A DNA stretch of 64,000 nucleotides from contig MDLF01000096.1 of NCBI GenBank assembly GCA_001730095.1, positions 261,682 to 325,681 on the forward strand, written 5' to 3'. This DNA is from Rhodobacteraceae bacterium (ex Bugula neritina AB1) (GTDB taxonomy: Bacteria > Pseudomonadota > Alphaproteobacteria > Rhodobacterales > Rhodobacteraceae). Positions 1 through 64,000 of the stretch are shown piece after piece. A program made the translations under genes and the position numbers. Under the pieces are notes generated by a model that saw nothing but the letters and a program-made list of their open reading frames with translations, was not told the DNA's origin and did not search any database. The stretch's first letter is position 1. Each line of letters opens with the position of its first letter.

Positions 1-1
1 C

Positions 2-214
2 ATGGCGCTGCCGCTGGTGGCTCCTGCTTTTCCCGCAGGCGGCAAGGTCATCGACCCTGCGGACAATCGGGCTGACCGCTGCGAGCGCCGCCGTGACGAG
101 GCTGTGGACACTGGCGTGTGGGATGTGTGCGAAGACCATCTGGACCGCGCCAAAGACCGTCGCGACCACTGCGATCAGATGGCGCCGAAGGTCATTGAGG
201 TGCCTCAAGGCTAG
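2..214 (+). CDS. Hypothetical protein, C-terminal part or small protein
   Basis: An open frame runs from the first bases of the window to a TAG and encodes about 70 residues. Codon choice matches the neighbours, with many GC-ending codons. The product is very charged (runs such as DRADRCERRRDEA, with four Cys, Asp and Arg rich). The ATG at base 2 has no visible upstream sequence, so the true start is probably outside the window and this is likely the tail of a longer gene. I do not recognise the family. A repeat element lies directly after it. Confidence 0.4.
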   Translation: MALPLVAPAFPAGGKVIDPADNRADRCERRRDEAVDTGVWDVCEDHLDRAKDRRDHCDQMAPKVIEVPQG

Positions 215-225
215 GGCTGGGGCCT

Positions 226-296
226 GCGCCGCGCCAGCGGCGCCCGGCCCAACAGGCGCAGATCATCTTTTGATGATCGCACAACTGGCGGGAGCC
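226..296 (+). repeat. Family I intergenic repeat, copy A
   Basis: A perfect hairpin (GCGCCGC, 226-232, with GCGGCGC, 237-243) is followed by the core GGCCCAAC, a second perfect hairpin (GATCATC, 261-267, with GATGATC, 272-278) and the closing GGCGGGAG. The same order of parts is seen near 4.7, 21.6, 29.4 and 34.8 kb. It lies between the first gene and the 3' end of amtB. Confidence 0.75.
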
Positions 297-310
297 TCCG
301 GCCCAAGCAA

Positions 311-339
311 ACAGCGGCGCCTTTGCGGGGCGTCGCTGT
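311..339 (-). terminator. Probable terminator of glnK-amtB
   Basis: An 11-bp stem with one G-T wobble (311-321 with 329-339, 7-base loop) sits 18 bases after the amtB stop on the minus strand. It is followed in that direction by a short T-rich stretch (TTTGCTT). The T tract is weak, so termination may be partial. Confidence 0.45.
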
Positions 340-357
340 CTGTTACATCGCTGTGGA

Positions 358-1692
358 TCAGCTCGGTGAGAACTCCGGATAGGCCTCCATGCCCAGTTCC
401 GCCATATCGAGCCCGTTGACCTCGTCCGCTTCCTCCACCCGGATGCCGGTGGTGGCGCGCAGGGCAATCCAGACCACGGCAGAGGCCACCACGGTAAAAA
501 CACCCACCACTGCGATGCCACTCAACTGCTTCAGCAGGGTGGCATCCGGGTTGGACAGCACAACAGCAACGGTGCCCCAGATGCCGCAGAGAAGATGCAC
601 CGGAATAGCGCCGACCACGTCATCGATCTGCAGCTTGTCCAATGCGGGAACCGCAAAGACCACGATCACGCCACCGATAGCGCCAATCAGGGTGGCCAGG
701 CCCAGGCCAGGGGTCAGCGGCTCGGCGGTGATGGCCACCAGCCCGGCCAGCGCGCCGTTCAGGATCATGGTCAGGTCCGGCTTCTTGAACAACACTTGCG
801 TCAGCACCAGCGCTGTCACTGCGCCGCCGGCTGCGGCCGCATTGGTGTTGGCAAAGATGCGGCTGATATCCGCCACGTCACCCACCGAGCCCATCGCCAG
901 CTGCGAGCCGCCATTGAAGCCGAACCAGCCCATCCACAGGATGAAGGTGCCAAGGGTCGCAAGCGCCAGGTTGGAGCCGGGCATCGGGATGGTCTTGCCA
1001 TCCTTGTACTTGCCGATGCGCGGGCCCAGGATCAGCGCGCCGGTCAGCGCGGCCCAACCGCCCACGGAATGCACCACAGTGGAGCCCGCGAAATCCAGAA
1101 AGCCCATCTCTTCCAGGAAACCGCCGCCCCATTTCCAGCTGGCCTGGATCGGATAGATCACCGAGGTCAGTACGATGGTGAAAATCAGGAAAGGCCACAG
1201 CTTGATCCGCTCTGCCAACGCACCAGAGACGATAGAGGCAGTGGCGGCGCAGAACATCAGCTGGAAGAAGAAATCCGAACCGGTGGCGGCATAGGAATAG
1301 TCATCCGCCCCTTCCGCGGTGATCCCCACCGCCTCCAGCACACCGGCGCCGAATACGCCGGACAGCATGCCGTCCACCGCCCAATTGCCCAGTGGATACA
1401 TCAGGTTATAGCCGATCAGCCAATAAAATACTGCGGCCAGCGAGAACAGCGCCATATTCTTGGTCAGCTGCATGGTGACGTTCTTGGAGCGCACCAGGCC
1501 AGCCTCCAGCATGGCAAAGCCTGCTGCCATCCAGAACACCAGACAGCCACCGATCAGAAACAGCAGCGAATTGAGAATGAACACTGTGTCGGTCGCGGGG
1601 GTCACCCCCAAGGCGGGGCCGTCCTGCGCCAGTGCCAGGCCCGGCAGTGCCGCCAGTGCCAGCGCTGCAAGGGGGAGTTTCAGGGTTTTCAT
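358..1692 (-). CDS. amtB: Ammonium transporter AmtB
   Basis: A 444-residue Amt/MEP channel for ammonium uptake across the inner membrane. It opens with a cleavable-looking signal sequence (MKTLKLPLAALALAALPGLALA), as many proteobacterial Amt proteins do, followed by eleven expected membrane spans. The family motif GFAMLEAGLVRSKN is near residue 65. The two pore histidines are visible in STVVHSVGGWAAL and GAIPVHLLCGIWG. The start was set at 1692 rather than an in-frame ATG five codons earlier, because GGAGGAAAG sits six bases before it. It lies 25 bases downstream of glnK in one operon. GlnK is expected to bind and block the channel when nitrogen is plentiful. Confidence 0.95.
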   Translation of the reverse strand: MKTLKLPLAALALAALPGLALAQDGPALGVTPATDTVFILNSLLFLIGGCLVFWMAAGFAMLEAGLVRSKNVTMQLTKNMALFSLAAVFYWLIGYNLMYPLGNWAVDGMLSGVFGAGVLEAVGITAEGADDYSYAATGSDFFFQLMFCAATASIVSGALAERIKLWPFLIFTIVLTSVIYPIQASWKWGGGFLEEMGFLDFAGSTVVHSVGGWAALTGALILGPRIGKYKDGKTIPMPGSNLALATLGTFILWMGWFGFNGGSQLAMGSVGDVADISRIFANTNAAAAGGAVTALVLTQVLFKKPDLTMILNGALAGLVAITAEPLTPGLGLATLIGAIGGVIVVFAVPALDKLQIDDVVGAIPVHLLCGIWGTVAVVLSNPDATLLKQLSGIAVVGVFTVVASAVVWIALRATTGIRVEEADEVNGLDMAELGMEAYPEFSPS

Positions 1693-1717
1693 AGGTCTTT
1701 CCTCCATGCCGGGCGCG

Positions 1718-2056
1718 TTACAGCGCCTCTAGATCAGTCTCGCCGGTGCGCACCCGCACGGCCTGTTCCACGTCCAGAACAAATATCTTGCCATCGCCGA
1801 TCTTGCCGGTGCGGGCGGTCTCGGCGATGGCGCTGACGGCCTGTTCCGCCTGATCAGCAGGCACCACCAGCTCCAGCTTCAACTTCGGGACGAAATTCAC
1901 CTCGTATTCGGCGCCACGGTAGATTTCAGTGTGGCCTGCCTGCGCCCCGAAGCCTTTGATTTCGGTAACCATCAGACCGCTCACGCCAAGACCGGTCAGC
2001 GCTTCGCGGACCTCGTCCAGCTTGAAGGGTTTGATGGCAGCTATGATCATTTTCAT
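1718..2056 (-). CDS. glnK: Nitrogen regulatory PII protein GlnK
   Basis: A 112-residue PII signal protein, which as a trimer senses ATP/ADP and 2-oxoglutarate. The N-terminus MKMIIAAIKPFKLDEVREAL is typical. The T-loop holds the uridylylation site Tyr51 (RGAEYEVNF), and the TGKIGDGKIFV signature is present near residue 84. The start is supported by GGAAGGTG upstream. It is the first gene of glnK-amtB, the usual order. Control by nitrogen limitation is expected. A possible NtrC-like half-site (GTGCACC) lies about 60 bases upstream but is not convincing alone. Confidence 0.95.
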   Translation of the reverse strand: MKMIIAAIKPFKLDEVREALTGLGVSGLMVTEIKGFGAQAGHTEIYRGAEYEVNFVPKLKLELVVPADQAEQAVSAIAETARTGKIGDGKIFVLDVEQAVRVRTGETDLEAL

Positions 2057-2339
2057 ATGTTCACCTTCCGGATCTGGGCTGTTCCGGCTCGTGCTTCATG
2101 CCGGAGCCGATGCATTGTGCACCTGCAGCAAAACTGTTCCTTCGATGGGTGAAAACATTCAGGCAGCGGGAAACCGCGCGTCATTCTGGGCGCGCACAAT
2201 AATTTTGCGCCTTTCTGTCGCTTCGCTTAAAAACCGGCCAGCTGACAAAGGGGGAAAGGTCCGGATTCTGCCCCCTCTACAATCCGGCGCAGGCAGGGTA
2301 TTGTCGCAGGATAACGGGCAAACCGGGCAGGTACAGACG
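2057..2339. other. Divergent intergenic region glnK / PBP
   Basis: This 283-base spacer must hold the promoters of glnK-amtB (minus) and of the penicillin-binding protein (plus). Around 2110-2127 there is TGCA-TT-GTGCAC-C-TGCA, a near-dyad containing one NtrC-like half-site with unequal spacers. I see no clear sigma54 (GG-N10-GC) element and no gene. Confidence 0.4.
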
Positions 2340-4550
2340 ATGGCACAAGGATCCGGGCGTAAGCCTCTGGTGGCAGAAAAACGCTATTCCGCAGGCAGCA
2401 AGGCAAAGCCCGGCGCCAAGAAAGCTGCGCGCAAAAAGCCCGCGTCCAAGGCCAGGAAGCCCGGACTGCTGGCACGCCTTTTCAGCCGTAAGAAATCCCG
2501 TGCCAGGCCGGTGCGCAAAAAGCGCGGTGTCATTGGCTGGCTGCTGGCGCCTTTTGCTTTTGTATTCCGGCTGATCTGGGGGTTTACCTGGCGTGTCGGC
2601 ATGGTTGCCTGCGGGCTGGTTGGCCTGGCGGTTGCCTTTCAATACGCCCGCCTGCCGGATGTCTCGGCCTATCTGGACGGCCGTGCCCGCGGCTCCGTCA
2701 CCATTCTGGACCGCGAAGGAGAGGTTTTTGCCTGGCGCGGCGACCAGTTCGGCGGCGTAGTGACGGCTGAGACCGTCTCGCCGCATCTGAAGAACGCAAT
2801 CGTGGCGACCGAGGACAAACGGTTCTACCGCCACTTGGGGATCTCGCCGCGCGGGGTGGCCAGCGCCATCCGCATCAACCTGCGCGAAGGCCGCGGCCCG
2901 CTGTCCGGCCACGGCGGCTCCACTATTACCCAACAGGCGGCCAAGCTTCTCTGCCTGGGCAGGACCTATGATCCGTCTGAATGGAAGAGCGAAAGCGCCT
3001 ATGAGGCCGACTGCCGCAAAGGCTCTCTGTGGCGCAAGGGCACCGAGGCGATCTTTGCCTTGGCGATGGAGGCCAAATACACCAAGAACGAGATCCTTTC
3101 GATCTACATGAACCGCGCCTATATGGGCGGCGGCGCTTACGGGGCCGAGGCCGCGGCGCAGCGCTATTTTGGCAAGTCGGCAAACCAGCTGAATCCGGCC
3201 GAAGGGGCAATGCTGGCAGGTCTTTTGACCGCGCCCTCGACGCTGGCGCCGACCAACAATTTGAAGCGCTCGCAAGGCCGGGCGGCTACCATTCTGCGGC
3301 TGATGCAGGAGCAGGGTTATCTGACCACGGCCCAAATGCAGAAATATCAGGACCAGCCCGCAGTGCTCAGCGAGGCCGCGGCGGCGCGGGCGGGCGGATA
3401 TTTCGCCGATTGGGTAATGGACAGCATCCCGGATTTCCTGGGCGACCAGACCACCGAGGATGTGGTGATCCGCTCCACCATGGATCAGCGGCTGCAAACC
3501 GCTGCTGAAGATGCGCTGAAATATGTTTTCGACAACAAGGTGCGCCCGGGCTCCAAGGCGCAGGCCGCGATTGTGGTGATGAGCGCCGACGGCGCCGTGC
3601 GCGCGATGGTGGGCGGTCGCAAGACCCGGGTGTCCGGCGTCTTCAACCGGGCAACCCAGGCCAAGCGGCAAACAGGGTCGGCCTTCAAACCCTTTGTTTA
3701 CGCCACCGCGATTGAGCTGGGCTATTCGCCTTATGATCGGGTTCTGGATGCAAAATACTGCCTCAGCATTCCCGGGTCGGGTCAATGGTGCCCCAAGAAC
3801 TACACCCATAAGTTTTATGGCGAAGTGACGCTCGCACGGGCACTCAGGGATTCTTTGAACGTGCCGGCGGTGAAAGTATCAGAGGCGGTCGGACGCGATA
3901 AGGTGAGCCTGGTGGCCAAGGATTTTGGCATCGACAGTGATCTGGCGGCAGGCCCCGCACTGGCGCTGGGGGCCTCAGAGAGCACGCTTCTGGAAATGAC
4001 CGGTGCCTATGCGGGTATTTTGAATGGCGGCTCTTCCGTGACGCCTTACGGGGTGACAGAGCTCAAACTGGTTGAGGACAGCGAGGCGCTGATGGGGGCC
4101 AGCGGCGGCATGGGTGAGCGGGTAATCCGGCCAGAGGCCGCGCAGCAGCTGGTCTGGATGATGGAGAAGGTGATTGCCGGCGGCACAGGCCAGCGGGCGC
4201 AGATCCCGGGCTGGCAGGCAGCAGGCAAGTCTGGCACCACGTCGGCGGCCAAGGATGCCTGGTTCATCGGTTTCACCGCGGACTATGTGGCCGGTGTCTG
4301 GATGGGCTACGACGACAACACGCCTTTGTCAGGCGTGACCGGCGGCGGTCTGCCCGCCGAGATCTGGCGCGAAACCATGGTGCGCGTGCACGACGGGCTG
4401 GCGCCGAAGCCGCTGCCAATGCTGGAACCGGCGCCGATCGCCCCACCGCCCCAGCCTGCCCGGCGCGAGCCCCGCCGCCAGGGGCCGAAGCTGGGCCAGG
4501 AATTGGGCCGTGCCGTCGACAACATCCTGCGAGACATTCTGGGCAATTGA
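2340..4550 (+). CDS. Class A penicillin-binding protein (PBP1-type transglycosylase/transpeptidase)
   Basis: A 736-residue bifunctional peptidoglycan synthase anchored in the inner membrane. Residues 1-62 are a very Lys/Arg-rich cytoplasmic tail, followed by a membrane span at about 64-100. The GT51 glycosyltransferase domain has EDKRFYRH (158-165) and GGSTITQQ (192-199). The transpeptidase domain has SAFK (nucleophile Ser447), SLN (505) and KSGT (630). The C-terminus is Pro/Arg rich. Cysteines near the GT active site (LLCLGRTY, EADCRKG) form a small insertion. The frame is open further upstream, but the ATG at 2340 begins normal protein sequence and the upstream translation does not resemble the family. 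Confidence 0.9.
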   Translation: MAQGSGRKPLVAEKRYSAGSKAKPGAKKAARKKPASKARKPGLLARLFSRKKSRARPVRKKRGVIGWLLAPFAFVFRLIWGFTWRVGMVACGLVGLAVAFQYARLPDVSAYLDGRARGSVTILDREGEVFAWRGDQFGGVVTAETVSPHLKNAIVATEDKRFYRHLGISPRGVASAIRINLREGRGPLSGHGGSTITQQAAKLLCLGRTYDPSEWKSESAYEADCRKGSLWRKGTEAIFALAMEAKYTKNEILSIYMNRAYMGGGAYGAEAAAQRYFGKSANQLNPAEGAMLAGLLTAPSTLAPTNNLKRSQGRAATILRLMQEQGYLTTAQMQKYQDQPAVLSEAAAARAGGYFADWVMDSIPDFLGDQTTEDVVIRSTMDQRLQTAAEDALKYVFDNKVRPGSKAQAAIVVMSADGAVRAMVGGRKTRVSGVFNRATQAKRQTGSAFKPFVYATAIELGYSPYDRVLDAKYCLSIPGSGQWCPKNYTHKFYGEVTLARALRDSLNVPAVKVSEAVGRDKVSLVAKDFGIDSDLAAGPALALGASESTLLEMTGAYAGILNGGSSVTPYGVTELKLVEDSEALMGASGGMGERVIRPEAAQQLVWMMEKVIAGGTGQRAQIPGWQAAGKSGTTSAAKDAWFIGFTADYVAGVWMGYDDNTPLSGVTGGGLPAEIWRETMVRVHDGLAPKPLPMLEPAPIAPPPQPARREPRRQGPKLGQELGRAVDNILRDILGN

Positions 4551-4656
4551 GACCACAGTGCGAGCCGCAACCGGGACGGGGGTGCTCCCGCCCGGCTTGG
4601 CCACCTGCGGAGGCCTGCGCCAGTTGGGTCCGGCGCCGCGCCTGACGGCGCGGCGC

Positions 4657-4736
4657 GCGCCCTGCCCGCAGGGCAGGGCGCCTGGCCCAACGGGAGCGCG
4701 GCCATCTTTGATGCCGCCGCGACGGGCGGGAGAGCC
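4657..4736 (+). repeat. Family I intergenic repeat, copy B
   Basis: A perfect 11-bp stem (GCGCCCTGCCC, 4657-4667, with its complement at 4671-4681) is followed by GGCCCAACGGGAGCG. Next comes a second stem around CATC-TTT-GATG with one bulged base, then GACGGGCGGGAG. The order and cores match the other family I copies, while the stem sequences differ. Confidence 0.8.
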
Positions 4737-4797
4737 ATGGAAGCCTTCGCACCTCCAAAGAAGGTTTGAGGCAGAGAAGGTGTAAAGCTGCCAAAGA

Positions 4798-4821
4798 AAA
4801 GGCTCCCCGCAGGGAGCCTTT
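4798..4821 (-). terminator. Terminator of mlaA-mlaC
   Basis: A perfect 10-bp stem, AAAGGCTCCC with GGGAGCCTTT around a 4-base loop. In the minus direction it runs into TTTTCTTT. It is 27 bases after the mlaC stop codon. Confidence 0.8.
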
Positions 4822-4848
4822 GACGATGTATCTCAGTACCGGGGAAAC

Positions 4849-5445
4849 TCAGCTCAGCCGTTTCAGCTCGGCGATCAGGGCGTCGATGTCGCCCTTTTTG
4901 CTGTCCAAGATCGCGCCGATTTCGGTGCGCTCGGTCAGCAGCAGATTCACGCCCTCTATGAACATATTGAAGAACAGATCCCGGCCGGACCGGTCCGACA
5001 CCAGAAAGGTCACTTCAAACGGCGACTGGCCCTTGAGGTAGGCAATGGTGCTCACCTCGTACCATTTCTTCACCTTCTTGACGCCTTTGACTTCCAGCTT
5101 GCCGCCGATGAATTCGCGGAAGCGCTTGCCGTATTTGCGCGAGATATAGCCCTGGAAGGCCTTGGAGAACGCCTTTTTCTGGGCCTTGGTGGCGCGGCGC
5201 CCGTCCACACCCAGCGCATAGGCTGCGATATAGGAAGTATCGCTGTAGCGCTGGAAGATCCGCTCAAACTCGCGGAACATGGCGTTTTCGCCCTTGCCGG
5301 AGTCAATCACCCGGTTGATGTCTGCAACCAGGCTGTTGATCAGCTTGCTGGCGCTGCTTTCAGTCAGAGCCCACAACGTCTGCGGGGCGGCTACCAAGGC
5401 AGCGGCGCCTGCGCTCAGGCCGGTCAGGAATGTGCGGCGGTCCAT
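4849..5445 (-). CDS. mlaC: Phospholipid-transport periplasmic protein MlaC
   Basis: A 198-residue Ttg2D/MlaC family protein that carries phospholipid across the periplasm in the Mla lipid-asymmetry pathway. The N-terminus MDRRTFLTGLSAGAAALVAAP is a signal peptide with a twin-arginine-like RR, suggesting Tat or Sec export. The family pattern FQRYSDTSYIAAYALG, then AFQGYISRKYGKRF and DLFFNMFIEGVNLL, is clear. It follows mlaA after two bases and is probably co-translated. No mlaFEDB genes are in the window, so the ABC part must be elsewhere. Confidence 0.85.
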   Translation of the reverse strand: MDRRTFLTGLSAGAAALVAAPQTLWALTESSASKLINSLVADINRVIDSGKGENAMFREFERIFQRYSDTSYIAAYALGVDGRRATKAQKKAFSKAFQGYISRKYGKRFREFIGGKLEVKGVKKVKKWYEVSTIAYLKGQSPFEVTFLVSDRSGRDLFFNMFIEGVNLLLTERTEIGAILDSKKGDIDALIAELKRLS

Positions 5446-5447
5446 AC

Positions 5448-6209
5448 TTAAAATCCTTCAGTATCCAGTTCGAACGGATCGATTTCCTTGATCTCCTCGC
5501 CATCCCCCAGCTCAAACCGGCGGTTCTGCAGATAAATCAGGCGCGATTGCGCATAGCTGTCGGCGCTCTCGTAGAGAATCGAGTCGATCGTGTCGGAATA
5601 ATTGCCACGATCGCCCATGCGGCGCACGATCTCGGCGTAGATGGTGATGTTGTCGGCAGTATTCTGCTCGGCATATCCCAGCGGATTGGTGAAAAAGTCG
5701 ACCGCAACCCCGACCGCATCACGGCTGGTAGAGGGGCCAAGCAGCGGCAGCTCCACATAGGCGCCTTCACCGACGCCCCATTTATGCAGCGTTTCACCGA
5801 AATCGGTATCAACCGCAGGCACCTTGAACTCGCTCGCCGGATCCGCGAGGCCGGCAAACCCCACGGTCGAGTTGATCACAAAGCGCGAAAATGCATTGCC
5901 GGCCGTTTTCAGGTCGCCTTGCAGCAGCGCATTGACCATCTGGCCCGGCATCGACAGGTTCTCCGCAAAATAGGAGAAGCTTGTCACCATCGGTTCCGGC
6001 ACAATCGCCACATAGCCTTTGGAGGCGGGGCGAAAAGCCAGCCGGTCAACGCCGCGGTTGAAGGCGTGAATGGTGCGATTGGTCCGCTCATAAGGGTCGA
6101 ACACCTCTCCGGAGGCGCGTGCAACCGGATCCTGCGTGGCGCAGCCAGCTGCAAAAACGGCGAAAATTAGCGCAGATATCAATTTAAGCGGTCGCAACAT
6201 CAAAGGCAT
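5448..6209 (-). CDS. mlaA: Outer-membrane lipoprotein MlaA (VacJ)
   Basis: A 253-residue MlaA/VacJ lipoprotein that removes surface phospholipid from the outer membrane and hands it to MlaC. A lipobox (VFAAGC) ends the signal peptide near residue 23. Family signatures DPYERTNRTIHAFNRGVD, RFVINSTVGFAGLADPAS and ELPLLGPSTSRDAVG follow. The start is uncertain: ATG at 6209 (MPLMLRP) or 6200 (MLRP) both give a good lipoprotein signal and neither has a strong ribosome site. An upstream in-frame ATG at 6275 would spoil the signal peptide. It is the first gene of mlaA-mlaC. Confidence 0.9.
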   Translation of the reverse strand: MPLMLRPLKLISALIFAVFAAGCATQDPVARASGEVFDPYERTNRTIHAFNRGVDRLAFRPASKGYVAIVPEPMVTSFSYFAENLSMPGQMVNALLQGDLKTAGNAFSRFVINSTVGFAGLADPASEFKVPAVDTDFGETLHKWGVGEGAYVELPLLGPSTSRDAVGVAVDFFTNPLGYAEQNTADNITIYAEIVRRMGDRGNYSDTIDSILYESADSYAQSRLIYLQNRRFELGDGEEIKEIDPFELDTEGF

Positions 6210-6368
6210 TCGGATAAGTGTCCAATTGGTACTGGAATGGGCGCGTCGGAGGGCAAATAAGGGTTCTCTTGCCAATTTCCAGTCTGATTACATTTTTTTG
6301 CGGGCTCGTGCCACAACTGGTACAAATCCAGCACTGACCTGAAGCCAAAGAACCACTATTGCAGTCTG

Positions 6369-8105
6369 ATGATGAATAAAAGCCTTTACAAGAACGGATA
6401 TGATGAACTGCTTGAGGTGCGTCGGCGGAGCCGGGGTCTGTATTGGTTCACCGGGATATTCAGCTTTTTCGTGAACCTGCTGATGCTGACCGGCCCGCTG
6501 TATATGATGCAGGTCTACGACCGGGTGCTGGGCAGCCGGTCGGAGGCGACGCTTTTGGCGCTGTCGCTGCTGGTGGTGTTTCTCTACGCGATGATGGGGT
6601 TTCTGGATTACGCCCGCGGCCGGATCATGGCGCGGGTCGGCGCGCGGCTGCAGTCGGCGCTCGACAAACGGGTGTTTGATGCGATGACCCGCCGCTCGGC
6701 GGTGGCGCAGGATCCGGTGGCGCAGACCGGGCTGCAGGACCTGGAATCGGTGCAGCGGCTGATTGCCTCGCCGGTGCTCGGCGCCGCCTTTGACCTGCCC
6801 TGGACGCCGGTGTTCCTGGCCGGCATCGCCCTGTTCCACCCCTGGCTGGGGCTGCTGGCGCTGGCAGGCGGTGCGGTGCTGGTGGTGATTGCGCTGATGA
6901 ACCAGCTGTTCACCCGAGCTCCGATGCAGCAGGCCAATATGACCGGCCACAAGGCCAATCTGATGTCCGAGGAGATCCGCAACGAGGCGGAGATGATCCA
7001 GTCGATGGGCATGCGCGGCGCCGCCTTCAGCCGCTGGAAACAGGCGCGGGACGCAGCGCTGAGCGACAGCGTGACAGCCAATGACACCGGTGGTGGCTTC
7101 ACCACGCTGACCAAGACGCTGCGGCTGTTTCTGCAATCGGCAATGCTGGGGCTGGGCGCCTATCTGGTGCTGCAGGGCGAAGTGACGCCGGGCGCGATGA
7201 TCGCAGGCTCGATCCTGATGGGGCGGGCGCTGGCGCCGATTGAACTGGGCCTGGGCCAATGGCCGCTGGTGCAGCGGGCGATGAAGGGCTGGCACAGCCT
7301 GGCGGAATTGCTGGCCAAGGTGCCGCAGGAAGAGACCCGCACCGCGCTGCCCAAACCCAAGGCCCTGCTGGAAGTGCAGGGCATGGCGGCGGTGCCGCCG
7401 GGCGGCAAGACGCCCTTGCTGCGCAATGTCAACTTCCGGGTGCAGCCGGGCCAGGCGATCGGGGTGATCGGGCCGTCGGGGTCGGGCAAGTCGACGCTGG
7501 CGCGGGCGTTGACCGGGGTCTGGCCGCCAGCGGCGGGCTCGGTGCGGCTGGACGGGGCCGCGCTGGATCAATATGCGCCGGATGTGCTGGGCGGCCATAT
7601 CGGCTATCTGCCGCAGCGGGTGCAGGTGTTTGACGGCACCATTGCCCAGAACATCGCCCGGCTGCAGCCAGAGCCGGATGCCGCCAAAGTGGTGGATGCC
7701 GCCAAGAAGGCCGCCGCCCATGAGATGATCCTGAAGCTGCCCGAAGGCTATGACACCAGGGTCACCGCCACCGGCGGGCGGCTGTCGGGTGGTCAGATGC
7801 AGCGGGTCGGGCTGGCCCGGGCGCTGTATGCCGATCCGGTGATCGTGATCCTGGATGAACCCAACTCCAACCTCGACAATGAAGGCTCGATCGCGCTCAA
7901 CCAGGCGATCAAGCAGATCAAGGCGGAAGGGCGCTCGGTGCTGATCATGGCCCACCGCCCGGCGGCCATCCAGGAATGCGACATGCTGCTGGTGATCGAC
8001 GGCGGCACCCAGACCGCCTTTGGCCCCAAGGACAAGGTGCTGCAGGAAATGGTCGCCAACCATCAGAACATCCGCCAGGCAACCGGCGCAGGAGGCGTGC
8101 GATGA
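6369..8105 (+). CDS. Type I secretion system permease/ATPase (PrtD-like)
   Basis: A 578-residue ABC exporter half-transporter of the inner membrane that energises type I secretion. Residues about 25-310 form the membrane domain ([21 protein letters not shown] is typical of PrtD/LapB-type ATPases) and there is no N-terminal C39 peptidase domain. The nucleotide-binding domain has Walker [10 protein letters not shown], signature LSGGQMQR, Walker [14 protein letters not shown] and the H-loop MAHRP. Two ATGs in tandem at 6369/6372 leave the start uncertain by one codon. It overlaps the adaptor gene by ATGA. No repeat-rich secreted substrate is nearby. Confidence 0.9.
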
Positions 8106-9406
8106 GCATCGAAAGCAAATGGCCTGCCCGGCGGCCGCTGATCATCGGCCTGCTGGCGCTGCTGGTGCTGGTGGGCGGCTTCGGGTCCTGGTCGGTGCTG
8201 TCGTCGATTTCCGGCGCGGTGGTGGCGACAGGGCGCATCGAGGTCGACCGCAACCGCCAGATCGTGCAGCATCTGGATGGCGGCATCGTGGCCGAGATCC
8301 TGGTCGACGAAGGCGACACCGTGGCCGAAGGCGACACGCTCCTGCGGCTGGACGCCAATGAGCTGACCTCGCAGCTGGTGATCATCGAGGGCCAGCTGTT
8401 CGAGCTGATGGCGCGCCGCGGCCGGCTGGAAGCCGAGCGCGACACCGCCGCCGCAATCACCTTTGAGCCGGAACTTCTGCAGGCCACAGAGCAGCTGCCG
8501 GATGTAAAGGATCTGGTGGAGGGCCAGCGCCGCCTGTTCGAAGCCCGCAAGGACACCACCGCCCGCGAGATCGAACAGCTGGAGAAGCGCCGCAGCCAGA
8601 TCCAGGAGCAGATCCGTGGCATCCAGGCGCAGCAGCAGTCGATGACGGTGCAGCTGGAGCTGATCGGCGAGGAGCTGGCAAGCCAGCAGTCGCTGCTGGA
8701 CCGCGGCCTGGCGCAGGCGGCGACGGTCCTGAACCTGCGCCGCACCGAGGCCGACCTGCAGGGCCGCCTGGGAGAGCTGGTGGCCTCGGAAGCGCAATCC
8801 GAGGGCCGTATCACCGAAATCGACATCGAGATCCTGAAACTGGCCACCGGCCAGCGCGAGGAGGCGATCAGCCGGCTGCGCGACCTGCGCTACCAGGAGC
8901 TGGAGCTGGCCGAGAACCGCCGCTCGCTGCAGGGGCGGCTGGCGCGGCTGGACATCACCGCGCCGGTGTCGGGCATTGTCTACGGGCTGCAGGTGCAGAC
9001 GCCGCGCTCGGTGATCCGCGCGGCCGACCCGGTTTTGTACCTGGTGCCGCAGGACCGGCCTCTGGTGATCGCGGCACAGGTCGCCCCCACCGATATCGAC
9101 CAGCTCTACACCGGCCAGGAGGTGACGCTGCGGTTCTCGGCGCTGGACCAGCGCACGACGCCAGAGCTCTTTGGCCATGTCACCCAGGTCTCGGCGGATG
9201 CCTTTGACGACCAGGGCAGCGGGGTTTCCTATTACCGCGCCGAGATTGAATTGAACCCCGGCGAACGCGGCCGCCTGCCTGCGGGCACGGTGCTGATCCC
9301 GGGGATGCCGGTGGAAAGCTACATCCGCACCGCCGCCCGCTCACCCTTGGCCTATCTCATCAAGCCGCTGTCCGACTACTTCGTCAAAGCCTTCCGCGAA
9401 AGCTGA
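8102..9406 (+). CDS. HlyD-family periplasmic adaptor of type I secretion
   Basis: A 434-residue membrane-fusion protein linking the ABC exporter to an outer-membrane TolC channel. It has a short cytoplasmic tail, one span at about 13-35, and a biotinyl-lipoyl-like motif ([24 protein letters not shown]). A long alpha-helical coiled-coil region rich in Glu/Gln/Arg follows at about 90-290. The second lipoyl half ([18 protein letters not shown]) and a beta-barrel domain come last. The start overlaps the ATPase stop (ATGA), so the two are translationally coupled. TolC and the cargo are not in the window. Confidence 0.9.
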
Positions 9407-9452
9407 AGGCCAACAGACACGGAGGCAGGCTGAAACAGCTGCGATTTCCAAT

Positions 9453-9471
9453 TGTGAAACCGATTTTCACA
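9453..9471. promoter_or_regulatory. Inverted repeat upstream of ridA
   Basis: TGTGAAA (9453-9459) and TTTCACA (9465-9471) form a perfect 7-bp inverted repeat with a 5-base spacer, 145 bases before ridA. The spacing suits a dimeric regulator. The 209-base spacer around it (9407-9615) holds no supported gene. Confidence 0.35.
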
Positions 9472-9615
9472 GAGGGTTTTCGTGCTGCAATACGTCTGGA
9501 GCCAGCCGCGCGTACGACAGTGGCGGGATGCGTCGTGAAGGCACCGCATTTTCCCTTTCCGAAACCAGCGGAGACGGGTAGCGTCCGGGCAATTGCAGAC
9601 TCGGAGGAATGCGCC

Positions 9616-10074
9616 ATGAGCATCGAAGCAAAACTGAATGAGCTGGGTGTGACCCTGCCTGACGCGCCGGCACCGGCGGCCAACTATGTGCCTTATGTGG
9701 TTGCAGGCGATATGGTTTACATCTCCGGCCAGATTTCCGCGGATGAAAACGGGCTGATCACCGGCACCCTGGGCGATGACATGGATGTCGGCGCAGGCCA
9801 GGCCGCCGCCAAACGCTGCGCGATTGCGCTCTTGGCGCAGCTCAAGGCGGCCTGTGGCGGCGATCTGGATCGTCTGGTACGGGTTGTGAAACTGGGAGCA
9901 TTCGTCAATTCGACTGCGGATTTCACCCAGCAGCCGCAGGTGGTGAACGGGGCGTCCGATTTCCTGGTCGAAGCGCTGGGTGACATCGGCCGCCACGCGC
10001 GTTCCGCCGTCAGCTCGCCCTCGCTGCCGCTGGGCGTTGCGGTTGAAATCGACGGCGTGTTCCAGATCAAATGA
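9616..10074 (+). CDS. RidA family protein (YjgF/YER057c/UK114)
   Basis: A 152-residue RidA-like protein. Classical RidA deaminates reactive enamine/imine intermediates formed by PLP enzymes. This sequence belongs to the longer subgroup with VAGDMVYISGQIS, RLVRVVKLGAFVNS and RSAVSSPSLPLGVAVEIDGVFQ, the last carrying the conserved RsAv arginine. The start at 9616 follows GGAGGAAT with good spacing, although the frame is open upstream. It overlaps the next gene by ATGA. Subfamily members can lack deaminase activity, so the exact role is not assured. Confidence 0.85.
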   Translation: MSIEAKLNELGVTLPDAPAPAANYVPYVVAGDMVYISGQISADENGLITGTLGDDMDVGAGQAAAKRCAIALLAQLKAACGGDLDRLVRVVKLGAFVNSTADFTQQPQVVNGASDFLVEALGDIGRHARSAVSSPSLPLGVAVEIDGVFQIK

Positions 10075-10844
10075 CGCCGTCCCTGCCTGCCGCCTTTCTG
10101 AACCTGCCGCTGGCACACCGCGCGCTGCATGACGTGGCCGACGGACGCCCGGAAAACAGCCGGGCGGCCATTCGGGCGGCCATCGCGGCAGGCTACGGGA
10201 TCGAGATCGACCTGCAGCTGTCCAGGGACGGCTGCGCCATGGTCTTTCATGACTATGATCTGGACCGGCTGGCCCAAGGCGCCGGTCCGGTCCGGGCGCT
10301 GACCCGCGATGAATTGCGCGCGATCCCGCTGAAAGGTGGCGATGGCGAGGGCATCCCGGATCTGGCCGAAGTGCTGGAGCTGGTGGCGGGGCAGGTGCCG
10401 CTGCTGATCGAGCTGAAAGACCAGCATGGGGAAATGGGGGTCACCGACGGCCAGCTGGAACTGGCGGCGGTGGAGGCGCTTCGGGGGTATTCCGGCCTCG
10501 CAGCGCTGATGTCCTTTAATCCGAATTCGGTTGTGCAGCTTGCGGAACTGGCGCCGCAGACACCTCGCGGCATCGTCACCAGCGCCTATGATCCGGCGGA
10601 GTGGCCGGAATTGCCTGAAACGCTGTGCGGCCATTTGCGCGGCATTCCCGACTATGACCGGTCGCAGAGCTGTTTTATCAGCCATGAGGCGCATGATCTG
10701 TCCCGGCAGCGGGTGCAGGATCTGCGAGAGGCTGGCGCGGCCATCCTGTGCTGGACCGTTAAGTCGGCGGAACAGGAAAATGCCGCGCGTGTTTTTGCCG
10801 ATAATGTTACATTTGAACAATACCTTTCGCCGCTAACGTCTTGA
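10071..10844 (+). CDS. Glycerophosphodiester phosphodiesterase
   Basis: A 257-residue GDPD-family TIM barrel, expected to hydrolyse glycerophosphodiesters to glycerol 3-phosphate and an alcohol. The motifs HRALHD..PENSRAAIRAAIAAGYGIEIDLQLSRDGCAMVFHD give the paired active-site histidines and the metal-binding E-x-D. LLIELK supplies the later acid. No signal peptide is present, so it is cytoplasmic like UgpQ. It overlaps ridA by four bases and belongs to a four-gene run with the acyltransferase and pterin dehydratase, a grouping with no obvious shared pathway. Confidence 0.85.
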   Translation: MTPSLPAAFLNLPLAHRALHDVADGRPENSRAAIRAAIAAGYGIEIDLQLSRDGCAMVFHDYDLDRLAQGAGPVRALTRDELRAIPLKGGDGEGIPDLAEVLELVAGQVPLLIELKDQHGEMGVTDGQLELAAVEALRGYSGLAALMSFNPNSVVQLAELAPQTPRGIVTSAYDPAEWPELPETLCGHLRGIPDYDRSQSCFISHEAHDLSRQRVQDLREAGAAILCWTVKSAEQENAARVFADNVTFEQYLSPLTS

Positions 10845-10892
10845 TCGTGCAGGGGCAGACCCCACATCTTTGATGCGGTGCGGAGGAATTGC

Positions 10893-12080
10893 ATGGCTCA
10901 GGCGCAAATCGACATTCGGGTGCTGACGTCGCTGTCGCAAATCACGGCAGAGGACTGGGATGCCTGTGCCTGCCCGGAGGCCGTCGACGGCAGTCGCCCG
11001 CTGGATCCTTTCACCACCCACCGCTTCCTGAGCGCGCTTGAAGACAGCGGCTCGGTCGGGCCTGGCACCGGCTGGCAACCGCAGTATCTGACCGCCTATG
11101 AAGGCAGTCGCCTGATCGCCTGCGCCCCGCTTTATGCCAAGGGGCACAGTCAGGGCGAATACATCTTTGACCATAACTGGGCGCATGCCTATGAGCAGGC
11201 AGGCGGTCATTATTATCCCAAGCTGCAGATCGCGGTTCCCTTTACCCCGGCCACCGGGCGTCGGTTTCTGGTCCGCCCCGGTTTTGACGGTATCGGCCAT
11301 TCGGCGCTGTTGCAGGGGGCCGTGCAGCTGGCATCGAACAACAGCCTGTCGTCGCTGCATGTGACCTTCTGCACCCAGGACGAAGCGCATCTGGGCGCGG
11401 AAATGGGGCTGATGCTGCGCAGCTCGCAGCAGTTTCACTGGCAAAATGATGGCTACGCCGATTTCGAAGGGTTCATGCGGGCGCTGTCGTCGCGCAAGCG
11501 CAAGAACATCCGCAAGGAACGGATGCAGGCGCAATGCTTTGGCGGGGTTATCCGGGTGTTTCGGGGGGACGAACTGCTCCCGGAGCACTGGGATGCTTTC
11601 TGGGAGTTTTATCAGGACACCGGCGCCCGCAAGTGGGGTTCGCCTTATCTGACGCGGCAGTTCTTTGACATCGCGCATCGCACAATGGCCGCCGACATCG
11701 CGCTGATTCTGGCAGAGCGTAATGGCCGATACATCGCTGGGGCGCTGAATTTCATTGGCCGGGAAACGCTTTATGGCCGCTATTGGGGATGTGTCGAACA
11801 GCATCCCTGCCTGCATTTCGAGCTGTGCTATTATCAGGCCATAGAGCTGGCGATTGCCCTGGGCCTTGACCGGGCCGAGGCCGGCGCGCAGGGTGAGCAC
11901 AAGCTGGCGCGCGGCTACATGCCCTGCCAGACACACAGCCTGCACTGGATCGGCGATCCTGGCTTTGCCGGAGCTGTTGCACGCTACCTTGAGGCCGAAC
12001 GGGCGGCCACCGAGGAAGAAATTGAAATCTTGACCGACTACGGCCCGTTCCGCAAAGCCCATGTGGAGGAGCAAGAATGA
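10893..12080 (+). CDS. FemAB-like GNAT-fold acyltransferase (DUF482)
   Basis: A 395-residue protein of the peptidogalycan/FemAB-like GNAT family (PF04339), whose biochemical role is not established. Recognisable stretches are [65 protein letters not shown] and [26 protein letters not shown]-terminal [21 protein letters not shown] segment is typical of the group. The start at 10893 has GGAGGAATTGC before it; an earlier ATG at 10878 overlaps this ribosome site. It ends in an ATGA overlap with the next gene. Confidence 0.8.
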
Positions 12081-12385
12081 CGGAAAAACTGTCCGACGCC
12101 ACCCGCGGCCCGCTGCTGGAGCCGCTGTTCGCCACCGGCTGGAAAATGGTGGATGGCCGCGATGCCATTACCAAGACATTCAAGTTCAGTAACTTCGCTG
12201 ATGCCTTTGGCTGGATGACCCGCGCCGCGATCTGGGCGGAAAAGTGGAACCATCATCCGGAATGGAGCAATGTCTACAACCGGGTCACAGTTGTGCTGAC
12301 GACCCATGATGTGGACGGTCTCAGCGCCCAGGACGCCAAGCTGGCCCGCAAAATGGACGGGATGTTCGGCGAACCGCAAGAGTAA
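12077..12385 (+). CDS. phhB: 4a-hydroxytetrahydrobiopterin dehydratase
   Basis: A 102-residue pterin-4a-carbinolamine dehydratase that recycles the pterin cofactor after aromatic hydroxylation. The family signature [29 protein letters not shown] carries the catalytic His-His pair and the later His. It overlaps the acyltransferase stop by four bases. No phenylalanine hydroxylase is in the window, so the partner enzyme is unknown. The protein may also serve in molybdopterin or regulatory roles, as proposed for relatives. Confidence 0.85.
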
Positions 12386-12423
12386 GCAGAGCTGCCTTGG
12401 AAATAGGTAAGCTGTTCTGTCCA

Positions 12424-12445
12424 AATGTTTCGCGCGCGAAACATT
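12424..12445. promoter_or_regulatory. 22-bp perfect palindrome resembling parS
   Basis: The palindrome centres on TGTTTCGCGCGCGAAACA and is perfect over 22 bases. Its arms TGTTTC and GAAACA equal those of the ParB site parS (TGTTTC-N4-GAAACA), but the spacer here is six bases instead of four. It lies between the convergent phhB and peroxiredoxin genes, so a promoter operator is less likely. A hairpin role in RNA is possible. Confidence 0.5.
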
Positions 12446-12494
12446 CCGGCAGGATTTATGACATAATTTTTTACGAAATATTAAGGAGTTGGAC

Positions 12495-12522
12495 CTGCGG
12501 CACCCAGGGAAAGGTGCCGCAG
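12495..12522. terminator. Hairpin between phhB and peroxiredoxin
   Basis: A perfect 10-bp stem CTGCGGCACC with GGTGCCGCAG and an 8-base loop, placed between two convergent genes. There is no T-run on either side, so it is a plausible but not classical bidirectional terminator. Confidence 0.5.
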
Positions 12523-12533
12523 GCTGCAGGGCG

Positions 12534-13022
12534 TCAGCCCATCGCGTCTAACAGTCCCTCGCCAGCGGACAGTTCGCATTGGCCGGGGTTTTCTTCCTGA
12601 TTGAACACTGTGACCACCCCGTCCTCGACCAGCATGGCATAGCGCAGCGAGCGACCGATCAGGCCCGCGGGCGGCGCGTCAAACCGCATGCCGATGGCAT
12701 TGGTGAAGGTGCATTCCGCATCCCCCAGCATGGTGATCCCGGCTGCAGTTGCACCGGTGGCCTCGCCCCAGGCGGCCATAACAAAAGGGTCATTGCCTGA
12801 GATGCAGATGATCTCGTCCACCCCCTTGGCGGCAAACTGATCCTTGGTACGAATAAAACTCGGCACATGGGCGGAATGGCAGGTGGGGGTGAAGGCGCCC
12901 GGAACCGCAAAGATCGCAACCTTGCGGCCTGCCACCTTGTCCGAGATCTTCACTTCTTCGGGGCCGTTGTCTCCTATCCGCGTCAGGGTGGCCTCTGGCA
13001 GCCTGTCTCCGGCAGAAATCAT
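12534..13022 (-). CDS. Peroxiredoxin (Prx5 type)
   Basis: A 162-residue Prx5-family thiol peroxidase that reduces hydroperoxides. The peroxidatic Cys48 lies in PGAFTPTCHS. HVPSFIRTKDQFAAKGVDEIICISGNDPFVMAAW and GLIGRSLRYAMLVEDG are typical of the bacterial Prx5/PMP20 group. A further Cys in ENPGQCELSAG near the C-terminus could be a resolving residue. The start at 13022 was chosen because GAGGAACG precedes it. The frame is open 50 codons upstream but that translation is unlike the family. It is divergent from the FAD reductase gene, with 95 bases between them. Confidence 0.9.
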   Translation of the reverse strand: MISAGDRLPEATLTRIGDNGPEEVKISDKVAGRKVAIFAVPGAFTPTCHSAHVPSFIRTKDQFAAKGVDEIICISGNDPFVMAAWGEATGATAAGITMLGDAECTFTNAIGMRFDAPPAGLIGRSLRYAMLVEDGVVTVFNQEENPGQCELSAGEGLLDAMG

Positions 13023-13117
13023 TGCACGTTCCTCTTTCTCATGTTTGCGTTTTTGGGGGCCGCGTATATACGGTCCGGTGGAAGCGTGACGGGAACTATG
13101 GCAGGAGGCAAGGGGAT

Positions 13118-14329
13118 ATGTCCCACATCGTCGTGATCGGAGCAGGGCAGGCGGGATCCTCGCTGGTTGCAAAGCTGCGCAAGGACGGGTTTGACGGAGA
13201 GATCACTCTGATCGGCGCCGAACAGGCGCTGCCCTATCAGCGGCCACCGCTGTCCAAAGCCTATCTGTTGGGCGACATGGAGCTGGAGCGGCTGTTTCTG
13301 CGCCCCGAGAGCTTTTATACTGAAAACAACATCACCCTGAAGCTGGGTCGACGCGTCACCGGGATCGACCCGGCGGCCAAGACCGTGAGCTTGGGTGACG
13401 ATGTGATCTCTTACGACCAGCTGGCACTGACCACCGGGTCCGACCCGCGCCGCCTGCCTGCTGCCATTGGCGGCGATCTGGACGGCGTTTACGTGGTGCG
13501 CGGGCTGACAGACGTGGATGCCATGGCGCCGAATGTGACCGAAGGCAAGCACGCGCTGATCGTCGGCGGCGGCTATATCGGGCTGGAGGCAGCTGCAGTC
13601 TGCGCCAAGCGCGGTGTCAAGGTGACGCTGGTTGAGATGGCGGACCGCATCCTGCAGCGGGTTGCAGCCCCTGAGACCTCCGATTTCTTCCGCAGCCTGC
13701 ACAGCAGTCACGGAGTGGATATCCGCGAGGGCGTTGGTGTGGAACGGCTGGAAGGTGAAGATGGAAAGGTCACCCGCGCGTTGCTGAGCGGCGGTGAAAC
13801 CGTGAATGTGGATTTCGTGGTGGTCGGCGTCGGCATCACGCCTTCTGCGCAGCTGGCAGAGATGGCAGGGCTGGAGCTGGAGAACGGCATCAAGGTGGAC
13901 GCCAAGGGGCGCAGCTCTGATGCGTGCATCTGGTCTGCGGGCGACTGCGCCTCCTTCCCGTTCCAGGGCGGTCGTATCCGGCTGGAAAGCGTGCCGAACG
14001 CCATCGATCAGGCCGAAGTGGTGGCACAGAACATGATGGGCGCGGACAAGGATTACATTGCAACGCCCTGGTTCTGGTCCGATCAGTATGACGTCAAGCT
14101 GCAGATTGCTGGGCTGAACACCGGTTACGACAATGTTGTCACCCGCCAGAGCGAAGGCAGCCAGGTCTCCTTCTGGTACTACAAGGGCGACCAGCTGGTG
14201 GCCGTGGATGCGATGAACGACCCGCGCGCCTATATGGTGGCCAAACGGCTGATCGATGCGGGCAAGACCGCCGACAAGTCGGTTGCCGGCGACTCCGCCG
14301 CAGATCTGAAGCCGCTCCTGAAAGCGTGA
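13118..14329 (+). CDS. FAD-dependent ferredoxin/rubredoxin reductase family protein
   Basis: A 403-residue oxidoreductase like rhodocoxin/putidaredoxin reductases, moving electrons from NAD(P)H through FAD to a small iron-sulfur protein. The first Rossmann motif is IVVIGAGQAGSSLVAKLRKDGFDGEI (residues 4-29) and the second ALIVGGGYIGLEAAAV (about 147-162). The FAD-binding CIWSAGDCASFP follows near 270, then a C-terminal reductase domain (VKLQIAGLNTGYDNVV). AGGGGAT precedes the ATG. The stop overlaps the GTG start of rsmD. No partner ferredoxin is encoded nearby. Confidence 0.85.
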   Translation: MSHIVVIGAGQAGSSLVAKLRKDGFDGEITLIGAEQALPYQRPPLSKAYLLGDMELERLFLRPESFYTENNITLKLGRRVTGIDPAAKTVSLGDDVISYDQLALTTGSDPRRLPAAIGGDLDGVYVVRGLTDVDAMAPNVTEGKHALIVGGGYIGLEAAAVCAKRGVKVTLVEMADRILQRVAAPETSDFFRSLHSSHGVDIREGVGVERLEGEDGKVTRALLSGGETVNVDFVVVGVGITPSAQLAEMAGLELENGIKVDAKGRSSDACIWSAGDCASFPFQGGRIRLESVPNAIDQAEVVAQNMMGADKDYIATPWFWSDQYDVKLQIAGLNTGYDNVVTRQSEGSQVSFWYYKGDQLVAVDAMNDPRAYMVAKRLIDAGKTADKSVAGDSAADLKPLLKA

Positions 14330-14931
14330 GGATCATTGCCGGAGACTTCCGCGGCCGGGCCTTGGCCGCGGTGGGCAAAGGGGACGCAGGCGCCCATCTG
14401 CGCCCCACCACGGACCGGGTGCGCGAAAGCCTGTTCAATGTGCTGATGCACACTGGCGCCATTCCCGGCGCCCGGGTGCTGGATCTGTTCGCGGGCACGG
14501 GTGCACTGGGGCTGGAGGCGCTGTCGCGCGGCGCGGCTGAAGTGCTGTTTGTGGATGACGGGCGCGTCTCTGGCGGGCTGATCAAAAAGAATATCGGCAT
14601 CTGCCGGTCAGAGGACCGTTGCACACTGGCCCGCCGCGATGCGCAAAAGCTTGGGGCGAACCCGGATGCGCCCTATGACCTGATCTTCCTCGATCCCCCT
14701 TACGGCAAAGGACTGGGCGAGAAGGCGCTGGCAGCGGCGGTCAAAGGCGGCTGGGTGGCAGATGACGCGCTGGTGGTTTGGGAAGAAAGCACCGCGATGT
14801 CGGCGCCCGAAGGATTCGAACTGCAGGACAGCCGCAAATACGGCGACACGCATATCACGTTGATGTGGCACAGTAAAAACAGTCAGCCGCAAATACGGCG
14901 ACACGCATATCACGTTGATGTGGCACAGTAA
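14326..14931 (+). CDS. rsmD: 16S rRNA guanine-966 N2-methyltransferase RsmD, altered C-terminus
   Basis: A 201-residue SAM-dependent methyltransferase acting on G966 of 16S rRNA. The SAM site is VLDLFAGTGALGLEALSRGA and the catalytic motif IFLDPPYGKGLGEKAL. It starts with GTG overlapping the upstream TGA. A 55-bp tandem duplication at its 3' end (14829-14883 repeated at 14884-14938) shifts the frame. The expected ending ..MWHSKNSQP is replaced by SKNSQPQIRRHAYHVDVAQ, and the original ending now lies in the second copy. The catalytic core is untouched, so function is probably retained. Confidence 0.9.
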   Translation: MRIIAGDFRGRALAAVGKGDAGAHLRPTTDRVRESLFNVLMHTGAIPGARVLDLFAGTGALGLEALSRGAAEVLFVDDGRVSGGLIKKNIGICRSEDRCTLARRDAQKLGANPDAPYDLIFLDPPYGKGLGEKALAAAVKGGWVADDALVVWEESTAMSAPEGFELQDSRKYGDTHITLMWHSKNSQPQIRRHAYHVDVAQ

Positions 14932-14938
14932 AAACAGT
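14829..14938 (+). repeat. 55-bp perfect tandem duplication at the 3' end of rsmD
   Basis: Two identical 55-base units lie head to tail, the first at 14829-14883 and the second at 14884-14938, with no mismatch that I can see. The unit length is not a multiple of three, so the reading frame changes in the second unit. Perfect identity suggests either a recent event or an assembly artefact. Confidence 0.95.
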
Positions 14939-15064
14939 CAACCTTAAGGTAATTTCATTTCCCCAATTGCTTGAAATTGCATTTGCAAATTCAACCTTTG
15001 ACCAGTATTGGGGCTGTGTTTTTGACATTTCACCGCCCTTTCTGGCGGATTTAAAGGATCGAAA

Positions 15065-15391
15065 ATGAAAACCGCAAAGTTTCTTGGCCTGCTGGCAGCA
15101 GGCTCTCTGTTTCTATCCGGCTGTGTGTCGCCGGAAGTTGTGACCACGACCAACGTTGATGACGGTTCGCTGACTTGCGAAGACATCAAAACCCAGATGG
15201 CGCAGCTGGATGAAATCCGGGCTGAAGCCAAGAAGGGCAAAACAGCATCCGGTGCCAATGTCGCTGCGGCAATTCTGTTCTGGCCGGCTGTGATCGGCAA
15301 CTATGCGAATGCCAACGAGGCGCTGGAAGCGGTGAATAAGCGCCATGAGGTGCTGGTTGGACTGGCGCAGAAGAAACGCTGCAAGTTCTGA
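15065..15391 (+). CDS. Small putative lipoprotein
   Basis: A 108-residue protein with a clear lipoprotein signal MKTAKFLGLLAAGSLFLSGC (lipid Cys at 20). A polar stretch with a second Cys pair (LTCEDIKTQ.. and KKRCKF) and a hydrophobic glycine/alanine segment (GANVAAAILFWPAVIGNYANANEA) follow. That last segment resembles small lipoproteins with a glycine-zipper-like or membrane-associated helix, often annotated as metal ABC transporter-like or unknown. A strong terminator follows. I do not recognise a defined function. Confidence 0.75.
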   Translation: MKTAKFLGLLAAGSLFLSGCVSPEVVTTTNVDDGSLTCEDIKTQMAQLDEIRAEAKKGKTASGANVAAAILFWPAVIGNYANANEALEAVNKRHEVLVGLAQKKRCKF

Positions 15392-15417
15392 TAGGAACAG
15401 CACCGCAGTTCCTAGAG

Positions 15418-15444
15418 ATGCAGGGGGCGTCCCCTGCATTTTTG
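15418..15444 (+). terminator. Terminator after the lipoprotein gene
   Basis: A perfect 9-bp stem ATGCAGGGG with CCCCTGCAT, loop GCGT, followed by TTTTTG. It is 26 bases after the stop codon and is a textbook intrinsic terminator. Confidence 0.9.
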
Positions 15445-15550
15445 TTGGGTTGATACCCTACAGCATTGCGTTGAATACAGAGCAAGTTGATAAAGTTCTT
15501 TAAGCCCCAGTGGGGCAGGCTTTGCTTGAGCTGCAAAAAGACCGTTTCCT

Positions 15551-16213
15551 ATGCCCAAAACCTTGCCGACTCCAAAGCTGGTGATCTTTGATTGCGACGG
15601 CGTGCTGGTGGACAGCGAGCCGGCATCGAACCAGGTGCTGATTGAAAATCTGGCCCGCCATGGGCTGAAGCTGACAATCGAACAGTCGATGGAGTATTTC
15701 GTTGGCGGCACCCTGTCCGGGGTGATGGCCAGGGCCCGCAGCCTGGGCGCAGAGCTGCCGGAAGACTGGATCGCGGAGGTCAGCGCCGAAATCTTTGCCC
15801 GGCTGCGGCAAGAGGTGCCGCTGATGCCGGGCATTACCGAACTTCTGGCCCGGCTTGATGCCGAGGGTATCCCGGTCTGCGTTGCCTCAAACGGCAGCGA
15901 GGAGAAGATGCGCATCACCCTGGGTCAGAACGGTCTGTGGGAGCGGTTTCACCCGCTCGCCATGTTTTCAGCTCAGGCGCTGGGAGTGGCCAAGCCGGAC
16001 CCCGGCCTGTTCCTGGCGGCGGCCAGCCACTTTGGCGTGCAGGCGCGCGATTGCCTGGTGATCGAGGACAGCGGCAGCGGTGTGACGGCTGCGGTGCGGG
16101 CGGGCATGCGCTGCCTGGGCTTTGCGCCGCAGGAGCAGGGCCAGACGCTGGCGGCTTTGGGGGCCGAAGTGTTCGCGGATATGGAAGAGGTGCCTGCGCT
16201 TTTGTCGATCTGA
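15551..16213 (+). CDS. HAD-family hydrolase, phosphoglucomutase/phosphatase-like
   Basis: A 220-residue haloacid dehalogenase of subfamily IA. Motif I is VIFDCDGVLVDSEP (nucleophile Asp14 and Asp16), motif II ASNGS, the motif III Lys is in GVAKPDPGLFLAA, and motif IV is VIEDSGSGVTAA. A small alpha-helical cap sits between motifs I and II. It is close to YieH/GS1-type and beta-phosphoglucomutase-like phosphatases. The substrate cannot be read from sequence. It stands alone, downstream of the lipoprotein terminator. Confidence 0.85.
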   Translation: MPKTLPTPKLVIFDCDGVLVDSEPASNQVLIENLARHGLKLTIEQSMEYFVGGTLSGVMARARSLGAELPEDWIAEVSAEIFARLRQEVPLMPGITELLARLDAEGIPVCVASNGSEEKMRITLGQNGLWERFHPLAMFSAQALGVAKPDPGLFLAAASHFGVQARDCLVIEDSGSGVTAAVRAGMRCLGFAPQEQGQTLAALGAEVFADMEEVPALLSI

Positions 16214-16237
16214 GGCAGCCCTGCTAGGTTTCCGGCC

Positions 16238-16459
16238 ATGGAGCAGACATTGCGCGGCCCGTTCCTGCCATCTGTTGCGGGAGCCGCAGCCGGAACCGAA
16301 AACAGACCCAAGCCCAAAACGGTCCGGGCGCCGGTGTTCCTTCAGGATGCGGTGACCCCCTGGGTGGATGGCATCTTGCTGCTGGCCCTGTGGCGGCTGC
16401 AGCAGGCAGAGGATCAGGACAGCTCGCTGGCGAAACTCTCTGCTGCTTCTTTCTGGTAA
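16238..16459 (+). CDS. Doubtful small ORF
   Basis: A 73-codon frame starting at ATG 16238 and stopping at TAA 16459, inside repeat family II. The product (MEQTLRGPFLPSVAGAAAGT..) has no recognisable domain and no convincing ribosome site. It fills an otherwise gene-free 293-base gap between the HAD gene and map. It may be a chance frame or a decayed remnant. Confidence 0.2.
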   Translation: MEQTLRGPFLPSVAGAAAGTENRPKPKTVRAPVFLQDAVTPWVDGILLLALWRLQQAEDQDSSLAKLSAASFW

Positions 16460-16491
16460 AAATACCCCGGGGTGCGGGGGCTGGCCCCCGC
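16445..16491 (+). repeat. Family II intergenic repeat, copy a
   Basis: GCTTCTTTCTGG, an A-rich step, then ATACCCCGGGGT and a perfect hairpin (GCGGGGG, 16474-16480, with CCCCCGC, 16485-16491). The same arrangement is seen near 40.68 kb (plus) and 42.85 kb (minus). It is 16 bases beyond the map stop. Confidence 0.8.
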
Positions 16492-16506
16492 GTCTGACCT
16501 GTCGGT

Positions 16507-17316
16507 CTATCCGTAGGTGGGGTGGAATTTTCCGCCCGGCGACAGGGTGAAAATCTCCGCCCCGTCGGCGGTTACCCCGATCGAATGCTCGAACTGCGCC
16601 GACAGCGATTTGTCGCGGGTGACGGCGGTCCATTCGTCCGCCAGGATCTTGGTCTCTGGGCGGCCAAGGTTGATCATCGGCTCGATGGTGAAGAACATGC
16701 CCTCTTCCAGCACCGGGCCGGTGCCGGGGCGACCATAGTGCAGCACGTTGGGCGGCGCGTGGAACACGGTGCCCAGCCCATGGCCGCAGAAGTCGCGCAC
16801 GACGCTCATCCGCTGGCTTTCGGCATAGGATTGAATGGCATGGCCGATGTCGCCAAAAGTATTGCCGGGCTTCACCGCCTCGATCCCCTTCATCAGCGAA
16901 TCATGGGTCACCTGCACAAGGCGCTCTGCCTTGCGTGGCAGCTTGCCGGCCACGAACATGCGCGAGGTGTCGCCGAACCAGCCGTCGACGATCACGGTGA
17001 CATCGATGTTGAGGATATCGCCATCCTTCAGCTTTTTGTCGCCGGGGATACCGTGGCAGACCACATGGTTTACGGAGATGCAGCTGGCGTGCTGATAGCC
17101 CTTGTAGCCGATGGTGGCTGATTTGGCGCCGGCGTCTTCCACCATTTTGGTGATCACGCGGTCGATCTCGCCGGTGGTCTGGCCGGGAACCACATAGGGT
17201 GCAATATCATCCAGAATGCGCGCGGCAAGCGCACCCGCCTTGTGCATGCCGGCATAGTCACCGGGTTCATGAATGCGGATGCCGTCCTTGGTTGTGCGGC
17301 CGTCTTTCGATCTCAT
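16507..17316 (-). CDS. map: Type I methionine aminopeptidase
   Basis: A 269-residue MetAP that removes the initiator methionine from nascent proteins. The metal ligands are visible: the two Asp in DGDILNIDVTVIVDGWFGDTSRMF, His in GHGLGTVFHAPP, Glu in MFFTIEPM and Glu in QFEHSIGV. The N-terminus lacks the zinc-finger extension of eukaryotic enzymes. Start 17316 was preferred over ATG 17331 because GGAGC lies just upstream of it; the longer form would add five residues. Confidence 0.95.
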   Translation of the reverse strand: MRSKDGRTTKDGIRIHEPGDYAGMHKAGALAARILDDIAPYVVPGQTTGEIDRVITKMVEDAGAKSATIGYKGYQHASCISVNHVVCHGIPGDKKLKDGDILNIDVTVIVDGWFGDTSRMFVAGKLPRKAERLVQVTHDSLMKGIEAVKPGNTFGDIGHAIQSYAESQRMSVVRDFCGHGLGTVFHAPPNVLHYGRPGTGPVLEEGMFFTIEPMINLGRPETKILADEWTAVTRDKSLSAQFEHSIGVTADGAEIFTLSPGGKFHPTYG

Positions 17317-17437
17317 CAGGCGAAGCTCCATCGCGTGTTGTCCCGAAGTTATTTAAGGGGTCTTGGACAAAAGGGCCAGAGGCTGCGGAAACGGCCGTGC
17401 CTTGCTGGCGGGAAAGGCCGACTATGGCAGATCTGAG

Positions 17438-18142
17438 TTAAGAAACAGCAGAGACCGGTGCGTCTACTGTAATTTCATCCGGCGAAATACGGGTTGAGTA
17501 GACCAGCCGCTCCACCCCGGCGGCCCGGGCGCTGGCAAAGGCATCTGCATAGGCCGGGTCAATGTCCGCAGCCAGCTGAAAGGTGCTGCAATCGGTGCGC
17601 TGCACCAGATAAAGCATCACTGCCCGGTGGCCCTGCGTGACCATTTTTTCCAGCTCGCCCAGATGCTTGGTGCCGCGTGCTGTAACGCTGTCAGGGAATT
17701 CGGCAAGGCCGGGCTGGCGCGACAGGGTCACGCTTTTGACTTCGACATAGCAATCCGGCAGGCCGTCCTGCTGGAGCAGAAAGTCGATACGGCTCTTCTC
17801 GCCGTATTTCACCTCGGGACGCACGGTTCCATAACCTGCCAGTTCGGCAATTTCCCCGGCTTCCAATGCGGCCCGCAGGGCGCGGTTCGGAACCGAAGTG
17901 TCAACGCCGGTGAAATGGCCGTCTTCATGCTCTACCAGCCGCCAGCCGTATTTCAGCTTCTTCTTGGGGTCATTGTTGGGTTCCAGCCAGACCTTCGTCC
18001 CGGCGGCTGACAGCCCCATCATGCTGCCGGGGTTGGCGCAATGGGCGGTGATCTCCTGCCCATTCTCGAGCCGGCAATCGGCCAGAAAGCGTTTGTAGCG
18101 TCGGATCAGAGTGGCGGGGATCAGAGGTTGAGAAAATCGCAT
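17438..18142 (-). CDS. sfsA: DNA/RNA nuclease SfsA homologue
   Basis: A 234-residue SfsA family protein. The E. coli founder was named for sugar fermentation stimulation and later linked to nucleic-acid binding or nuclease folds. An OB-like N-terminal part (RRYKRFLADCRLENGQEITAHCANPGSMMGL) precedes a PD-(D/E)XK-like core: SRIDFLLQQDG, then CYVEVKSVTLSRQPGLAEFPDSVTARGTKHLGEL. Both parts are well conserved. It lies 121 bases upstream of map on the same strand. The physiological role is uncertain. Confidence 0.85.
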   Translation of the reverse strand: MRFSQPLIPATLIRRYKRFLADCRLENGQEITAHCANPGSMMGLSAAGTKVWLEPNNDPKKKLKYGWRLVEHEDGHFTGVDTSVPNRALRAALEAGEIAELAGYGTVRPEVKYGEKSRIDFLLQQDGLPDCYVEVKSVTLSRQPGLAEFPDSVTARGTKHLGELEKMVTQGHRAVMLYLVQRTDCSTFQLAADIDPAYADAFASARAAGVERLVYSTRISPDEITVDAPVSAVS

Positions 18143-18440
18143 AGGTCGATGGTTATCCCAGCTCCGCCCCGGGGCAAAGTCCTAGTTCGGCCCGGACAAG
18201 GCACCACCCAAAGGGGGAGGGCGCCGAAGCCGCTGATCGGTGTGACTTCGCGCTGCTTGGGATCAATGAAGGCGCCGCAGCCCATATGATCGCCCCGCTG
18301 AAAGGGGGAATGTTTCCGGCCTGCGCGATGACAGCCACGTCCCTGATAGATACTGCGGTTGCAAGGCTTTCCTGGTCGCATTGGCCCTTGTGCCGACCGG
18401 GCTGCGGGGTATCTTCACGCATAGTTTAGGGAGATGCCTC
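18143..18440. other. Intergenic stretch with possible decayed minus-strand gene
   Basis: These 298 bases hold the promoters of sfsA (minus) and the CinA-like gene (plus). On the minus strand a short frame of about 54 codons ending at 18121 starts with well-used codons (MGCGAFIDPKQREVTPISGFGALP) and then turns to codons unlike the genome. It may be a fragment of a decayed gene. I do not recognise it. Confidence 0.3.
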
Positions 18441-19172
18441 ATGTCCGCCACAGCCAACCCCACTGCCGCGATGCTGGTAATCGGTGACGAAATCCTGTCG
18501 GGCCGTACCCGGGATGCCAACATGAACTATCTGGCCGGTGAGCTGACCAAACATGGCATTGATCTGAAGGAAGTGCGTGTGGTGAGCGATGATGAGGCGG
18601 CGATCATTTCAGCGGTGCAGGCGCTCTCTGACGCCTATGATCATGTGTTTACCAGCGGCGGCATCGGGCCGACCCATGATGACATCACCGCCGATTGCAT
18701 CGCCAAGGCGTTTGAGGCGCATCTGGATGTGCGCAGCGATGCCCGCGCCATCCTGCAGGCGCATTATGACACGCAGGGACTGGAGATGAACGAGGCGCGG
18801 CTGCGGATGGCGCGCATTCCGGATGGGGCGGCGCTGATTGACAATCCGGTCTCTGCCGCGCCGGGCTTTACCATTGGCAATGTCAATGTGATGGCGGGTG
18901 TGCCATTGATTTTTCAGGCGATGGTCGCCAGCGTGTTGCCAACCCTGACGGGCGGGCGGCCGATGCTGTCGCAGACTCTGCGGGTGCTGCGCGGGGAGGG
19001 CGAAATTGCAGCGCCGCTGCGGACCCTGGCAGAGGCTTATGACGATCTGTCCGTGGGCTGCTATCCGTTTCAGAAAGACGGCGCGTTTGGCGCCAATATT
19101 GTGATCCGCGGTACCGATGGCGCCCGCGTTGATGCCGCAATGACGGCGCTGGCAAAGGAGCTGGAACAGTGA
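18441..19172 (+). CDS. CinA-like molybdopterin-binding domain protein
   Basis: A 243-residue protein equal to the N-terminal MoCF-biosynthesis-like half of CinA (COG1058). The C-terminal nicotinamide-nucleotide amidase half is absent. Signature: VIGDEILSGRTRDANMNYLAGELTKHGIDLKEVRVVSDD and FTSGGIGPTHDDITADCIAKAF. The start at 18441 follows AGGGAG; a longer in-frame start at 18381 lacks this. In other bacteria the domain hydrolyses ADP-ribose or related nucleotides, but single-domain forms are untested. It overlaps the next gene by GTGA. Confidence 0.8.
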   Translation: MSATANPTAAMLVIGDEILSGRTRDANMNYLAGELTKHGIDLKEVRVVSDDEAAIISAVQALSDAYDHVFTSGGIGPTHDDITADCIAKAFEAHLDVRSDARAILQAHYDTQGLEMNEARLRMARIPDGAALIDNPVSAAPGFTIGNVNVMAGVPLIFQAMVASVLPTLTGGRPMLSQTLRVLRGEGEIAAPLRTLAEAYDDLSVGCYPFQKDGAFGANIVIRGTDGARVDAAMTALAKELEQ

Positions 19173-19894
19173 CCACGGACCCGCGTTACTATGCCCTGAC
19201 AGAGGCGACCTGGCCGCCCGCCGCATCGCGAGAACTGGGCCCCGTGACCCTGCGCGAAGGCCAGGGCGGCGGCAGCCGGGTTTCTGCAGCGACGGTGCAG
19301 GGCACGGCGGCGGATGCTGACATCGCCGCAGCAGAGGCGGCGATGCGCGCCATGGGTCAGGCGTGCCTGTTCATGATCCGCGACGGTGAGACAGAACTGG
19401 ATGCTCGGCTGGAAGCGCGCGGCTATGCGGTGAAGGACCCGGTCAATCTGTGGGTCTGCCCGGTGGCGCAGCTGACGGATGTGCCCGTGCCGCGTGTCAC
19501 GGCGTTTTGCATATGGGAGCCGCTGGCGATTCAGCGCGAGATTTGGGAACAGGGCGGCATCGGACCGGAACGGCTGGCAGTGATGCACCGGGTTCAGGCC
19601 CCCAAGACAGGGTTGCTGGGCCGTCACAAGGATAAACCTGCGGGGGCGGGCTTTGTTGCCATACATGACGACGCCGCGATGGTGCATGCGCTGGAGATCC
19701 TGCCGCATCAGCGCCGCTGTGGCATGGGCGCCTGGATGATGCGCCAGGCAGCTTTCTGGGCGGCGGAACACGGTGCCGCGGAACTGGCGGTTCTTTGCAC
19801 GAAAGGAAATGAGGGCGCCAACGCGCTTTATGCTTCGCTTGGCATGGAGTGTGCTGGAGAATATCACTACCGCATTTTGCAACAAGGCGATTGA
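19169..19894 (+). CDS. GNAT-family N-acetyltransferase
   Basis: A 241-residue protein with a C-terminal GNAT domain. AMVHALEILPHQRRCGMGAWMMRQAAFWAAEHGAAELAVLCTKGNEGANALYASLGM contains the acetyl-CoA-binding R-x2-G-x-G/A pattern and the closing ALYASLGM. The N-terminal half looks like a second, degenerate GNAT fold. The GTG start overlaps the stop of the CinA-like gene. The acceptor substrate is unknown. Confidence 0.75.
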   Translation: MTTDPRYYALTEATWPPAASRELGPVTLREGQGGGSRVSAATVQGTAADADIAAAEAAMRAMGQACLFMIRDGETELDARLEARGYAVKDPVNLWVCPVAQLTDVPVPRVTAFCIWEPLAIQREIWEQGGIGPERLAVMHRVQAPKTGLLGRHKDKPAGAGFVAIHDDAAMVHALEILPHQRRCGMGAWMMRQAAFWAAEHGAAELAVLCTKGNEGANALYASLGMECAGEYHYRILQQGD

Positions 19895-19899
19895 ACGCA

Positions 19900-20472
19900 A
19901 TGACAGACCAGTCCCAGCCCACGGCCCTTGATCTGCCGATGGCCGATCCGCTGCCGCCGGAAACGCAGAAATACTTTGATATCTGCGTCGAGAAACTGGG
20001 CTTTGTGCCCAATGTGCTGAAGGCAAACGCCTTTGATATAGGCAAGCTCAACGCCTTTACCGCCATGTACAACGGTCTGATGCTGGCGGACAGCGGGCTC
20101 AGCAAGCTGGAGCGGGAGATGATTGCGGTGGTGGTGTCTGCGATCAACCGCTGTTTCTACTGCCTGGTGGCGCATGGGGCTGCGGTTCGGCAGCTGTCCG
20201 GCGATCCGCAGCTAGGGGAAATGCTGGTGATGAACTACCGGGTGGCCCCGCTGGAGGCGCGTCAGCGCGCGATGCTGGATTTTGCGGCCAAGATGACCAC
20301 AGCCAGTGCAGAGATCGAAGAGGCTGACCGTCAGAGATTGCGCGAGGCGGGTTTCAGCGATCGGGATATCTGGGACATCGCCAATGTCGCCGGGTTCTTC
20401 AACATGTCCAATCGTGTGGCCAGTGCAACCGCCATGGTTCCCAATCCGGAATATCACAGCCAGTGCCGTTGA
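19900..20472 (+). CDS. AhpD/carboxymuconolactone decarboxylase-family peroxidase-related protein
   Basis: A 190-residue alkylhydroperoxidase-like protein (peroxidase-related enzyme group). The redox motif C-F-Y-C followed by an Ala/His pattern (INRCFYCLVAHGAAVRQLSG) is the AhpD CxxC-x3-H signature. The C-terminal DIANVAGFFNMSNRVASATAM is typical. It is likely involved in reducing hydroperoxides with the CxxC pair. It starts six bases after the acetyltransferase stop and its 3' end overlaps the OmpA gene by ten bases, so the four genes from 18.4 to 21.4 kb appear to be one unit. Confidence 0.85.
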   Translation: MTDQSQPTALDLPMADPLPPETQKYFDICVEKLGFVPNVLKANAFDIGKLNAFTAMYNGLMLADSGLSKLEREMIAVVVSAINRCFYCLVAHGAAVRQLSGDPQLGEMLVMNYRVAPLEARQRAMLDFAAKMTTASAEIEEADRQRLREAGFSDRDIWDIANVAGFFNMSNRVASATAMVPNPEYHSQCR

Positions 20473-21431
20473 AACATCTGATTGCAGCAGCCGCAGCGGC
20501 ACTCTTGCCTGGACTGCTGGGCGCGGCAGAGCTCAGCCTGCCGGATAGTGCGGCCCGGGTATCCAAACGGGTGACGGCACTTGGCGTCTATCAGCTGCCC
20601 ATTGGCTCGGAAGACGCGGATAAAGTGCCGTCAGAGCGGTTTGAAGGGCAGATCACCCGCCGGACCTGGCGGGTGGAAGGCCGCGACACGGTGCTGCAAA
20701 TCCTGGCTCCCTTGCGCGATCAGCTAAAGCAGCAGGGCTATGAGGTGCGGCTGGACTGTGCGGCACGTGATTGCGGAGGATTCGGGTTCCGATTCGGGAT
20801 CGAAGTGGTGCCCGCGCCGGATATGATGGTGGATGTTTCCCGGTACCACTTCCTGTCTGCTGCCCGCGGGGCAGAGGCGGTCTCAGTGCTGGTGTCGCGG
20901 GCGGGCGGTGCGGCCTTTGTTCAGGTGATCAATGTTCATCCGGCGGCTACGGCCCCAAGTGCGGGGAAGCCTGCAGGTCAGGCGCAGAAAGATCCCGGCC
21001 AGGCGCAAACAGGCCAGGCTCAAACCGGTCAGGCACAAACCGGTCCGGTGCGACCGGTGGAGCTGGCCAAAGTGCTGCAAGTGCGCGGCCATGCGGTGCT
21101 GACCGACCTGGTGTTCGAAAGCGGCTCCACCCGCCTGCGGGACGGGCAGTATGACAGCCTGAAAGAGCTGGCCGTCTTTCTGACAGACCATCCGCAGTAC
21201 CGTCTGCTGCTGGTCGGGCACACCGACACGGTGGGTTCTCAGGCGCAGAATGTCGGCATTTCAAAACGCAGGGCGCAGTCGGTGAAGGACCGGCTGACAA
21301 AGGCGTATGAGGCGGATACGGCACGTATAGACGTTGCGGGAGCCGGGTTTCTGGCACCAATTGCCAGCAATCTGATCCCGGAAGGCCGCGAGGCCAACCG
21401 ACGGGTTGAGGCTGTACTGCTTACCGACTGA
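20463..21431 (+). CDS. OmpA-family protein with GQAQT repeat linker
   Basis: A 322-residue exported protein, starting with GTG, with signal peptide (LKHLIAAAAAALLPGLLGAAE). Residues about 25-165 form an unclassified N-terminal domain with a Cys pair (DCAARDC). A linker follows with five-residue repeats GQAQT from a 15-bp tandem repeat (20998-21042). The C-terminal OmpA/MotB peptidoglycan-binding domain is at about 210-320 (VFESGSTRLRDGQ, LLLVGHTDTVGS, NVGISKRRAQSVKDRL, REANRRVEAVL). It is likely a periplasmic or outer-membrane protein holding on to peptidoglycan. It overlaps the AhpD-like gene by ten bases. Confidence 0.8.
   Translation: MPLKHLIAAAAAALLPGLLGAAELSLPDSAARVSKRVTALGVYQLPIGSEDADKVPSERFEGQITRRTWRVEGRDTVLQILAPLRDQLKQQGYEVRLDCAARDCGGFGFRFGIEVVPAPDMMVDVSRYHFLSAARGAEAVSVLVSRAGGAAFVQVINVHPAATAPSAGKPAGQAQKDPGQAQTGQAQTGQAQTGPVRPVELAKVLQVRGHAVLTDLVFESGSTRLRDGQYDSLKELAVFLTDHPQYRLLLVGHTDTVGSQAQNVGISKRRAQSVKDRLTKAYEADTARIDVAGAGFLAPIASNLIPEGREANRRVEAVLLTD
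20998..21042 (+). repeat. Three 15-bp tandem repeats (GQAQT)
   Basis: Units at 20998-21012, 21013-21027 and 21028-21042 share GG(C/T)CAGGC.CAAAC. and encode GQAQT three times. A more diverged unit precedes them (GQAQK). They lie in the linker of the OmpA-like protein, and the repeat number may vary between strains. Confidence 0.7.
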
Positions 21432-21552
21432 CAATCAGCCTGCAGGGTCAGGCATGATTTTGGCCCATAGCTGCCCGCGTCGCTGGCCCGGAGGAAGCGG
21501 ATGCCCCGCCGGACCTGGCCCAAAGCGGAGCGCAGCTGCGGCGGTTTTGCCC

Positions 21553-21620
21553 GCGCCGCGCAGCGGCGCTTGGCCCAACGGGAGCGGGTCAATCTATGAT
21601 TGCCCCGGGACGGGCGGGAG
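21553..21620 (+). repeat. Family I intergenic repeat, copy C
   Basis: Hairpin GCGCCGC (21553-21559) with GCGGCGC (21563-21569), then TTGGCCCAACGGGAGCGG. A second hairpin CAATC-TAT-GATTG follows, then GGGACGGGCGGGAG. About 45 bases upstream a partial core (TGGCCCAAAGCGGAGC) suggests a decayed second copy. The surrounding 303-base gap (21432-21734) has no supported gene. Confidence 0.8.
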
Positions 21621-21666
21621 TGTTCTGCCGCGCCGGACCTGAGTGCTGTGACCGCTTGACCAAAAA

Positions 21667-21692
21667 AGCCCCCGCGGGAGGCGCGGGGGCAG
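21667..21692 (-). terminator. Terminator of the LysR gene
   Basis: A GC-rich stem GCCCCCGCG with CGCGGGGGC lies directly beside an A6 run on the plus strand, which reads as TTTTTT after the stem on the minus strand. It is about 45 bases after the LysR stop. Confidence 0.85.
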
Positions 21693-21734
21693 GTCTTCGA
21701 GGGAGAATAGGGTCCGGTTATCCGCAGGGCCGCG

Positions 21735-22646
21735 TCAGGTTTTCCATTCGGACGGGTCGCGGTCGGCAAATGCGGCAACCAGAAAGTCGATGAAGGCGCG
21801 CACCTTGGGCTGCGTGAACTTGCCCGGCGGATAGACTGCATAGATGCCTTGGGTCTCCATTGGCAGGCTGGGCATGACGTCTTCGATCAGCCCTTCTTCC
21901 AGCGCCTCGGAATAGAGATAACTTGGCAGGTAAGCGATGCCGAGGCCGGAGATGGCGGCATTCAGCAGCGATTGGCCGTCATTCACCGAGAGCCAGCCGG
22001 AGGTGCGCACTTGGCGCTTTTCACCGGACGGCGCAGTGATTTTCCAGACATTGCCGCTGGACTGGCTGGAGTAGTGCAGCAGTTTGTGTGTGTTCAGTTC
22101 ATCGATTTTCTGGGGCCGACCATATTTTTCAAGGTATTCCGGCGAGGCGATCATCCGTTTGGTGGTCTCAGTCAGCTTGCGGGCACGCAGAGAGCTGTCC
22201 TCCAGCTCGCCGATCCGCAGAGCCATATCAAACCCTTCGGAGATCAGCTCCACATAGCGGTTGTTCAGCACCATGTTGACGGTGATATCCGGGAAATCGC
22301 GCAGGAAGTCCGACAGCACCGGCGACAGGTGATTGACACCGAAATCGGTCGCAACGGATATCCGCAGCAGGCCGGAAGGGGCCGATTGCATCGAGGTGAC
22401 CAGCGCGTCCGCTTCGCCTGCATCGTTCAGCACGCGGCGGGCGCGGTCATAATAGGCCAGCCCGATCTCAGTTGGTGACACCCGCCGGGTTGTGCGGTTG
22501 AGCAGGCGCGCGCCCAGGCGTGCCTCAAGGCTGGAGACGTGTTTAGAGACCGCCGACTTTGAGATCCCCATTTTCCTTGCCGCATCGGTGAAACCGCCCT
22601 GGTCCACCACATTGGCAAAGGCCTCCATTTCCATCAGCCGGTCCAT
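21735..22646 (-). CDS. LysR-family transcriptional regulator
   Basis: A 303-residue LTTR. The N-terminal winged helix-turn-helix is at 1-60 (FANVVDQGGFTDAARKMGISKSAVSKHVSSLEARLGARLLNRTTRRVSPTEIGLAYY). A type 2 periplasmic-binding-like effector domain follows. It belongs to the CrgA/DsdC-like branch common in roseobacters. The start at 22646 gives a standard LysR N-terminus; the frame is open 58 codons upstream but that sequence is not LysR-like. It lies 163 bases downstream of the AEC transporter gene on the same strand. Target and inducer are unknown. Confidence 0.9.
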   Translation of the reverse strand: MDRLMEMEAFANVVDQGGFTDAARKMGISKSAVSKHVSSLEARLGARLLNRTTRRVSPTEIGLAYYDRARRVLNDAGEADALVTSMQSAPSGLLRISVATDFGVNHLSPVLSDFLRDFPDITVNMVLNNRYVELISEGFDMALRIGELEDSSLRARKLTETTKRMIASPEYLEKYGRPQKIDELNTHKLLHYSSQSSGNVWKITAPSGEKRQVRTSGWLSVNDGQSLLNAAISGLGIAYLPSYLYSEALEEGLIEDVMPSLPMETQGIYAVYPPGKFTQPKVRAFIDFLVAAFADRDPSEWKT

Positions 22647-22809
22647 ATTCACCCATCCTCGTAAAGTCGTGTTGCCCTGACATTGCCGGGGAAATCGGGC
22701 AAGAACGGGGCGGAGGTGGGATAATTGCGAGGTTTCGAGGGGATCGTTTGCGCTGTGGAAACGAAAGGGGCGCAGGCTGCATCCGGAGGACAACAGAACA
22801 AATGAATGC

Positions 22810-23721
22810 CTAGGCGGCAAGCCGGATCGTCAGGATCCACAGGGGCAGTGTCACAGAGCTGAGCAAGGTGGATTGCGCAATAAGCGTGGCTGCCAGCGTG
22901 CGGTCGGCGCCAAAGGCCGAGGCCAGCACATGCGCGGCTGATGCTGTGGGCAGGGCGGCAAACAGAACCAGCACAGCTGTAAAACCGGGCTCGGCTTGCA
23001 GCAGCAGGCAGGCTGCAAGAACGATGGCGGGGACCAAAACCAGCCGCACCAGACAAAGATAGCCGTTGAACAGATCAAGGCGTGCCAACGCCCGCCAGTT
23101 CATTGTGGCGCCGATCGACAGCAGCGCAATGGGGATTGCGGCTTGGGCCAGCATTTCGGCAGGGGCCAGAACAGGCGCCGGTATCCTGTAGCCGGACAGC
23201 CCGACGGCAACGCCTGCGACTGATGCCAGCAGAAACGGGTTCAGCGCGATCTTGGCCACTGTTTCCCGAAGCGACAGGCTGCCGCCGCGTGAAAGGGCGC
23301 TGATCGCCATCACATTGGCCACAGGCACCGCCATGCCGATGGCGACTGCCATCTGGCCGGTCAGTTCCTTGCCGATTGACGGCAGCGCGACAAAGGCAAT
23401 CGCCGTGTTGAAGCGCCACGCGGCCTGCCATGCGCCCGCGAAGTCCAGGAACTTTGCTGGTCCAAAGCGGCGCGCAGCCAAACCCAGACAGAGCGCCAGC
23501 GCCAGGATGCTCCAGACAGCAGGGCCGGTACGGGCAAGGTCTGTAACGGCAATCGGGCGGCCGCTGGCGGCAAAAAACAGCAGCGCAGGAAACAGCACTT
23601 CAAAGTTGAGCTTGTCCAGACCTTGCCAGGCCTGCGGCGAAAGGCGCCTGCGTACCAGGCCGCCAAGGGCAACCATCAGGAAACTTGGGGTCAGGCCCAT
23701 CAGTATGATTGCAAAAACCAC
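22810..23721 (-). CDS. AEC-family (auxin efflux carrier) transporter
   Basis: A 303-residue inner-membrane protein with about ten hydrophobic spans, arranged as two five-helix halves. LDKLNFEVLFPALLFFA near residue 35-50 and ALLSIGATMNWRALAR near 200 are recognised AEC family stretches, and FAALPTASAAHVLASAFGADRTLAATLIAQSTLLSSVTLPLW closes the protein. Bacterial members export or import small acids such as malate. The substrate here is unknown. It may be regulated by the LysR protein immediately downstream. Confidence 0.85.
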   Translation of the reverse strand: MVFAIILMGLTPSFLMVALGGLVRRRLSPQAWQGLDKLNFEVLFPALLFFAASGRPIAVTDLARTGPAVWSILALALCLGLAARRFGPAKFLDFAGAWQAAWRFNTAIAFVALPSIGKELTGQMAVAIGMAVPVANVMAISALSRGGSLSLRETVAKIALNPFLLASVAGVAVGLSGYRIPAPVLAPAEMLAQAAIPIALLSIGATMNWRALARLDLFNGYLCLVRLVLVPAIVLAACLLLQAEPGFTAVLVLFAALPTASAAHVLASAFGADRTLAATLIAQSTLLSSVTLPLWILTIRLAA

Positions 23722-23913
23722 GGTGCCCTCGTGTTACGGCCTTGCTGCGACACTGGCGCCATGCAGCCATGCAGGCAAGCAGAACCGGGCGGCCGACCTG
23801 GCCTTGTGGGGGGGCGGGGGAAATGGCACAAAATTTGTGCTGGATGACGCGGGCCATGTGCCGCATGCCTTTTTGTGGTTTTCGACGTGATTGCTCTCAG
23901 CGTGGAGTGACGT

Positions 23914-23929
23914 TTCGGTCCGGACCGAA
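23914..23929. promoter_or_regulatory. 16-bp perfect palindrome before the NIPSNAP operon
   Basis: TTCGGTCCGGACCGAA is a perfect palindrome 56 bases upstream of the NIPSNAP gene and 193 bases upstream of the AEC transporter start on the other strand. Size and symmetry suit a TetR- or MarR-type dimer. The rest of this 264-base spacer shows no gene. Confidence 0.5.
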
Positions 23930-23985
23930 GCATCCGCCTGGAAGGGCGGGCTAGGCAGGAGGTCCAGATTGTCAAAGGACCTTCC

Positions 23986-24321
23986 ATGCTGACTTGTATC
24001 ATCCGTTACCAAATCGATCCCGCGAAAAAGGCGCAGTTTGAGCAATATGCCCGCAACTGGGGGCAGGCGATCCCGCGCTGTGGTGCTGACCTTGTTGGCT
24101 ACTTCGCACCGCATGAGGGGTCTTCGACCCTGGCTTACGGGATCTACAACATTGAAAGCCTCGCAGCCTATGAGGCCTACCGGGCGCGGCTGGCCGCGGA
24201 CCCGCTGGGACAGGAGAACTATGAGTTCGCGCAAAGTGAGCGGTTCCTGCTGCGCGAAGACCGGACCTGGCTGAAGCTGGCTTCAGCACCGCATAGCCGT
24301 GAAGGAGACGGGGGCAGATGA
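23986..24321 (+). CDS. NIPSNAP-family protein
   Basis: A 111-residue ferredoxin-like-fold protein of the NIPSNAP family (MLTCIIRYQIDPAKKAQFEQYARNW, LVGYFAPHEGSSTLAYGIYNIESLAAYEAYRARLAADP). The function of bacterial members is not established. Many sit beside antibiotic-biosynthesis-monooxygenase-like proteins, as here, where the next gene overlaps by ATGA. AAAGGA precedes the start. Binding of a hydrophobic ligand is a reasonable guess, not shown by sequence. Confidence 0.8.
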   Translation: MLTCIIRYQIDPAKKAQFEQYARNWGQAIPRCGADLVGYFAPHEGSSTLAYGIYNIESLAAYEAYRARLAADPLGQENYEFAQSERFLLREDRTWLKLASAPHSREGDGGR

Positions 24322-24662
24322 TTGCCGTGATTTTCGAAGTGGAGATCGCCGCCGGGCAGAAGGACGCCTATCTGGAGATCGCGGCGGAGCTGAAACCTGT
24401 GCTGGAGCAGGTGGACGGGTTCCTGTCGGTCGAGCGCTTTCAAAGTCTGAGCGCAGCGGACAAGCTGCTGTCGCTATCCTTCTGGCGGGACGAGGCTGCA
24501 GTGCAGCGCTGGCGGCAACTGATGGCCCATCGTGCGGCGCAGGCGCAGGGCAGGGCGGGGATTTTTGCAGATTACCGATTGCGGGTGGCCGGGGTCATCC
24601 GGGATTATGGCATGTCCGACCGAGAGCAGGCCCCAAAAGACAGCCTGGCGGTATTGGGCTGA
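24318..24662 (+). CDS. Antibiotic biosynthesis monooxygenase (ABM) domain protein
   Basis: A 114-residue dimeric ferredoxin-like ABM fold (VIFEVEIAAGQKDAYLEIAAELKPVLEQVDGFLSVERFQSL, LLSLSFWRDEAAVQRWRQLMAHRAAQAQGRAGIFADYRLRVAGVIRDYGM). Relatives include quinol- and heme-degrading monooxygenases and many uncharacterised forms. The Trp/His/Arg-rich helix is typical of the YgiN-like group. It overlaps the NIPSNAP gene by four bases, so the two products probably act together. Confidence 0.8.
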   Translation: MIAVIFEVEIAAGQKDAYLEIAAELKPVLEQVDGFLSVERFQSLSAADKLLSLSFWRDEAAVQRWRQLMAHRAAQAQGRAGIFADYRLRVAGVIRDYGMSDREQAPKDSLAVLG

Positions 24663-24738
24663 AAACCCTGCACAGTGCGGCACGCCCCCGCCTGCACACC
24701 GGACCTGCATAGATCTGATGCATGGCGGGGGCCTTGAC

Positions 24739-26868
<2,130 letters not shown>

Positions 26869-26902
26869 CTAAGGTTATGAAAGACATGCCGAGGAGAGCC
26901 GG

Positions 26903-27385
26903 ATGACACCCGAAGAGATTGCCGAACTGCCTTACCGCCCCAATGTCGGCGTGATGCTGATCAATGCTGATGGCGGCGTCTGGGTCGGCCAGCGCAAGGA
27001 CCGGTACAAGGACGCCTGGCAGATGCCGCAGGGTGGGATTGATGCAGGCGAGGATCCGCGCGCCGCAGCTCTGCGCGAGCTGGAAGAGGAGACCGGTGTG
27101 GCGCCCGCACTGGTGGAGATCATCGCAGAAAGCAACGGCTGGCTGCCCTATGACCTGCCGCATGACGTGGTGCCGAAATTCTGGGGTGGCAAATACCGCG
27201 GGCAGGAGCAGAAGTGGTATCTGATGCGGTTTCTGGGGGCGGATGATCAAATCAACATCGAGACGGATCATCCTGAGTTTTCGGCCTGGTGCTGGCAGCC
27301 GGTGGAAAGTCTGGTCGAGAAAATCGTGCCATTCAAACGCGAGGTCTATGTGCGGGTTATCGAGGAGTTCAGGGAGTATCTGTAG
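26903..27385 (+). CDS. rppH: RNA pyrophosphohydrolase RppH
   Basis: A 160-residue Nudix hydrolase that removes pyrophosphate from mRNA 5' ends, starting decay; in alphaproteobacteria it may also act on dinucleoside polyphosphates. The Nudix box [23 protein letters not shown] (residues 44-66) is complete. [21 protein letters not shown] and [19 protein letters not shown] are typical of the RppH/IalA group. The next gene starts one base after its stop codon. Confidence 0.93.
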
Positions 27386-27386
27386 A

Positions 27387-27908
27387 ATGAATTGGATTTT
27401 CAGAAATCTGCGCGTTGCCGCAGCTGGTGCAGCTGCTGCGGGCGTTTTGGCCGTTTCCGCCGCGCCAGCCTTGGCGCTCAGCTGCAGGCCGCTTGAGGCA
27501 ACAGATGCCTATCTTGCGGCTGCAAAGTCTGAAAGCGTCTACAACATTATTGCGGGCGAGGTGCAGTTCGACAAAGCGCGTTTGCCGGTTTCCCACGCGG
27601 AAGATCCCAACGATACACCGCCGCTGACCCGCATACCGGCGCGCCTGACAGGCAAGATGCTGGACGGCCGGTATTTCTCGCAGCGGGTCAATGTGCCGGT
27701 AGTGCTGGAAGTCGAATGCCTGGGGCCCTGGTGCGCCGGGATTGAACCGGGATCAGACTACATGTTTTTTGCGCAGCAGCAGGGCGGCGCGCTGGTGATC
27801 CGTGTCAATGCCTGTCCCGGCTTTGTCTTTCCGGACACGCCGCAGGTCAGGAAGCAAGTGATAGATTGCCACCGCGGCAAGGCCTGCGTGCCAGCTCTGT
27901 CGCGATGA
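27387..27908 (+). CDS. Exported hypothetical protein
   Basis: A 173-residue protein with a good signal peptide (NLRVAAAGAAAAGVLAVSAAPALA) and several Cys (SCRPLE, VECLGPWCAG, NACPGF, DCHRGKAC), suggesting a disulfide-bonded periplasmic protein. I do not recognise the family. It begins one base after the rppH stop (TAG-A-ATG) and is likely in that operon. Its last 156 bases are overlapped, on the other strand, by the 3' end of an EamA transporter gene. Confidence 0.7.
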   Translation: MNWIFRNLRVAAAGAAAAGVLAVSAAPALALSCRPLEATDAYLAAAKSESVYNIIAGEVQFDKARLPVSHAEDPNDTPPLTRIPARLTGKMLDGRYFSQRVNVPVVLEVECLGPWCAGIEPGSDYMFFAQQQGGALVIRVNACPGFVFPDTPQVRKQVIDCHRGKACVPALSR

Positions 27909-28790
27909 CGCGGGTAGCTCTGCCGGTGCGGCAGCGCGTTTCTTGCGCCGTCTCAGTCCCAATTGGCCGAGCCAAAGGCTGAAGAGCGCAAGAAAGGCAC
28001 CCAGCATCTGGTTGAGCGTCAGTGTTTCGGCCAGAAACAGCCAGCCAAGGCCCACAGCCGACAAGGGGCTGAGCACGCCAAGCAGAGAAACCTGCGCAGG
28101 ATCTATTCGGGCCAGGCCGCTGAACCAGAGGATATAGGTCAGCGCGCCGCCGATCAGGCTCATATAGGCCAATCCCGCAATATTGGCTGCAGTGAAGACC
28201 GGCCATTCCGGCACGACCCATAGTGCAGCAGGCACCAGCAAAAGCCCGCCTGCAGTCAATTGCCAGGCCGTGAAGGTGAGAGGCGGCACCGGCGGCTGCC
28301 ATTTGCGGGTGAGGACAACACCCGCCGCCATCGACAACGCACCGCCAAGGCCTGCCAGCACGCCCAGTACATCAAGCTGCGCTGCCGGAGTCAGCACCAG
28401 CAGAGCGACTCCGGCAATGCTCAGCACGGCGGCGGCAATTGATGCGGACCGGATCTGCGTCTTCAGAATCAAGGCTGACAGAAATACGACAATCAGTGGC
28501 TGCACGGCGCCGAGCGTTGCAGCCACTCCGCCAGGGAGGCGGTAAGCAGCGGCAAACAGCAACACCCAGAACAGCGAAAAGTTCAATGCGCCCAGCACGG
28601 CCAGGCGCGGCAGCCAGTTCAGAGGCGGCAGCTGGCGCACCCATGCCAGTAGCAAAAGCCCGGCAGGCAGCGCCCGCAGCAAGGCGACGGTCAGCGGCGA
28701 ATGCCCCGGCAAGAGAGAGGTCGTCACGATGTAGCTGCTGCCCCAGATGGCGGGCGCCAGCGCGGTCAGCAGAAGGGTTCGGTTCGGCAT
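27753..28790 (-). CDS. EamA/DMT-family transporter with extended C-terminus
   Basis: A 345-residue drug/metabolite-type inner-membrane transporter with ten spans in two EamA repeats (LAPAIWGSSYIVTTSLLPG at the start, LGVLSPLSAVGLGWLFLAETLTLNQMLGAFLALFSLWLG near the end). The domain ends at about residue 294. The remaining fifty or so residues (RRRKKRAAAPAELPASSRQSW..LLLRKKHVV) are polar and read antisense into the neighbouring gene. This looks like loss of an original stop. Start 28790 has GGAG six bases before it, while ATG 28802 lacks one. It is divergent from a MarR regulator across two palindromes. Confidence 0.85.
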   Translation of the reverse strand: MPNRTLLLTALAPAIWGSSYIVTTSLLPGHSPLTVALLRALPAGLLLLAWVRQLPPLNWLPRLAVLGALNFSLFWVLLFAAAYRLPGGVAATLGAVQPLIVVFLSALILKTQIRSASIAAAVLSIAGVALLVLTPAAQLDVLGVLAGLGGALSMAAGVVLTRKWQPPVPPLTFTAWQLTAGGLLLVPAALWVVPEWPVFTAANIAGLAYMSLIGGALTYILWFSGLARIDPAQVSLLGVLSPLSAVGLGWLFLAETLTLNQMLGAFLALFSLWLGQLGLRRRKKRAAAPAELPASSRQSWHAGLAAVAIYHLLPDLRRVRKDKAGTGIDTDHQRAALLLRKKHVV

Positions 28791-28803
28791 GCCAATCTCC
28801 ATG

Positions 28804-28845
28804 TCTCGATATCGAGATAATGGATTTTATCTTGACGTCAAGATA
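28804..28845. promoter_or_regulatory. Paired palindromic operators between EamA and marR-like genes
   Basis: Two perfect palindromes fill the 76-base divergent spacer: TCTCGATATCGAGA (28804-28817) and TATCTTGACGTCAAGATA (28828-28845), centres 26 bases apart. They share the arms (T)ATCT.GA / TC.AGAT(A). This is the expected layout for a MarR-type dimer that represses both its own gene and the transporter. Confidence 0.7.
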
Positions 28846-28866
28846 TGTGTGGCTAAACAATGAAGA

Positions 28867-29352
28867 ATGAACCATGTGGATTTTGTGACCCAGCAATGGG
28901 AAAGGGAGCGGCCGGACCTGGATGTTACGGCCATGGGGATCATCGGCCGGGTCGCGCGGCTGTATCTGGCCTATCAGCGCGAGATGCATAAGACCTTTGC
29001 AGAGTTTGGCCTGAATGCGGCCAAGTTCGACGTGCTGGCCACGCTGCGCCGCTCTGGCGCGCCATATGCGCTGTCGCCGGGGGATTTGCTGAAGGCAACG
29101 ATGGTGGCTTCTGGCACGATGACCAATCGGCTGGACCGGCTGGAGGCGGATGGGCTGGTCAAGCGCGAAGTGAACCCGCAGGACAGCCGCAGCTTTCTGG
29201 TCGGTCTGACAGAGCAAGGCTTTGCCCTGATTGACCGAGCGGTGACAGCCCATGTGCAGACACAGGCACAACTGGTGGAGGGGCTCAGCAGCGGGGATAT
29301 GGCGATGCTCAATTCATTGCTGAGCAAGGCTCAGACTGCTGCAGATAACTGA
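28867..29352 (+). CDS. MarR-family transcriptional regulator
   Basis: A 161-residue winged-helix regulator. The helix-turn-helix and wing are seen in FDVLATLRRSGAPYALSPGDLLKATMVASGTMTNRLDRLEADGLVKREVNPQDSRSFLVGLTEQG, including the D-x-R wing motif typical of MarR. The N- and C-terminal helices form the dimer interface. It is divergent from the EamA transporter with two palindromes between, which suggests it represses an efflux gene in response to a small molecule. Confidence 0.9.
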   Translation: MNHVDFVTQQWERERPDLDVTAMGIIGRVARLYLAYQREMHKTFAEFGLNAAKFDVLATLRRSGAPYALSPGDLLKATMVASGTMTNRLDRLEADGLVKREVNPQDSRSFLVGLTEQGFALIDRAVTAHVQTQAQLVEGLSSGDMAMLNSLLSKAQTAADN

Positions 29353-29371
29353 AGCGCTGCAATTGCGGCAA

Positions 29372-29456
29372 CCCGGCGCGGGGCGGCAAAGCCGCCCCGC
29401 GCCGGGCCCAACGGACGGGAAAGCACCATTTGGTGCTGTTCCGGCGGGCGGGAGCG
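29372..29456 (+). repeat. Family I intergenic repeat, copy D
   Basis: A perfect 16-bp stem (29372-29387 with 29391-29406, loop AAA) runs into GGGCCCAACGGACGGGAA. A second hairpin AGCACC-ATTT-GGTGCT follows, then GGCGGGCGGGAG. It has the longest stem of the family. It lies between the convergent MarR and PfkB kinase genes and may also end transcription of both. Confidence 0.85.
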
Positions 29457-29509
29457 CCCTGGCCGTCATAAACTGGGCGGCTTAAACTGGCCGTTTTAAG
29501 CGGGGCGGC

Positions 29510-30502
29510 TTAAACCAGACCGGCCTCTTTCAGCAGCTGGCCCACATTGGTTTCCGGGCGCGGGCCGATGTGGCGGATCACTTCGCCTGCGCAGATGCAG
29601 CCCATCCGGGCGCAGACTTCCATGCTGCGCCCTGTTGCCATGCCGAACAGGAAACCGGCCGCAAACTGGTCGCCTGCTCCGGTTGCATCGACCGGCACAA
29701 TCGCTTCGACCGGCACGTCGATGCGCACGCCTTCGTTCAGAACAGTCACCCCGTCGCCGGAGCGGGTGCAGACAACCAGCGGGCAGATCACGGCTGTCTT
29801 GGCCATAGCGTCTTCCAGGTTGTCGGTCTCGAACAGGGCGCAGATTTCATCCTGATTGCCGATCACGAAATCCAGTTCTTCGCCGATCAAGGTCAGGAAA
29901 TCCGCGCGATGGCGTTCGACGCAGAACGGGTCGGAGATCGAGATGCCGACCTTGCCGCCGCCTTCACGGCAGGCGCGCGCGGCTTCCATGAAGGCGGTCT
30001 TGCCCTTGTCCTTGTCGAACAGGTAGCCCTCCAGGAACATGATCTGGGCATTGCCCGCAGCTGTTTCCGGCACATCTGCTGAACTCAGCTCGGACGATGT
30101 GCCCAGGTAGGTGTTCATCGACCGTTCGCCATCAGGCGACACAAAAATCATCGAGCGCGAGGTCGGCAGGTCATCTTCTGTAACCGGCGGGTTCACAAAG
30201 GCGACGCCTTCTTTGCTCATCGCATCGGCGTAAAATTTGCCAAGCGCATCATCGCGGACCCGGCCGATGAAAGCAGCCTCCAGCCCCAGGGCGCCAGCCC
30301 CGGCGATGGTATTGGCAACCGAGCCGCCCGGAGTCAGAACGCGGTTACCCATCGATGCATACAGATCCTCGCAGCGATCCCGTTCGATCAGCTGCATGAT
30401 GCCTTTCTCGATACCCTGTTCTGCGAGGAAGCTGTCCTCGCACTGTGCGATCACGTCCACCACGGCGTTGCCGATGCCGACGAGCTGATAGGATTTGGTC
30501 AT
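29510..30502 (-). CDS. PfkB-family (adenosine kinase-like) carbohydrate kinase
   Basis: A 330-residue ribokinase-fold kinase. LVGIGNAVVDVIAQCED opens the fold, GGSVANTIAGAGALGLEAAFIGRVRDDALGKFY is PfkB signature 1, and DATGAGDQFAAGFLFGMATG is signature 2 with the catalytic Asp. It is close to the adenosine kinase-like subgroup common in alphaproteobacteria. The substrate (adenosine, ribose or another sugar) cannot be decided here. It lies 61 bases downstream of nth on the same strand. Confidence 0.88.
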   Translation of the reverse strand: MTKSYQLVGIGNAVVDVIAQCEDSFLAEQGIEKGIMQLIERDRCEDLYASMGNRVLTPGGSVANTIAGAGALGLEAAFIGRVRDDALGKFYADAMSKEGVAFVNPPVTEDDLPTSRSMIFVSPDGERSMNTYLGTSSELSSADVPETAAGNAQIMFLEGYLFDKDKGKTAFMEAARACREGGGKVGISISDPFCVERHRADFLTLIGEELDFVIGNQDEICALFETDNLEDAMAKTAVICPLVVCTRSGDGVTVLNEGVRIDVPVEAIVPVDATGAGDQFAAGFLFGMATGRSMEVCARMGCICAGEVIRHIGPRPETNVGQLLKEAGLV

Positions 30503-30563
30503 GGTCCCTCCTTGGGGAATTCCAGAGCGAATTTGGTCGTGGCAACTATGCCGCCCAAAAAGT

Positions 30564-31208
30564 TTACAGGTTCTTGTCTTCGTACATGCAAAGGTCGCGG
30601 ATCAGGCAGGTTCCGCACATCGGTTTGCGTGCCTTGCAGTGATAGCGTCCGTGCAGGATCAGCCAATGATGGGCATGCTGCTGGAAATCGGCGGGGATAT
30701 TGTCCTCCACCGCACGCTCCACCGCGTCCACATCCTTGCCCGGCGCGATGCCAGAGCGGTTGCCGACTCGGAAGATATGGGTGTCCACCGCCTGGGCAGG
30801 CTGTTTCCACCACATGTTGAGGACCACATTTGCCGTCTTGCGCCCCACGCCCGGCAGGGACTGCAGCGCGGCGCGGGAGTTCGGCACTTCGCCGCCGTAG
30901 TCCTCGACCAGGATTTTTGACAGCTTGATCACGTTCTTGGCCTTATTGCGAAACAGACCAATGGTTTTGATATGTTCAATCAGCTGTTCTTCGCCCAGGT
31001 CCAGCATTTTTTGCGGAGTGTCCGCGATCTTGAACAATTCACGGGTCGCCTTGTTGACACCGGCATCCGTTGCCTGTGCCGACAGCGCCACCGCGACCAC
31101 CAGCGTGTAGGCGTTGACATGCTCCAGTTCGCCTTTGGGCTCCGGTTCCGCTGCCTGAAACCGCGTGAAGATCTCGCGGAGTGTATGATAATCGAGTTGC
31201 TTTGCCAT
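30564..31208 (-). CDS. nth: Endonuclease III
   Basis: A 214-residue bifunctional DNA glycosylase/AP lyase that removes oxidised pyrimidines in base-excision repair. The helix-hairpin-helix LPGVGRKTA carries catalytic Lys124, and VDTHIFRV carries Asp142. The 4Fe-4S cluster ligands follow C-x6-C-x2-C-x5-C (CKARKPMCGTCLIRDLC). Start 31208 gives the normal N-terminus, although no strong ribosome site is present. Long open sequence upstream is not Nth-like. It is divergent from an alkylation-repair gene, so two DNA-repair genes share this spacer. Confidence 0.93.
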   Translation of the reverse strand: MAKQLDYHTLREIFTRFQAAEPEPKGELEHVNAYTLVVAVALSAQATDAGVNKATRELFKIADTPQKMLDLGEEQLIEHIKTIGLFRNKAKNVIKLSKILVEDYGGEVPNSRAALQSLPGVGRKTANVVLNMWWKQPAQAVDTHIFRVGNRSGIAPGKDVDAVERAVEDNIPADFQQHAHHWLILHGRYHCKARKPMCGTCLIRDLCMYEDKNL

Positions 31209-31367
31209 TGCGCGCCATATGTACAGGGCCGCGCTGAAAGCGCAATTGAATTTGCGGCCTGCAATCGGCTGCTGCGGCTGGGCCGCAGCTTTGTCGCAAG
31301 TTCCGGGTCGATTGGCCGAAGTGACTGGATTACCTTGAAAGCGCACGTTCAATAACAGGCTGGACCG

Positions 31368-32237
31368 ATGAACATCGAAGCGCGGGAAAATACTTATCAT
31401 TACGGCGTTATGCGCCGGGCGATCGAACTGATCGACGATGGCGGTGATGATCTGTCTCTGGAGCAGCTGGCTGCCCGCATGGATATGAGCCCGGCACATT
31501 TCCAGCGGGTGTTTTCAGCCTGGGTTGGTGTGTCTCCAAAACGGTATCAGCAGTACCTGCGGCTGGGTCACGCCAAGGCATTGCTGCGCGACCGATTTAC
31601 CACGCTGGAGGCCTCGCACGCGGTGGGATTGTCGGGCTCAGGCCGCCTGCATGACCTGTTCCTGCGCTGGGAAGCGATGAGCCCGGGCGAATACGCCCGC
31701 AAAGGGGAGGGCCTGCGTGTCTTCTGGGGCTGGTTTGACAGCCCTTTTGGACTGGCGCTGGTGATGGGCACGGGCAAAGGCATCTGCGGCCTGGCCTTTG
31801 CCGCCGAGACTGGCGCAGAGCCTGCCATGGCAGATATGCGCGCCCGATGGCCGCAGGCGGAGTTCATCGAAGACCCCAGCTATCTGGCACCGCTGGCGGA
31901 AGCGGCCTTTGCCCAGAAGGGGGAGACTGCCTTGCATTTGATCGGTGCACCTATGCAGATCAAAGTATGGGAGGCGCTGCTGCGCATCCCCTCGGGTCAT
32001 GTCACCACCTATTCCGAACTGGCCCAGGCCATCGGCGCGCCCAAGGCAGTGCGCGCCGTGGGCACGGCAGTCGGGCGCAACCCGGTCAGCTGGCTGATCC
32101 CTTGCCACCGGGCCCTGCGCAAGTCGGGCGCGCTGGGCGGATACCATTGGGGGCTGCCAGTCAAACGCGCGATGCTTGCTTTTGAAGCGGCGCGCGGCGA
32201 GGAGGCTGGGGCAGGTGATATGCACGCTGCCGGCTGA
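31368..32237 (+). CDS. AraC-type HTH fused to O6-methylguanine-DNA methyltransferase (Ada-like)
   Basis: A 289-residue suicide repair protein and probable regulator. Residues 10-110 are an AraC/XylS double helix-turn-helix (LSLEQLAARMDMSPAHFQRVFSAWVGVSPKRYQQYLRL). Residues 115-275 are an Ogt domain with the acceptor Cys246 in LIPCHRALRKSGALGGYHWG. Compared with E. coli Ada it lacks the N-terminal zinc domain whose Cys senses methyl-phosphotriesters, so induction by that route is not possible. It is divergent from nth. Its 3' end overlaps an 80-codon minus-strand gene by 77 bases. Confidence 0.9.
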   Translation: MNIEARENTYHYGVMRRAIELIDDGGDDLSLEQLAARMDMSPAHFQRVFSAWVGVSPKRYQQYLRLGHAKALLRDRFTTLEASHAVGLSGSGRLHDLFLRWEAMSPGEYARKGEGLRVFWGWFDSPFGLALVMGTGKGICGLAFAAETGAEPAMADMRARWPQAEFIEDPSYLAPLAEAAFAQKGETALHLIGAPMQIKVWEALLRIPSGHVTTYSELAQAIGAPKAVRAVGTAVGRNPVSWLIPCHRALRKSGALGGYHWGLPVKRAMLAFEAARGEEAGAGDMHAAG

Positions 32238-32403
32238 ACAGCCGCTGCAGCAGGCCGGGTGGCGCCGGTGCCGTCTTCTGCCGGGCCTCATGTTGCCTGC
32301 GGGCGGCGTCCCGTTCAGCTTCATAGGGTTTGAGGCAACGCGGCCGTGTATCCCAGCGCTCCAGGCCCAGGGTGATCATGGCAATCCATTCATAGGTCAG
32401 CAT
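32161..32403 (-). CDS. Small hypothetical protein
   Basis: An 80-residue basic protein (MLTYEWIAMITLGLERWDTRPRCLKPYEAERDAARRQHEARQ..). A strong AAAGGAG ribosome site sits seven bases before the ATG, which is the main reason to call it real. The N-terminal 15 residues are hydrophobic and the rest is charged and Arg/Gln/Pro rich. The 3' third overlaps the end of the Ada-like gene. It is divergent from the WYL regulator across two inverted repeats. Family not recognised. Confidence 0.5.
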   Translation of the reverse strand: MLTYEWIAMITLGLERWDTRPRCLKPYEAERDAARRQHEARQKTAPAPPGLLQRLFSRQRAYHLPQPPRRAPLQKQASRV

Positions 32404-32412
32404 CGGTGTCTC

Positions 32413-32462
32413 CTTTTCTGAAGAACAGAAAAGCCGATTGCTGCTGACAGGCTGTTGTCAGC
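32413..32462. promoter_or_regulatory. Two inverted repeats in the divergent spacer before the WYL regulator
   Basis: CTTTTCTG (32413-32420) pairs with CAGAAAAG (32426-32433). GCTGACA (32443-32449) pairs with TGTCAGC (32456-32462). Both are perfect and the second has a six-base spacer, an operator-like layout. They lie between the small minus-strand gene and the YafY-type regulator, which may control both. Confidence 0.5.
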
Positions 32463-32505
32463 TGCATGTGCTAGGATGTCAGCAGAATGTCACTGGAACC
32501 TGCCC

Positions 32506-33195
32506 ATGCCCCGTACCGGCCGCCTGTTTGAAATCATCCAGATCCTGCGCACCGCGGCGTCACCTGTGCGGGCTGAGGATCTTGCGGCGCAGCTGGAGGT
32601 CAGCAAGCGCACCATCTACCGCGATATCGTGGCGCTGCAGGCGATGCGGACGCCGGTCGAAGGTGAGGCCGGCATCGGTTATATGCTGCGCAAAGGCTAT
32701 GATCTTCCACCGTTGAATTTTGACGAGGAGGAGCTGGAGGCGTTGCATGTGGGGCTGGCGATGCTGATGCGCACGGGCGATGGGGCCATGCAGCAAGCTG
32801 CAGCCCGTGTCAGCCGCAAGATCAGCGATGTGCACGCCTCGGCGGAATGGCTGCAAGTGGCCCCCTGGGGCGCGCCGCTTGATGATCCCGAACAGGGCTG
32901 CGTGTCCAAAGGGTTGCTGCGGCAGGCGGTCCGTGAGTGCCGCAAATTGCAGATTTCCTATGTCAGTGCTGACAGGGGTGAAACCTGCCGCACCCTGCGC
33001 CCGCTGGCGCTGATCTACCATATCGAATGCACGATGCTGGCGGCCTGGTGCGAATTGCGCGGCGGGTTCCGGCATTTTCGCACCGACCGGATGTTTGCGG
33101 CCGACCTGATGGAGGAAAGTTTCGCGGCCGAGGCACAGGCTCTGCGCAAGCTGTGGATGGAGCAGGAAGGCTGGGATTTCGCCTTTGCGCCGTAA
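32506..33195 (+). CDS. YafY-type HTH/WYL-domain transcriptional regulator
   Basis: A 229-residue regulator. The N-terminal HTH_11 winged helix (RLFEIIQILRTAASPVRAEDLAAQLEVSKRTIYRDIVALQAMRTPVEGEAGIGYML) is followed by a WYL effector domain (RKLQISYVSADRGETCRTLRPLALIYHIECTMLAAWCELRGGFRHFRTDRM). The usual W-Y-L triplet region is diverged (IYHIECTMLAAW). WYL domains bind nucleic acids or small ligands and often control DNA-damage or defence genes. Here the neighbour is a DNA-alkylation repair gene. Start 32506 is preceded by GGAACC. Confidence 0.85.
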   Translation: MPRTGRLFEIIQILRTAASPVRAEDLAAQLEVSKRTIYRDIVALQAMRTPVEGEAGIGYMLRKGYDLPPLNFDEEELEALHVGLAMLMRTGDGAMQQAAARVSRKISDVHASAEWLQVAPWGAPLDDPEQGCVSKGLLRQAVRECRKLQISYVSADRGETCRTLRPLALIYHIECTMLAAWCELRGGFRHFRTDRMFAADLMEESFAAEAQALRKLWMEQEGWDFAFAP

Positions 33196-33328
33196 TGGGA
33201 AAAGGGCGGTTTGCGCGGGAAATCGCCGAAACAGGCAGCTCTTGCCTTGTGAACCGGGCGTTGCGCCATGATATTCTTGCGGACTGCCGGGCATTGGCCC
33301 GGGTTTGAGTAAGCAAAAGGCAGATTTG

Positions 33329-33988
33329 ATGATGCAGATGAAACTCACCACGGCAGGTATTGTTGCCGCAGCTTTGGGTCTTGGCGCCTGTACGGATCCG
33401 GCAACCGTTGCCACGCCGGGCAGCAAGACCCAGCGGGGGGCGATCCTGGGCGGCATTATCGGCGCAGGGGTCGGGGCCATTGCCAATGATTCCGACCGCG
33501 GGCTTGGGGCCGTGACCGGCGCATTGGTCGGTGCAACCGCAGGCGGGGTGATCGGCAACCAGCTGGATGCGCAGGAGCGCGAGCTGCGCCAGACCCTGGC
33601 CAATGATGATATCACCATCGTCAACACCGGCGACCGGCTGATCCTGTCGTTCCCGAATGATCTGACCTTTGCCACCGACAGTGCTGCGGTTTCCCCGGCG
33701 GTGCAGGGCGATCTCCGCCGTGTCGCTGACAGCCTGGTCCGCTATCCCAACAGCATTGTGCAAGTGATCGGCCATACCGACAGTGACGGCGACGCAGGCT
33801 ACAACCAGGGTCTTTCTGAACGCCGGGCAAATGCTGTGGCGGACCAGATCCAAGCAGGCGGTGTGTCCTTTAACCGGTTGCGGATCATCGGCCGGGGCGA
33901 GAACCAGCCAGTGGCCTCTAACCTGACACCGGAAGGCAAGGCGCAGAACCGCCGGGTCGAAGTGGTGGTCATTCCGCAGGCCGCCTGA
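33329..33988 (+). CDS. OmpA-family peptidoglycan-associated lipoprotein
   Basis: A 219-residue lipoprotein (signal peptide with lipobox LGLGAC). A glycine-zipper segment (AILGGIIGAGVGAIANDSDRGLGAVTGALVGATAGGVIGNQLD) is followed by an OmpA C-terminal domain (LTFATDSAAVSP, VQVIGHTDSDGDAGYNQGLSERRANAVADQI, RRVEVVVIP). This matches the YiaD-like class of outer-membrane lipoproteins that bind peptidoglycan. The start is set at 33329, after AAAAGGCAG; an in-frame TTG at 33305 would spoil the lipoprotein signal. A terminator follows. Confidence 0.88.
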   Translation: MMQMKLTTAGIVAAALGLGACTDPATVATPGSKTQRGAILGGIIGAGVGAIANDSDRGLGAVTGALVGATAGGVIGNQLDAQERELRQTLANDDITIVNTGDRLILSFPNDLTFATDSAAVSPAVQGDLRRVADSLVRYPNSIVQVIGHTDSDGDAGYNQGLSERRANAVADQIQAGGVSFNRLRIIGRGENQPVASNLTPEGKAQNRRVEVVVIPQAA

Positions 33989-34015
33989 TCCATCCCCAGG
34001 TCATTCTGCACTGGC

Positions 34016-34048
34016 AGCCCGCTCTGGTTTGGTGAGCGGGCTGTTTTC
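34016..34048 (+). terminator. Terminator after the OmpA lipoprotein
   Basis: Perfect 9-bp stem AGCCCGCTC with GAGCGGGCT, 9-base loop, followed by GTTTTC. It lies 28 bases after the stop codon. Confidence 0.85.
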
Positions 34049-34166
34049 ATTTCAGCCGTGGTTCACGCAAGGATGCACATAGACTGCGCAGCGATTGCTG
34101 TTTCATGGATCGGCTTGTCTCATACATGGTGCGGCAACAGAGATGTGAACAGAAGGAAACCTCCAC

Positions 34167-34709
34167 ATGGCCGATCCCGTATTACTCATAATCTCCGGCT
34201 CGCTGCGCCGGGAGGCGACAAATCGCAAGCTTCTGGCAGAGGCCGCCCGCGTGTTCGGCGCTGCCGATGTGACAGAGGCGGATTTGAACTTGCCGCTTTA
34301 TGACGGCGATGCTGAAGCAGAAGCAGGCATTCCGGCTGCCGTTCAGGCGCTGGCAGACCAGATTTCGGCGGCGGATGCGGTGGCCATATCGACGCCGGAA
34401 TACAACAAAGCGCCGTCTGGCGTGCTGAAGAACGCGTTGGACTGGGTCAGCCGCACCGAAGGCAATCCCTGGGCGGATAAGCCGGTCGCCGTGATGTCTG
34501 CAGCGGCAGGCCGGGCGGGCGGCGAGCAGGCACAGGCCCTGCTGCGGGGATTTCTGGTGCCGTTCCAGCCCCGGCTGATCACAGGTCCGCAAGTGCATCT
34601 GGCGGGCAGCGGTCAGGCCTTTGATGAGGCTGGGCGGCTTGCCAATGACCGCTATGAGACGGCGCTGGTCGGCCTGATGCAAAAGCTGAGAGCGGAAGCG
34701 CTCCGCTGA
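34167..34709 (+). CDS. NADPH-dependent FMN reductase family protein
   Basis: A 180-residue flavodoxin-like reductase (ChrR/SsuE group). The FMN phosphate loop is GSLRREATNRKLL near residue 11, and the family motif STPEYNKAPSGVLKNALDWVSR is at about 73-95. It is expected to reduce FMN, quinones or metals with NADPH. SsuE-like members feed sulfonate monooxygenases, but no monooxygenase is nearby, so the role is open. It stands alone between a terminator and repeat copy E. Confidence 0.85.
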   Translation: MADPVLLIISGSLRREATNRKLLAEAARVFGAADVTEADLNLPLYDGDAEAEAGIPAAVQALADQISAADAVAISTPEYNKAPSGVLKNALDWVSRTEGNPWADKPVAVMSAAAGRAGGEQAQALLRGFLVPFQPRLITGPQVHLAGSGQAFDEAGRLANDRYETALVGLMQKLRAEALR

Positions 34710-34742
34710 ACCTTTGCTGCTTGCAGGTGCCACTGGCGCAGC

Positions 34743-34810
34743 GCTCCCGCGCCCCAAGCTGCCCTTGCGGGCAGATTAGGGGCTTGGGCCCGGCGCTGCT
34801 TGCGCAGCGC
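34743..34810 (-). repeat. Family I intergenic repeat, copy E (inverted)
   Basis: Read on the minus strand: hairpin GCGCTGC-GCAA-GCAGCGC, then CGGGCCCAAG, a second hairpin CTGCCC-GCAA-GGGCAG, then GGGGCGCGGGAGCG. The order matches copies A-D although the core reads GGCCCAAG instead of GGCCCAAC. The remaining bases to 34961 are GC-rich with a further small stem (GTGGTG with CACCAC) and no gene. Confidence 0.7.
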
Positions 34811-34961
34811 AGGGCGCGCGCTGTAAAGCGCCGCTTGGAGTGTGGGTGCCGCGCGCTGCCACAAGGGCAGGCTGCGCAGGCCGTGCGTCGCCACAGGGGC
34901 AGGTTGCTAAGGCCGTGTGGTGGTTGGCACCACGCCCGCCCCACAGCAGATCACGCGCGGC

Positions 34962-36002
34962 TCAGAGATTGTCTTTGACCCGGAACCCTTGCGGGATGCT
35001 GTCTTGGTTCTCCAGCAGCAGGTCTGCCATCACATGCGCCGTTTTGGGGGCCATGCCGAATCCGATCTTGAAACCGCCATTGGCGATGAAGTGATCGTCC
35101 CGTCCGGGCCAGGCGCCCAGCATTGGCGCGCGCGATTTGGCGCGGGGGCGCACGCCTGCCCAGCGTTCGATGACTTCGGCGCCATGCAGAACGGGCACCG
35201 CCGCGCGGGCGCGTTCGATCACATCGTCAAGCCGTTCATCGGTCGCCTTGCCGTCCTCAAAATCCCGTTCGCTGGTGGAGCCGATGGCCAGAGTGCCGTC
35301 GGCATGGGGGATGATGTGCAGGCTGTCGGCATAGAGCTGCGGCACCTCGCCTTCGTGAAAGCGCAGCAGGGCAGCCTGGCCCTTGACCCCGCCGCCGACG
35401 GTTTTGTCGAAGGCGCCGTTCAGCTCCAGCAGCCCGGCATGGCCCTTGGCATGCACCACCTTGCCCTGATCCGGGGCCTCTGGCTGGATCTCGACACCCA
35501 TGACGGCCAAGGCAGAGACCAGTGCAGCACAGGCACGGCGGGGGTGCATGCGGGCGCTGAGGGTATCGCGGATGACATATCCAGTGGCGCTGGGCGGCAC
35601 CCAAGGGCCGAGCGAAGCCGCCGCGCAGACCCGCCATTCTGCCTGATTTCTCCACAGTTCGCGGGCCGAAACCTCGCGCTGGCGGGCAAGTTCCAACGTG
35701 CGCTCGTCATTGATCGGCTGCAGCCGTCCGGTGCGGCCATAGCCGGGCGAGACGCCGCCGGTGGCCTCGACCTCGGCCCAGAAACGTTGCGCCATCAAAA
35801 GGCTTTCCAGCTGGAACTGCTTCTTGGGGTTCCAGTTCTCGGGCACATGCGGGGCAAGGGCGCCAACCAGCCCGCCGCTGGAACCGGCGCCTGCGCCATA
35901 GGGGTCGATCACTTGCACGCGCGCGCCGCGCCGGGCACAGACCCAGGCGATCGACAGGCCGAAGATGCCCGCGCCCCGCACCGTGATATCCGCCATTGCC
36001 AT
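34962..36002 (-). CDS. FAD-dependent oxidoreductase, MnmC C-domain-like
   Basis: A 346-residue DAO-fold flavoenzyme with an N-terminal ADP-binding motif (ADITVRGAGIFGLSIAWVCARRGARVQVID) and C-terminal WAGVRPRAKSRAPMLGAWPG..FIANGGFKIGFGMAPKTAHVMADLLL. It resembles the oxidase half of MnmC, which converts cmnm5(s2)U34 of tRNA to nm5(s2)U. The methyltransferase half is the next gene, divergent, 58 bases away. Together they look like a split mnmC. A general glycine/D-amino-acid oxidase cannot be excluded. Start 36002 has AAAGGA upstream. Confidence 0.8.
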   Translation of the reverse strand: MAMADITVRGAGIFGLSIAWVCARRGARVQVIDPYGAGAGSSGGLVGALAPHVPENWNPKKQFQLESLLMAQRFWAEVEATGGVSPGYGRTGRLQPINDERTLELARQREVSARELWRNQAEWRVCAAASLGPWVPPSATGYVIRDTLSARMHPRRACAALVSALAVMGVEIQPEAPDQGKVVHAKGHAGLLELNGAFDKTVGGGVKGQAALLRFHEGEVPQLYADSLHIIPHADGTLAIGSTSERDFEDGKATDERLDDVIERARAAVPVLHGAEVIERWAGVRPRAKSRAPMLGAWPGRDDHFIANGGFKIGFGMAPKTAHVMADLLLENQDSIPQGFRVKDNL

Positions 36003-36060
36003 TTGCTGATCCTTTCGCCAGTGTCGCGCCGTTCCGGACAACCGCTTAGAGGATAATAGC

Positions 36061-36729
36061 ATGGCAGACCAGCAGGCCCGGCTCAGCTGGCGTGATGGCA
36101 CCGTGCCGGTGTCGGATCAGTTTGACGACCCATATTTCTCGATCCATGACGGGCTGGCGGAGACCGATCATGTGTTTCTGGCCGGAAATGATCTGCCTGC
36201 ACGGTTTGCGCCCGGTTTCCATATTGCCGAGCTGGGCTTTGGCACCGGGCTGAACATGCTGGCGGCCTGGCGCGCCTGGGAGGCGGCGGGGCAGGCGGCA
36301 CCGCTGCGCTTTACCAGTTTCGAGGCCTTCCCGATGGCGCCCGAAGATATGAGCAGGGCGCTGGAGGCTTTCCCGGCAGTGGCACCTTGGGCAGAGCGGT
36401 TTCTGGCAAAATGGCAGGGCGCAGGCATCTGCGATCTGGGCAGTCTGCACCTGGAGGTGATCCAAGGCGACGCGCGCATGTCGCTGCCGGAGTGGACAGG
36501 TGAGGCGGATGCCTGGTTTCTGGACGGGTTCTCTCCGGCCAAGAACCCCGAATTGTGGGAAGAGGCACTGATGGCGCAGGTTGCGGCGCATACCGTACCG
36601 GGCGGGTCAGCGGCGACCTACACTGCGGCAGGATTTGTCCGCCGCGGGCTGGAGACTGCAGGATTTGAGGTGACCCGCATTCCCGGCTACGGGCGCAAGC
36701 GGCATATGACAAAGGCAGTGAAGCCATGA
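36061..36729 (+). CDS. mnmD: tRNA 5-methylaminomethyl-2-thiouridine methyltransferase MnmD
   Basis: A 222-residue SAM-dependent methyltransferase (DUF752) that methylates nm5s2U34 to mnm5s2U34. SWRDGTVPVSDQFDDPYFSIHDGLAETDHVFLAGNDLP is the classical N-terminus of the MnmC methylase half. The SAM loop is ELGFGTGLNML and the active-site motif WFLDGFSPAKNPELW. It is a stand-alone protein, with the oxidase half encoded separately and divergently. It ends in an ATGA overlap with an EamA transporter gene. Confidence 0.9.
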   Translation: MADQQARLSWRDGTVPVSDQFDDPYFSIHDGLAETDHVFLAGNDLPARFAPGFHIAELGFGTGLNMLAAWRAWEAAGQAAPLRFTSFEAFPMAPEDMSRALEAFPAVAPWAERFLAKWQGAGICDLGSLHLEVIQGDARMSLPEWTGEADAWFLDGFSPAKNPELWEEALMAQVAAHTVPGGSAATYTAAGFVRRGLETAGFEVTRIPGYGRKRHMTKAVKP

Positions 36730-37652
36730 CACAGGCGGCTCCCGCCAAGCCTCAGGCTAAATCTATGGCCAATCCTCTGGCTAAGGTTCAGACCAACAAC
36801 GTGCCGCTCGGCATCCTGCTGATGATTGGCGCAACCATTGTGTTTGCGCTGCAGGACGGCATCTCGCGCCATCTGGCGGGCACCTACAACACTTACATGG
36901 TTGTGATGGTGCGGTATTGGTTCTTTGCCGCCTTCGTGGTGTTTCTGGCTGCCCGCGCACCGGGCGGAATAAAAGAGACGGCCCGCACCGACCAGCTGTG
37001 GCTGCAGATCTTTCGCGGCGTGTTATTGGTCGGCGAAATCTGCATCGCCGTCTATGGTTTCACCGTGCTGGGCCTGATCGAAAGTCAGGCGGTGTTCATC
37101 TGCTATCCGCTGCTGATTGCCGCGCTGAGCGGCCCGCTTCTGGGCGAGAGCGTCGGCTGGCGGCGCTGGGCCGCCATCGGTGTCGGCCTGATCGGGGTGC
37201 TGATCATTCTGCAGCCTGGCATGGGCGTGTTTAACCCGGCGGCTGTTATTCCTTTTGTCTCGGCCCTGATGTTTGCGGTTTACGGCCTGTTGACGCGCTA
37301 CGCCGCACGCCAAGACAGCACCGCCACCAGTTTTTTCTGGACCGGGATTGCGGGCATGGTGTTCATGACAGCTATCGGCATCTGGTTCTGGGAGCCGATG
37401 AGCCAGGGCGACTGGTTCTGGATGGCGCTGCTGTGCGTTTCCGGCGTGACCGGCCACTGGCTGCTGATCAAATGCTATGAGATGGCCGAGGCCAGCGCGG
37501 TGCAGCCATTTGCCTATTTCCATCTGATCTGGGCCGCGATGCTGGGCATGGTGGTGTTCAGCGAGGTGATCCGCGCCAATGTGGCCATCGGTGCCGGGAT
37601 CATCATTGCGGCGGGCCTGTTCACCCTATGGCGCGAACGCGTGAAGGGTTGA
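36726..37652 (+). CDS. EamA/DMT-family transporter
   Basis: A 308-residue inner-membrane transporter with ten spans in two EamA repeats (GILLMIGATIVFALQDGISRHLAGTYNTYMVVMVRYWFF; second repeat from AAVIPFVSALMFAVYGLLTRYAARQDSTATSFFW). The N-terminal 25 residues are polar. The substrate is unknown; relatives export amino acids or import S-adenosylmethionine. It overlaps mnmD by four bases. Its 3' end overlaps the convergent lytic transglycosylase gene by 27 bases. Confidence 0.85.
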   Translation: MTQAAPAKPQAKSMANPLAKVQTNNVPLGILLMIGATIVFALQDGISRHLAGTYNTYMVVMVRYWFFAAFVVFLAARAPGGIKETARTDQLWLQIFRGVLLVGEICIAVYGFTVLGLIESQAVFICYPLLIAALSGPLLGESVGWRRWAAIGVGLIGVLIILQPGMGVFNPAAVIPFVSALMFAVYGLLTRYAARQDSTATSFFWTGIAGMVFMTAIGIWFWEPMSQGDWFWMALLCVSGVTGHWLLIKCYEMAEASAVQPFAYFHLIWAAMLGMVVFSEVIRANVAIGAGIIIAAGLFTLWRERVKG

Positions 37653-39584
37653 GCCCGTTAGTTCCTTGGAAAAGGCAACGGGCAGCGGAGTCTTGCCCAG
37701 CCGCGCCCGGTAGACCGGCAGGCTTTCGGTCACGCGCATCACGTAATTGCGGGTCTCATTAAAGGGGATATGCTCGATCCAGTCGATGATGTCCGGGGTT
37801 CCATCGCGAGGATCTCCATAGCGTTCCATCCAGGCTCTGGGGCGGTGGGGGCCTGCATTATATCCGGCTGCCATCATCACGACATTTCCGTTGAAGTCGC
37901 CGGCCAGCCCGGCCAGATATGCGGCGCCCAGCTTGGCATTGTAGTCCCATTCCGTTGTCAGCCGCGACGTCTTGTGGTTTGCCAGTATCCCCAGCTGGGT
38001 CGCCACCAGCGTGGCGGTTGCCGGCATTACCTGCATCAATCCGCGCGCGCCCGCGTGGCTGATCACTGCTGGATCAAATTCGCTTTCGCGCCGGGCGATC
38101 GCCAGTGTCATCTCCTCTGCCATCGGCAGTTGCCGCTTGGCGACCGGGTGTAGCGGGTAATATGCGCTCTCAAGCTCTATTCCGCTGCGGGCCGCGCGCT
38201 TTGAGATCATTACAGCCAGATGCGGCTGGCCCAAATCCACCGCCATTTTCCCCAGCTGCCGGGCCTGATCGGGGGGCAGGGTCTCGACCAGATGCGTGAA
38301 GAAACGCTCGGCCAGTGCCATTTCTTCGGCCTGCAGCAACAACAGGCCGGCTTCAGCCACCGAGGTTCGCATGAAATTCGCCTTGCGCCAGTCCGGCAAG
38401 GGGGAGGGCGTGGCCAGTTCCGGGTCAAAGGGGCGGCCAAGCTTCTCTGCTGCCAGCAGCCCGTAGAAAGATGTCTGGTAGTCTGCGCCTTTGGCATAGG
38501 CCTCATGCGCCTTGTCGGCCTGTCCCATCTCAGCATAGGCGCGGCCCAGCCAATAGCCGCCGCGGCCCAGCGAGATCGGGGTTTCGACAGAGGCCAGAAA
38601 CCGCCGGAAATGCACCGCGGCCAGTTCCGGGTCGCGCAGCTTGCGCAGGGCGATGTAGCCAGCCAGCCATTCGCAGTCTGAATACCCGTAGCCGTCTTCA
38701 GGCGCGGAGAAATGATAAGCAGCCAGCTGGTAGGCGCGTTCATATGCCTTGTCGCGCATAAGCTGCCGGGCCAGATCCCGGCGGCGGCGCAGCCATTTTC
38801 CGGGCTCGCCCAGCCGTTCGGCACTGGTACTGCGTTCCATCATCATGCTGATGGCACCGTCCTGCAGCCGCTTGCGGTCGCGCCAGGCAAAGCGGTCATA
38901 GGCGAGGCCCGCAGCCCCTTTCAGGCGGGCAGGAACCGCAGCGATTTTGCCATCGACGCCGGGCGCGCCTTCTTGCAGGGCAATACGGGCTTCTGCCAGT
39001 TTGCGCTCGTCCTTGGACACCAGCAGAAGCATCCGTTTGGAACTGACCAGATGGTTGTCCCACAATAGCCTGTCCAGCCTGGCTGCATGATGCGGTTTCA
39101 AGAGTTTGGAGAACGCGCGCAGGTAATCCTTCTGGATAGCGCTTCCCATCGCCATGGTCCGCCAAGCCAGAACGATCTCTGCTTCGCCTTCGCCGCGCTG
39201 TCCGGACGCAATCAACGCCCTGCCCAGGCTCAGCGCGCCTTCGGCGGTTTGTGGCCGGGCGTCGGCATAGAAGTCCAGAACGGTGCTTTGGCTCCCGCTG
39301 GCGATTGCGTCTTCGTTCTGGCGCCGCAAGTAGGCCAGCCCGGGCCAATCCGGACGGCGTTTCAGAAAGGCCGTGACGTCGCCGGCCGATCCCAACCCGG
39401 CTCTCAGCCGGTGCCATTCAATGATGTCGCGCGCCACGCTGTTCTGTCGTGCGGCCTCGCGCGCTGCCTGATCCCATTTTTCCGACCGCATCAGCGCAAG
39501 GGCACTGCCCAATTCGCGCGCTTGCGCCGACGCGCCGGGCAGGGCTGCCGCAATCAGCAGAATTAAGACCAGAATGCGTGTCAT
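37626..39584 (-). CDS. Soluble lytic murein transglycosylase (Slt70-like)
   Basis: A 652-residue periplasmic peptidoglycan lyase that makes 1,6-anhydromuropeptides. The signal peptide is MTRILVLILLIAAALPGASA. A long helical superhelix (about 25-460) rich in Ala/Leu/Arg repeats precedes the catalytic SLT domain: LAIARRESEFDPAVISHAGARGLMQVMPATA with catalytic Glu in ARRESEF, then MAAGYNAGPHRPRAWMERYGDPR and RNYVMRVTESLPVYRARLG. Start 39584 gives a clean signal peptide, while the frame is open 12 codons upstream. It is divergent from dapA, as commonly seen in this family of bacteria. Confidence 0.9.
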   Translation of the reverse strand: MTRILVLILLIAAALPGASAQARELGSALALMRSEKWDQAAREAARQNSVARDIIEWHRLRAGLGSAGDVTAFLKRRPDWPGLAYLRRQNEDAIASGSQSTVLDFYADARPQTAEGALSLGRALIASGQRGEGEAEIVLAWRTMAMGSAIQKDYLRAFSKLLKPHHAARLDRLLWDNHLVSSKRMLLLVSKDERKLAEARIALQEGAPGVDGKIAAVPARLKGAAGLAYDRFAWRDRKRLQDGAISMMMERSTSAERLGEPGKWLRRRRDLARQLMRDKAYERAYQLAAYHFSAPEDGYGYSDCEWLAGYIALRKLRDPELAAVHFRRFLASVETPISLGRGGYWLGRAYAEMGQADKAHEAYAKGADYQTSFYGLLAAEKLGRPFDPELATPSPLPDWRKANFMRTSVAEAGLLLLQAEEMALAERFFTHLVETLPPDQARQLGKMAVDLGQPHLAVMISKRAARSGIELESAYYPLHPVAKRQLPMAEEMTLAIARRESEFDPAVISHAGARGLMQVMPATATLVATQLGILANHKTSRLTTEWDYNAKLGAAYLAGLAGDFNGNVVMMAAGYNAGPHRPRAWMERYGDPRDGTPDIIDWIEHIPFNETRNYVMRVTESLPVYRARLGKTPLPVAFSKELTGSTLHAFAP

Positions 39585-39723
39585 CTCTTGCAATTTCCAG
39601 CGGACCGGGGATAGAGGCATGAACGTTACTCATTGGCGTGCCGGTATCAACTCAAATTCCCGGCATTCCGCATCTTGACGGCGGCGGATTGCCGCCTGCA
39701 CCTGCAGCGAAGGGAGCGTGCTC

Positions 39724-40596
39724 ATGTTCAAAGGCTCTATGCCAGCACTCGTTACCCCGTTTTCGAACGGCGAGCTGGATCTGGATGCGCTCAAACGTCT
39801 GGTGGAGTGGCAGATCACCGAAGGTTCGACCGGGCTGGTGCCGGTTGGCACCACCGGTGAAAGCCCGACCCTGACTCATGAAGAGCACGAGAGGGTGATC
39901 GCGGAAACCGTCAAGGCAGCGGCCGGCCGGGTGCCGGTGATCGCGGGTGCGGGCTCCAACAATACGGTCGAGATGATTCGCTTTGTCGAGTTTGCCCAGA
40001 CCGTTGGTGCCGACGGCGCCCTGGTTGTGACCCCTTATTACAACAAGCCGACCCAGCGCGGGCTTCTGCAGCATTTCACTGCAGCCCATGACTGCGCCGA
40101 TATCCCGATCATCATCTACAATATCCCGGGGCGCTCGATTGTCGATATGACACCGGCCACCATGGGCGCGCTGGCCAAGCTGCCGCGCATCGTGGGGGTG
40201 AAGGACGCCACCGGTGACATCGCCCGCGTCAGCCAGCAGCGCGCATCCTGCGGTGCGGATTTCATCCAGCTGTCGGGCGAGGACGCCTCTGCGTTGGGTT
40301 TCAACGCCCATGGCGGCGTCGGCGCCATCTCGGTCACTGCCAATGTGGCACCGCGCCTGTGCGCGGAGTTCCAGGCCGCAACCCTGGCGGGGGACTATGC
40401 CAAGGCGCTGGGCTATCAGGACCGCCTGATGCCCCTGCACGAGGCCATTTTCATGGAGCCGGGTGTGGCGGGGGCAAAATATGCCCTGTCGAAACTGGGT
40501 ATGTGCTCACAAGAGGTCCGTTCGCCGCTAACCACGCTGGAAGACAGCACAAAGGCAGCCATTGACGCGGCCATGGGGCATGCAGGCCTGCTGTAA
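39724..40596 (+). CDS. dapA: 4-hydroxy-tetrahydrodipicolinate synthase
   Basis: A 290-residue TIM-barrel aldolase condensing pyruvate with aspartate semialdehyde for lysine and diaminopimelate synthesis. Key residues are Thr43-Thr44 in GTTGESPTL, Tyr132 and Arg137 in IYNIPGRS, and Schiff-base Lys160 in GVKDATGD. Start 39724 has GGGAG eight bases upstream; a GTG two codons earlier is less likely. A small stem (GGCGGC with GCCGCC, 39680-39696) lies just before the ribosome site. A terminator and repeat follow the gene. Confidence 0.95.
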
Positions 40597-40619
40597 ACCG
40601 CAGCGCCTATTCAATCAGC

Positions 40620-40652
40620 AAGGGCGGCCTCCGAGGGAGCGCCGCCCTTTTT
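40620..40652 (+). terminator. Terminator of dapA
   Basis: Stem AAGGGCGGC with GCCGCCCTT, followed by TTTTGC, about 25 bases after the dapA stop codon. Confidence 0.85.
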
Positions 40653-40716
40653 GCTTCTTTCTGGTTCGAAATACCCCGGGGTGAATTGCCCCGCAGGGGC
40701 AAGAGGGGCTGGCCCC
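40651..40716 (+). repeat. Family II intergenic repeat, copy b
   Basis: TTGCTTCTTTCTGG, then GAAATACCCCGGGGT and two hairpins in a row: TTGCCCC-GCA-GGGGCAA (40686-40702) and AGGGG-CTGG-CCCCT. It starts within the tail of the dapA terminator. Confidence 0.8.
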
Positions 40717-41085
40717 TCCTTTCCGGCCACTGCAGGCACAGCCGGGTTAGGATCCGCATCAGGTTTCCGGTTCTGAATCTGCGATCTGCGATCTGCGGTG
40801 CCGCCTGCCAGCGCAGCTATACTCCAGCGGAATGTCTTCTGCGTCGTTGATGGGCCTCGCAGCTGTTGATCTGCGAGGCGTGCAATGTCACCGCCGCTAT
40901 GCGGCCTCACTCCAGGGGCTTTCCGCTTCGAAGTTTGTCGGCTCCGGCATCGGTTGAAACTGGTCGGAGACGGTAGTGATTTCATCGTGGTGCGGGGGCG
41001 GCCTGTTCCTTTGTGGATGACATCAGGAACAGCACAAGGCAGCACAAGGGGGCGCTGGTGCCGCCGGAAGAATGTATCTGAAACA
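40717..41085. other. Unassigned stretch before the soe operon end
   Basis: About 370 bases between the repeat after dapA and the soeC terminator. It holds a triple heptamer (A/G)ATCTGC at 40776-40796 and a small stem CTCGCAG with CTGCGAG near 40857. No frame has convincing codon use or a recognisable product on either strand. It may be a decayed gene or insertion remnant. Confidence 0.4.
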
Positions 41086-41088
41086 AAA

Positions 41089-41112
41089 CGGGGCGCCGCA
41101 TCGGGCGCCCCG
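41089..41112 (-). terminator. Terminator of soeABC
   Basis: Stem GGGGCGCC (41090-41097) with GGCGCCCC (41104-41111), extended by one more pair. On the minus strand it is followed by GTTTTGTTT. It lies 8 bases after the soeC stop. Confidence 0.85.
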
Positions 41113-41119
41113 GAGACTG

Positions 41120-42007
41120 TCAGCGTTTGCCGTAGTATAGGCCGACCACATGTTCAGCCTGGGCAAAGAACAGCCAGCGCGAGGTGGCGACACCGGCCAG
41201 ATGCGACAGCACTGCAAGGGCGGCAAATACATGTTTGATCACCACACCCTCAACCGGGGTCAGGATCAGCAGAAGCGGCAATGCAAAACCAAGGACAAAG
41301 GCAATCATCCGCAGCTTCTGCGCGTGTTTGCGGCCCACCACATGCACAAACTCGCGCAAGAGGTAGTTGGAGCCGGTGTGCGGCGGCTCAAACGCCCGCA
41401 CTGCGCCACGATCCCCCAGGCCGGTTGCGGTGCCGATATCGGTGCCCGAGGTTTCCAGCGCCTTATCGCCTTTGGCCCAATAGGCGAGCTGCACTGCACC
41501 TGCGATGGCCAGGAGCCAGGGGGCCGCGGTCTCGGCACCGGCCAGCAACGCGCCGCCTGCCAGGCTGAAGGAAAGGAAAACGGCCGGAGTCAGTTCCATG
41601 TTCCAGCGCGGGATGGTCTTCAGCTGGGTGTAGATCATCGAGGTGGTAAACACGGTGGCCAGGCTGAGTGCTGCGCCGATCCAGCCCAGCAGGGTCCAAT
41701 GGCTGTCCATGAAGATCGCGCCAAGCGCATAGAGTCCCATGACAGTCAGCGCCCCAACTGCGCAGACGCCCTCGCGGCTGAGCCAGCTGGTTTTCCACTG
41801 GGTGAAGGCCCGCCAGGCGCGTTCCGGATGGCCCAGGTGGAAGGTAGAGGCCAGGAGGCCGCCGCAGGCCAGGCCAAAGGCGATGGCATAAAAGACAAAG
41901 GCCACTGTCCCGGTTACCGCAGGCTGGCCGAGGCCCAGGAAGAATAGCAGTCCGAAGCCCAGCCCCGACAGGGTGGTGAAGATGATGACTGAGGGTGCGG
42001 GGTGCAT
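41120..42007 (-). CDS. soeC: Sulfite dehydrogenase membrane subunit SoeC (DmsC-like)
   Basis: A 295-residue DmsC-type membrane anchor with about eight spans that passes electrons from sulfite oxidation to the quinone pool. FHLGHPERAWRAFTQWKTSWLSREG near residue 57-80 is a strong DmsC family signature, and PRWNMELTPAVFLSFSLAGGALL follows. The start codon overlaps the soeB stop (TAATG), as expected for subunits made together. It is the last gene of the cluster, with a terminator right after it. Assignment as SoeC rests on the subunit set and the xsc/pta context. Confidence 0.85.
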   Translation of the reverse strand: MHPAPSVIIFTTLSGLGFGLLFFLGLGQPAVTGTVAFVFYAIAFGLACGGLLASTFHLGHPERAWRAFTQWKTSWLSREGVCAVGALTVMGLYALGAIFMDSHWTLLGWIGAALSLATVFTTSMIYTQLKTIPRWNMELTPAVFLSFSLAGGALLAGAETAAPWLLAIAGAVQLAYWAKGDKALETSGTDIGTATGLGDRGAVRAFEPPHTGSNYLLREFVHVVGRKHAQKLRMIAFVLGFALPLLLILTPVEGVVIKHVFAALAVLSHLAGVATSRWLFFAQAEHVVGLYYGKR

Positions 42008-42789
42008 TAGTGCGCTCCTCCCGGAAGTTTGTCGAGAGCTTTGTCCAGCCAGCCCATGAAGCCTTGCGGCTCCTCAGCAACCGGTGCCAGCAGCGGTGCG
42101 AGGATGTCGATTTCCTCTTCGATCGTATCCTTGGGACGGGGTGGCAGGTATTTGTTGACCGGCTTGGTTCCCATCTCAGGCATCAGGTCCATGCCGCCGC
42201 GCTCTGCCACCAGTTTGGAGACATCGCTGTCGGGATCGCCCAGATCGCCAAAATGGCGGGCGCCTGCGGGGCAGGTCCGCACGCAGGAGGGGACGCGGTC
42301 CACCTCTGGCAGGTTTTCATTATAGATCCGGTCAACGCAAAGGGTGCATTTTTTCATGACACCCTCGGCCAGATCCAGTTCCCGTGCGCCATAGGGGCAG
42401 GACCAGGCGCAGAGGCCGCAGCCGATGCAATGGTCCTCATTGACCAACACGATGCCGTCTTCGACACGTTTGTAGCTGGCGCCGGTGGGGCAGACGGTGA
42501 CGCAGGGCGCATCCTCGCAGTGCAGGCAGGACTTGGGGAAATGGACCAGCTGTGCCGCCGGGGCGGGCTGGCTGCTGCAAGGCGTTGGCTGTACCTCGTA
42601 GGAATGCACCCGGTTCAGGAATGTGCCAGACGGGTCGCTGCCATAGGGGTCCTGATCGCTGAGCGGCGCGCCATAGTTTTCCGTGTTCCAGCCTTTGCAG
42701 GAGATCACACAGGCATGGCAGCCGACGCAGGTGTCCAGATCGATGACCAGGCCCATTTTGCGGTCTGTGGAGTTGGGGAGCTGGGTCAT
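42007..42789 (-). CDS. soeB: Sulfite dehydrogenase iron-sulfur subunit SoeB
   Basis: A 260-residue electron-transfer subunit with four 4Fe-4S sites, seen as CVGCHACVISCKGWN, CLHCEDAPCVTVCPTGA, CIGCGLCAWSCPYGARE and CTLCVDRIYN..CVRTCPAGAR. No Tat or Sec signal is present, so it faces the cytoplasm like the catalytic subunit. It lies between SoeA and SoeC in the operon, separated from soeA by an 87-base spacer containing a repeat, and overlaps soeC by one base. Confidence 0.88.
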   Translation of the reverse strand: MTQLPNSTDRKMGLVIDLDTCVGCHACVISCKGWNTENYGAPLSDQDPYGSDPSGTFLNRVHSYEVQPTPCSSQPAPAAQLVHFPKSCLHCEDAPCVTVCPTGASYKRVEDGIVLVNEDHCIGCGLCAWSCPYGARELDLAEGVMKKCTLCVDRIYNENLPEVDRVPSCVRTCPAGARHFGDLGDPDSDVSKLVAERGGMDLMPEMGTKPVNKYLPPRPKDTIEEEIDILAPLLAPVAEEPQGFMGWLDKALDKLPGGAH

Positions 42790-42823
42790 TTCAGCATACC
42801 TCTGCGATAGGGGTGAGGGCAGG

Positions 42824-42873
42824 CTGGGGCGCTGCCCCAGACCCCGGGATATTTTTCGCCAGAAGAAGAAGCC
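42824..42873 (-). repeat. Family II intergenic repeat, copy c, inside the soe operon
   Basis: On the minus strand: GGCTTCTTCTTCTGG, then CGAAAAATATCCCGGGGT and hairpin CTGGGGC (42834-42840 complement) with GCCCCAG. It is placed between soeA and soeB, only three bases after the soeA stop codon, an unusual site for an intergenic repeat. Confidence 0.85.
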
Positions 42874-42876
42874 GGG

Positions 42877-45699
42877 TCATTTGCCCACCTTCCATTTCAG
42901 TTCTTTCGGGCCAGTGCCGACAGGCGACTCCTGGGCCGGGAAGGCGGGTTGGCTTTCCTGCAAATCTGCCGGTGCAGCGGCCTTTTCGATTTTGACCTTG
43001 AGATCGAACCAGGCGGCCTGGCCGGTGATCGGGTCCGAGTTGGCCCACCGCATGCCGTCGCCCTTGGGCGGCAGCAGCTCGTGGATCAGGTGGTTGAGCA
43101 GGAAGCCTTTGGTGGCCTCCGGCGCATCTTCCTCTAGTGCCCAGGCGCCTTTGCGTTTGCCGATGGCGTTCCAGGTCCAGACGGTGTTGTCATTCAGCGC
43201 CGCCATTTCCATCACCGGCACGGTGATCGACCCATGCGGTGAGGTGACCTTGGCCCAGTCGCCGTCCTGCAGGCCGTTCTCGTGCATCAGCTTGGTTGGT
43301 ACATAGAGCGGATTGCGGCCATGCAGCTGGCGCAGCCAGGCGTTCTGGGTGCCCCAGGAGTGATACATTGCCATCGGGCGCTGGGTCAGCGCGTTGACGG
43401 TGAAACCCTCGTTGCCTTGCTGATCGGTCTCATACCAGATCGGCAGCGGGTCCATCACGTCCTTCACGCGCTGGCGCAGATGATCCGGGGGCTGCCGGTC
43501 GCCGTGGCCTTCGGCGGCGAGCTGGAATTTGCGCATCGGCTCGACGTAAAGCTGGAACAGATAGGGCTGCGGGCTGTCATAAATGCCCATGTCCACGGCC
43601 CAGTCCTGGTAGGCCGTGTTCCAGGGTTTGTAGTAATCCGCACCCGCCGGGATGTGGGCCACATGGAAGCCGCCGTTTTCGATATACTGGTTCAGCTGCT
43701 CGGGGTTCACTTCGCCGCGGCCGGTTTTGCTGCCGTCGGTGCCGCGGAAACCGGACAGCGGACCAATTCCGGGTTTGCGCTCGTGGTTGACGATATAGTC
43801 GGCGTAATCCTGCCATTTGGCGCTGCGGTCCTCATTGGTGAAGCCCGGCAGCTTCATCCGGTTGGCCAGCTGGACCAGCACTGTCTGGAAGCCGCGCACA
43901 TTGCGGTCCGGTTCGATCACCGGCCAGCGGATGGCATCGGCTGCTGCGTCCGCCTCGCAGATCGGCCGGTCCAGCAGCGAGATGCAGTCGTGGCGTTCAA
44001 GATAGGTGGTGTCGGGCAGGATCAGGTCGGCAAAGGCCACCATTTCGGAGCTGTAGGCGTCCGAGTAGATGATATGCGGGATCTTGTAGTCGCCGTTTTC
44101 ATCCTTGTCGGTCAGCATCTCCATCACACCTTTGGTGTTCATGGAGGAGTTCCACGACATGTTGGCCATATACATGAACAGCGTGTCGATCTTGTAGGGG
44201 TCGCCCGCATGTGCGTTGGAAATCACCATATGCATCAGCCCGTGGGCCGACATCGGGTTTTCCCAGGTGAACGCCTTGTCGATCCGCGCCGGGCTGCCGT
44301 CTTCTTTCAGTGCCAGATGTTCCGGTCCGCGGACAAAACCCAGGTGCGGGCCGTCCAGCGGGGCGTCGGGCGTGGCCTTGCAGTGGGGGGTCGGATGGGC
44401 CTCGACCGGCTTGGGGTAGGGCGGTTTGAAGCGGAAGCCGCCGGGAACCTCAACCGTGCCCAAAAGGATCTGCAGCACATGCAGGGCGCGGCAGGTCTGA
44501 AAGCCGTTGGCATGTGCCGACACGCCGCGCATCGAATGCATGGAGACCGGGCGGCCGGTCATCTTGGTGTGTTTTTCGCCGCGGAAATCGGTCCATTCAA
44601 CGTCCAGCTCAAACGCTTCGTCAAAGGCGACGCGGGCAAGCTCGCCGGCAATGGCGCGGATACGCTTGGCCGGGATACCGCATTTGTCTGCGATGGCTTC
44701 GGGCGCGTATTCCTCTGCCAGGTAGCGTTCGGCCATCTGATGGAAGACCGGGCGGTGGGTGATGCCGTCTTTTTCATACACTGCCGCCAGATCGGGCCGC
44801 ACGCCGGGCTGGTCAAACGGTGTCAGCTTGCCGGTGTTGCGGTCGATGACCAGCATCTTGCCGTCGTCGTCGCGCAGGAACAGGCCTTTGTCCGGCCCTT
44901 CAGAGGCGTTCACCAGAACCGGTGCATTGGTGTAGCGGCTGAGATAATCGAGGTCGATCTTGCCGGCCTTCATCAGCACGTGGATCATCGACAGGATGAA
45001 CAGCCCGTCGGTGCCCGGCGTGATGCCAACCCATTCATCTGCGATCGCGTTGTAGCCTGAGCGGATCGGATTGACCCCGATCACCCGCGCGCCGCGTTTT
45101 TTGATCTTGCCCAGTCCCATCTTGATCGGGTTGGAATCGTGATCCTCGGCGACGCCGAACAGCATGAACAGTTTGGTGTGGTCCCAGTCGGGCTGGCCGA
45201 ACTCCCAGAACGCGCCGCCCATGGTGTAGATGCCTGCCGTCGCCATATTGACCGAGCAGAAACCTCCATGCGCCGCATAGTTCGGGGTACCATAGCTTTG
45301 CGCCCAGAAACTGGTGAAGCTTTGGGACTGGTCGCGGCCGGTGAAAAACGCCAGTTTTTCGGGCGCCTCGTGGCGGATTGGCTCCAGCCAGCCCACCGCA
45401 ATCGCCAGTGCCTCGTCCCAGGTGATTTCCTTGTACTGGCCGGAGCCGCGCGGGCCGGTGCGCATCATCGGCGCCTTCAGGCGCGATGGCGCGTTGACCT
45501 GCATGATGCCGGCTGACCCTTTGGCGCAGAGCACGCCCTTGTTCACCGGGTGATCGCGGTTGCCTTCGATATAGGCAACCTTGCCGTCCTTCATGTGCAC
45601 GTTGATGCCGCAGCGGCACGCGCACATGTAGCAGGTTGTTTTTCGCACCTCATCGGATACGGCGGGTGAAGTTTCCACCCGGGGTTGCTGGAATGTCAT
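42877..45699 (-). CDS. soeA: Sulfite dehydrogenase molybdopterin subunit SoeA
   Basis: A 940-residue DMSO-reductase-superfamily enzyme, the catalytic subunit expected to oxidise sulfite to sulfate. The N-terminal 4Fe-4S motif has Cys23, Cys26, Cys30 and Cys58 (CYMCACRCGI .. GVLCAKG). Bis-MGD binding stretches include DHTKLFMLFGVAEDHDSNPIKMGLGKIKKRGARVIGVNPI and the C-terminal WGTQNAWLRQLHGRNPLYVPTKL. There is no twin-arginine signal, which fits the cytoplasmic SoeABC type rather than periplasmic SorAB. AAGGGAGG precedes the start, and the gene follows the YeiH exporter gene after 25 bases. Confidence 0.88.
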   Translation of the reverse strand: MTFQQPRVETSPAVSDEVRKTTCYMCACRCGINVHMKDGKVAYIEGNRDHPVNKGVLCAKGSAGIMQVNAPSRLKAPMMRTGPRGSGQYKEITWDEALAIAVGWLEPIRHEAPEKLAFFTGRDQSQSFTSFWAQSYGTPNYAAHGGFCSVNMATAGIYTMGGAFWEFGQPDWDHTKLFMLFGVAEDHDSNPIKMGLGKIKKRGARVIGVNPIRSGYNAIADEWVGITPGTDGLFILSMIHVLMKAGKIDLDYLSRYTNAPVLVNASEGPDKGLFLRDDDGKMLVIDRNTGKLTPFDQPGVRPDLAAVYEKDGITHRPVFHQMAERYLAEEYAPEAIADKCGIPAKRIRAIAGELARVAFDEAFELDVEWTDFRGEKHTKMTGRPVSMHSMRGVSAHANGFQTCRALHVLQILLGTVEVPGGFRFKPPYPKPVEAHPTPHCKATPDAPLDGPHLGFVRGPEHLALKEDGSPARIDKAFTWENPMSAHGLMHMVISNAHAGDPYKIDTLFMYMANMSWNSSMNTKGVMEMLTDKDENGDYKIPHIIYSDAYSSEMVAFADLILPDTTYLERHDCISLLDRPICEADAAADAIRWPVIEPDRNVRGFQTVLVQLANRMKLPGFTNEDRSAKWQDYADYIVNHERKPGIGPLSGFRGTDGSKTGRGEVNPEQLNQYIENGGFHVAHIPAGADYYKPWNTAYQDWAVDMGIYDSPQPYLFQLYVEPMRKFQLAAEGHGDRQPPDHLRQRVKDVMDPLPIWYETDQQGNEGFTVNALTQRPMAMYHSWGTQNAWLRQLHGRNPLYVPTKLMHENGLQDGDWAKVTSPHGSITVPVMEMAALNDNTVWTWNAIGKRKGAWALEEDAPEATKGFLLNHLIHELLPPKGDGMRWANSDPITGQAAWFDLKVKIEKAAAPADLQESQPAFPAQESPVGTGPKELKWKVGK

Positions 45700-45724
45700 C
45701 TGGCCTCCCTTCTGGTTTCCCTGA

Positions 45725-46756
45725 TCAGGTCAATAGTTCGATCCCCGCCAGGATCAGCCCGGCAATGAACAAAGTTTCGACGATGATCAGGGCTATGGCC
45801 GCGCTTCCGACGGCCAGAACCTGTTTCAAGTTTGTTTTCATTCCCACCGCTGCAATGGCGGTGAGCAGCAGCCAGCGCGACGACTGGCTGAGGAATTCGG
45901 TGACGCTCGGCGGGATCACACCAAAGGAGTTGATCCCGGCCAGCACGAGGAATGCCAGCACGAAGCCCGGCAGGATCGGCGGGCGTTTGCCGTCTTTGGG
46001 CAGCTCGGCAAAAGAACGGATCATCAGCGAGGCGACCAGCACGATCGGCGCCAGCATGGCGACCCGCATCAGCTTGACCAGGGTGGCAGTGTCGCCGGTC
46101 TGCTCGGAAATCGAGAAGCCCGCGCCCACCACCTGCGCAACGTCATGGATCGTGCCGCCCAGGAACACACCGGCCTGAAGCGAATTCAGCTCCAGTAGGT
46201 TCACCAGGATCGGATAGGCAATCATCGCGATGGTCGACAGCACGGTGACGCCCATCACGGTAAAGATCAGACGTTCCTCAGACCGTTCATCGCGGGGCAG
46301 GATGGCGCTGATCGCCATCGCCGCGGACGCGCCGCAGATGGCGACTGAACCGGCGGTCAGAAAGGCAAAGCGCCACTTGTGGCCAAAGAACCGTGCCACT
46401 GCCAGGCCAAAGCCGATGGTGGCAATCACGCCGCCGACAACCAAGGCGATCAGGTCCCAGCCCAGGCCCATCATCAACACCATCGACACCCGCACCCCCA
46501 AGAGCGCAACCCCCAGCCGCAGCAGCGAACGGGCGGAAAAGGCGATTCCGGGCACGGTTTTGCCCTCTTCGCCCAAAAAGCTGACGGCAATGCCCAGAAG
46601 CAGCGCCAGCAGCATGGCAGGCGTGGCATAATGTTCCGCCAGGAACTGGGCGGTAATGGCAACAATGGCTGACACTGCGACGCCCGGCAGAAGCTGGCTC
46701 AGCTTCTCTTTCAGGGCGCCTGATTGCAGCGATGCGACAGTGGTTGAGATGGACAT
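45725..46756 (-). CDS. YeiH-type putative sulfate/sulfite exporter (PSE family)
   Basis: A 343-residue inner-membrane protein of the UPF0324/YeiH family with about ten spans. GVALLGVRVSMVLMMGLGWDLIALVVGGVIATIGFGLAVARFFG, FAFLTAGSVAICGASAAMAISAILP and GVFLGGTIHDVAQVVGAGFSIS are characteristic. Members next to taurine or sulfite genes are thought to export sulfite or sulfate, but transport has rarely been measured. Start 46756 has AAGG upstream; ATG 46777 is an alternative. It is 25 bases upstream of soeA and likely cotranscribed. Confidence 0.85.
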   Translation of the reverse strand: MSISTTVASLQSGALKEKLSQLLPGVAVSAIVAITAQFLAEHYATPAMLLALLLGIAVSFLGEEGKTVPGIAFSARSLLRLGVALLGVRVSMVLMMGLGWDLIALVVGGVIATIGFGLAVARFFGHKWRFAFLTAGSVAICGASAAMAISAILPRDERSEERLIFTVMGVTVLSTIAMIAYPILVNLLELNSLQAGVFLGGTIHDVAQVVGAGFSISEQTGDTATLVKLMRVAMLAPIVLVASLMIRSFAELPKDGKRPPILPGFVLAFLVLAGINSFGVIPPSVTEFLSQSSRWLLLTAIAAVGMKTNLKQVLAVGSAAIALIIVETLFIAGLILAGIELLT

Positions 46757-46900
46757 GACAGGAAACCTTGGATGCATTTAATTAGGAGTGGCTGCTGACG
46801 AGCATTGGCTGGTCCTGTTGGTGTTGCGGGCGACCGTATGACGGAATGCCTCTATTTGGGAATAGTGTTCTGCGCGGGCTTTGGCTTTTGGAACATATGT

Positions 46901-47929
46901 TCAAACTTCTGGATGCTTGATGTTTGCTGCCTGCAGGATGGTGACAGCGATGATCTGGGTCACATCCTCGGCGCTGCAGCCGCGCGACAGGTCGTTGGCG
47001 GGCTTGGCCAGTCCCTGCAGAACCGGGCCGATGGCGGAGTAGCCGCCCAGGCGCTGAGTGATTTTGTAGCCGATGTTGCCTGCATCCAAATTCGGGAAGA
47101 TCATCACATTGGCTTGGCCTGCAACGGCTGATCCGGGGGATTTACGCTCCCCCACCGAAGGGACAAAGGCTGCGTCGAACTGCAGTTCGCCGTCGGCTTG
47201 CAGGTCTGGGTGCGCGTCATGGAACAGTCCCAGGGCTTCGGTCACCTTGTCTACTGCCGGGTGCTTGGCGCTGCCCTTGGTTGAAAAGCTGAGAAATGCC
47301 AGCTTTGGATCTGTGCGCAGCAGTGCGCTGGCTGATTGGGCTGACGCAGCGGCAATGGAGACCATCTCGGCAGGTTTGGGATCAATCACAAGGCCGCAGT
47401 CAGAATAGAGCATCGCGCGGGCGCCTGCCGGCGCTCCCTCCGGCGGATACATTAGAAAGAAGGAGGAGATCATGCCCGCATCCGGCGCCATGCCGATTAC
47501 CTGAATGGCGCTGCGCACCACGTCACCGGTGGTGTGCACGGCGCCGCCGACAGTGCCGGTCGCGTGGCCCAGACGGACCAGCATCGCGGCATAGACCAGC
47601 GGCGTTTCTGCTGCGGCGCGGGCTTTGGCTTCGTCCACGCCCTTGTGCTTGCGCAGTTCATAGTATTCGGCGGCAAAACGGGCAGTCAGATCGGAGGTGG
47701 CAGGGTCGTGGATCGCAATGCCATCGCTTGCTGCAGAGCCTTCGGCTTGCAGCGCGGCTTCGACCTCGGCCTGCGGGCCGACCAGAATTACGTCGGTGAT
47801 TCCGGCCTGATGCGCGGCTAAAGCGCCTGCCACCACACGAGGGTCGGTGCCCTCGCTTAGCGCAATAACAGGGCGGGTGGCCGGGGCTTCGGCCCTGAGC
47901 AATTCGAGCGGAGACAAGGTATGGGTCAC
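46901..47929 (-). CDS. pta: Phosphate acetyltransferase
   Basis: A 342-residue short-type Pta that converts acetyl phosphate, the product of Xsc, to acetyl-CoA. Start is GTG at 47929 (THTLSPLELLRAEAPATRPVIALSEGTDPRVVAGALAAHQAGI), with AGGA about ten bases upstream. The family signature VGGAVHTTGDVVRSAIQVIG and the C-terminal VMIFPNLDAGNIGYKITQRLGGYSAIGPVLQGLAKPANDLSRGCSAEDV are clear. It follows the TauE-like gene by 44 bases. The 144-base gap downstream before the YeiH gene may carry a separate promoter. Confidence 0.93.
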   Translation of the reverse strand: MTHTLSPLELLRAEAPATRPVIALSEGTDPRVVAGALAAHQAGITDVILVGPQAEVEAALQAEGSAASDGIAIHDPATSDLTARFAAEYYELRKHKGVDEAKARAAAETPLVYAAMLVRLGHATGTVGGAVHTTGDVVRSAIQVIGMAPDAGMISSFFLMYPPEGAPAGARAMLYSDCGLVIDPKPAEMVSIAAASAQSASALLRTDPKLAFLSFSTKGSAKHPAVDKVTEALGLFHDAHPDLQADGELQFDAAFVPSVGERKSPGSAVAGQANVMIFPNLDAGNIGYKITQRLGGYSAIGPVLQGLAKPANDLSRGCSAEDVTQIIAVTILQAANIKHPEV

Positions 47930-47973
47930 GGGCGTGCGTCCTGTAACAGTGGTTTCGGGGCAGGGCGCGGCAG

Positions 47974-48720
47974 TCAGAACGCCAGCCGTGCAATATTGAT
48001 GAGCGACAGTGCGGTCAGCATCAGCACCACCGCGCGGCGGAACAGCGTTTGCGAAACCGCCTGGAATGTCAGGGACCCGGCCCAGATGCCGAGGCCCAGA
48101 ATGGGAAAAGCCAGCAAGATGCCGGTCAGGGTTTGTGGCCCCACCAGCCCGTTTGCGGCCATCACCGGCAGCGCCATGACGTCGATGCCGGTCAGAAATA
48201 CGATCATCGTGGCGCGAAACACCGCAGGTGCGACCGGTTGGGCGGTCAGAAAGGCCGCTGCGACAAGGCCGCCGACACCGGCACTGTTGGCAATGCCCGA
48301 CAGCGCACCAACGCCTGCTGTAGCGTTGCGCCCGACGGGGCGGCTCACTTGCCAGCCGCTCAGCAGGATCAGGCTCAGCACCAGGATCAGGCATGAGATC
48401 GCCAGCCTGGCCTCATATTCTCCCAGTCGGGACATGATGGCGATGGCCGGAACAGTGGCAATTGCGGCGCCTGCCAGCAGGGCAAAGGCGCGGCGCCAGT
48501 CGATATACGGGCGGATGCCGCGTGCCTGAAAGCCAGTCATGGCGATTTCGCAGGAAAACACCACCGGGATCAGCGGCAAAGGATTGGTGATCAGTGCCGC
48601 CAGGATGATGAAGATCGCGGAAAAACCGAAGCCGGAGAAACCCCGGATGAGGGCCGCCGCGAATAACGCGGCGGCCAGAAATGCCCCTTGGCCAGTGGAT
48701 AGGTCAAAGGGCAGTTCCAC
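47974..48720 (-). CDS. TauE/SafE (TSUP)-family sulfite exporter
   Basis: A 248-residue membrane protein with seven to eight spans. ALIRGFSGFGFSAIFIILAALITNPLPLIPVVFSCEIAMTGFQ and ALSGIANSAGVGGLVAAAFLTAQPVAPAVFRATMIVFL are the paired TSUP motifs. Family members beside xsc in Cupriavidus and Paracoccus are thought to export sulfite (TauE/TauZ). Start is a GTG at 48720, four bases after the xsc stop, giving translational coupling. With YeiH nearby, the cluster has two unrelated candidate exporters. Confidence 0.85.
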   Translation of the reverse strand: MELPFDLSTGQGAFLAAALFAAALIRGFSGFGFSAIFIILAALITNPLPLIPVVFSCEIAMTGFQARGIRPYIDWRRAFALLAGAAIATVPAIAIMSRLGEYEARLAISCLILVLSLILLSGWQVSRPVGRNATAGVGALSGIANSAGVGGLVAAAFLTAQPVAPAVFRATMIVFLTGIDVMALPVMAANGLVGPQTLTGILLAFPILGLGIWAGSLTFQAVSQTLFRRAVVLMLTALSLINIARLAF

Positions 48721-48724
48721 AGTC

Positions 48725-50497
48725 TCAGACTTTCTGCGGACGCATGTCGTCCTTGCTGATGCCTGCAACCTGCACCGGCTTCTTCATCGCGTCGCGGCGG
48801 AAGGGTTCACCCAGTTCCTGGTTGATCATCGCTTCGATCAGGGTGGTGATGCCTTTTTTCTGGTCTTCGCAGGCCTGACGCAGGGCGTCGGTCAGCTCGT
48901 CCTGAGTGCGGGCAATCACACCTTTCAGGCCGCAAGCATTGGCGATACCGGCGTAAGACACCTGGGTGTCTAGCTCGGTGCCGACAAAGTTGTCGTCGAA
49001 CCACAGGGTGGAGTTCCGCTTTTCCGCGCCCCACTGGTAGTTGCGGAAGACAACCTGGGTCACGGCGGGCCATTCTTCGCGACCAATTGCGGTCAGTTCG
49101 GTCACTGCGATGCCAAAGGCGCCGTCGCCGGAGAAACCAACGACCGGAACGTCCGGGCAGCCGATTTTCGCGCCGACAACCGCCGGCAGGCCGTAGCCGC
49201 AGGGGCCGAACAGGCCAGGGGCCAGATATTTGCGGCCTTCTTCGAAGGACGGGTAGGCGTTGCCGATGGCGCAGTTGTTGCCGATGTCGGAGGAGATGAT
49301 CGCATCCTTCGGCAGACCTGCCTGGATCGCACGCCATGCACGGCGCGGGCTGAGCCAGTCAGGCTTGGCAGCGCGGGCACGTTCGTTCCAGGTGGTGCCG
49401 GGATCGTCCTGCTCGCTGTCCATCGAGGACAGTTCCTGCGCCCAGGCGGATTTGGTGTGCGAGATCAGCGCTTTGCGCTCGTCGCGGCCCTCATCGCCTG
49501 CGGTGCCGGAGAGTTTCTCGAGGATGGTGTCTGCAACCTGCTTGGCGTCGCCGACGATGCCGACAGTGACTTTCTTGGTCAGGCCGATGCGGTCCGGGTT
49601 GATGTCGACCTGGATGATTTTCGCGTCGGTCGGCCAGTAGTCGATGCCGTAGCCCGGCAGGGTCGAGAACGGGTTCAGTCGGGTGCCGAGGGCCAGAACG
49701 ACGTCCGCCTTGGAGATCAGTTCCATGCCTGCCTTGGAGCCGTTGTAGCCCAGCGGGCCGGCAAACAGCGGGTGGGTGCCGGGGAAGGCGTCGTTGTGCT
49801 GGTAGCCAACGCAGACCGGTGCGTCCAGGCGCTCGGCCAGAGCCATCGAGGAGGGGATTGCGCCGCCGATGACAACGCCGGCACCGTTCAGGATGACCGG
49901 GAATTTTGCGTTCGACAGCAGCTCAGCCGCTTCGTTCACGGCGTCGATGCCGCCTGCGGGGCGTTCAAAGTCAACAACGGCAGGCAGATCGATGTCGATA
50001 ACCTGGGTGAAATAGTCGCGCGGCACGTTGATCTGGGCCGGCGCAGAGTTGCGCTTGGCCTGCATGATCACGCGGTTCAGAACCTCAGCCATACGGGAGG
50101 GATCGCGGACTTCTTCCTGGTAGCAGACGCAGTCGGCAAACATGCGCATCTGTTCCATTTCCTGGAAACCGCCCTGACCCATGGTCTTGTTCGCGGCCTG
50201 CGGGGTGACCAGCAGCAGCGGGGTGTGGTTCCAGTAAGCGGTTTTGACAGCGGTCACAAAGTTGGTGATGCCGGGGCCGTTCTGGGCGATCATCATCGAC
50301 ATCTTGCCGGTGGCGCGGGTATAGCCGTCGGCCATCATGCCGCCGGAGCCTTCGTGGGCGCAGTCCCAGAAGGTGATGCCTGCAGGCTCGAAGATATCCG
50401 AGATCGGCATCATTGCCGAGCCGATAATGCCAAAGGCATGCTCGATGCCGTGCATCTGCAGTGTTTTGACGAAGGCTTCTTCGGTGGTCATTTTCAT
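48725..50497 (-). CDS. xsc: Sulfoacetaldehyde acetyltransferase
   Basis: A 590-residue thiamine-diphosphate enzyme that cleaves sulfoacetaldehyde with phosphate to acetyl phosphate and sulfite, the desulfonating step. MTTEEAFVKTLQMHGIEHAFGIIGSAMMPISDIFEPAGITFWDCAHEGSGGMMADGYTRATG is the canonical Xsc N-terminus, with the ThDP-activating Glu in CAHEGSGG. The C-terminal cofactor motif is GFSGDGAFGIAVTEL..NYQWGAEKRNS. Length agrees with the family. It is the first gene of the xsc-tauE-pta run. Its upstream region contains TauR-like boxes. Confidence 0.96.
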   Translation of the reverse strand: MKMTTEEAFVKTLQMHGIEHAFGIIGSAMMPISDIFEPAGITFWDCAHEGSGGMMADGYTRATGKMSMMIAQNGPGITNFVTAVKTAYWNHTPLLLVTPQAANKTMGQGGFQEMEQMRMFADCVCYQEEVRDPSRMAEVLNRVIMQAKRNSAPAQINVPRDYFTQVIDIDLPAVVDFERPAGGIDAVNEAAELLSNAKFPVILNGAGVVIGGAIPSSMALAERLDAPVCVGYQHNDAFPGTHPLFAGPLGYNGSKAGMELISKADVVLALGTRLNPFSTLPGYGIDYWPTDAKIIQVDINPDRIGLTKKVTVGIVGDAKQVADTILEKLSGTAGDEGRDERKALISHTKSAWAQELSSMDSEQDDPGTTWNERARAAKPDWLSPRRAWRAIQAGLPKDAIISSDIGNNCAIGNAYPSFEEGRKYLAPGLFGPCGYGLPAVVGAKIGCPDVPVVGFSGDGAFGIAVTELTAIGREEWPAVTQVVFRNYQWGAEKRNSTLWFDDNFVGTELDTQVSYAGIANACGLKGVIARTQDELTDALRQACEDQKKGITTLIEAMINQELGEPFRRDAMKKPVQVAGISKDDMRPQKV

Positions 50498-50560
50498 GGC
50501 GGGTTCTCCTGAATGAGACGCGGAATTCCCCCGGGCGCACTGCCGGGAATTGACACTGGT

Positions 50561-50626
50561 TTAGGGGGCCGGTGCAGACCGGGTTAGGGCCAGTTATGAA
50601 GCCCGGATAGATCCAAAATCGGATCT
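50561..50626 (-). promoter_or_regulatory. TauR-like boxes and inverted repeat upstream of xsc
   Basis: On the minus strand, CTGGCCCTAA (50593-50584) is followed 23 bases later by CCGGCCCCCTAA (50572-50561). Just upstream is a perfect inverted repeat AGATCC-N6-GGATCT (50609-50626). The direct-repeat layout matches what I recall of TauR (MocR-type) binding sites of form CTGGAC.TAA in Rhodobacter capsulatus. The whole 258-base spacer to tauR has no gene. Confidence 0.65.
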
Positions 50627-50755
50627 GTGAAAACAGCACCTCTGGATTTTCGCATTATCATCAGTCAGTCACAGCGTAAGAGTGTCGAGGCATGGTGTCT
50701 CGGTAGGTGGTACTAAAGGTATCATTTTTCATGGCTTTTTCGCGGAGCTGAGGTA

Positions 50756-52216
50756 TCACCCCTGGTTCAGCGCCTTGGCCAGCAATGCCAGTCCGGGCTC
50801 GATTCGGGTGGCGGGAATTGAGGAGTAACCCAGCCGGTAAAAGTTCTGCTTGCGGTGTTCAGCGGCAAAGAACGGGGCGCCAGGTTCAATAATGACACTC
50901 TTCTCCTTGAGCCGCTCGGCAACAGCGGTGGCATCGACATTCTCTGGGGCCTGCATCCACAATGCCGAGCCGCCAAAGCTGCCGACGCCGGCAATGGTCA
51001 GCTCATGTTTGCGGATGGCATCTTCGATAACCGCGCGGCGGTCGTGCAGGACCTTGGCAGTCCGGCGGATCTGGGCGTCGTAATGTCCGAGCGACAGGAA
51101 ATAGGCGACGGTGCGCTGCACGTGCCCCGGCGGGTGCCGCAGCACGCTGGCGCGCAGGGCGCGGGCCTGGCGAATGAAAGGCTCTGACCCGACCAGATAG
51201 CCCAGCCGCAGGCCCGGAAACAGCGATTTTGAAAAACTGCCGGCGTAGATCACCCGCCCCTCGGTGTCGAGCGACTTTAGCGAGGGCGAAGGAGCGCCTA
51301 GGAAAGACATTTCGAATTCGTAGTCGTCCTCGACGATGACCGCGTCGATGTCGCTGGCTCGCTGCAGCAGCTTTTTGCGCCGTTCCATGGGCATTGTGAA
51401 GGTTGTTGGGCTTTGGTGGCTGGGAGTGCAGAAAATCACGTCGGTGTCCTGCGAAACCTGTTCAGGGGGCAGCCCGGCCTCATCCACCGGGATACAATCC
51501 ACCTGACACTTGGTCTGCACAACCTGATCCCGGAGCGTGTAGTAGGCAGGATCTTCCACGGCGGCCCGTCGTCTGCGGTTCAAAAGCAGCTGGCAGGTAA
51601 TCCAAAGAGCATTCTGAGCCCCCAGGGTAATCAGAATCTCCTCTGGTCGTGCGGTTATTCCGCGGCGCGGGAGAGTATGCCGGGCGATATACTCCAGTAG
51701 CAGCGGGTCGTCCTGGTCAAAATAGTCATTGGCCAGCGCAGAAAAATCCTTCTGTCCCAGGGCGCGCAGCGCGCACAGGCGCCAATTGGCATGGTCAAAC
51801 AGTGACGCATCCGCCTGCCCGTAAATGAAGGGATAGCGGTAGTCGCGCCAGTCCTGCGGTTTGCGCGGGGTGTCCCCGCCGGTAAAGCTGCGCGCCATCG
51901 CCTTGCCCCAGTCCACCATGTCACCGGATTTTTGCTGCGGCGTGTAGGAAGGCGGTACCGGCGCGTTATCTGAAACGAAATACCCGGACCGTCCGCGCGA
52001 GGTCAGATAGTCATTGGCCAGAAGCTCCGTGTAGGCCAGTGTCACCGTGATCCGGCTGATACCGAGATGTGCTGCCAGCTTGCGCGAGGACGGCAGCTTT
52101 TCTCCGACCCGGAACCGGCCGGAAAGAATGCCTTCGGCAATCATCTCCTGGATCTGGGCTTGCAGAGTGCCTTGGGCGTCCGGATTCAAGAAAAAAGTGT
52201 CAACAGAGATTGCCAT
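50756..52216 (-). CDS. tauR: Taurine regulator TauR (MocR/GntR family)
   Basis: A 486-residue MocR-type regulator. The N-terminal GntR winged helix is at about 10-75 (IQEMIAEGILSGRFRVGEKLPSSRKLAAHLGISRITVTLAYTELLANDYLTSRGRSGYFV). It is fused to a fold-type-I aminotransferase-like domain with the PLP lysine in YAGSFSKSLFPGLRLGY. TauR activates taurine catabolic genes when taurine or its PLP aldimine is present. Start 52216 follows AAGGTGATGGGC. It lies between tpa and xsc, and its own promoter also carries the boxes, which suggests autoregulation. Confidence 0.9.
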   Translation of the reverse strand: MAISVDTFFLNPDAQGTLQAQIQEMIAEGILSGRFRVGEKLPSSRKLAAHLGISRITVTLAYTELLANDYLTSRGRSGYFVSDNAPVPPSYTPQQKSGDMVDWGKAMARSFTGGDTPRKPQDWRDYRYPFIYGQADASLFDHANWRLCALRALGQKDFSALANDYFDQDDPLLLEYIARHTLPRRGITARPEEILITLGAQNALWITCQLLLNRRRRAAVEDPAYYTLRDQVVQTKCQVDCIPVDEAGLPPEQVSQDTDVIFCTPSHQSPTTFTMPMERRKKLLQRASDIDAVIVEDDYEFEMSFLGAPSPSLKSLDTEGRVIYAGSFSKSLFPGLRLGYLVGSEPFIRQARALRASVLRHPPGHVQRTVAYFLSLGHYDAQIRRTAKVLHDRRAVIEDAIRKHELTIAGVGSFGGSALWMQAPENVDATAVAERLKEKSVIIEPGAPFFAAEHRKQNFYRLGYSSIPATRIEPGLALLAKALNQG

Positions 52217-52226
52217 GCCCATCACC

Positions 52227-52269
52227 TTAGGGTGGACTTAAATCGGGTGCAATCTGGACTTAGGGCCAG
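52227..52269. promoter_or_regulatory. TauR-like boxes upstream of tauR
   Basis: On the plus strand, GTGGACTTAA (52232-52241) and CTGGACTTAG (52254-52263) lie 22 bases apart. On the minus strand, CTGGCCCTAA (52269-52260) overlaps the second, making CTGGACTTAGGGCCAG nearly palindromic. The first plus box is only about 15 bases before the start codon, suiting negative autoregulation. Confidence 0.65.
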
Positions 52270-52485
52270 TTTGGAGGAAACTGCTGCCTGCTGTGGCTGC
52301 AGGGGGCAAGTGAATGCGCTGTTGCGGAGCAGCATCCGATGAAATGCATGGCGGAGGCCAGGAACCTGCCGAGGCGGGGCTGCTGCACTTGCCGGACCGA
52401 TCCCGCTTGGTGATGGACGTGTTGATGGCAGCCGACAGAGGTGCCCGTGTCCAGCTACGGTGATCCGTGCAGGCGGGTTTCAAAA
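52270..52485. other. Gene-free stretch between tpa and tauR
   Basis: About 215 bases between the tpa terminator and the TauR boxes. I see no gene, no repeat copy and no clear promoter beyond the boxes themselves. Confidence 0.5.
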
Positions 52486-52490
52486 GAAAA

Positions 52491-52513
52491 ACGCCCCGGA
52501 AAATCCGGGGCGC
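52491..52513 (-). terminator. Terminator of tpa
   Basis: Stem GCCCCGG with CCGGGGC, loop of five, preceded on the plus strand by AAAAAC, which reads as GTTTTT after the stem on the minus strand. It is 29 bases after the tpa stop. Confidence 0.88.
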
Positions 52514-52541
52514 AGTTTGGTCGTCCGACAGGGAGAGGGTG

Positions 52542-53939
52542 TCAGCCGAAAACTTTGGTCAGGGCCTTGTCGACCGCGTCGCAGATCGCGTCGATGTCGT
52601 CAGCTGTGGAGATCAGCGCAGGGCTGAAGCACAGGGTGTTGTTGCGGCCTGGCAGCGAGCGGTTGGTGGCGCCGATCAGCACACCCAGGGCGCCGCATTC
52701 TGCCACGACTGCGCCAACCTTGGCTTCTTCGACCGGTTCCTTGCTGGTGCGGTCGGAGACCAGCTCCAGGCCCTGGAACAGGCCGATGCCGCGCACGTCG
52801 CCGACAACGCTGTGCTTTTCCTGCAGCGCCAGCAGGTTCGCCTTCATGCGCTCACCCATGGCAACGGTGTTGTCCAAGAGGTTCTCATCTTCGATGATGC
52901 GCATGTTTTCCAGCGCCGCCGCCGGGCCTGCGGTGCAGCCACCGAAGGTGGAGATGTCGCGGAAGTAGTTCAGCGGGTCAGTCGGATCGGTCTTGAACAT
53001 GTCAAAGACTTCTTCGGTGGTGACCATGCAGGCGATCGCCGCATAGCCCGACGCAACGCCTTTGGCCATGGTGACGAAATCGGGCTCGATGCCGAACTGC
53101 TGGTAGCCGAACCATTTGCCTGTACGGCCCACGCCGCAGACCACTTCGTCGATGTGCAGTAGCACGTTGTACTGTTTACAGATCTCCTGAACCCGCTCCC
53201 AGTAACCTTCGGGTGCTTCGATCACGCCGCCGCCAGCGGTGATCGGCTCCAGGCACAGCAGGCCAACGGTTTCCGGGCCTTCGCGCAGGATGACCTCTTC
53301 GATCTGGTTGGCGCAGGCGATGCCGAACTCGCGGCCCGACAGATGCTCCAGACCCAGCTCGTGCTTGCGGTATTCCATGCAGTGCGGAACCTTGACGAAG
53401 TCAGGTGCAAAGGGTCCGTACTGGGAGTTGCGCTGCTCGTGGCCGCCGGCGGACATGGTCGCCAGGGTGGAGCCATGGTAGTCGCGGTCGCGGTACAGGA
53501 TTTTGGTTTTCTTGCCGTCGTATTTCTTGTGCGCCAGCTGACGCACCATCTTGAACACCTTCTCGTTCGCCTCGGAACCGGAGTTGGTGTAGTAGACGCG
53601 GGACATGCCGGGCATCTTGCTGATCAGTTTTTCAGCAAACAGCGCGCCGGGGATGGAGCCTGCGGTCTGGGCGAAGTAGCAGATTTTCATCAGCTGGTCG
53701 CGGACGGCATTTGCGATCTGCTCGCGGCCATAGCCGACGTTGACGGTCCAGACGCCGCCGGACACCGCGTCGATGTATTCCTTGCCGTTCTGATCCCAGA
53801 CCCGGATGCCCTTGCCCTCGACAATGATGCGGGGGTCGTTTTCTTCAAAGGGTTTGTGCTGGATCAGGTGATGCCAAACATTTGCTTTGTCGGCCTCGAC
53901 CACGCGGGAGAGATCGTTTTCTTTGAACGTGCCGTCCAT
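52542..53939 (-). CDS. tpa: Taurine--pyruvate aminotransferase
   Basis: A 465-residue class III PLP transaminase that moves the amino group of taurine to pyruvate, giving sulfoacetaldehyde and alanine. The PLP lysine is Lys293 (MAKGVASGY) and the cofactor Asp is Asp264 (LHIDEVVCGVGRTG). The sequence NVWHHLIQHKPFEENDPRIIVEGKGIRVWDQNGKEYIDAVSGGVWTVNVGYG is as expected for Tpa of Bilophila and roseobacters. It has its own terminator. Its promoter shares a divergent spacer with the BKACE operon and carries TauR-like boxes. No alanine dehydrogenase or taurine transporter is in the window. Confidence 0.95.
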   Translation of the reverse strand: MDGTFKENDLSRVVEADKANVWHHLIQHKPFEENDPRIIVEGKGIRVWDQNGKEYIDAVSGGVWTVNVGYGREQIANAVRDQLMKICYFAQTAGSIPGALFAEKLISKMPGMSRVYYTNSGSEANEKVFKMVRQLAHKKYDGKKTKILYRDRDYHGSTLATMSAGGHEQRNSQYGPFAPDFVKVPHCMEYRKHELGLEHLSGREFGIACANQIEEVILREGPETVGLLCLEPITAGGGVIEAPEGYWERVQEICKQYNVLLHIDEVVCGVGRTGKWFGYQQFGIEPDFVTMAKGVASGYAAIACMVTTEEVFDMFKTDPTDPLNYFRDISTFGGCTAGPAAALENMRIIEDENLLDNTVAMGERMKANLLALQEKHSVVGDVRGIGLFQGLELVSDRTSKEPVEEAKVGAVVAECGALGVLIGATNRSLPGRNNTLCFSPALISTADDIDAICDAVDKALTKVFG

Positions 53940-54005
53940 GACATGTCCTTTCGGCGTTAGAAGTGAATAAAGCTGCCTGTCAGCCTACATTGGCTTTGAG
54001 GCGTA

Positions 54006-54049
54006 TTATGTACCAGAAACGTCAGTTCCGTGTAATTCGTTAGGGCCAG
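54006..54049 (-). promoter_or_regulatory. TauR-like boxes in the tpa / BKACE divergent spacer
   Basis: On the minus strand, CTGGCCCTAA (54049-54040), identical to the boxes before xsc and tauR, is followed by CTGGTACATAA (54016-54006). They lie about 65-110 bases upstream of tpa and 170-215 bases upstream of the BKACE gene on the other strand. The 279-base spacer has no gene and an AT-rich part at 54100-54135 suitable for the plus-strand promoter. Confidence 0.65.
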
Positions 54050-54218
54050 AGCATGTGCTTGCTTAAGTCCAGCGTGGTCTGTTTCGGGCGGCAGGCTGAT
54101 ACGATTTAAAAAAACATTTGTTTGCAATTTGACTTGTTGAGATCGGGCGTTCTGTCGAGCCAGACTGTGCAAACCCGGGCCGCCTGTTGCGGCTGGGCAG
54201 GCCAAAAGGAGAGGGCCA

Positions 54219-54995
54219 GTGGCTGAGTTCACTCTGATGGTGGCGCCAAACGGCGCCCGGCGCACAGGCGCGGAGCATCCGCAGCTGCCGGTGACCCCAG
54301 TGCAAACAGCCCGGACCGCCGCAGCCTGTTTTGCTGCAGGCGCCGGGGCGCTGCACCTGCATGTTCGGGATGATGAGGGGCGTCACTCGCTGGATCCGGG
54401 GCGCTACCGCGAAGCTATTGATGCGGTGCAGGAAAGCGCGCCGGGGATGGCGGTGCAGATCACCACCGAAAGCGCCGGCATCTATGATCTGGCAGCTCAG
54501 CTCGGCTGCTTGGAGGCGCTGCGCCCACATGCAGCTTCGATCTCGGTGCGGGAAATGGCGCGTGATCCGCAGTTGGCTGCATGTGCCTATGCGCTGTGTC
54601 TGGAGACTGGCACGCGCGTGCAGCATATCCTCTATGGCCCTGGCTGCATTGCCCGGTTGAAGGCCTGGTATATGGACGGCACGGTACCGGACAGCATGCG
54701 CGATGCCATCTTTGTTCTGGGCACATACACCCCGCCGGTTCTGGCGCGGCCCGAAGGATTGGCTGCTTTCCGTGACGCAACGGCAGAATTGCGCCTGAAC
54801 TGGACTGTCTGCGCCTTTGGCCGCAACGAGCACGCCTGTCTGCTGGCTGCGGTGGCTGCAGGCGGGGATGTGCGAATCGGATTTGAGAATAACATTGAAA
54901 CACCGGAGGGCGGGCTGCTGGCAGACAATGCTGCGTCGGTTGCGGCCTTCGTTCAGGCCGCGCGGGACGCAGGCCATCGTCTCAAGGAGAACTGA
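54219..54995 (+). CDS. BKACE-family beta-keto acid cleavage enzyme
   Basis: A 258-residue TIM-barrel enzyme (DUF849), expected to condense a beta-keto acid with acetyl-CoA and split it to a new acyl-CoA and acetoacetate. Zinc ligands His46 and His48 and Arg50 are in HLHVRDDEGRHSLDP, and the later Glu223 is in VRIGFENN. The residue after that Glu is Asn224; in most BKACE members it is Asp (..GLEDN), so substrate handling may differ. It is shorter than the usual 275-310. Start is GTG after AAAAGGAG. It is followed after two bases by an aminotransferase gene and is divergent from tpa. Confidence 0.8.
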   Translation: MAEFTLMVAPNGARRTGAEHPQLPVTPVQTARTAAACFAAGAGALHLHVRDDEGRHSLDPGRYREAIDAVQESAPGMAVQITTESAGIYDLAAQLGCLEALRPHAASISVREMARDPQLAACAYALCLETGTRVQHILYGPGCIARLKAWYMDGTVPDSMRDAIFVLGTYTPPVLARPEGLAAFRDATAELRLNWTVCAFGRNEHACLLAAVAAGGDVRIGFENNIETPEGGLLADNAASVAAFVQAARDAGHRLKEN

Positions 54996-54997
54996 AC

Positions 54998-56326
54998 ATG
55001 TCTCATGTCTTCCCACGCCACACCAGGGCTGCACTGCCCGCCGCCGTTTCCGGCGATGGCTGCTATCTGATCGACGCAGACGGCAAGCGCTACTTTGACG
55101 GCTCTGGCGGTGCTGCGGTGTCCTGCCTTGGCCATTCCGACGCAGATGTCATCAAGGCGGTGCAGGATCAGGTCGGCAAATTGGCCTTTGCCCACACCGG
55201 ATTCCTTACCTCGGGACCTGCCGAGGAACTGGCAGACCTGCTGGTCGCCCACGCGCCGGGAGATATCGACCGGGTGTATTTCGTATCCGGCGGCTCAGAG
55301 GCGACCGAGGCGGCGATCAAACTGGCCCGCCAGTATCACCTGGAACGCGGTGAGCCGCAGCGCCGACACCTGATTGCCCGCAAGCAAAGCTATCACGGCA
55401 ACACCCTTGGGGCCCTGGCCGCTGGCGGCAACGCATGGCGCCGCGCCCAGTTTGCGCCGCTGTTGATCGAAATCTCCCACATCTCGCCCTGCTACGAATA
55501 CGTTGGCCGGACAGAGGCAGAGAGCAGCTACGGTTACGGTCAGCGGGTGGCAAACGAACTGGAGGAGGAAATCCTCCGCCTAGGCCCGGAGACCGTGATG
55601 GCCTTCATGGCGGAACCGGTGGTCGGTGCGACCGCTGGCGCGGTTCCGGCGGTTGAGGGATATTTCAAGCGCATCCGCGAGATTTGCGACCAGTACGGCG
55701 TTCTGCTGATCCTGGATGAAGTGATGTGCGGCATGGGCCGTACCGGCCATCTGTTTGCTTGCGAAGCAGACGGTGTGGCGCCTGATATCCTGTGTATCGC
55801 CAAGGGCCTGGGGGCGGGTTACCAGCCGATTGGCGCCATGCTTTGCTCCAAACAGATCTACGAGGCGATTGAACGTGGCTCTGGCTTCTTCCAGCACGGG
55901 CACACCTATATCGGTCACCCGGTTGCCACTGCTGCCGGTCTTGCCGTGGTCAAGGCTATGTTGGAGCGCGGTCTGGTGCAGCGCTGCGCGGACATGGGAG
56001 AAAAGCTGCAAGCAGCGCTGGAGGCGCGCTTTGGCCAGCATCCTAATGTCGGCGACATCCGTGGCCGCGGATTGTTCCGCGGGGTGGAGCTGGTCGCCGA
56101 CCGCGCAACCAAGGAACCTTTCGACCCTGCGCTGGGGCTGGCTGCCGGGATCAAGAAGGCCGCGTTTCAGGCCGGGCTGATCTGCTACCCGATGTCCGGT
56201 ACCCGCGACGGCAGAAACGGCGACCACATCCTGCTGGCACCGCCTTTCATAATCACCGATGAACAGATCACCGAAGTCGTGGACAAGCTGGAAGCCGCTA
56301 TCACCCAGTGCCTGCCGAACAGCTAA
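54998..56326 (+). CDS. Class III aminotransferase of unknown substrate
   Basis: A 442-residue PLP aminotransferase. The PLP lysine is Lys269 (LCIAKGLGAGYQP), the cofactor Asp is Asp240 (LLILDEVMCGMGRTG), and the phosphate-binding stretch is VSGGSEATEAAIKLARQY. It is related to omega-amino-acid transaminases but clearly distinct from the nearby Tpa. It starts two bases after the BKACE stop. The pairing suggests it makes a beta-keto acid from a beta-amino acid for BKACE to cleave. The substrate is not readable from the sequence. Confidence 0.85.
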   Translation: MSHVFPRHTRAALPAAVSGDGCYLIDADGKRYFDGSGGAAVSCLGHSDADVIKAVQDQVGKLAFAHTGFLTSGPAEELADLLVAHAPGDIDRVYFVSGGSEATEAAIKLARQYHLERGEPQRRHLIARKQSYHGNTLGALAAGGNAWRRAQFAPLLIEISHISPCYEYVGRTEAESSYGYGQRVANELEEEILRLGPETVMAFMAEPVVGATAGAVPAVEGYFKRIREICDQYGVLLILDEVMCGMGRTGHLFACEADGVAPDILCIAKGLGAGYQPIGAMLCSKQIYEAIERGSGFFQHGHTYIGHPVATAAGLAVVKAMLERGLVQRCADMGEKLQAALEARFGQHPNVGDIRGRGLFRGVELVADRATKEPFDPALGLAAGIKKAAFQAGLICYPMSGTRDGRNGDHILLAPPFIITDEQITEVVDKLEAAITQCLPNS

Positions 56327-56332
56327 TCAGTC

Positions 56333-57001
56333 TTATCGCAATTCAGTTTCAGCGGCGCCAAGCTGCTCCAGAATACTGGTGTAATTCTCAATGCCCTGGG
56401 CACCGGTCACCAGGTGACGGCCGTTGAACACCATGGCGGGAACCCCGCGGATGCCTTGGCCCACCCAAAACGCTTCGCGCTGACGCACGCTGTCGGCGTG
56501 TTTGCCGCTTTCCAGTGCCGCCCGCGCCTCTGTTCCGTCCAGCCCGAGGCTGTCGGCCGTGTCGATCAGAACGCCCACGTCGGAAACATCTCTGCCATCG
56601 GTGAAATAGGCCTGCAGCAGCGCCTGTTTCATCGGGTGACCCTTGCCGCGTTCTTCGGCCCATTCGATCAGCTGATGCGCCTGGAATGTGTTGTAGATCC
56701 GCATGCCGGCAAAGAAATTGAAGGTGAACCCTAAAGCCTCCCCCAGTTCCGTCAGCTGCGCCCGGACCTGCGCCGATTGCTCTGCAGTGCTGCCATATTT
56801 GGCTGCCAGATGCGCGCGCAGGTCTTCACCTTCGGGCGCCATGTCCGGGTTCAGCTCAAACGGCTGCCAATGGACATCCAAAGATACACCCGCACGGCGG
56901 GCGGCAAAGGCCAGCTGACTGTATCCCGCGGCGCACCAGGGGCAGACCACATCCGAGACGATGTCTACGCGCAGCACCGGAAGGCTGGAAGTATCCGCCA
57001 T
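56333..57001 (-). CDS. DsbA-family (FrnE-like) oxidoreductase
   Basis: A 222-residue thioredoxin-fold protein with the redox motif CPWC (Cys20, Cys23) and the inserted helical domain of the DsbA/FrnE/2-hydroxychromene isomerase family. The closing cis-Pro region is GIRGVPAMVFNGRHLVTGAQ. No signal peptide is seen, so it is cytoplasmic like FrnE. The role may be disulfide exchange or glutathione-linked chemistry. It converges on the aminotransferase gene with six bases between the stops. Confidence 0.85.
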   Translation of the reverse strand: MADTSSLPVLRVDIVSDVVCPWCAAGYSQLAFAARRAGVSLDVHWQPFELNPDMAPEGEDLRAHLAAKYGSTAEQSAQVRAQLTELGEALGFTFNFFAGMRIYNTFQAHQLIEWAEERGKGHPMKQALLQAYFTDGRDVSDVGVLIDTADSLGLDGTEARAALESGKHADSVRQREAFWVGQGIRGVPAMVFNGRHLVTGAQGIENYTSILEQLGAAETELR

Positions 57002-57315
57002 GAGGGAGTGTCCTTGTTATCTGTATGTTGCGCTGAAGATGGGGGCGAAGTGACCGCAGTGCAACCAGGCGCGCGCCGGTACCGATGGGCCGGGCGATGA
57101 CTTCACTGCAGGTTTTCTGGCAATGGTTCAGGAACTGGGCCTGCTGGCGGGCTGGTGTGGGCCTGCTGTGGACTGCGGCAGTGAGACCCATGGGTGCAGA
57201 AGATCTGGAAACCTGGCTGCGTTGCGCCGTGCAAGCTGCGGCAGCGGCAGTTTCGCGCTGCGGAGCAGACCTGTTTTGTGCGGCGGGACCAAGCAGCTGA
57301 CGCCGGCCGCTCTCT
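57002..57315. other. Gene-free stretch
   Basis: These 314 bases lie between the DsbA-like gene start and the eda stop, both on the minus strand. A plus-strand frame of about 70 codons at 57085-57300 has no ribosome site and an unconvincing Ala/Trp/Cys-rich product. I see no repeat copy and no clear terminator. Confidence 0.5.
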
Positions 57316-57963
57316 TTAATGGGCGAGTTTCGCGGCTTCTTGAGCGAGACTTTCGATGGCGTGCCAGTTTCCTGTTTGGACGAGGTTTTTTGGAGCCACC
57401 CAGCTTCCGCCTGCGCAGGCGGTGTTGGGCAGGGCGAGGTAGCTTGCGGCATTGGCGGGGGTGATGCCGCCGGTCGGGCAGAAGGAGATTTGCGGCAGGG
57501 GGGCGCCGATCGCCTTGAGTGCCGGAGCGCCGCCGGAGGCCTCGGCCGGGAAGAACTTCTGCATGTCATACCCGCGCGCGAGCAGTCGCATGGCTTCAGA
57601 GGCAGTGGCCGCACCGGGCAGGAGCGGCAGGCCTGCATGCTCGCAGGCGGCAAGCAGCTCCTCGGTGGCGCCGGGGGAGACGCCGAATTGCGCTCCTGCT
57701 GCCACGGCAGCCTGCACGTCATCCGGTGTGATCAGCGTGCCGGCGCCGACCACACCGCCGGGCACTTGGGCCATTTCGCGGATCGCGTCCAATGCCGCGG
57801 GTGTGCGCAGGGTGACTTCCAGTGCAGGCAGGCCGCCTGCCACCAGCGCTTCGGCCAGTGGCCGGGCATGGGCAGCGTCTTCGACCACCAGCACCGGGAC
57901 AATCGGCGCCAGGCTGCAGATTTCACGGGTGCGGCGGCTGGCCTCGGAAGGGTGGATCGGCAT
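57316..57963 (-). CDS. eda: 2-keto-3-deoxy-6-phosphogluconate aldolase
   Basis: A 215-residue class I aldolase that splits KDPG to pyruvate and glyceraldehyde 3-phosphate, the last Entner-Doudoroff step. The key residues are Glu49 and Arg53 in ALEVTLRTPAAL and Schiff-base Lys136 in MQKFFPAEASGG. It starts three bases after the edd stop, so the two are coupled. Confidence 0.95.
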   Translation of the reverse strand: MPIHPSEASRRTREICSLAPIVPVLVVEDAAHARPLAEALVAGGLPALEVTLRTPAALDAIREMAQVPGGVVGAGTLITPDDVQAAVAAGAQFGVSPGATEELLAACEHAGLPLLPGAATASEAMRLLARGYDMQKFFPAEASGGAPALKAIGAPLPQISFCPTGGITPANAASYLALPNTACAGGSWVAPKNLVQTGNWHAIESLAQEAAKLAH

Positions 57964-57966
57964 CGG

Positions 57967-59775
57967 TCAGTCTCCAAACACACTGGCGCCTTCGTCGGCT
58001 GAGGCAACCGAGCGGCGGAACAGGGAAAACAGTTCACGGCCTGTGCCGTGCTGGTATGCGCTGAGATCGGCGGTGGCAGGGTCGCGCTCCATCGCCGATT
58101 CAGTCAAAACTTCCAGGGTGCCTTGCACGGCATCAAGCCGCAGCAGGTCGCCGTCTCGAATCCGGGCAATTGGACCGCCATCTAGGGCCTCAGGCACCAC
58201 ATGGATCGCAGCGGGGATCTTGCCGGAGGCGCCGGACATCCGCCCGTCGGTGACCAGAGCCACCTTCTGGCCACGGCCTTGCAGGATGCCCAAGAATGGC
58301 GTCAGGCTGTGCAGTTCCGGCATGCCGTTGGCTTTGGGACCCTGAAACCGCACGACGATGATTACATCGCCGGTCAGTTCACCTGCCTTGAAGGCGGTCT
58401 TGGCCTCTTCCTGGTCGTGAAACACCCGGGCCGGGGCTTCGATCACCTGATGCTGTTTCGCAACTGCTGACACCTTGATGACGGCGGTGCCGAGATTGCC
58501 GGTCAGCCGTTTCAGGCCTCCGGTTTTCTGAAACGGCGCATCTGCTGGGCGCAGGACTGCGTCGTTCAGGCTTTGGCCCGGGCCGGGGCGGAAGGTGAGG
58601 CCGTCTTCTGACAGGAAGGGTTCCTGCGTGTAGTGTTCCAGCCCTTCGCCCGCGACTGTCCTTGTGTCCGGATGTAGAAGGCCTGCCTTCAGCAGCTCGG
58701 CAATCATGAAGCCCAGCCCGCCTGCTGCGTGGAAATGGTTCACATCCGCCAGACCGTTGGGATAGACTTTGGCCAGCAGCGGCACGGCTTCAGACAGGTC
58801 CGCAAAATCCTGCCAGTCCAGGATGATGCCGCCTGCCCGTGCCATGGCGATCAAGTGGATCAGCAGATTGGTGGAGCCGCCTGTCGCCATCAATCCGACG
58901 ATGCCGTTGGCATAGGCCTTCTCGTCCAAAATGTCGCAGACCGGGGTGTAGCTGTTGCCAAGCGCACTGAGAGACAGCGCACGCTTTGCGCCCTCCATTG
59001 TCAAGGCTTCACGCAGGGGCGAGCCAGGGGTGACGAAGGAGGAGCCGGGCAGGTGCAGCCCCATAAATTCCATCAGCATCTGGTTGGTGTTGGCGGTGCC
59101 ATAGAAGGTGCAGGTGCCGGGGCCGTGATAGGCGGCCATTTCCGCCTTCAGGAGTTCTTCGCGGGATATTTTTCCAGCCGCGAATTTCTGGCGGATCTGC
59201 GCCTTTTCGTCATTGGCCAGGCCGCTGGTCATCGGGCCTGCAGGCAGGAATATTGCCGGGATATGGCCAAATGCCTGGGCTGCGATCACGAGGCCGGGGA
59301 TGATTTTGTCGCAGACGCCAAGAAACACAGCCGCATCAAAAACATTGTGGCTCAGTGCGATGCCCGCGGCCATGGCGATCGCGTCGCGGGAAAACAGGCT
59401 GAGCTCCATTCCTGCCTCACCCTGGGTGACCCCGTCGCACATGGCAGGTACTCCGCCTGCGACTTGTGCGGTGCCGCCTGCCAGGCGCACTGCATCGCGG
59501 ATCAGAGCGGGGTAGGTTTCAAACGGCTGATGCGCCGACAGCATGTCATTGTAGGCAGTGACGATCCCCAGGTGCCCCGTTGTCGCCTGGGCCAAAGCTT
59601 GCTGGTCTGTGCCAGAGGCGGCATAGGCATGGGCCTGGCCGGAGCAGCTGAGATGAGCCCGGGCCGGTCCTTTGCCGCGGGCGGCCCCCATCCGATCTAG
59701 ATATCCTGCGCGCGTGACCTCGCTGCGAAGTATGATGCGCTCTGTCACGGCGGCCAGTGTGGAATTCAAGGTCAT
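57967..59775 (-). CDS. edd: 6-phosphogluconate dehydratase
   Basis: A 602-residue iron-sulfur dehydratase of the IlvD/Edd family that turns 6-phosphogluconate into KDPG. Family stretches: [65 protein letters not shown], and [22 protein letters not shown]. The cluster cysteines are visible in [17 protein letters not shown] and [13 protein letters not shown]. Start 59775 follows AAAGGCAG, while six further codons are open upstream. It lies 48 bases after zwf. Confidence 0.95.
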
Positions 59776-59823
59776 GATCTGCCTTTGTTGCAAGCTGCGA
59801 GGGCGGGCGTGAGGTGAAACATG

Positions 59824-61272
59824 CTAGGCTCCGATACCGCGCCAGCGCCGCCCGTCGCGGTGGATCAGCAGGAGAGAGTCATCAGGCCCGGCGCTTCCCT
59901 TGTCATAGAGTTGCGGCGTGTCGCCTATGTCCTGCCAGTTGGTGATGATGGGATCGGCCCAGGCCCAGGCAGCTTCGACTTCGTCGCCGCGCATAAACAA
60001 AGTCTGATTGCCGCGGATCACATCCATGATCAGGCGTTCATAGGCATCCTGCGGACGCCCCGAGTCCGGCAGCTCTTCGGCAAAGGTCATATCCAGGTTG
60101 GCGCCTGTCAGCCGCATGCCGCCGGGGCCGGGGTCCTTGATGGTGGTTTTCAGCGTGATGCCTTCATCGGGCTGCAGCCGGATCACCAGCACATTCCCAT
60201 GCACCGGGCCGGAGCCTTCGAAAATGTTGTGCGGCGGATCGCGAAAGTAGACCGCAATCTCGCTCACTCTTTCGCGCAAGCACTTGCCTGTCCGTAAATA
60301 GAAGGGTGTGCCGGCCCAGCGCCAGTTCGCCACGTCTACTTTGAGCGCGATATAGCTTTCGGTGCGGCTGGCCGGGTTGCCTGCGTGATCGCGGTAACCA
60401 TCGCCGTCCTTGCCGCGGTACTGGCCGCGGGCAATGCAGGACTGTGGCACCGGGCGCAGCGCCTCGATGACCTTGACCTTCTCGTCTCGCACTGAGTTCG
60501 GTGTGAACTGCGCGGGGGGCTCCATCGCGGTCAGGCACAAAAGCTGCATGAGATGGTTCTGGACCATGTCTCTCATGGCGCCGGACTTGTCATAATAATC
60601 GCCGCGCCCTTCGACCCCGATGCTTTCCGCCACAGTGATTTGAACGTGGTCAATATGCGACGAATTCCAAAGCGGTTCGAACAGCGAATTGGCAAAGCGC
60701 AGCGCCATCAGATTCTGCACGGTTTCCTTGCCCAGATAATGGTCGATCCGGTAGATCTGCCGTTCCTCGAAATGCTCCCGCAGCGCGGCGTTCAAGGTTC
60801 GTGCCGTGGTCAAGTCGTGACCGAATGGTTTTTCCAGAACGATCCGGCTTGTTGATGTGGCAATGCCAGTTTCGCTTAGATGGCGGGCTATATCCGTGAA
60901 CAGGGATGGAGCAACCGACAGATAGAATGCCCGAACCACGTCATCTCGCAGTTTTTCCCGCAGGTTGTCCCAGCCTGCGTCACCACGTGCGTCCACGGCG
61001 GCATAGTCCAGAAGAGCTGTGAAAGCAGAAATCTCTTCGGGGGTGCTTTCCACATTCTGGCCGAACTCGCGGATCGCATCGGCTGTCTGGCTTCGGAACG
61101 TTTCTGCCGTCAACTCGCTGCGAGACGAGCCGATGATCCGGCAGTCTGTGTTGAACTGGCCGATTTGAAACCGATGGAACAAGGCCGGCAGAATTTTGCG
61201 GCGTGCCAAGTCGCCAGTGGCGCCAAACAGCACGAGGTCAAAGGGTTCAACTGGAATGACGCGGGAAACCAT
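59824..61272 (-). CDS. zwf: Glucose-6-phosphate 1-dehydrogenase
   Basis: A 482-residue enzyme oxidising glucose 6-phosphate to 6-phosphogluconolactone with NAD(P)+. The coenzyme loop is LVLFGATGDLARRKILPALF and the substrate/catalytic motif is RIDHYLGKETVQNLMALRFAN. Start 61272 (MVSRVIPVEPFDLVLFGATG) gives the family's normal N-terminus; the upstream open frame of 61 codons is not Zwf-like. It heads zwf-edd-eda. The lactonase gene pgl, often next to zwf, is absent here. Confidence 0.95.
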   Translation of the reverse strand: MVSRVIPVEPFDLVLFGATGDLARRKILPALFHRFQIGQFNTDCRIIGSSRSELTAETFRSQTADAIREFGQNVESTPEEISAFTALLDYAAVDARGDAGWDNLREKLRDDVVRAFYLSVAPSLFTDIARHLSETGIATSTSRIVLEKPFGHDLTTARTLNAALREHFEERQIYRIDHYLGKETVQNLMALRFANSLFEPLWNSSHIDHVQITVAESIGVEGRGDYYDKSGAMRDMVQNHLMQLLCLTAMEPPAQFTPNSVRDEKVKVIEALRPVPQSCIARGQYRGKDGDGYRDHAGNPASRTESYIALKVDVANWRWAGTPFYLRTGKCLRERVSEIAVYFRDPPHNIFEGSGPVHGNVLVIRLQPDEGITLKTTIKDPGPGGMRLTGANLDMTFAEELPDSGRPQDAYERLIMDVIRGNQTLFMRGDEVEAAWAWADPIITNWQDIGDTPQLYDKGSAGPDDSLLLIHRDGRRWRGIGA

Positions 61273-61571
61273 TGATATTACATCGCTGTTCCATTGGGGC
61301 CGCAGGGACGGGGCATTGTGCCGCCTTCGTCGCGGCAATTCAATTCCCTCTGCCAGCATTGGGCCGGGTAAAAATCGCGTTATCGCTAACATGGATGCGA
61401 GATGGGGGCCATAGAAATTTTCACAGACTTCTGTCAGGCGGATTGGGAGATGCATTCAGAACAGTCAGCGATGCTCGTCGGCGGCTGTAAATTTGATCAA
61501 ATATTGCCCGGACGGGCCGCAGCGGCTAAGTATGGCGGAGCGAATGCGTTATCTGTTCGAAAGGAATGGTC

Positions 61572-62675
61572 ATGAGCCCGCTGGCAGGCCTTAAAGTGGT
61601 GGAACTTGCGCGTATCCTTGCGGGGCCCTGGATTGGACAGTCACTCGCGGATCTGGGTGCAGATGTGGTCAAAGTGGAAAGTCCAGATGGCGATGACACC
61701 CGCAAATGGGGGCCGCCATTCATCGAGCGGGACGGTGACAGGTCGGCGGCTTACTTCTATGCCGCCAACCGGGGCAAGGCGTGTGTTACCGCCGATTTTC
61801 GCACTGAAGAGGGCAGGCAGGTGGTAATCGGTCTGATCCAGGATGCTGATATTCTGATCGAGAACTTCAAGGTGGGCGGGCTGAAGAAATACGGGCTGGA
61901 CTACGACACGCTCTCAAAGATCAATCCCCGGCTGATCTATTGTTCTGTGACAGGTTTTGGACAGGACGGCCCTTATGCGGCGCGTGCCGGTTATGACTTC
62001 TTGCTGCAAGGGATGTCCGGGCTGATGTCAATCACCGGTGAACCAAACGGACAGCCGCAGAAAGTCGGGGTCGCGATTACGGATATTGTAACAGGGCTCT
62101 ATGGCACAATCGGTATTCTTGCGGCGGTGGAACAGCGGCACACAACCGGGCGCGGCCAGCATCTGGACATGTCCTTGATGGATTGCGCCACAGCTTTGCT
62201 GGCAAATCAGGCGATGAACTATCTGGCGACCGGGGAAAGCCCGCAACGGCTGGGAAATGACCACCCGAATATCGCACCTTATCAGGTCATGGCGGTTAGT
62301 GACGGCCATGTGATCCTGGCGGTTGGGAACGACGGCCAGTTTCAACGGCTGTGTGACGTCCTTGGGTTAGCTGAATTGAAATCCGACAGGCAATTCCTGA
62401 CCAACCAGTTGCGGGTGGCAAACCGCCAAGAGCTGACGGCTCTTCTGGAAGCAGCCCTGCTCGGATGGACACAAGCCGAGCTCCTGTCGGCGCTGGAGGC
62501 GGCAACCGTGCCAGCGGGTCCAATCAATACAATCAGCCAGGCATTTGAGGATCCGCAGATGAGACACAGGCAAATGCAAATAGCGCCAGAAGGCGTGCCG
62601 GGTGTGCGCGGGCCATGGAAGTTTTCCGATGCGGAGCTAGCGCTGGAAAAAACAGCGCCGAAACTGCCGGAATAG
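61572..62675 (+). CDS. CaiB/BaiF family III CoA-transferase
   Basis: A 367-residue CoA-transferase moving CoA between acyl acceptors. Typical stretches are LAGLKVVELARILAGPWIGQSLADLGADVVKVESPDGDDTRKWGPPF, AAYFYAANRGKACVTADFRTEEGRQVV and DADILIENFKVGGLKKYGLDYDTLSKINPRLIYCSVTGFGQDGPYAARAGYDFLLQGMSGLMSITGE, which includes the active-site Asp region. Start 61572 has AAGGA six bases before it. The substrate is unknown. It is divergent from zwf. Its 3' spacer to the hydrolase gene is 137 bases, so these two may be separate units. Confidence 0.9.
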   Translation: MSPLAGLKVVELARILAGPWIGQSLADLGADVVKVESPDGDDTRKWGPPFIERDGDRSAAYFYAANRGKACVTADFRTEEGRQVVIGLIQDADILIENFKVGGLKKYGLDYDTLSKINPRLIYCSVTGFGQDGPYAARAGYDFLLQGMSGLMSITGEPNGQPQKVGVAITDIVTGLYGTIGILAAVEQRHTTGRGQHLDMSLMDCATALLANQAMNYLATGESPQRLGNDHPNIAPYQVMAVSDGHVILAVGNDGQFQRLCDVLGLAELKSDRQFLTNQLRVANRQELTALLEAALLGWTQAELLSALEAATVPAGPINTISQAFEDPQMRHRQMQIAPEGVPGVRGPWKFSDAELALEKTAPKLPE

Positions 62676-62812
62676 CTGCCGCATCAATCATCGCGTTTCC
62701 GCAAAGCTGGGGTTGCGATTGCCTTGGCGTGAGAAAGCACACTTTGCAGCGGCCGTGGTTTGGGTGAAAGTGCGGACACAGCTGGACGCAAAAACAACCA
62801 AAGGAACAGCCT

Positions 62813-64000
62813 ATGGCCGGAGCGTGCCGCATCATTGAAAATACTTGGATCCCGCTGCCCGATGGGCGCAGGCTTGCCGCCCGAATGTGGCTGCCCGAAC
62901 ATGAGGGAACGTTTCCGGCGATCCTGGAGTATCTGCCCTATCGCAAGCGTGACGGAACCGCGCCGCGGGACGAGACCACGCATACCGTCTTTGCCTCCGA
63001 AGGCTATGCCTGCCTGCGGGTCGATATCGCCGGCACCGGTGACAGCGAAGGGGTGTTTGATGATGAATACTCCGAGCAGGAGCTGAGTGATGGCGAGGCG
63101 GTGCTGCAATGGATTGCGGCGCAGCCCTGGTGCACTGGCAGTATCGGCATGATCGGCATCAGCTGGGGCGGTTTCAACGGGCTGCAGCTGGCGTGCCGCC
63201 GCCCCGAAGCGTTGAAGGCAGTGGTCTCGGTGGCCTCAACCGTGGACCGCTATGCTGACGATATTCATTACATGGGCGGTTGCCTGCTCAGCGACAATGC
63301 CAATTGGGGCAGCCAGATGTTTGCCTATCAGTCTCGCCCTGCAGATCCGGAGCACCGGCCGGACTGGCGCGAGGATTGGATCAGGCGGATCGAAGATATG
63401 CCGTTTATGTCGGCAGAATGGCTGCGGCGGCAGACACGCGGGGGGTTCTGGAAACATGGCTCGGTCTGCGAGGATTGGAGCGCCATCCAGGCGCCGGTGC
63501 TGGCGATCACCGGCTGGGCAGATGCCTATGTGAACGCGCCGCCCGCGCTGGCGGCAAATCTGACAGTTCCCGCCAAAGCGATGATCGGCCCGTGGGAGCA
63601 CCGTTATGCCCATATTGCCAAGCTGGACCCGGCGAATTTCCATGGCGAGGTGCTGGCCTGGTTCGGCAAATGGCTGAAAGGTGAAGAGACTGGGGCAGAC
63701 GACCTGCCGAACTACCGCGTCTATATTCAGGAGCATTTCAACCCGACCATGCAGAACAAGCCGCGCCAGGGGCGCTGGGCAGCAGAGGCCGCTTGGCCCT
63801 CTCCCAATGTGCAGGAACGGGTGATGCATCTGGGGGAAGCTGAGCTGGCAGAAGGCGCCACAAGCGGCACAGTGGTGGTCAGCAGCCCGGCAACGGTGGG
63901 GCAGGCGGGCGGTTATTTCTGTCCCGGTATGCGGTTTGACAATGAACTGGCAGGTGATCAGGCCGGGGATGACAGATTGTCTGCCTGTTTTGACACGGCG
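62813..64000 (+). CDS. CocE/NonD-family hydrolase (truncated by window end)
   Basis: The frame is open from ATG 62813 to the end of the window (396 codons) and continues beyond it. The N-terminal alpha/beta-hydrolase domain has IPLPDGRRLAARMWLPEHEGTFPAILEYLPYRKRDG, typical of X-Pro dipeptidyl-peptidase/cocaine-esterase-like enzymes. The nucleophile elbow is GISWGGFNG and the later acid region is ITGWADAYVNAP, followed by the His-containing IGPWEHRYAH. The expected C-terminal jelly-roll domain begins near the window end. AAAGGA precedes the start. The substrate, an ester or peptide-like bond, is unknown. Confidence 0.85.
   Translation, partial: MAGACRIIENTWIPLPDGRRLAARMWLPEHEGTFPAILEYLPYRKRDGTAPRDETTHTVFASEGYACLRVDIAGTGDSEGVFDDEYSEQELSDGEAVLQWIAAQPWCTGSIGMIGISWGGFNGLQLACRRPEALKAVVSVASTVDRYADDIHYMGGCLLSDNANWGSQMFAYQSRPADPEHRPDWREDWIRRIEDMPFMSAEWLRRQTRGGFWKHGSVCEDWSAIQAPVLAITGWADAYVNAPPALAANLTVPAKAMIGPWEHRYAHIAKLDPANFHGEVLAWFGKWLKGEETGADDLPNYRVYIQEHFNPTMQNKPRQGRWAAEAAWPSPNVQERVMHLGEAELAEGATSGTVVVSSPATVGQAGGYFCPGMRFDNELAGDQAGDDRLSACFDTA

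Follow-up and report, generated by a model that had tools for sequence, protein, structure and literature searches.

A conserved DUF849-aminotransferase gene pair of Rhodobacteraceae, possibly the core of a module for beta-amino dicarboxylate catabolism

Gene content of the locus

The window is the whole stretch of 64,000 nucleotides analysed here (contig MDLF01000096.1 of Rhodobacteraceae bacterium (ex Bugula neritina AB1)), and coordinates refer to it unless a locus is named. A GTG-started gene encodes a 258-aa protein of the DUF849/BKACE family (54219-54995, +; Pfam BKACE PF05853, E 8e-54). It is followed, after two bases, by an ATG-started gene that encodes a 442-aa class III aminotransferase of the PRK07483 type (54998-56326, +; Pfam Aminotran_3, E 1.1e-98). 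Both genes are divergent from tpa, a taurine-pyruvate aminotransferase-like neighbour (52542-53939, -). The window ORFs thus confirm the gene placement proposed by a previous sequence-only reading of this DNA. The aminotransferase scores 770 bits against the NCBIfam model PRK07483 (cut-off 485) and carries K269, presumably the PLP lysine, in the motif AKGLGAG.

The genes found past tpa are a MocR gene, xsc, a TauE-family gene and pta. The xsc protein exceeds its NCBIfam cut-off, and the MocR protein scores 351 bits with the model named PdxR, above the cut-off of 320. The tpa protein reaches no cut-off among the 25 NCBIfam matches listed of 69, and the names tpa and TauR are given at this locus from context and motif only. 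A scan of 53935-56420 for sigma-70 promoters found no site (0.3 expected), and the same interval has two terminator-like sites (2.3 expected).

Conservation of the pair and distribution of the tpa neighbourhood

In all 20 genomes of the same genus, the DUF849/BKACE gene is arranged face to face with tpa, and the aminotransferase gene follows it in 18 of them, an arrangement that exceeds chance. In G017, the BKACE gene is divided between two contigs, and the aminotransferase gene adjoins its other half on the second; in G005, it would fall past a contig end. Three more distant genomes of this set include two that carry the pair without tpa (L050 and L051) and one that carries the DUF849 gene without either (L049).

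Two larger sets were then compared: a named set (the best 80 of 380 confirmed stretches) and a second set of 100 loci, which is a part of all matches. Twelve loci of the second set repeat named ones, and the union holds 168 distinct loci. The aminotransferase gene was counted as adjacent if it lay on the same strand, within 500 bp and with at least 50% identity. It is adjacent in 71 loci of the named set and near in 3, and adjacent in 69 loci of the second set and near in 3, while tpa is found in 24 and 4, respectively. Both gene orders occur (63 + 8 in the named set and 42 + 27 in the second set, 12 loci being common). Over the union, the aminotransferase gene is adjacent in 128 of the 168 loci, and tpa is a neighbour in 25, all from one clade. 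A FastTree tree of 171 rows accounts for the tpa neighbourhood with one change if L073, which carries a partial tpa, is left out and with two changes if it is scored as lacking tpa. This is consistent with a single origin.

According to these locus counts and this tree, the pair is widespread and the tpa neighbourhood is confined to one clade. The DUF849-aminotransferase association is a conserved two-gene pair of many Rhodobacteraceae and of some other Proteobacteria, so that the two genes do form a unit, as had been suggested. The sequence-only reading had proposed conservation in relatives, of the pair and of its position beside tpa, as a test: the pair is kept far beyond tpa, but its place beside tpa is not. 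We do not count tpa, limited to one clade, as part of the module, and the pair is not mainly about taurine. The loci L066 and L119 match genomes grouped with Rhodobacteraceae although their records bear the titles Nocardioides marinus and Oceanobacillus sp.; these titles are perhaps wrong.

Two kinds of putative operators in the tpa spacer

The spacer between tpa and the pair was aligned for 25 loci (the window and 24 loci with tpa). It contains two conserved TauR-type boxes. Box 1, CTGGACTTAA (54063-54072, -), begins with CTGG in 25/25 spacers and box 2, CTGGCCCTAA (54040-54049, -), reads [CT]TGG[AC]CCTA in 25/25. They are direct repeats, 23 bp apart in the window, and both are directed towards tpa, away from the DUF849-aminotransferase side, although they may also act on the divergent genes. 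The TauR consensus of R. capsulatus is given as CTGGACYTAA, and Tpa-related aminotransferases are listed in some TauR regulons (PMC5320631); the main text of that paper mentions neither COG3246 nor DUF849.

The sequence-only reading had paired CTGGCCCTAA with CTGGTACATAA (54006-54016, -). Both are present, but the latter was rejected as a TauR box: it is exact in only 10 of the 25 aligned spacers, all from Leisingera, and immediately follows a TGACGTTT/TTGGCGTTTCG element whose conservation is better. The true partner of CTGGCCCTAA is box 1, which that reading had missed. Single copies of CTGGCCCTAA are also found at 50584-50593 (-), upstream of xsc, and at 52260-52269 (-), upstream of the MocR gene; they would fit a TauR-type regulon of larger extent.

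On its BKACE side, the spacer harbors an RpiR-type palindrome core, AACATTTGTT (14-mer AAAACATTTGTTTG; 54113-54122, unstranded), which precedes the DUF849 start by 97 bp. The core AACANNTGTT occurs in 16 of the 25 tpa spacers (200 dinucleotide shuffles: mean 0.11, maximum 2), counts to be read knowing that it was picked after inspection of the same, mutually related spacers. It is missing from the other 9, and the window palindrome is a weak copy. The core is also present in 14/33 and 18/39 spacers with a divergent RpiR gene (shuffle means 0.18 and 0.30, maximum 2), and in 30 of the 65 distinct spacers in which RpiR is divergent from the module. In the window, the end of pta has a second copy of the core (46892-46901).

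Furthermore, the arms of the palindrome track the regulator subtype: GAAACA..TGTTTC goes with one RpiR group and mostly ATAACA..TGTTAT with another. The genome of the window (G000) encodes an RpiR protein that is unlinked to the pair (G000:C44) and is nearest to those of L074/L191 (59%), L111 (55%) and L225 (54%). The spacers of these loci have arms similar to the sites of the tpa clade (AAAACA..TGTTCT at L074/L191 and L111, GAAACA..TGTTTT at L225). L203 and L098 encode less similar RpiR proteins, yet their sites also end with TGTTCT (CT-type arms). The exact palindrome AGAACANNTGTTCT is found in 4 of 21 Leisingera genomes (reversed control pattern: 2/21) and is absent from G000. Three of these genomes (G011, G015 and G017) have it immediately upstream of the pair, and G020 has it on another contig. 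Near the RpiR homologues themselves, G111 has a 10-of-12 match upstream, and in G375 (L334, 56% identical to the RpiR protein of G000) AAAACAAATGTTCT lies within the 5' part of the called ORF. By the RpiR homologues of G000, G002 and G330, no match is better than 9 of 12, and G008 has 6 of 12; the RpiR gene of G000 thus lacks a good copy upstream. These sequence comparisons suggest that the pair is probably controlled in trans by an RpiR protein and that taurine would not be needed.

These data bear on the proposal that a taurine-like compound or aminosulfonate is transaminated, cleaved by BKACE and induced with taurine degradation through TauR. In the tpa clade, the pair and tpa have a common spacer with TauR-type boxes, and xsc is somewhat commoner in genomes that encode the subfamily (79/106) than in those that do not (169/288), a weak association for which kinship was ignored. 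However, the tpa neighbourhood fits a single origin, both boxes are directed to tpa, 27 of the 106 subfamily genomes have no xsc match, and the proposed catalytic base is absent from this DUF849 subfamily (see below). The sulfonate reading loses further ground through the RpiR-type core of the spacer and the RpiR homologue encoded elsewhere in the genome, and we consider it very improbable. The taurine locus (tpa/xsc with TauR) adjoins the pair in one clade, where TauR-type boxes are present for tpa, whereas the pair is common without tpa and has its own RpiR-type operator core.

Active site of the DUF849 subfamily

According to its Pfam match and its AlphaFold2 model (mean pLDDT 96.5), the window protein has the DUF849/BKACE fold, with the TIM barrel of Kce as the closest fold in a Foldseek search (2y7e, TM 0.90). 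It matches four NCBIfam models without reaching any cut-off (best 102 bits versus 382), and the known BKACE equivalogs were therefore discarded as names for it. Residues were counted over 169 distinct sequences (the window and 168 loci), after an earlier comparison of the window and the 80 named sequences; the numbering follows an alignment with Kce derived here.

The zinc ligands H46, H48 and E223 and the conserved R219 (H46, H48, E230 and R226 in Kce) are kept in 169/169 sequences. In contrast, E14, E143 and D231 of Kce, a protein with about 29% identity, are replaced by R14, I137 and N224 in 81/81 sequences (window and 80 named). Over the 169 sequences, I137, N224 and E112 are invariant, and E84, Y139 and R14 are found in 168, 163 and 162, respectively. 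The comparison with BKACE15 of Paracoccus denitrificans (8rio, 8rip, 9hnf) gives the same picture. The fold is common, and Y173, R254 and E258 correspond to Y139, R219 and E223, but a 48-member profile aligns E171, the proposed base, with I137, and D259 aligns with Asn. The substitution E171L is reported to abolish the activity of BKACE15 (PMC11961710). Since all 169 sequences have Ile at the position of the proposed catalytic Glu, canonical acetyl-CoA cleavage is doubtful for the subfamily. The BKACE identity given in the sequence-only reading holds for the fold and the zinc ligands, while the canonical chemistry is questionable. Moreover, Arg14 could hold a second carboxylate of the substrate.

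The DUF849 protein may instead be a non-BKACE decarboxylase, hydrolase or lyase, with the aminotransferase acting in a pathway devoid of beta-keto acid. The invariant changes from Glu to Ile and from Asp to Asn would suit such a function. Table 7 of PMC4922564 describes the DUF849 groups G6 and G7 as 'not BKACE', G6 with decarboxylation; cis-epoxysuccinate hydrolase has the same fold in the structure search, and BsfD is an example of divergent chemistry (PMC12871164). We nevertheless hold this function to be rather unlikely, as keto-forming neighbours recur across different contexts. A class III aminotransferase, Kat, is also known from a Kce pathway (PMC3149608), but it acts after Kce, on a CoA ester.

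Partner genes of the pair in other genomes

Many loci carry other genes near the pair. These encode a TAXI binding protein (78 of the 168 distinct loci), a DctM-type TRAP permease (75), an SIS/RpiR regulator (69) and a DAO+GCV_T (FAD/GcvT) oxidoreductase whose best PDB match is dimethylglycine dehydrogenase (26). None of the sought partners was found in 33 of the 168. The 143 loci without tpa account for the same 78 TAXI, 75 permease and 69 RpiR genes, and 104 of them have the aminotransferase gene. In the genome of the window, both the TAXI-TRAP importer and RpiR are unlinked to the pair. At L325 (6678-10661; G375, of the tpa clade), RpiR and FAD/GcvT genes are grouped apart from the pair with a TAXI gene that is short and seems to be truncated; this cluster is a possible remnant of an ancestral operon.

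Loci that lack this aminotransferase were scanned with one representative per type (two for the L250-type dehydrogenase). L250 encodes a carnitine-dehydrogenase-like enzyme (276 bits versus a cut-off of 414) and a different class III aminotransferase; L258 resembles it and L251 has the carnitine-dehydrogenase-like enzyme. The arrangement of L250 and L258 looks like a variant pathway. A gene of the 3-hydroxyacyl dehydrogenase family lies by the DUF849 gene in L254, and a class V aminotransferase gene in L286. In L119 (the L049 stretch), the subfamily gene (7318-8463) lies beside genes for a class IV aminotransferase and a BhcC-like 3-hydroxy-D-aspartate aldolase (665 bits versus a cut-off of 690). 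Seven loci (L216, L227, L232, L245, L269, L281 and L284) associate the DUF849 gene with a luciferase-like monooxygenase, a flavin reductase and a LysR gene, some with additional PcaD-like and OsmC genes. This is another uncharacterised degradation set. Since several of the alternative partners form keto groups, a tally made with no count against chance, a beta-keto acid substrate stays plausible.

Substrate candidates

Near the module, 84 TAXI proteins are encoded, 77 of them distinct, which share 52-70% identity with the solved chain of 8s4j, the glutamate-binding protein VcGluP of a TAXI-TRAP transporter. Eight of the 12 ligand contacts checked (V44, Y45, Y46, S75, Q93, H123, E125 and G156) are kept in 77/77, while S40, D157 and M201 of VcGluP are replaced and Y200 is found in 46 of the 77. 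Y45 and Q93 are described as key determinants; among TAXI sequences at large, Y45 occurs in 78% and Q93 in 54% (PMC11574862). Since the linked proteins are closely related and these two residues are common, the contacts carry limited weight. The unlinked homologue in the window genome is 60% identical to VcGluP. VcGluP-like TAXI proteins are encoded by 77 of the 106 genomes with the subfamily and by 111 of the 288 without it (odds ratio 4.2, kinship ignored). The linked TAXI may simply carry L-glutamate.

The TAXI features and Arg14 together indicate an amino dicarboxylate as substrate. If it is a beta-amino dicarboxylate, its transamination yields a beta-keto acid. Beta-glutamate fits this profile; it has been described in marine archaea (PMC8269262, PMC1224877), with a reported 730 mM for Nitrosopumilus maritimus (PMC8269262). 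The choice of this compound stands on transporter homology and one residue, Arg14, and it does not account for the FAD/GcvT oxidoreductase. This enzyme would find a role if the substrate was another beta-amino acid, perhaps N-methylated: it would demethylate it first, the aminotransferase would form the beta-keto acid and the DUF849 protein would split this acid with a relocated base, for instance E84 or E112, the new acids of the subfamily. However, the FAD enzyme is missing near most loci, and the TAXI proteins and Arg14 speak for a dicarboxylate; an N-methylated or other beta-amino acid is possible but rather unlikely.

Proposed catabolic module

The breakdown of a beta-amino acid, as put forward by the sequence-only reading, is still the best reading of the pair. 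The explanation that we favor, tentatively and with less than even confidence, is a catabolic module that imports and transaminates a beta-amino dicarboxylate, foremost beta-glutamate, then cleaves or decarboxylates the product. The genes at 54219-56326 would be its two-enzyme core. The TAXI-TRAP importer would take up a glutamate-like beta-amino dicarboxylate, with beta-glutamate (3-aminoglutarate) as the best candidate, and the aminotransferase would convert beta-glutamate to 3-oxoglutarate. The zinc DUF849 protein would then yield acetoacetate from 3-oxoglutarate, either with acetyl-CoA, giving also malonyl-CoA, or by decarboxylation. An RpiR protein, acting in trans, would probably control the two genes. 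That the pair and the TAXI-TRAP transporter specifically form a bacterial route of beta-glutamate degradation via 3-oxoglutarate, the DUF849 protein having lost the usual base and acting by decarboxylation or through a relocated base, is a more speculative proposal that we would rate as unlikely rather than likely. Among the titles and abstract openings surveyed in the openly licensed literature, we found no account of this pair or of a beta-glutamate degradation pathway.

The case of tpa illustrates that a gene neighbourhood can mislead. If the substrate is beta-glutamate, the module would link roseobacters to the turnover of an archaeal osmolyte and provide them with a route to carbon and nitrogen. 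If true, the pathway would break down a compound that is more abundant than any other metabolite identified in a marine ammonia-oxidising archaeon.
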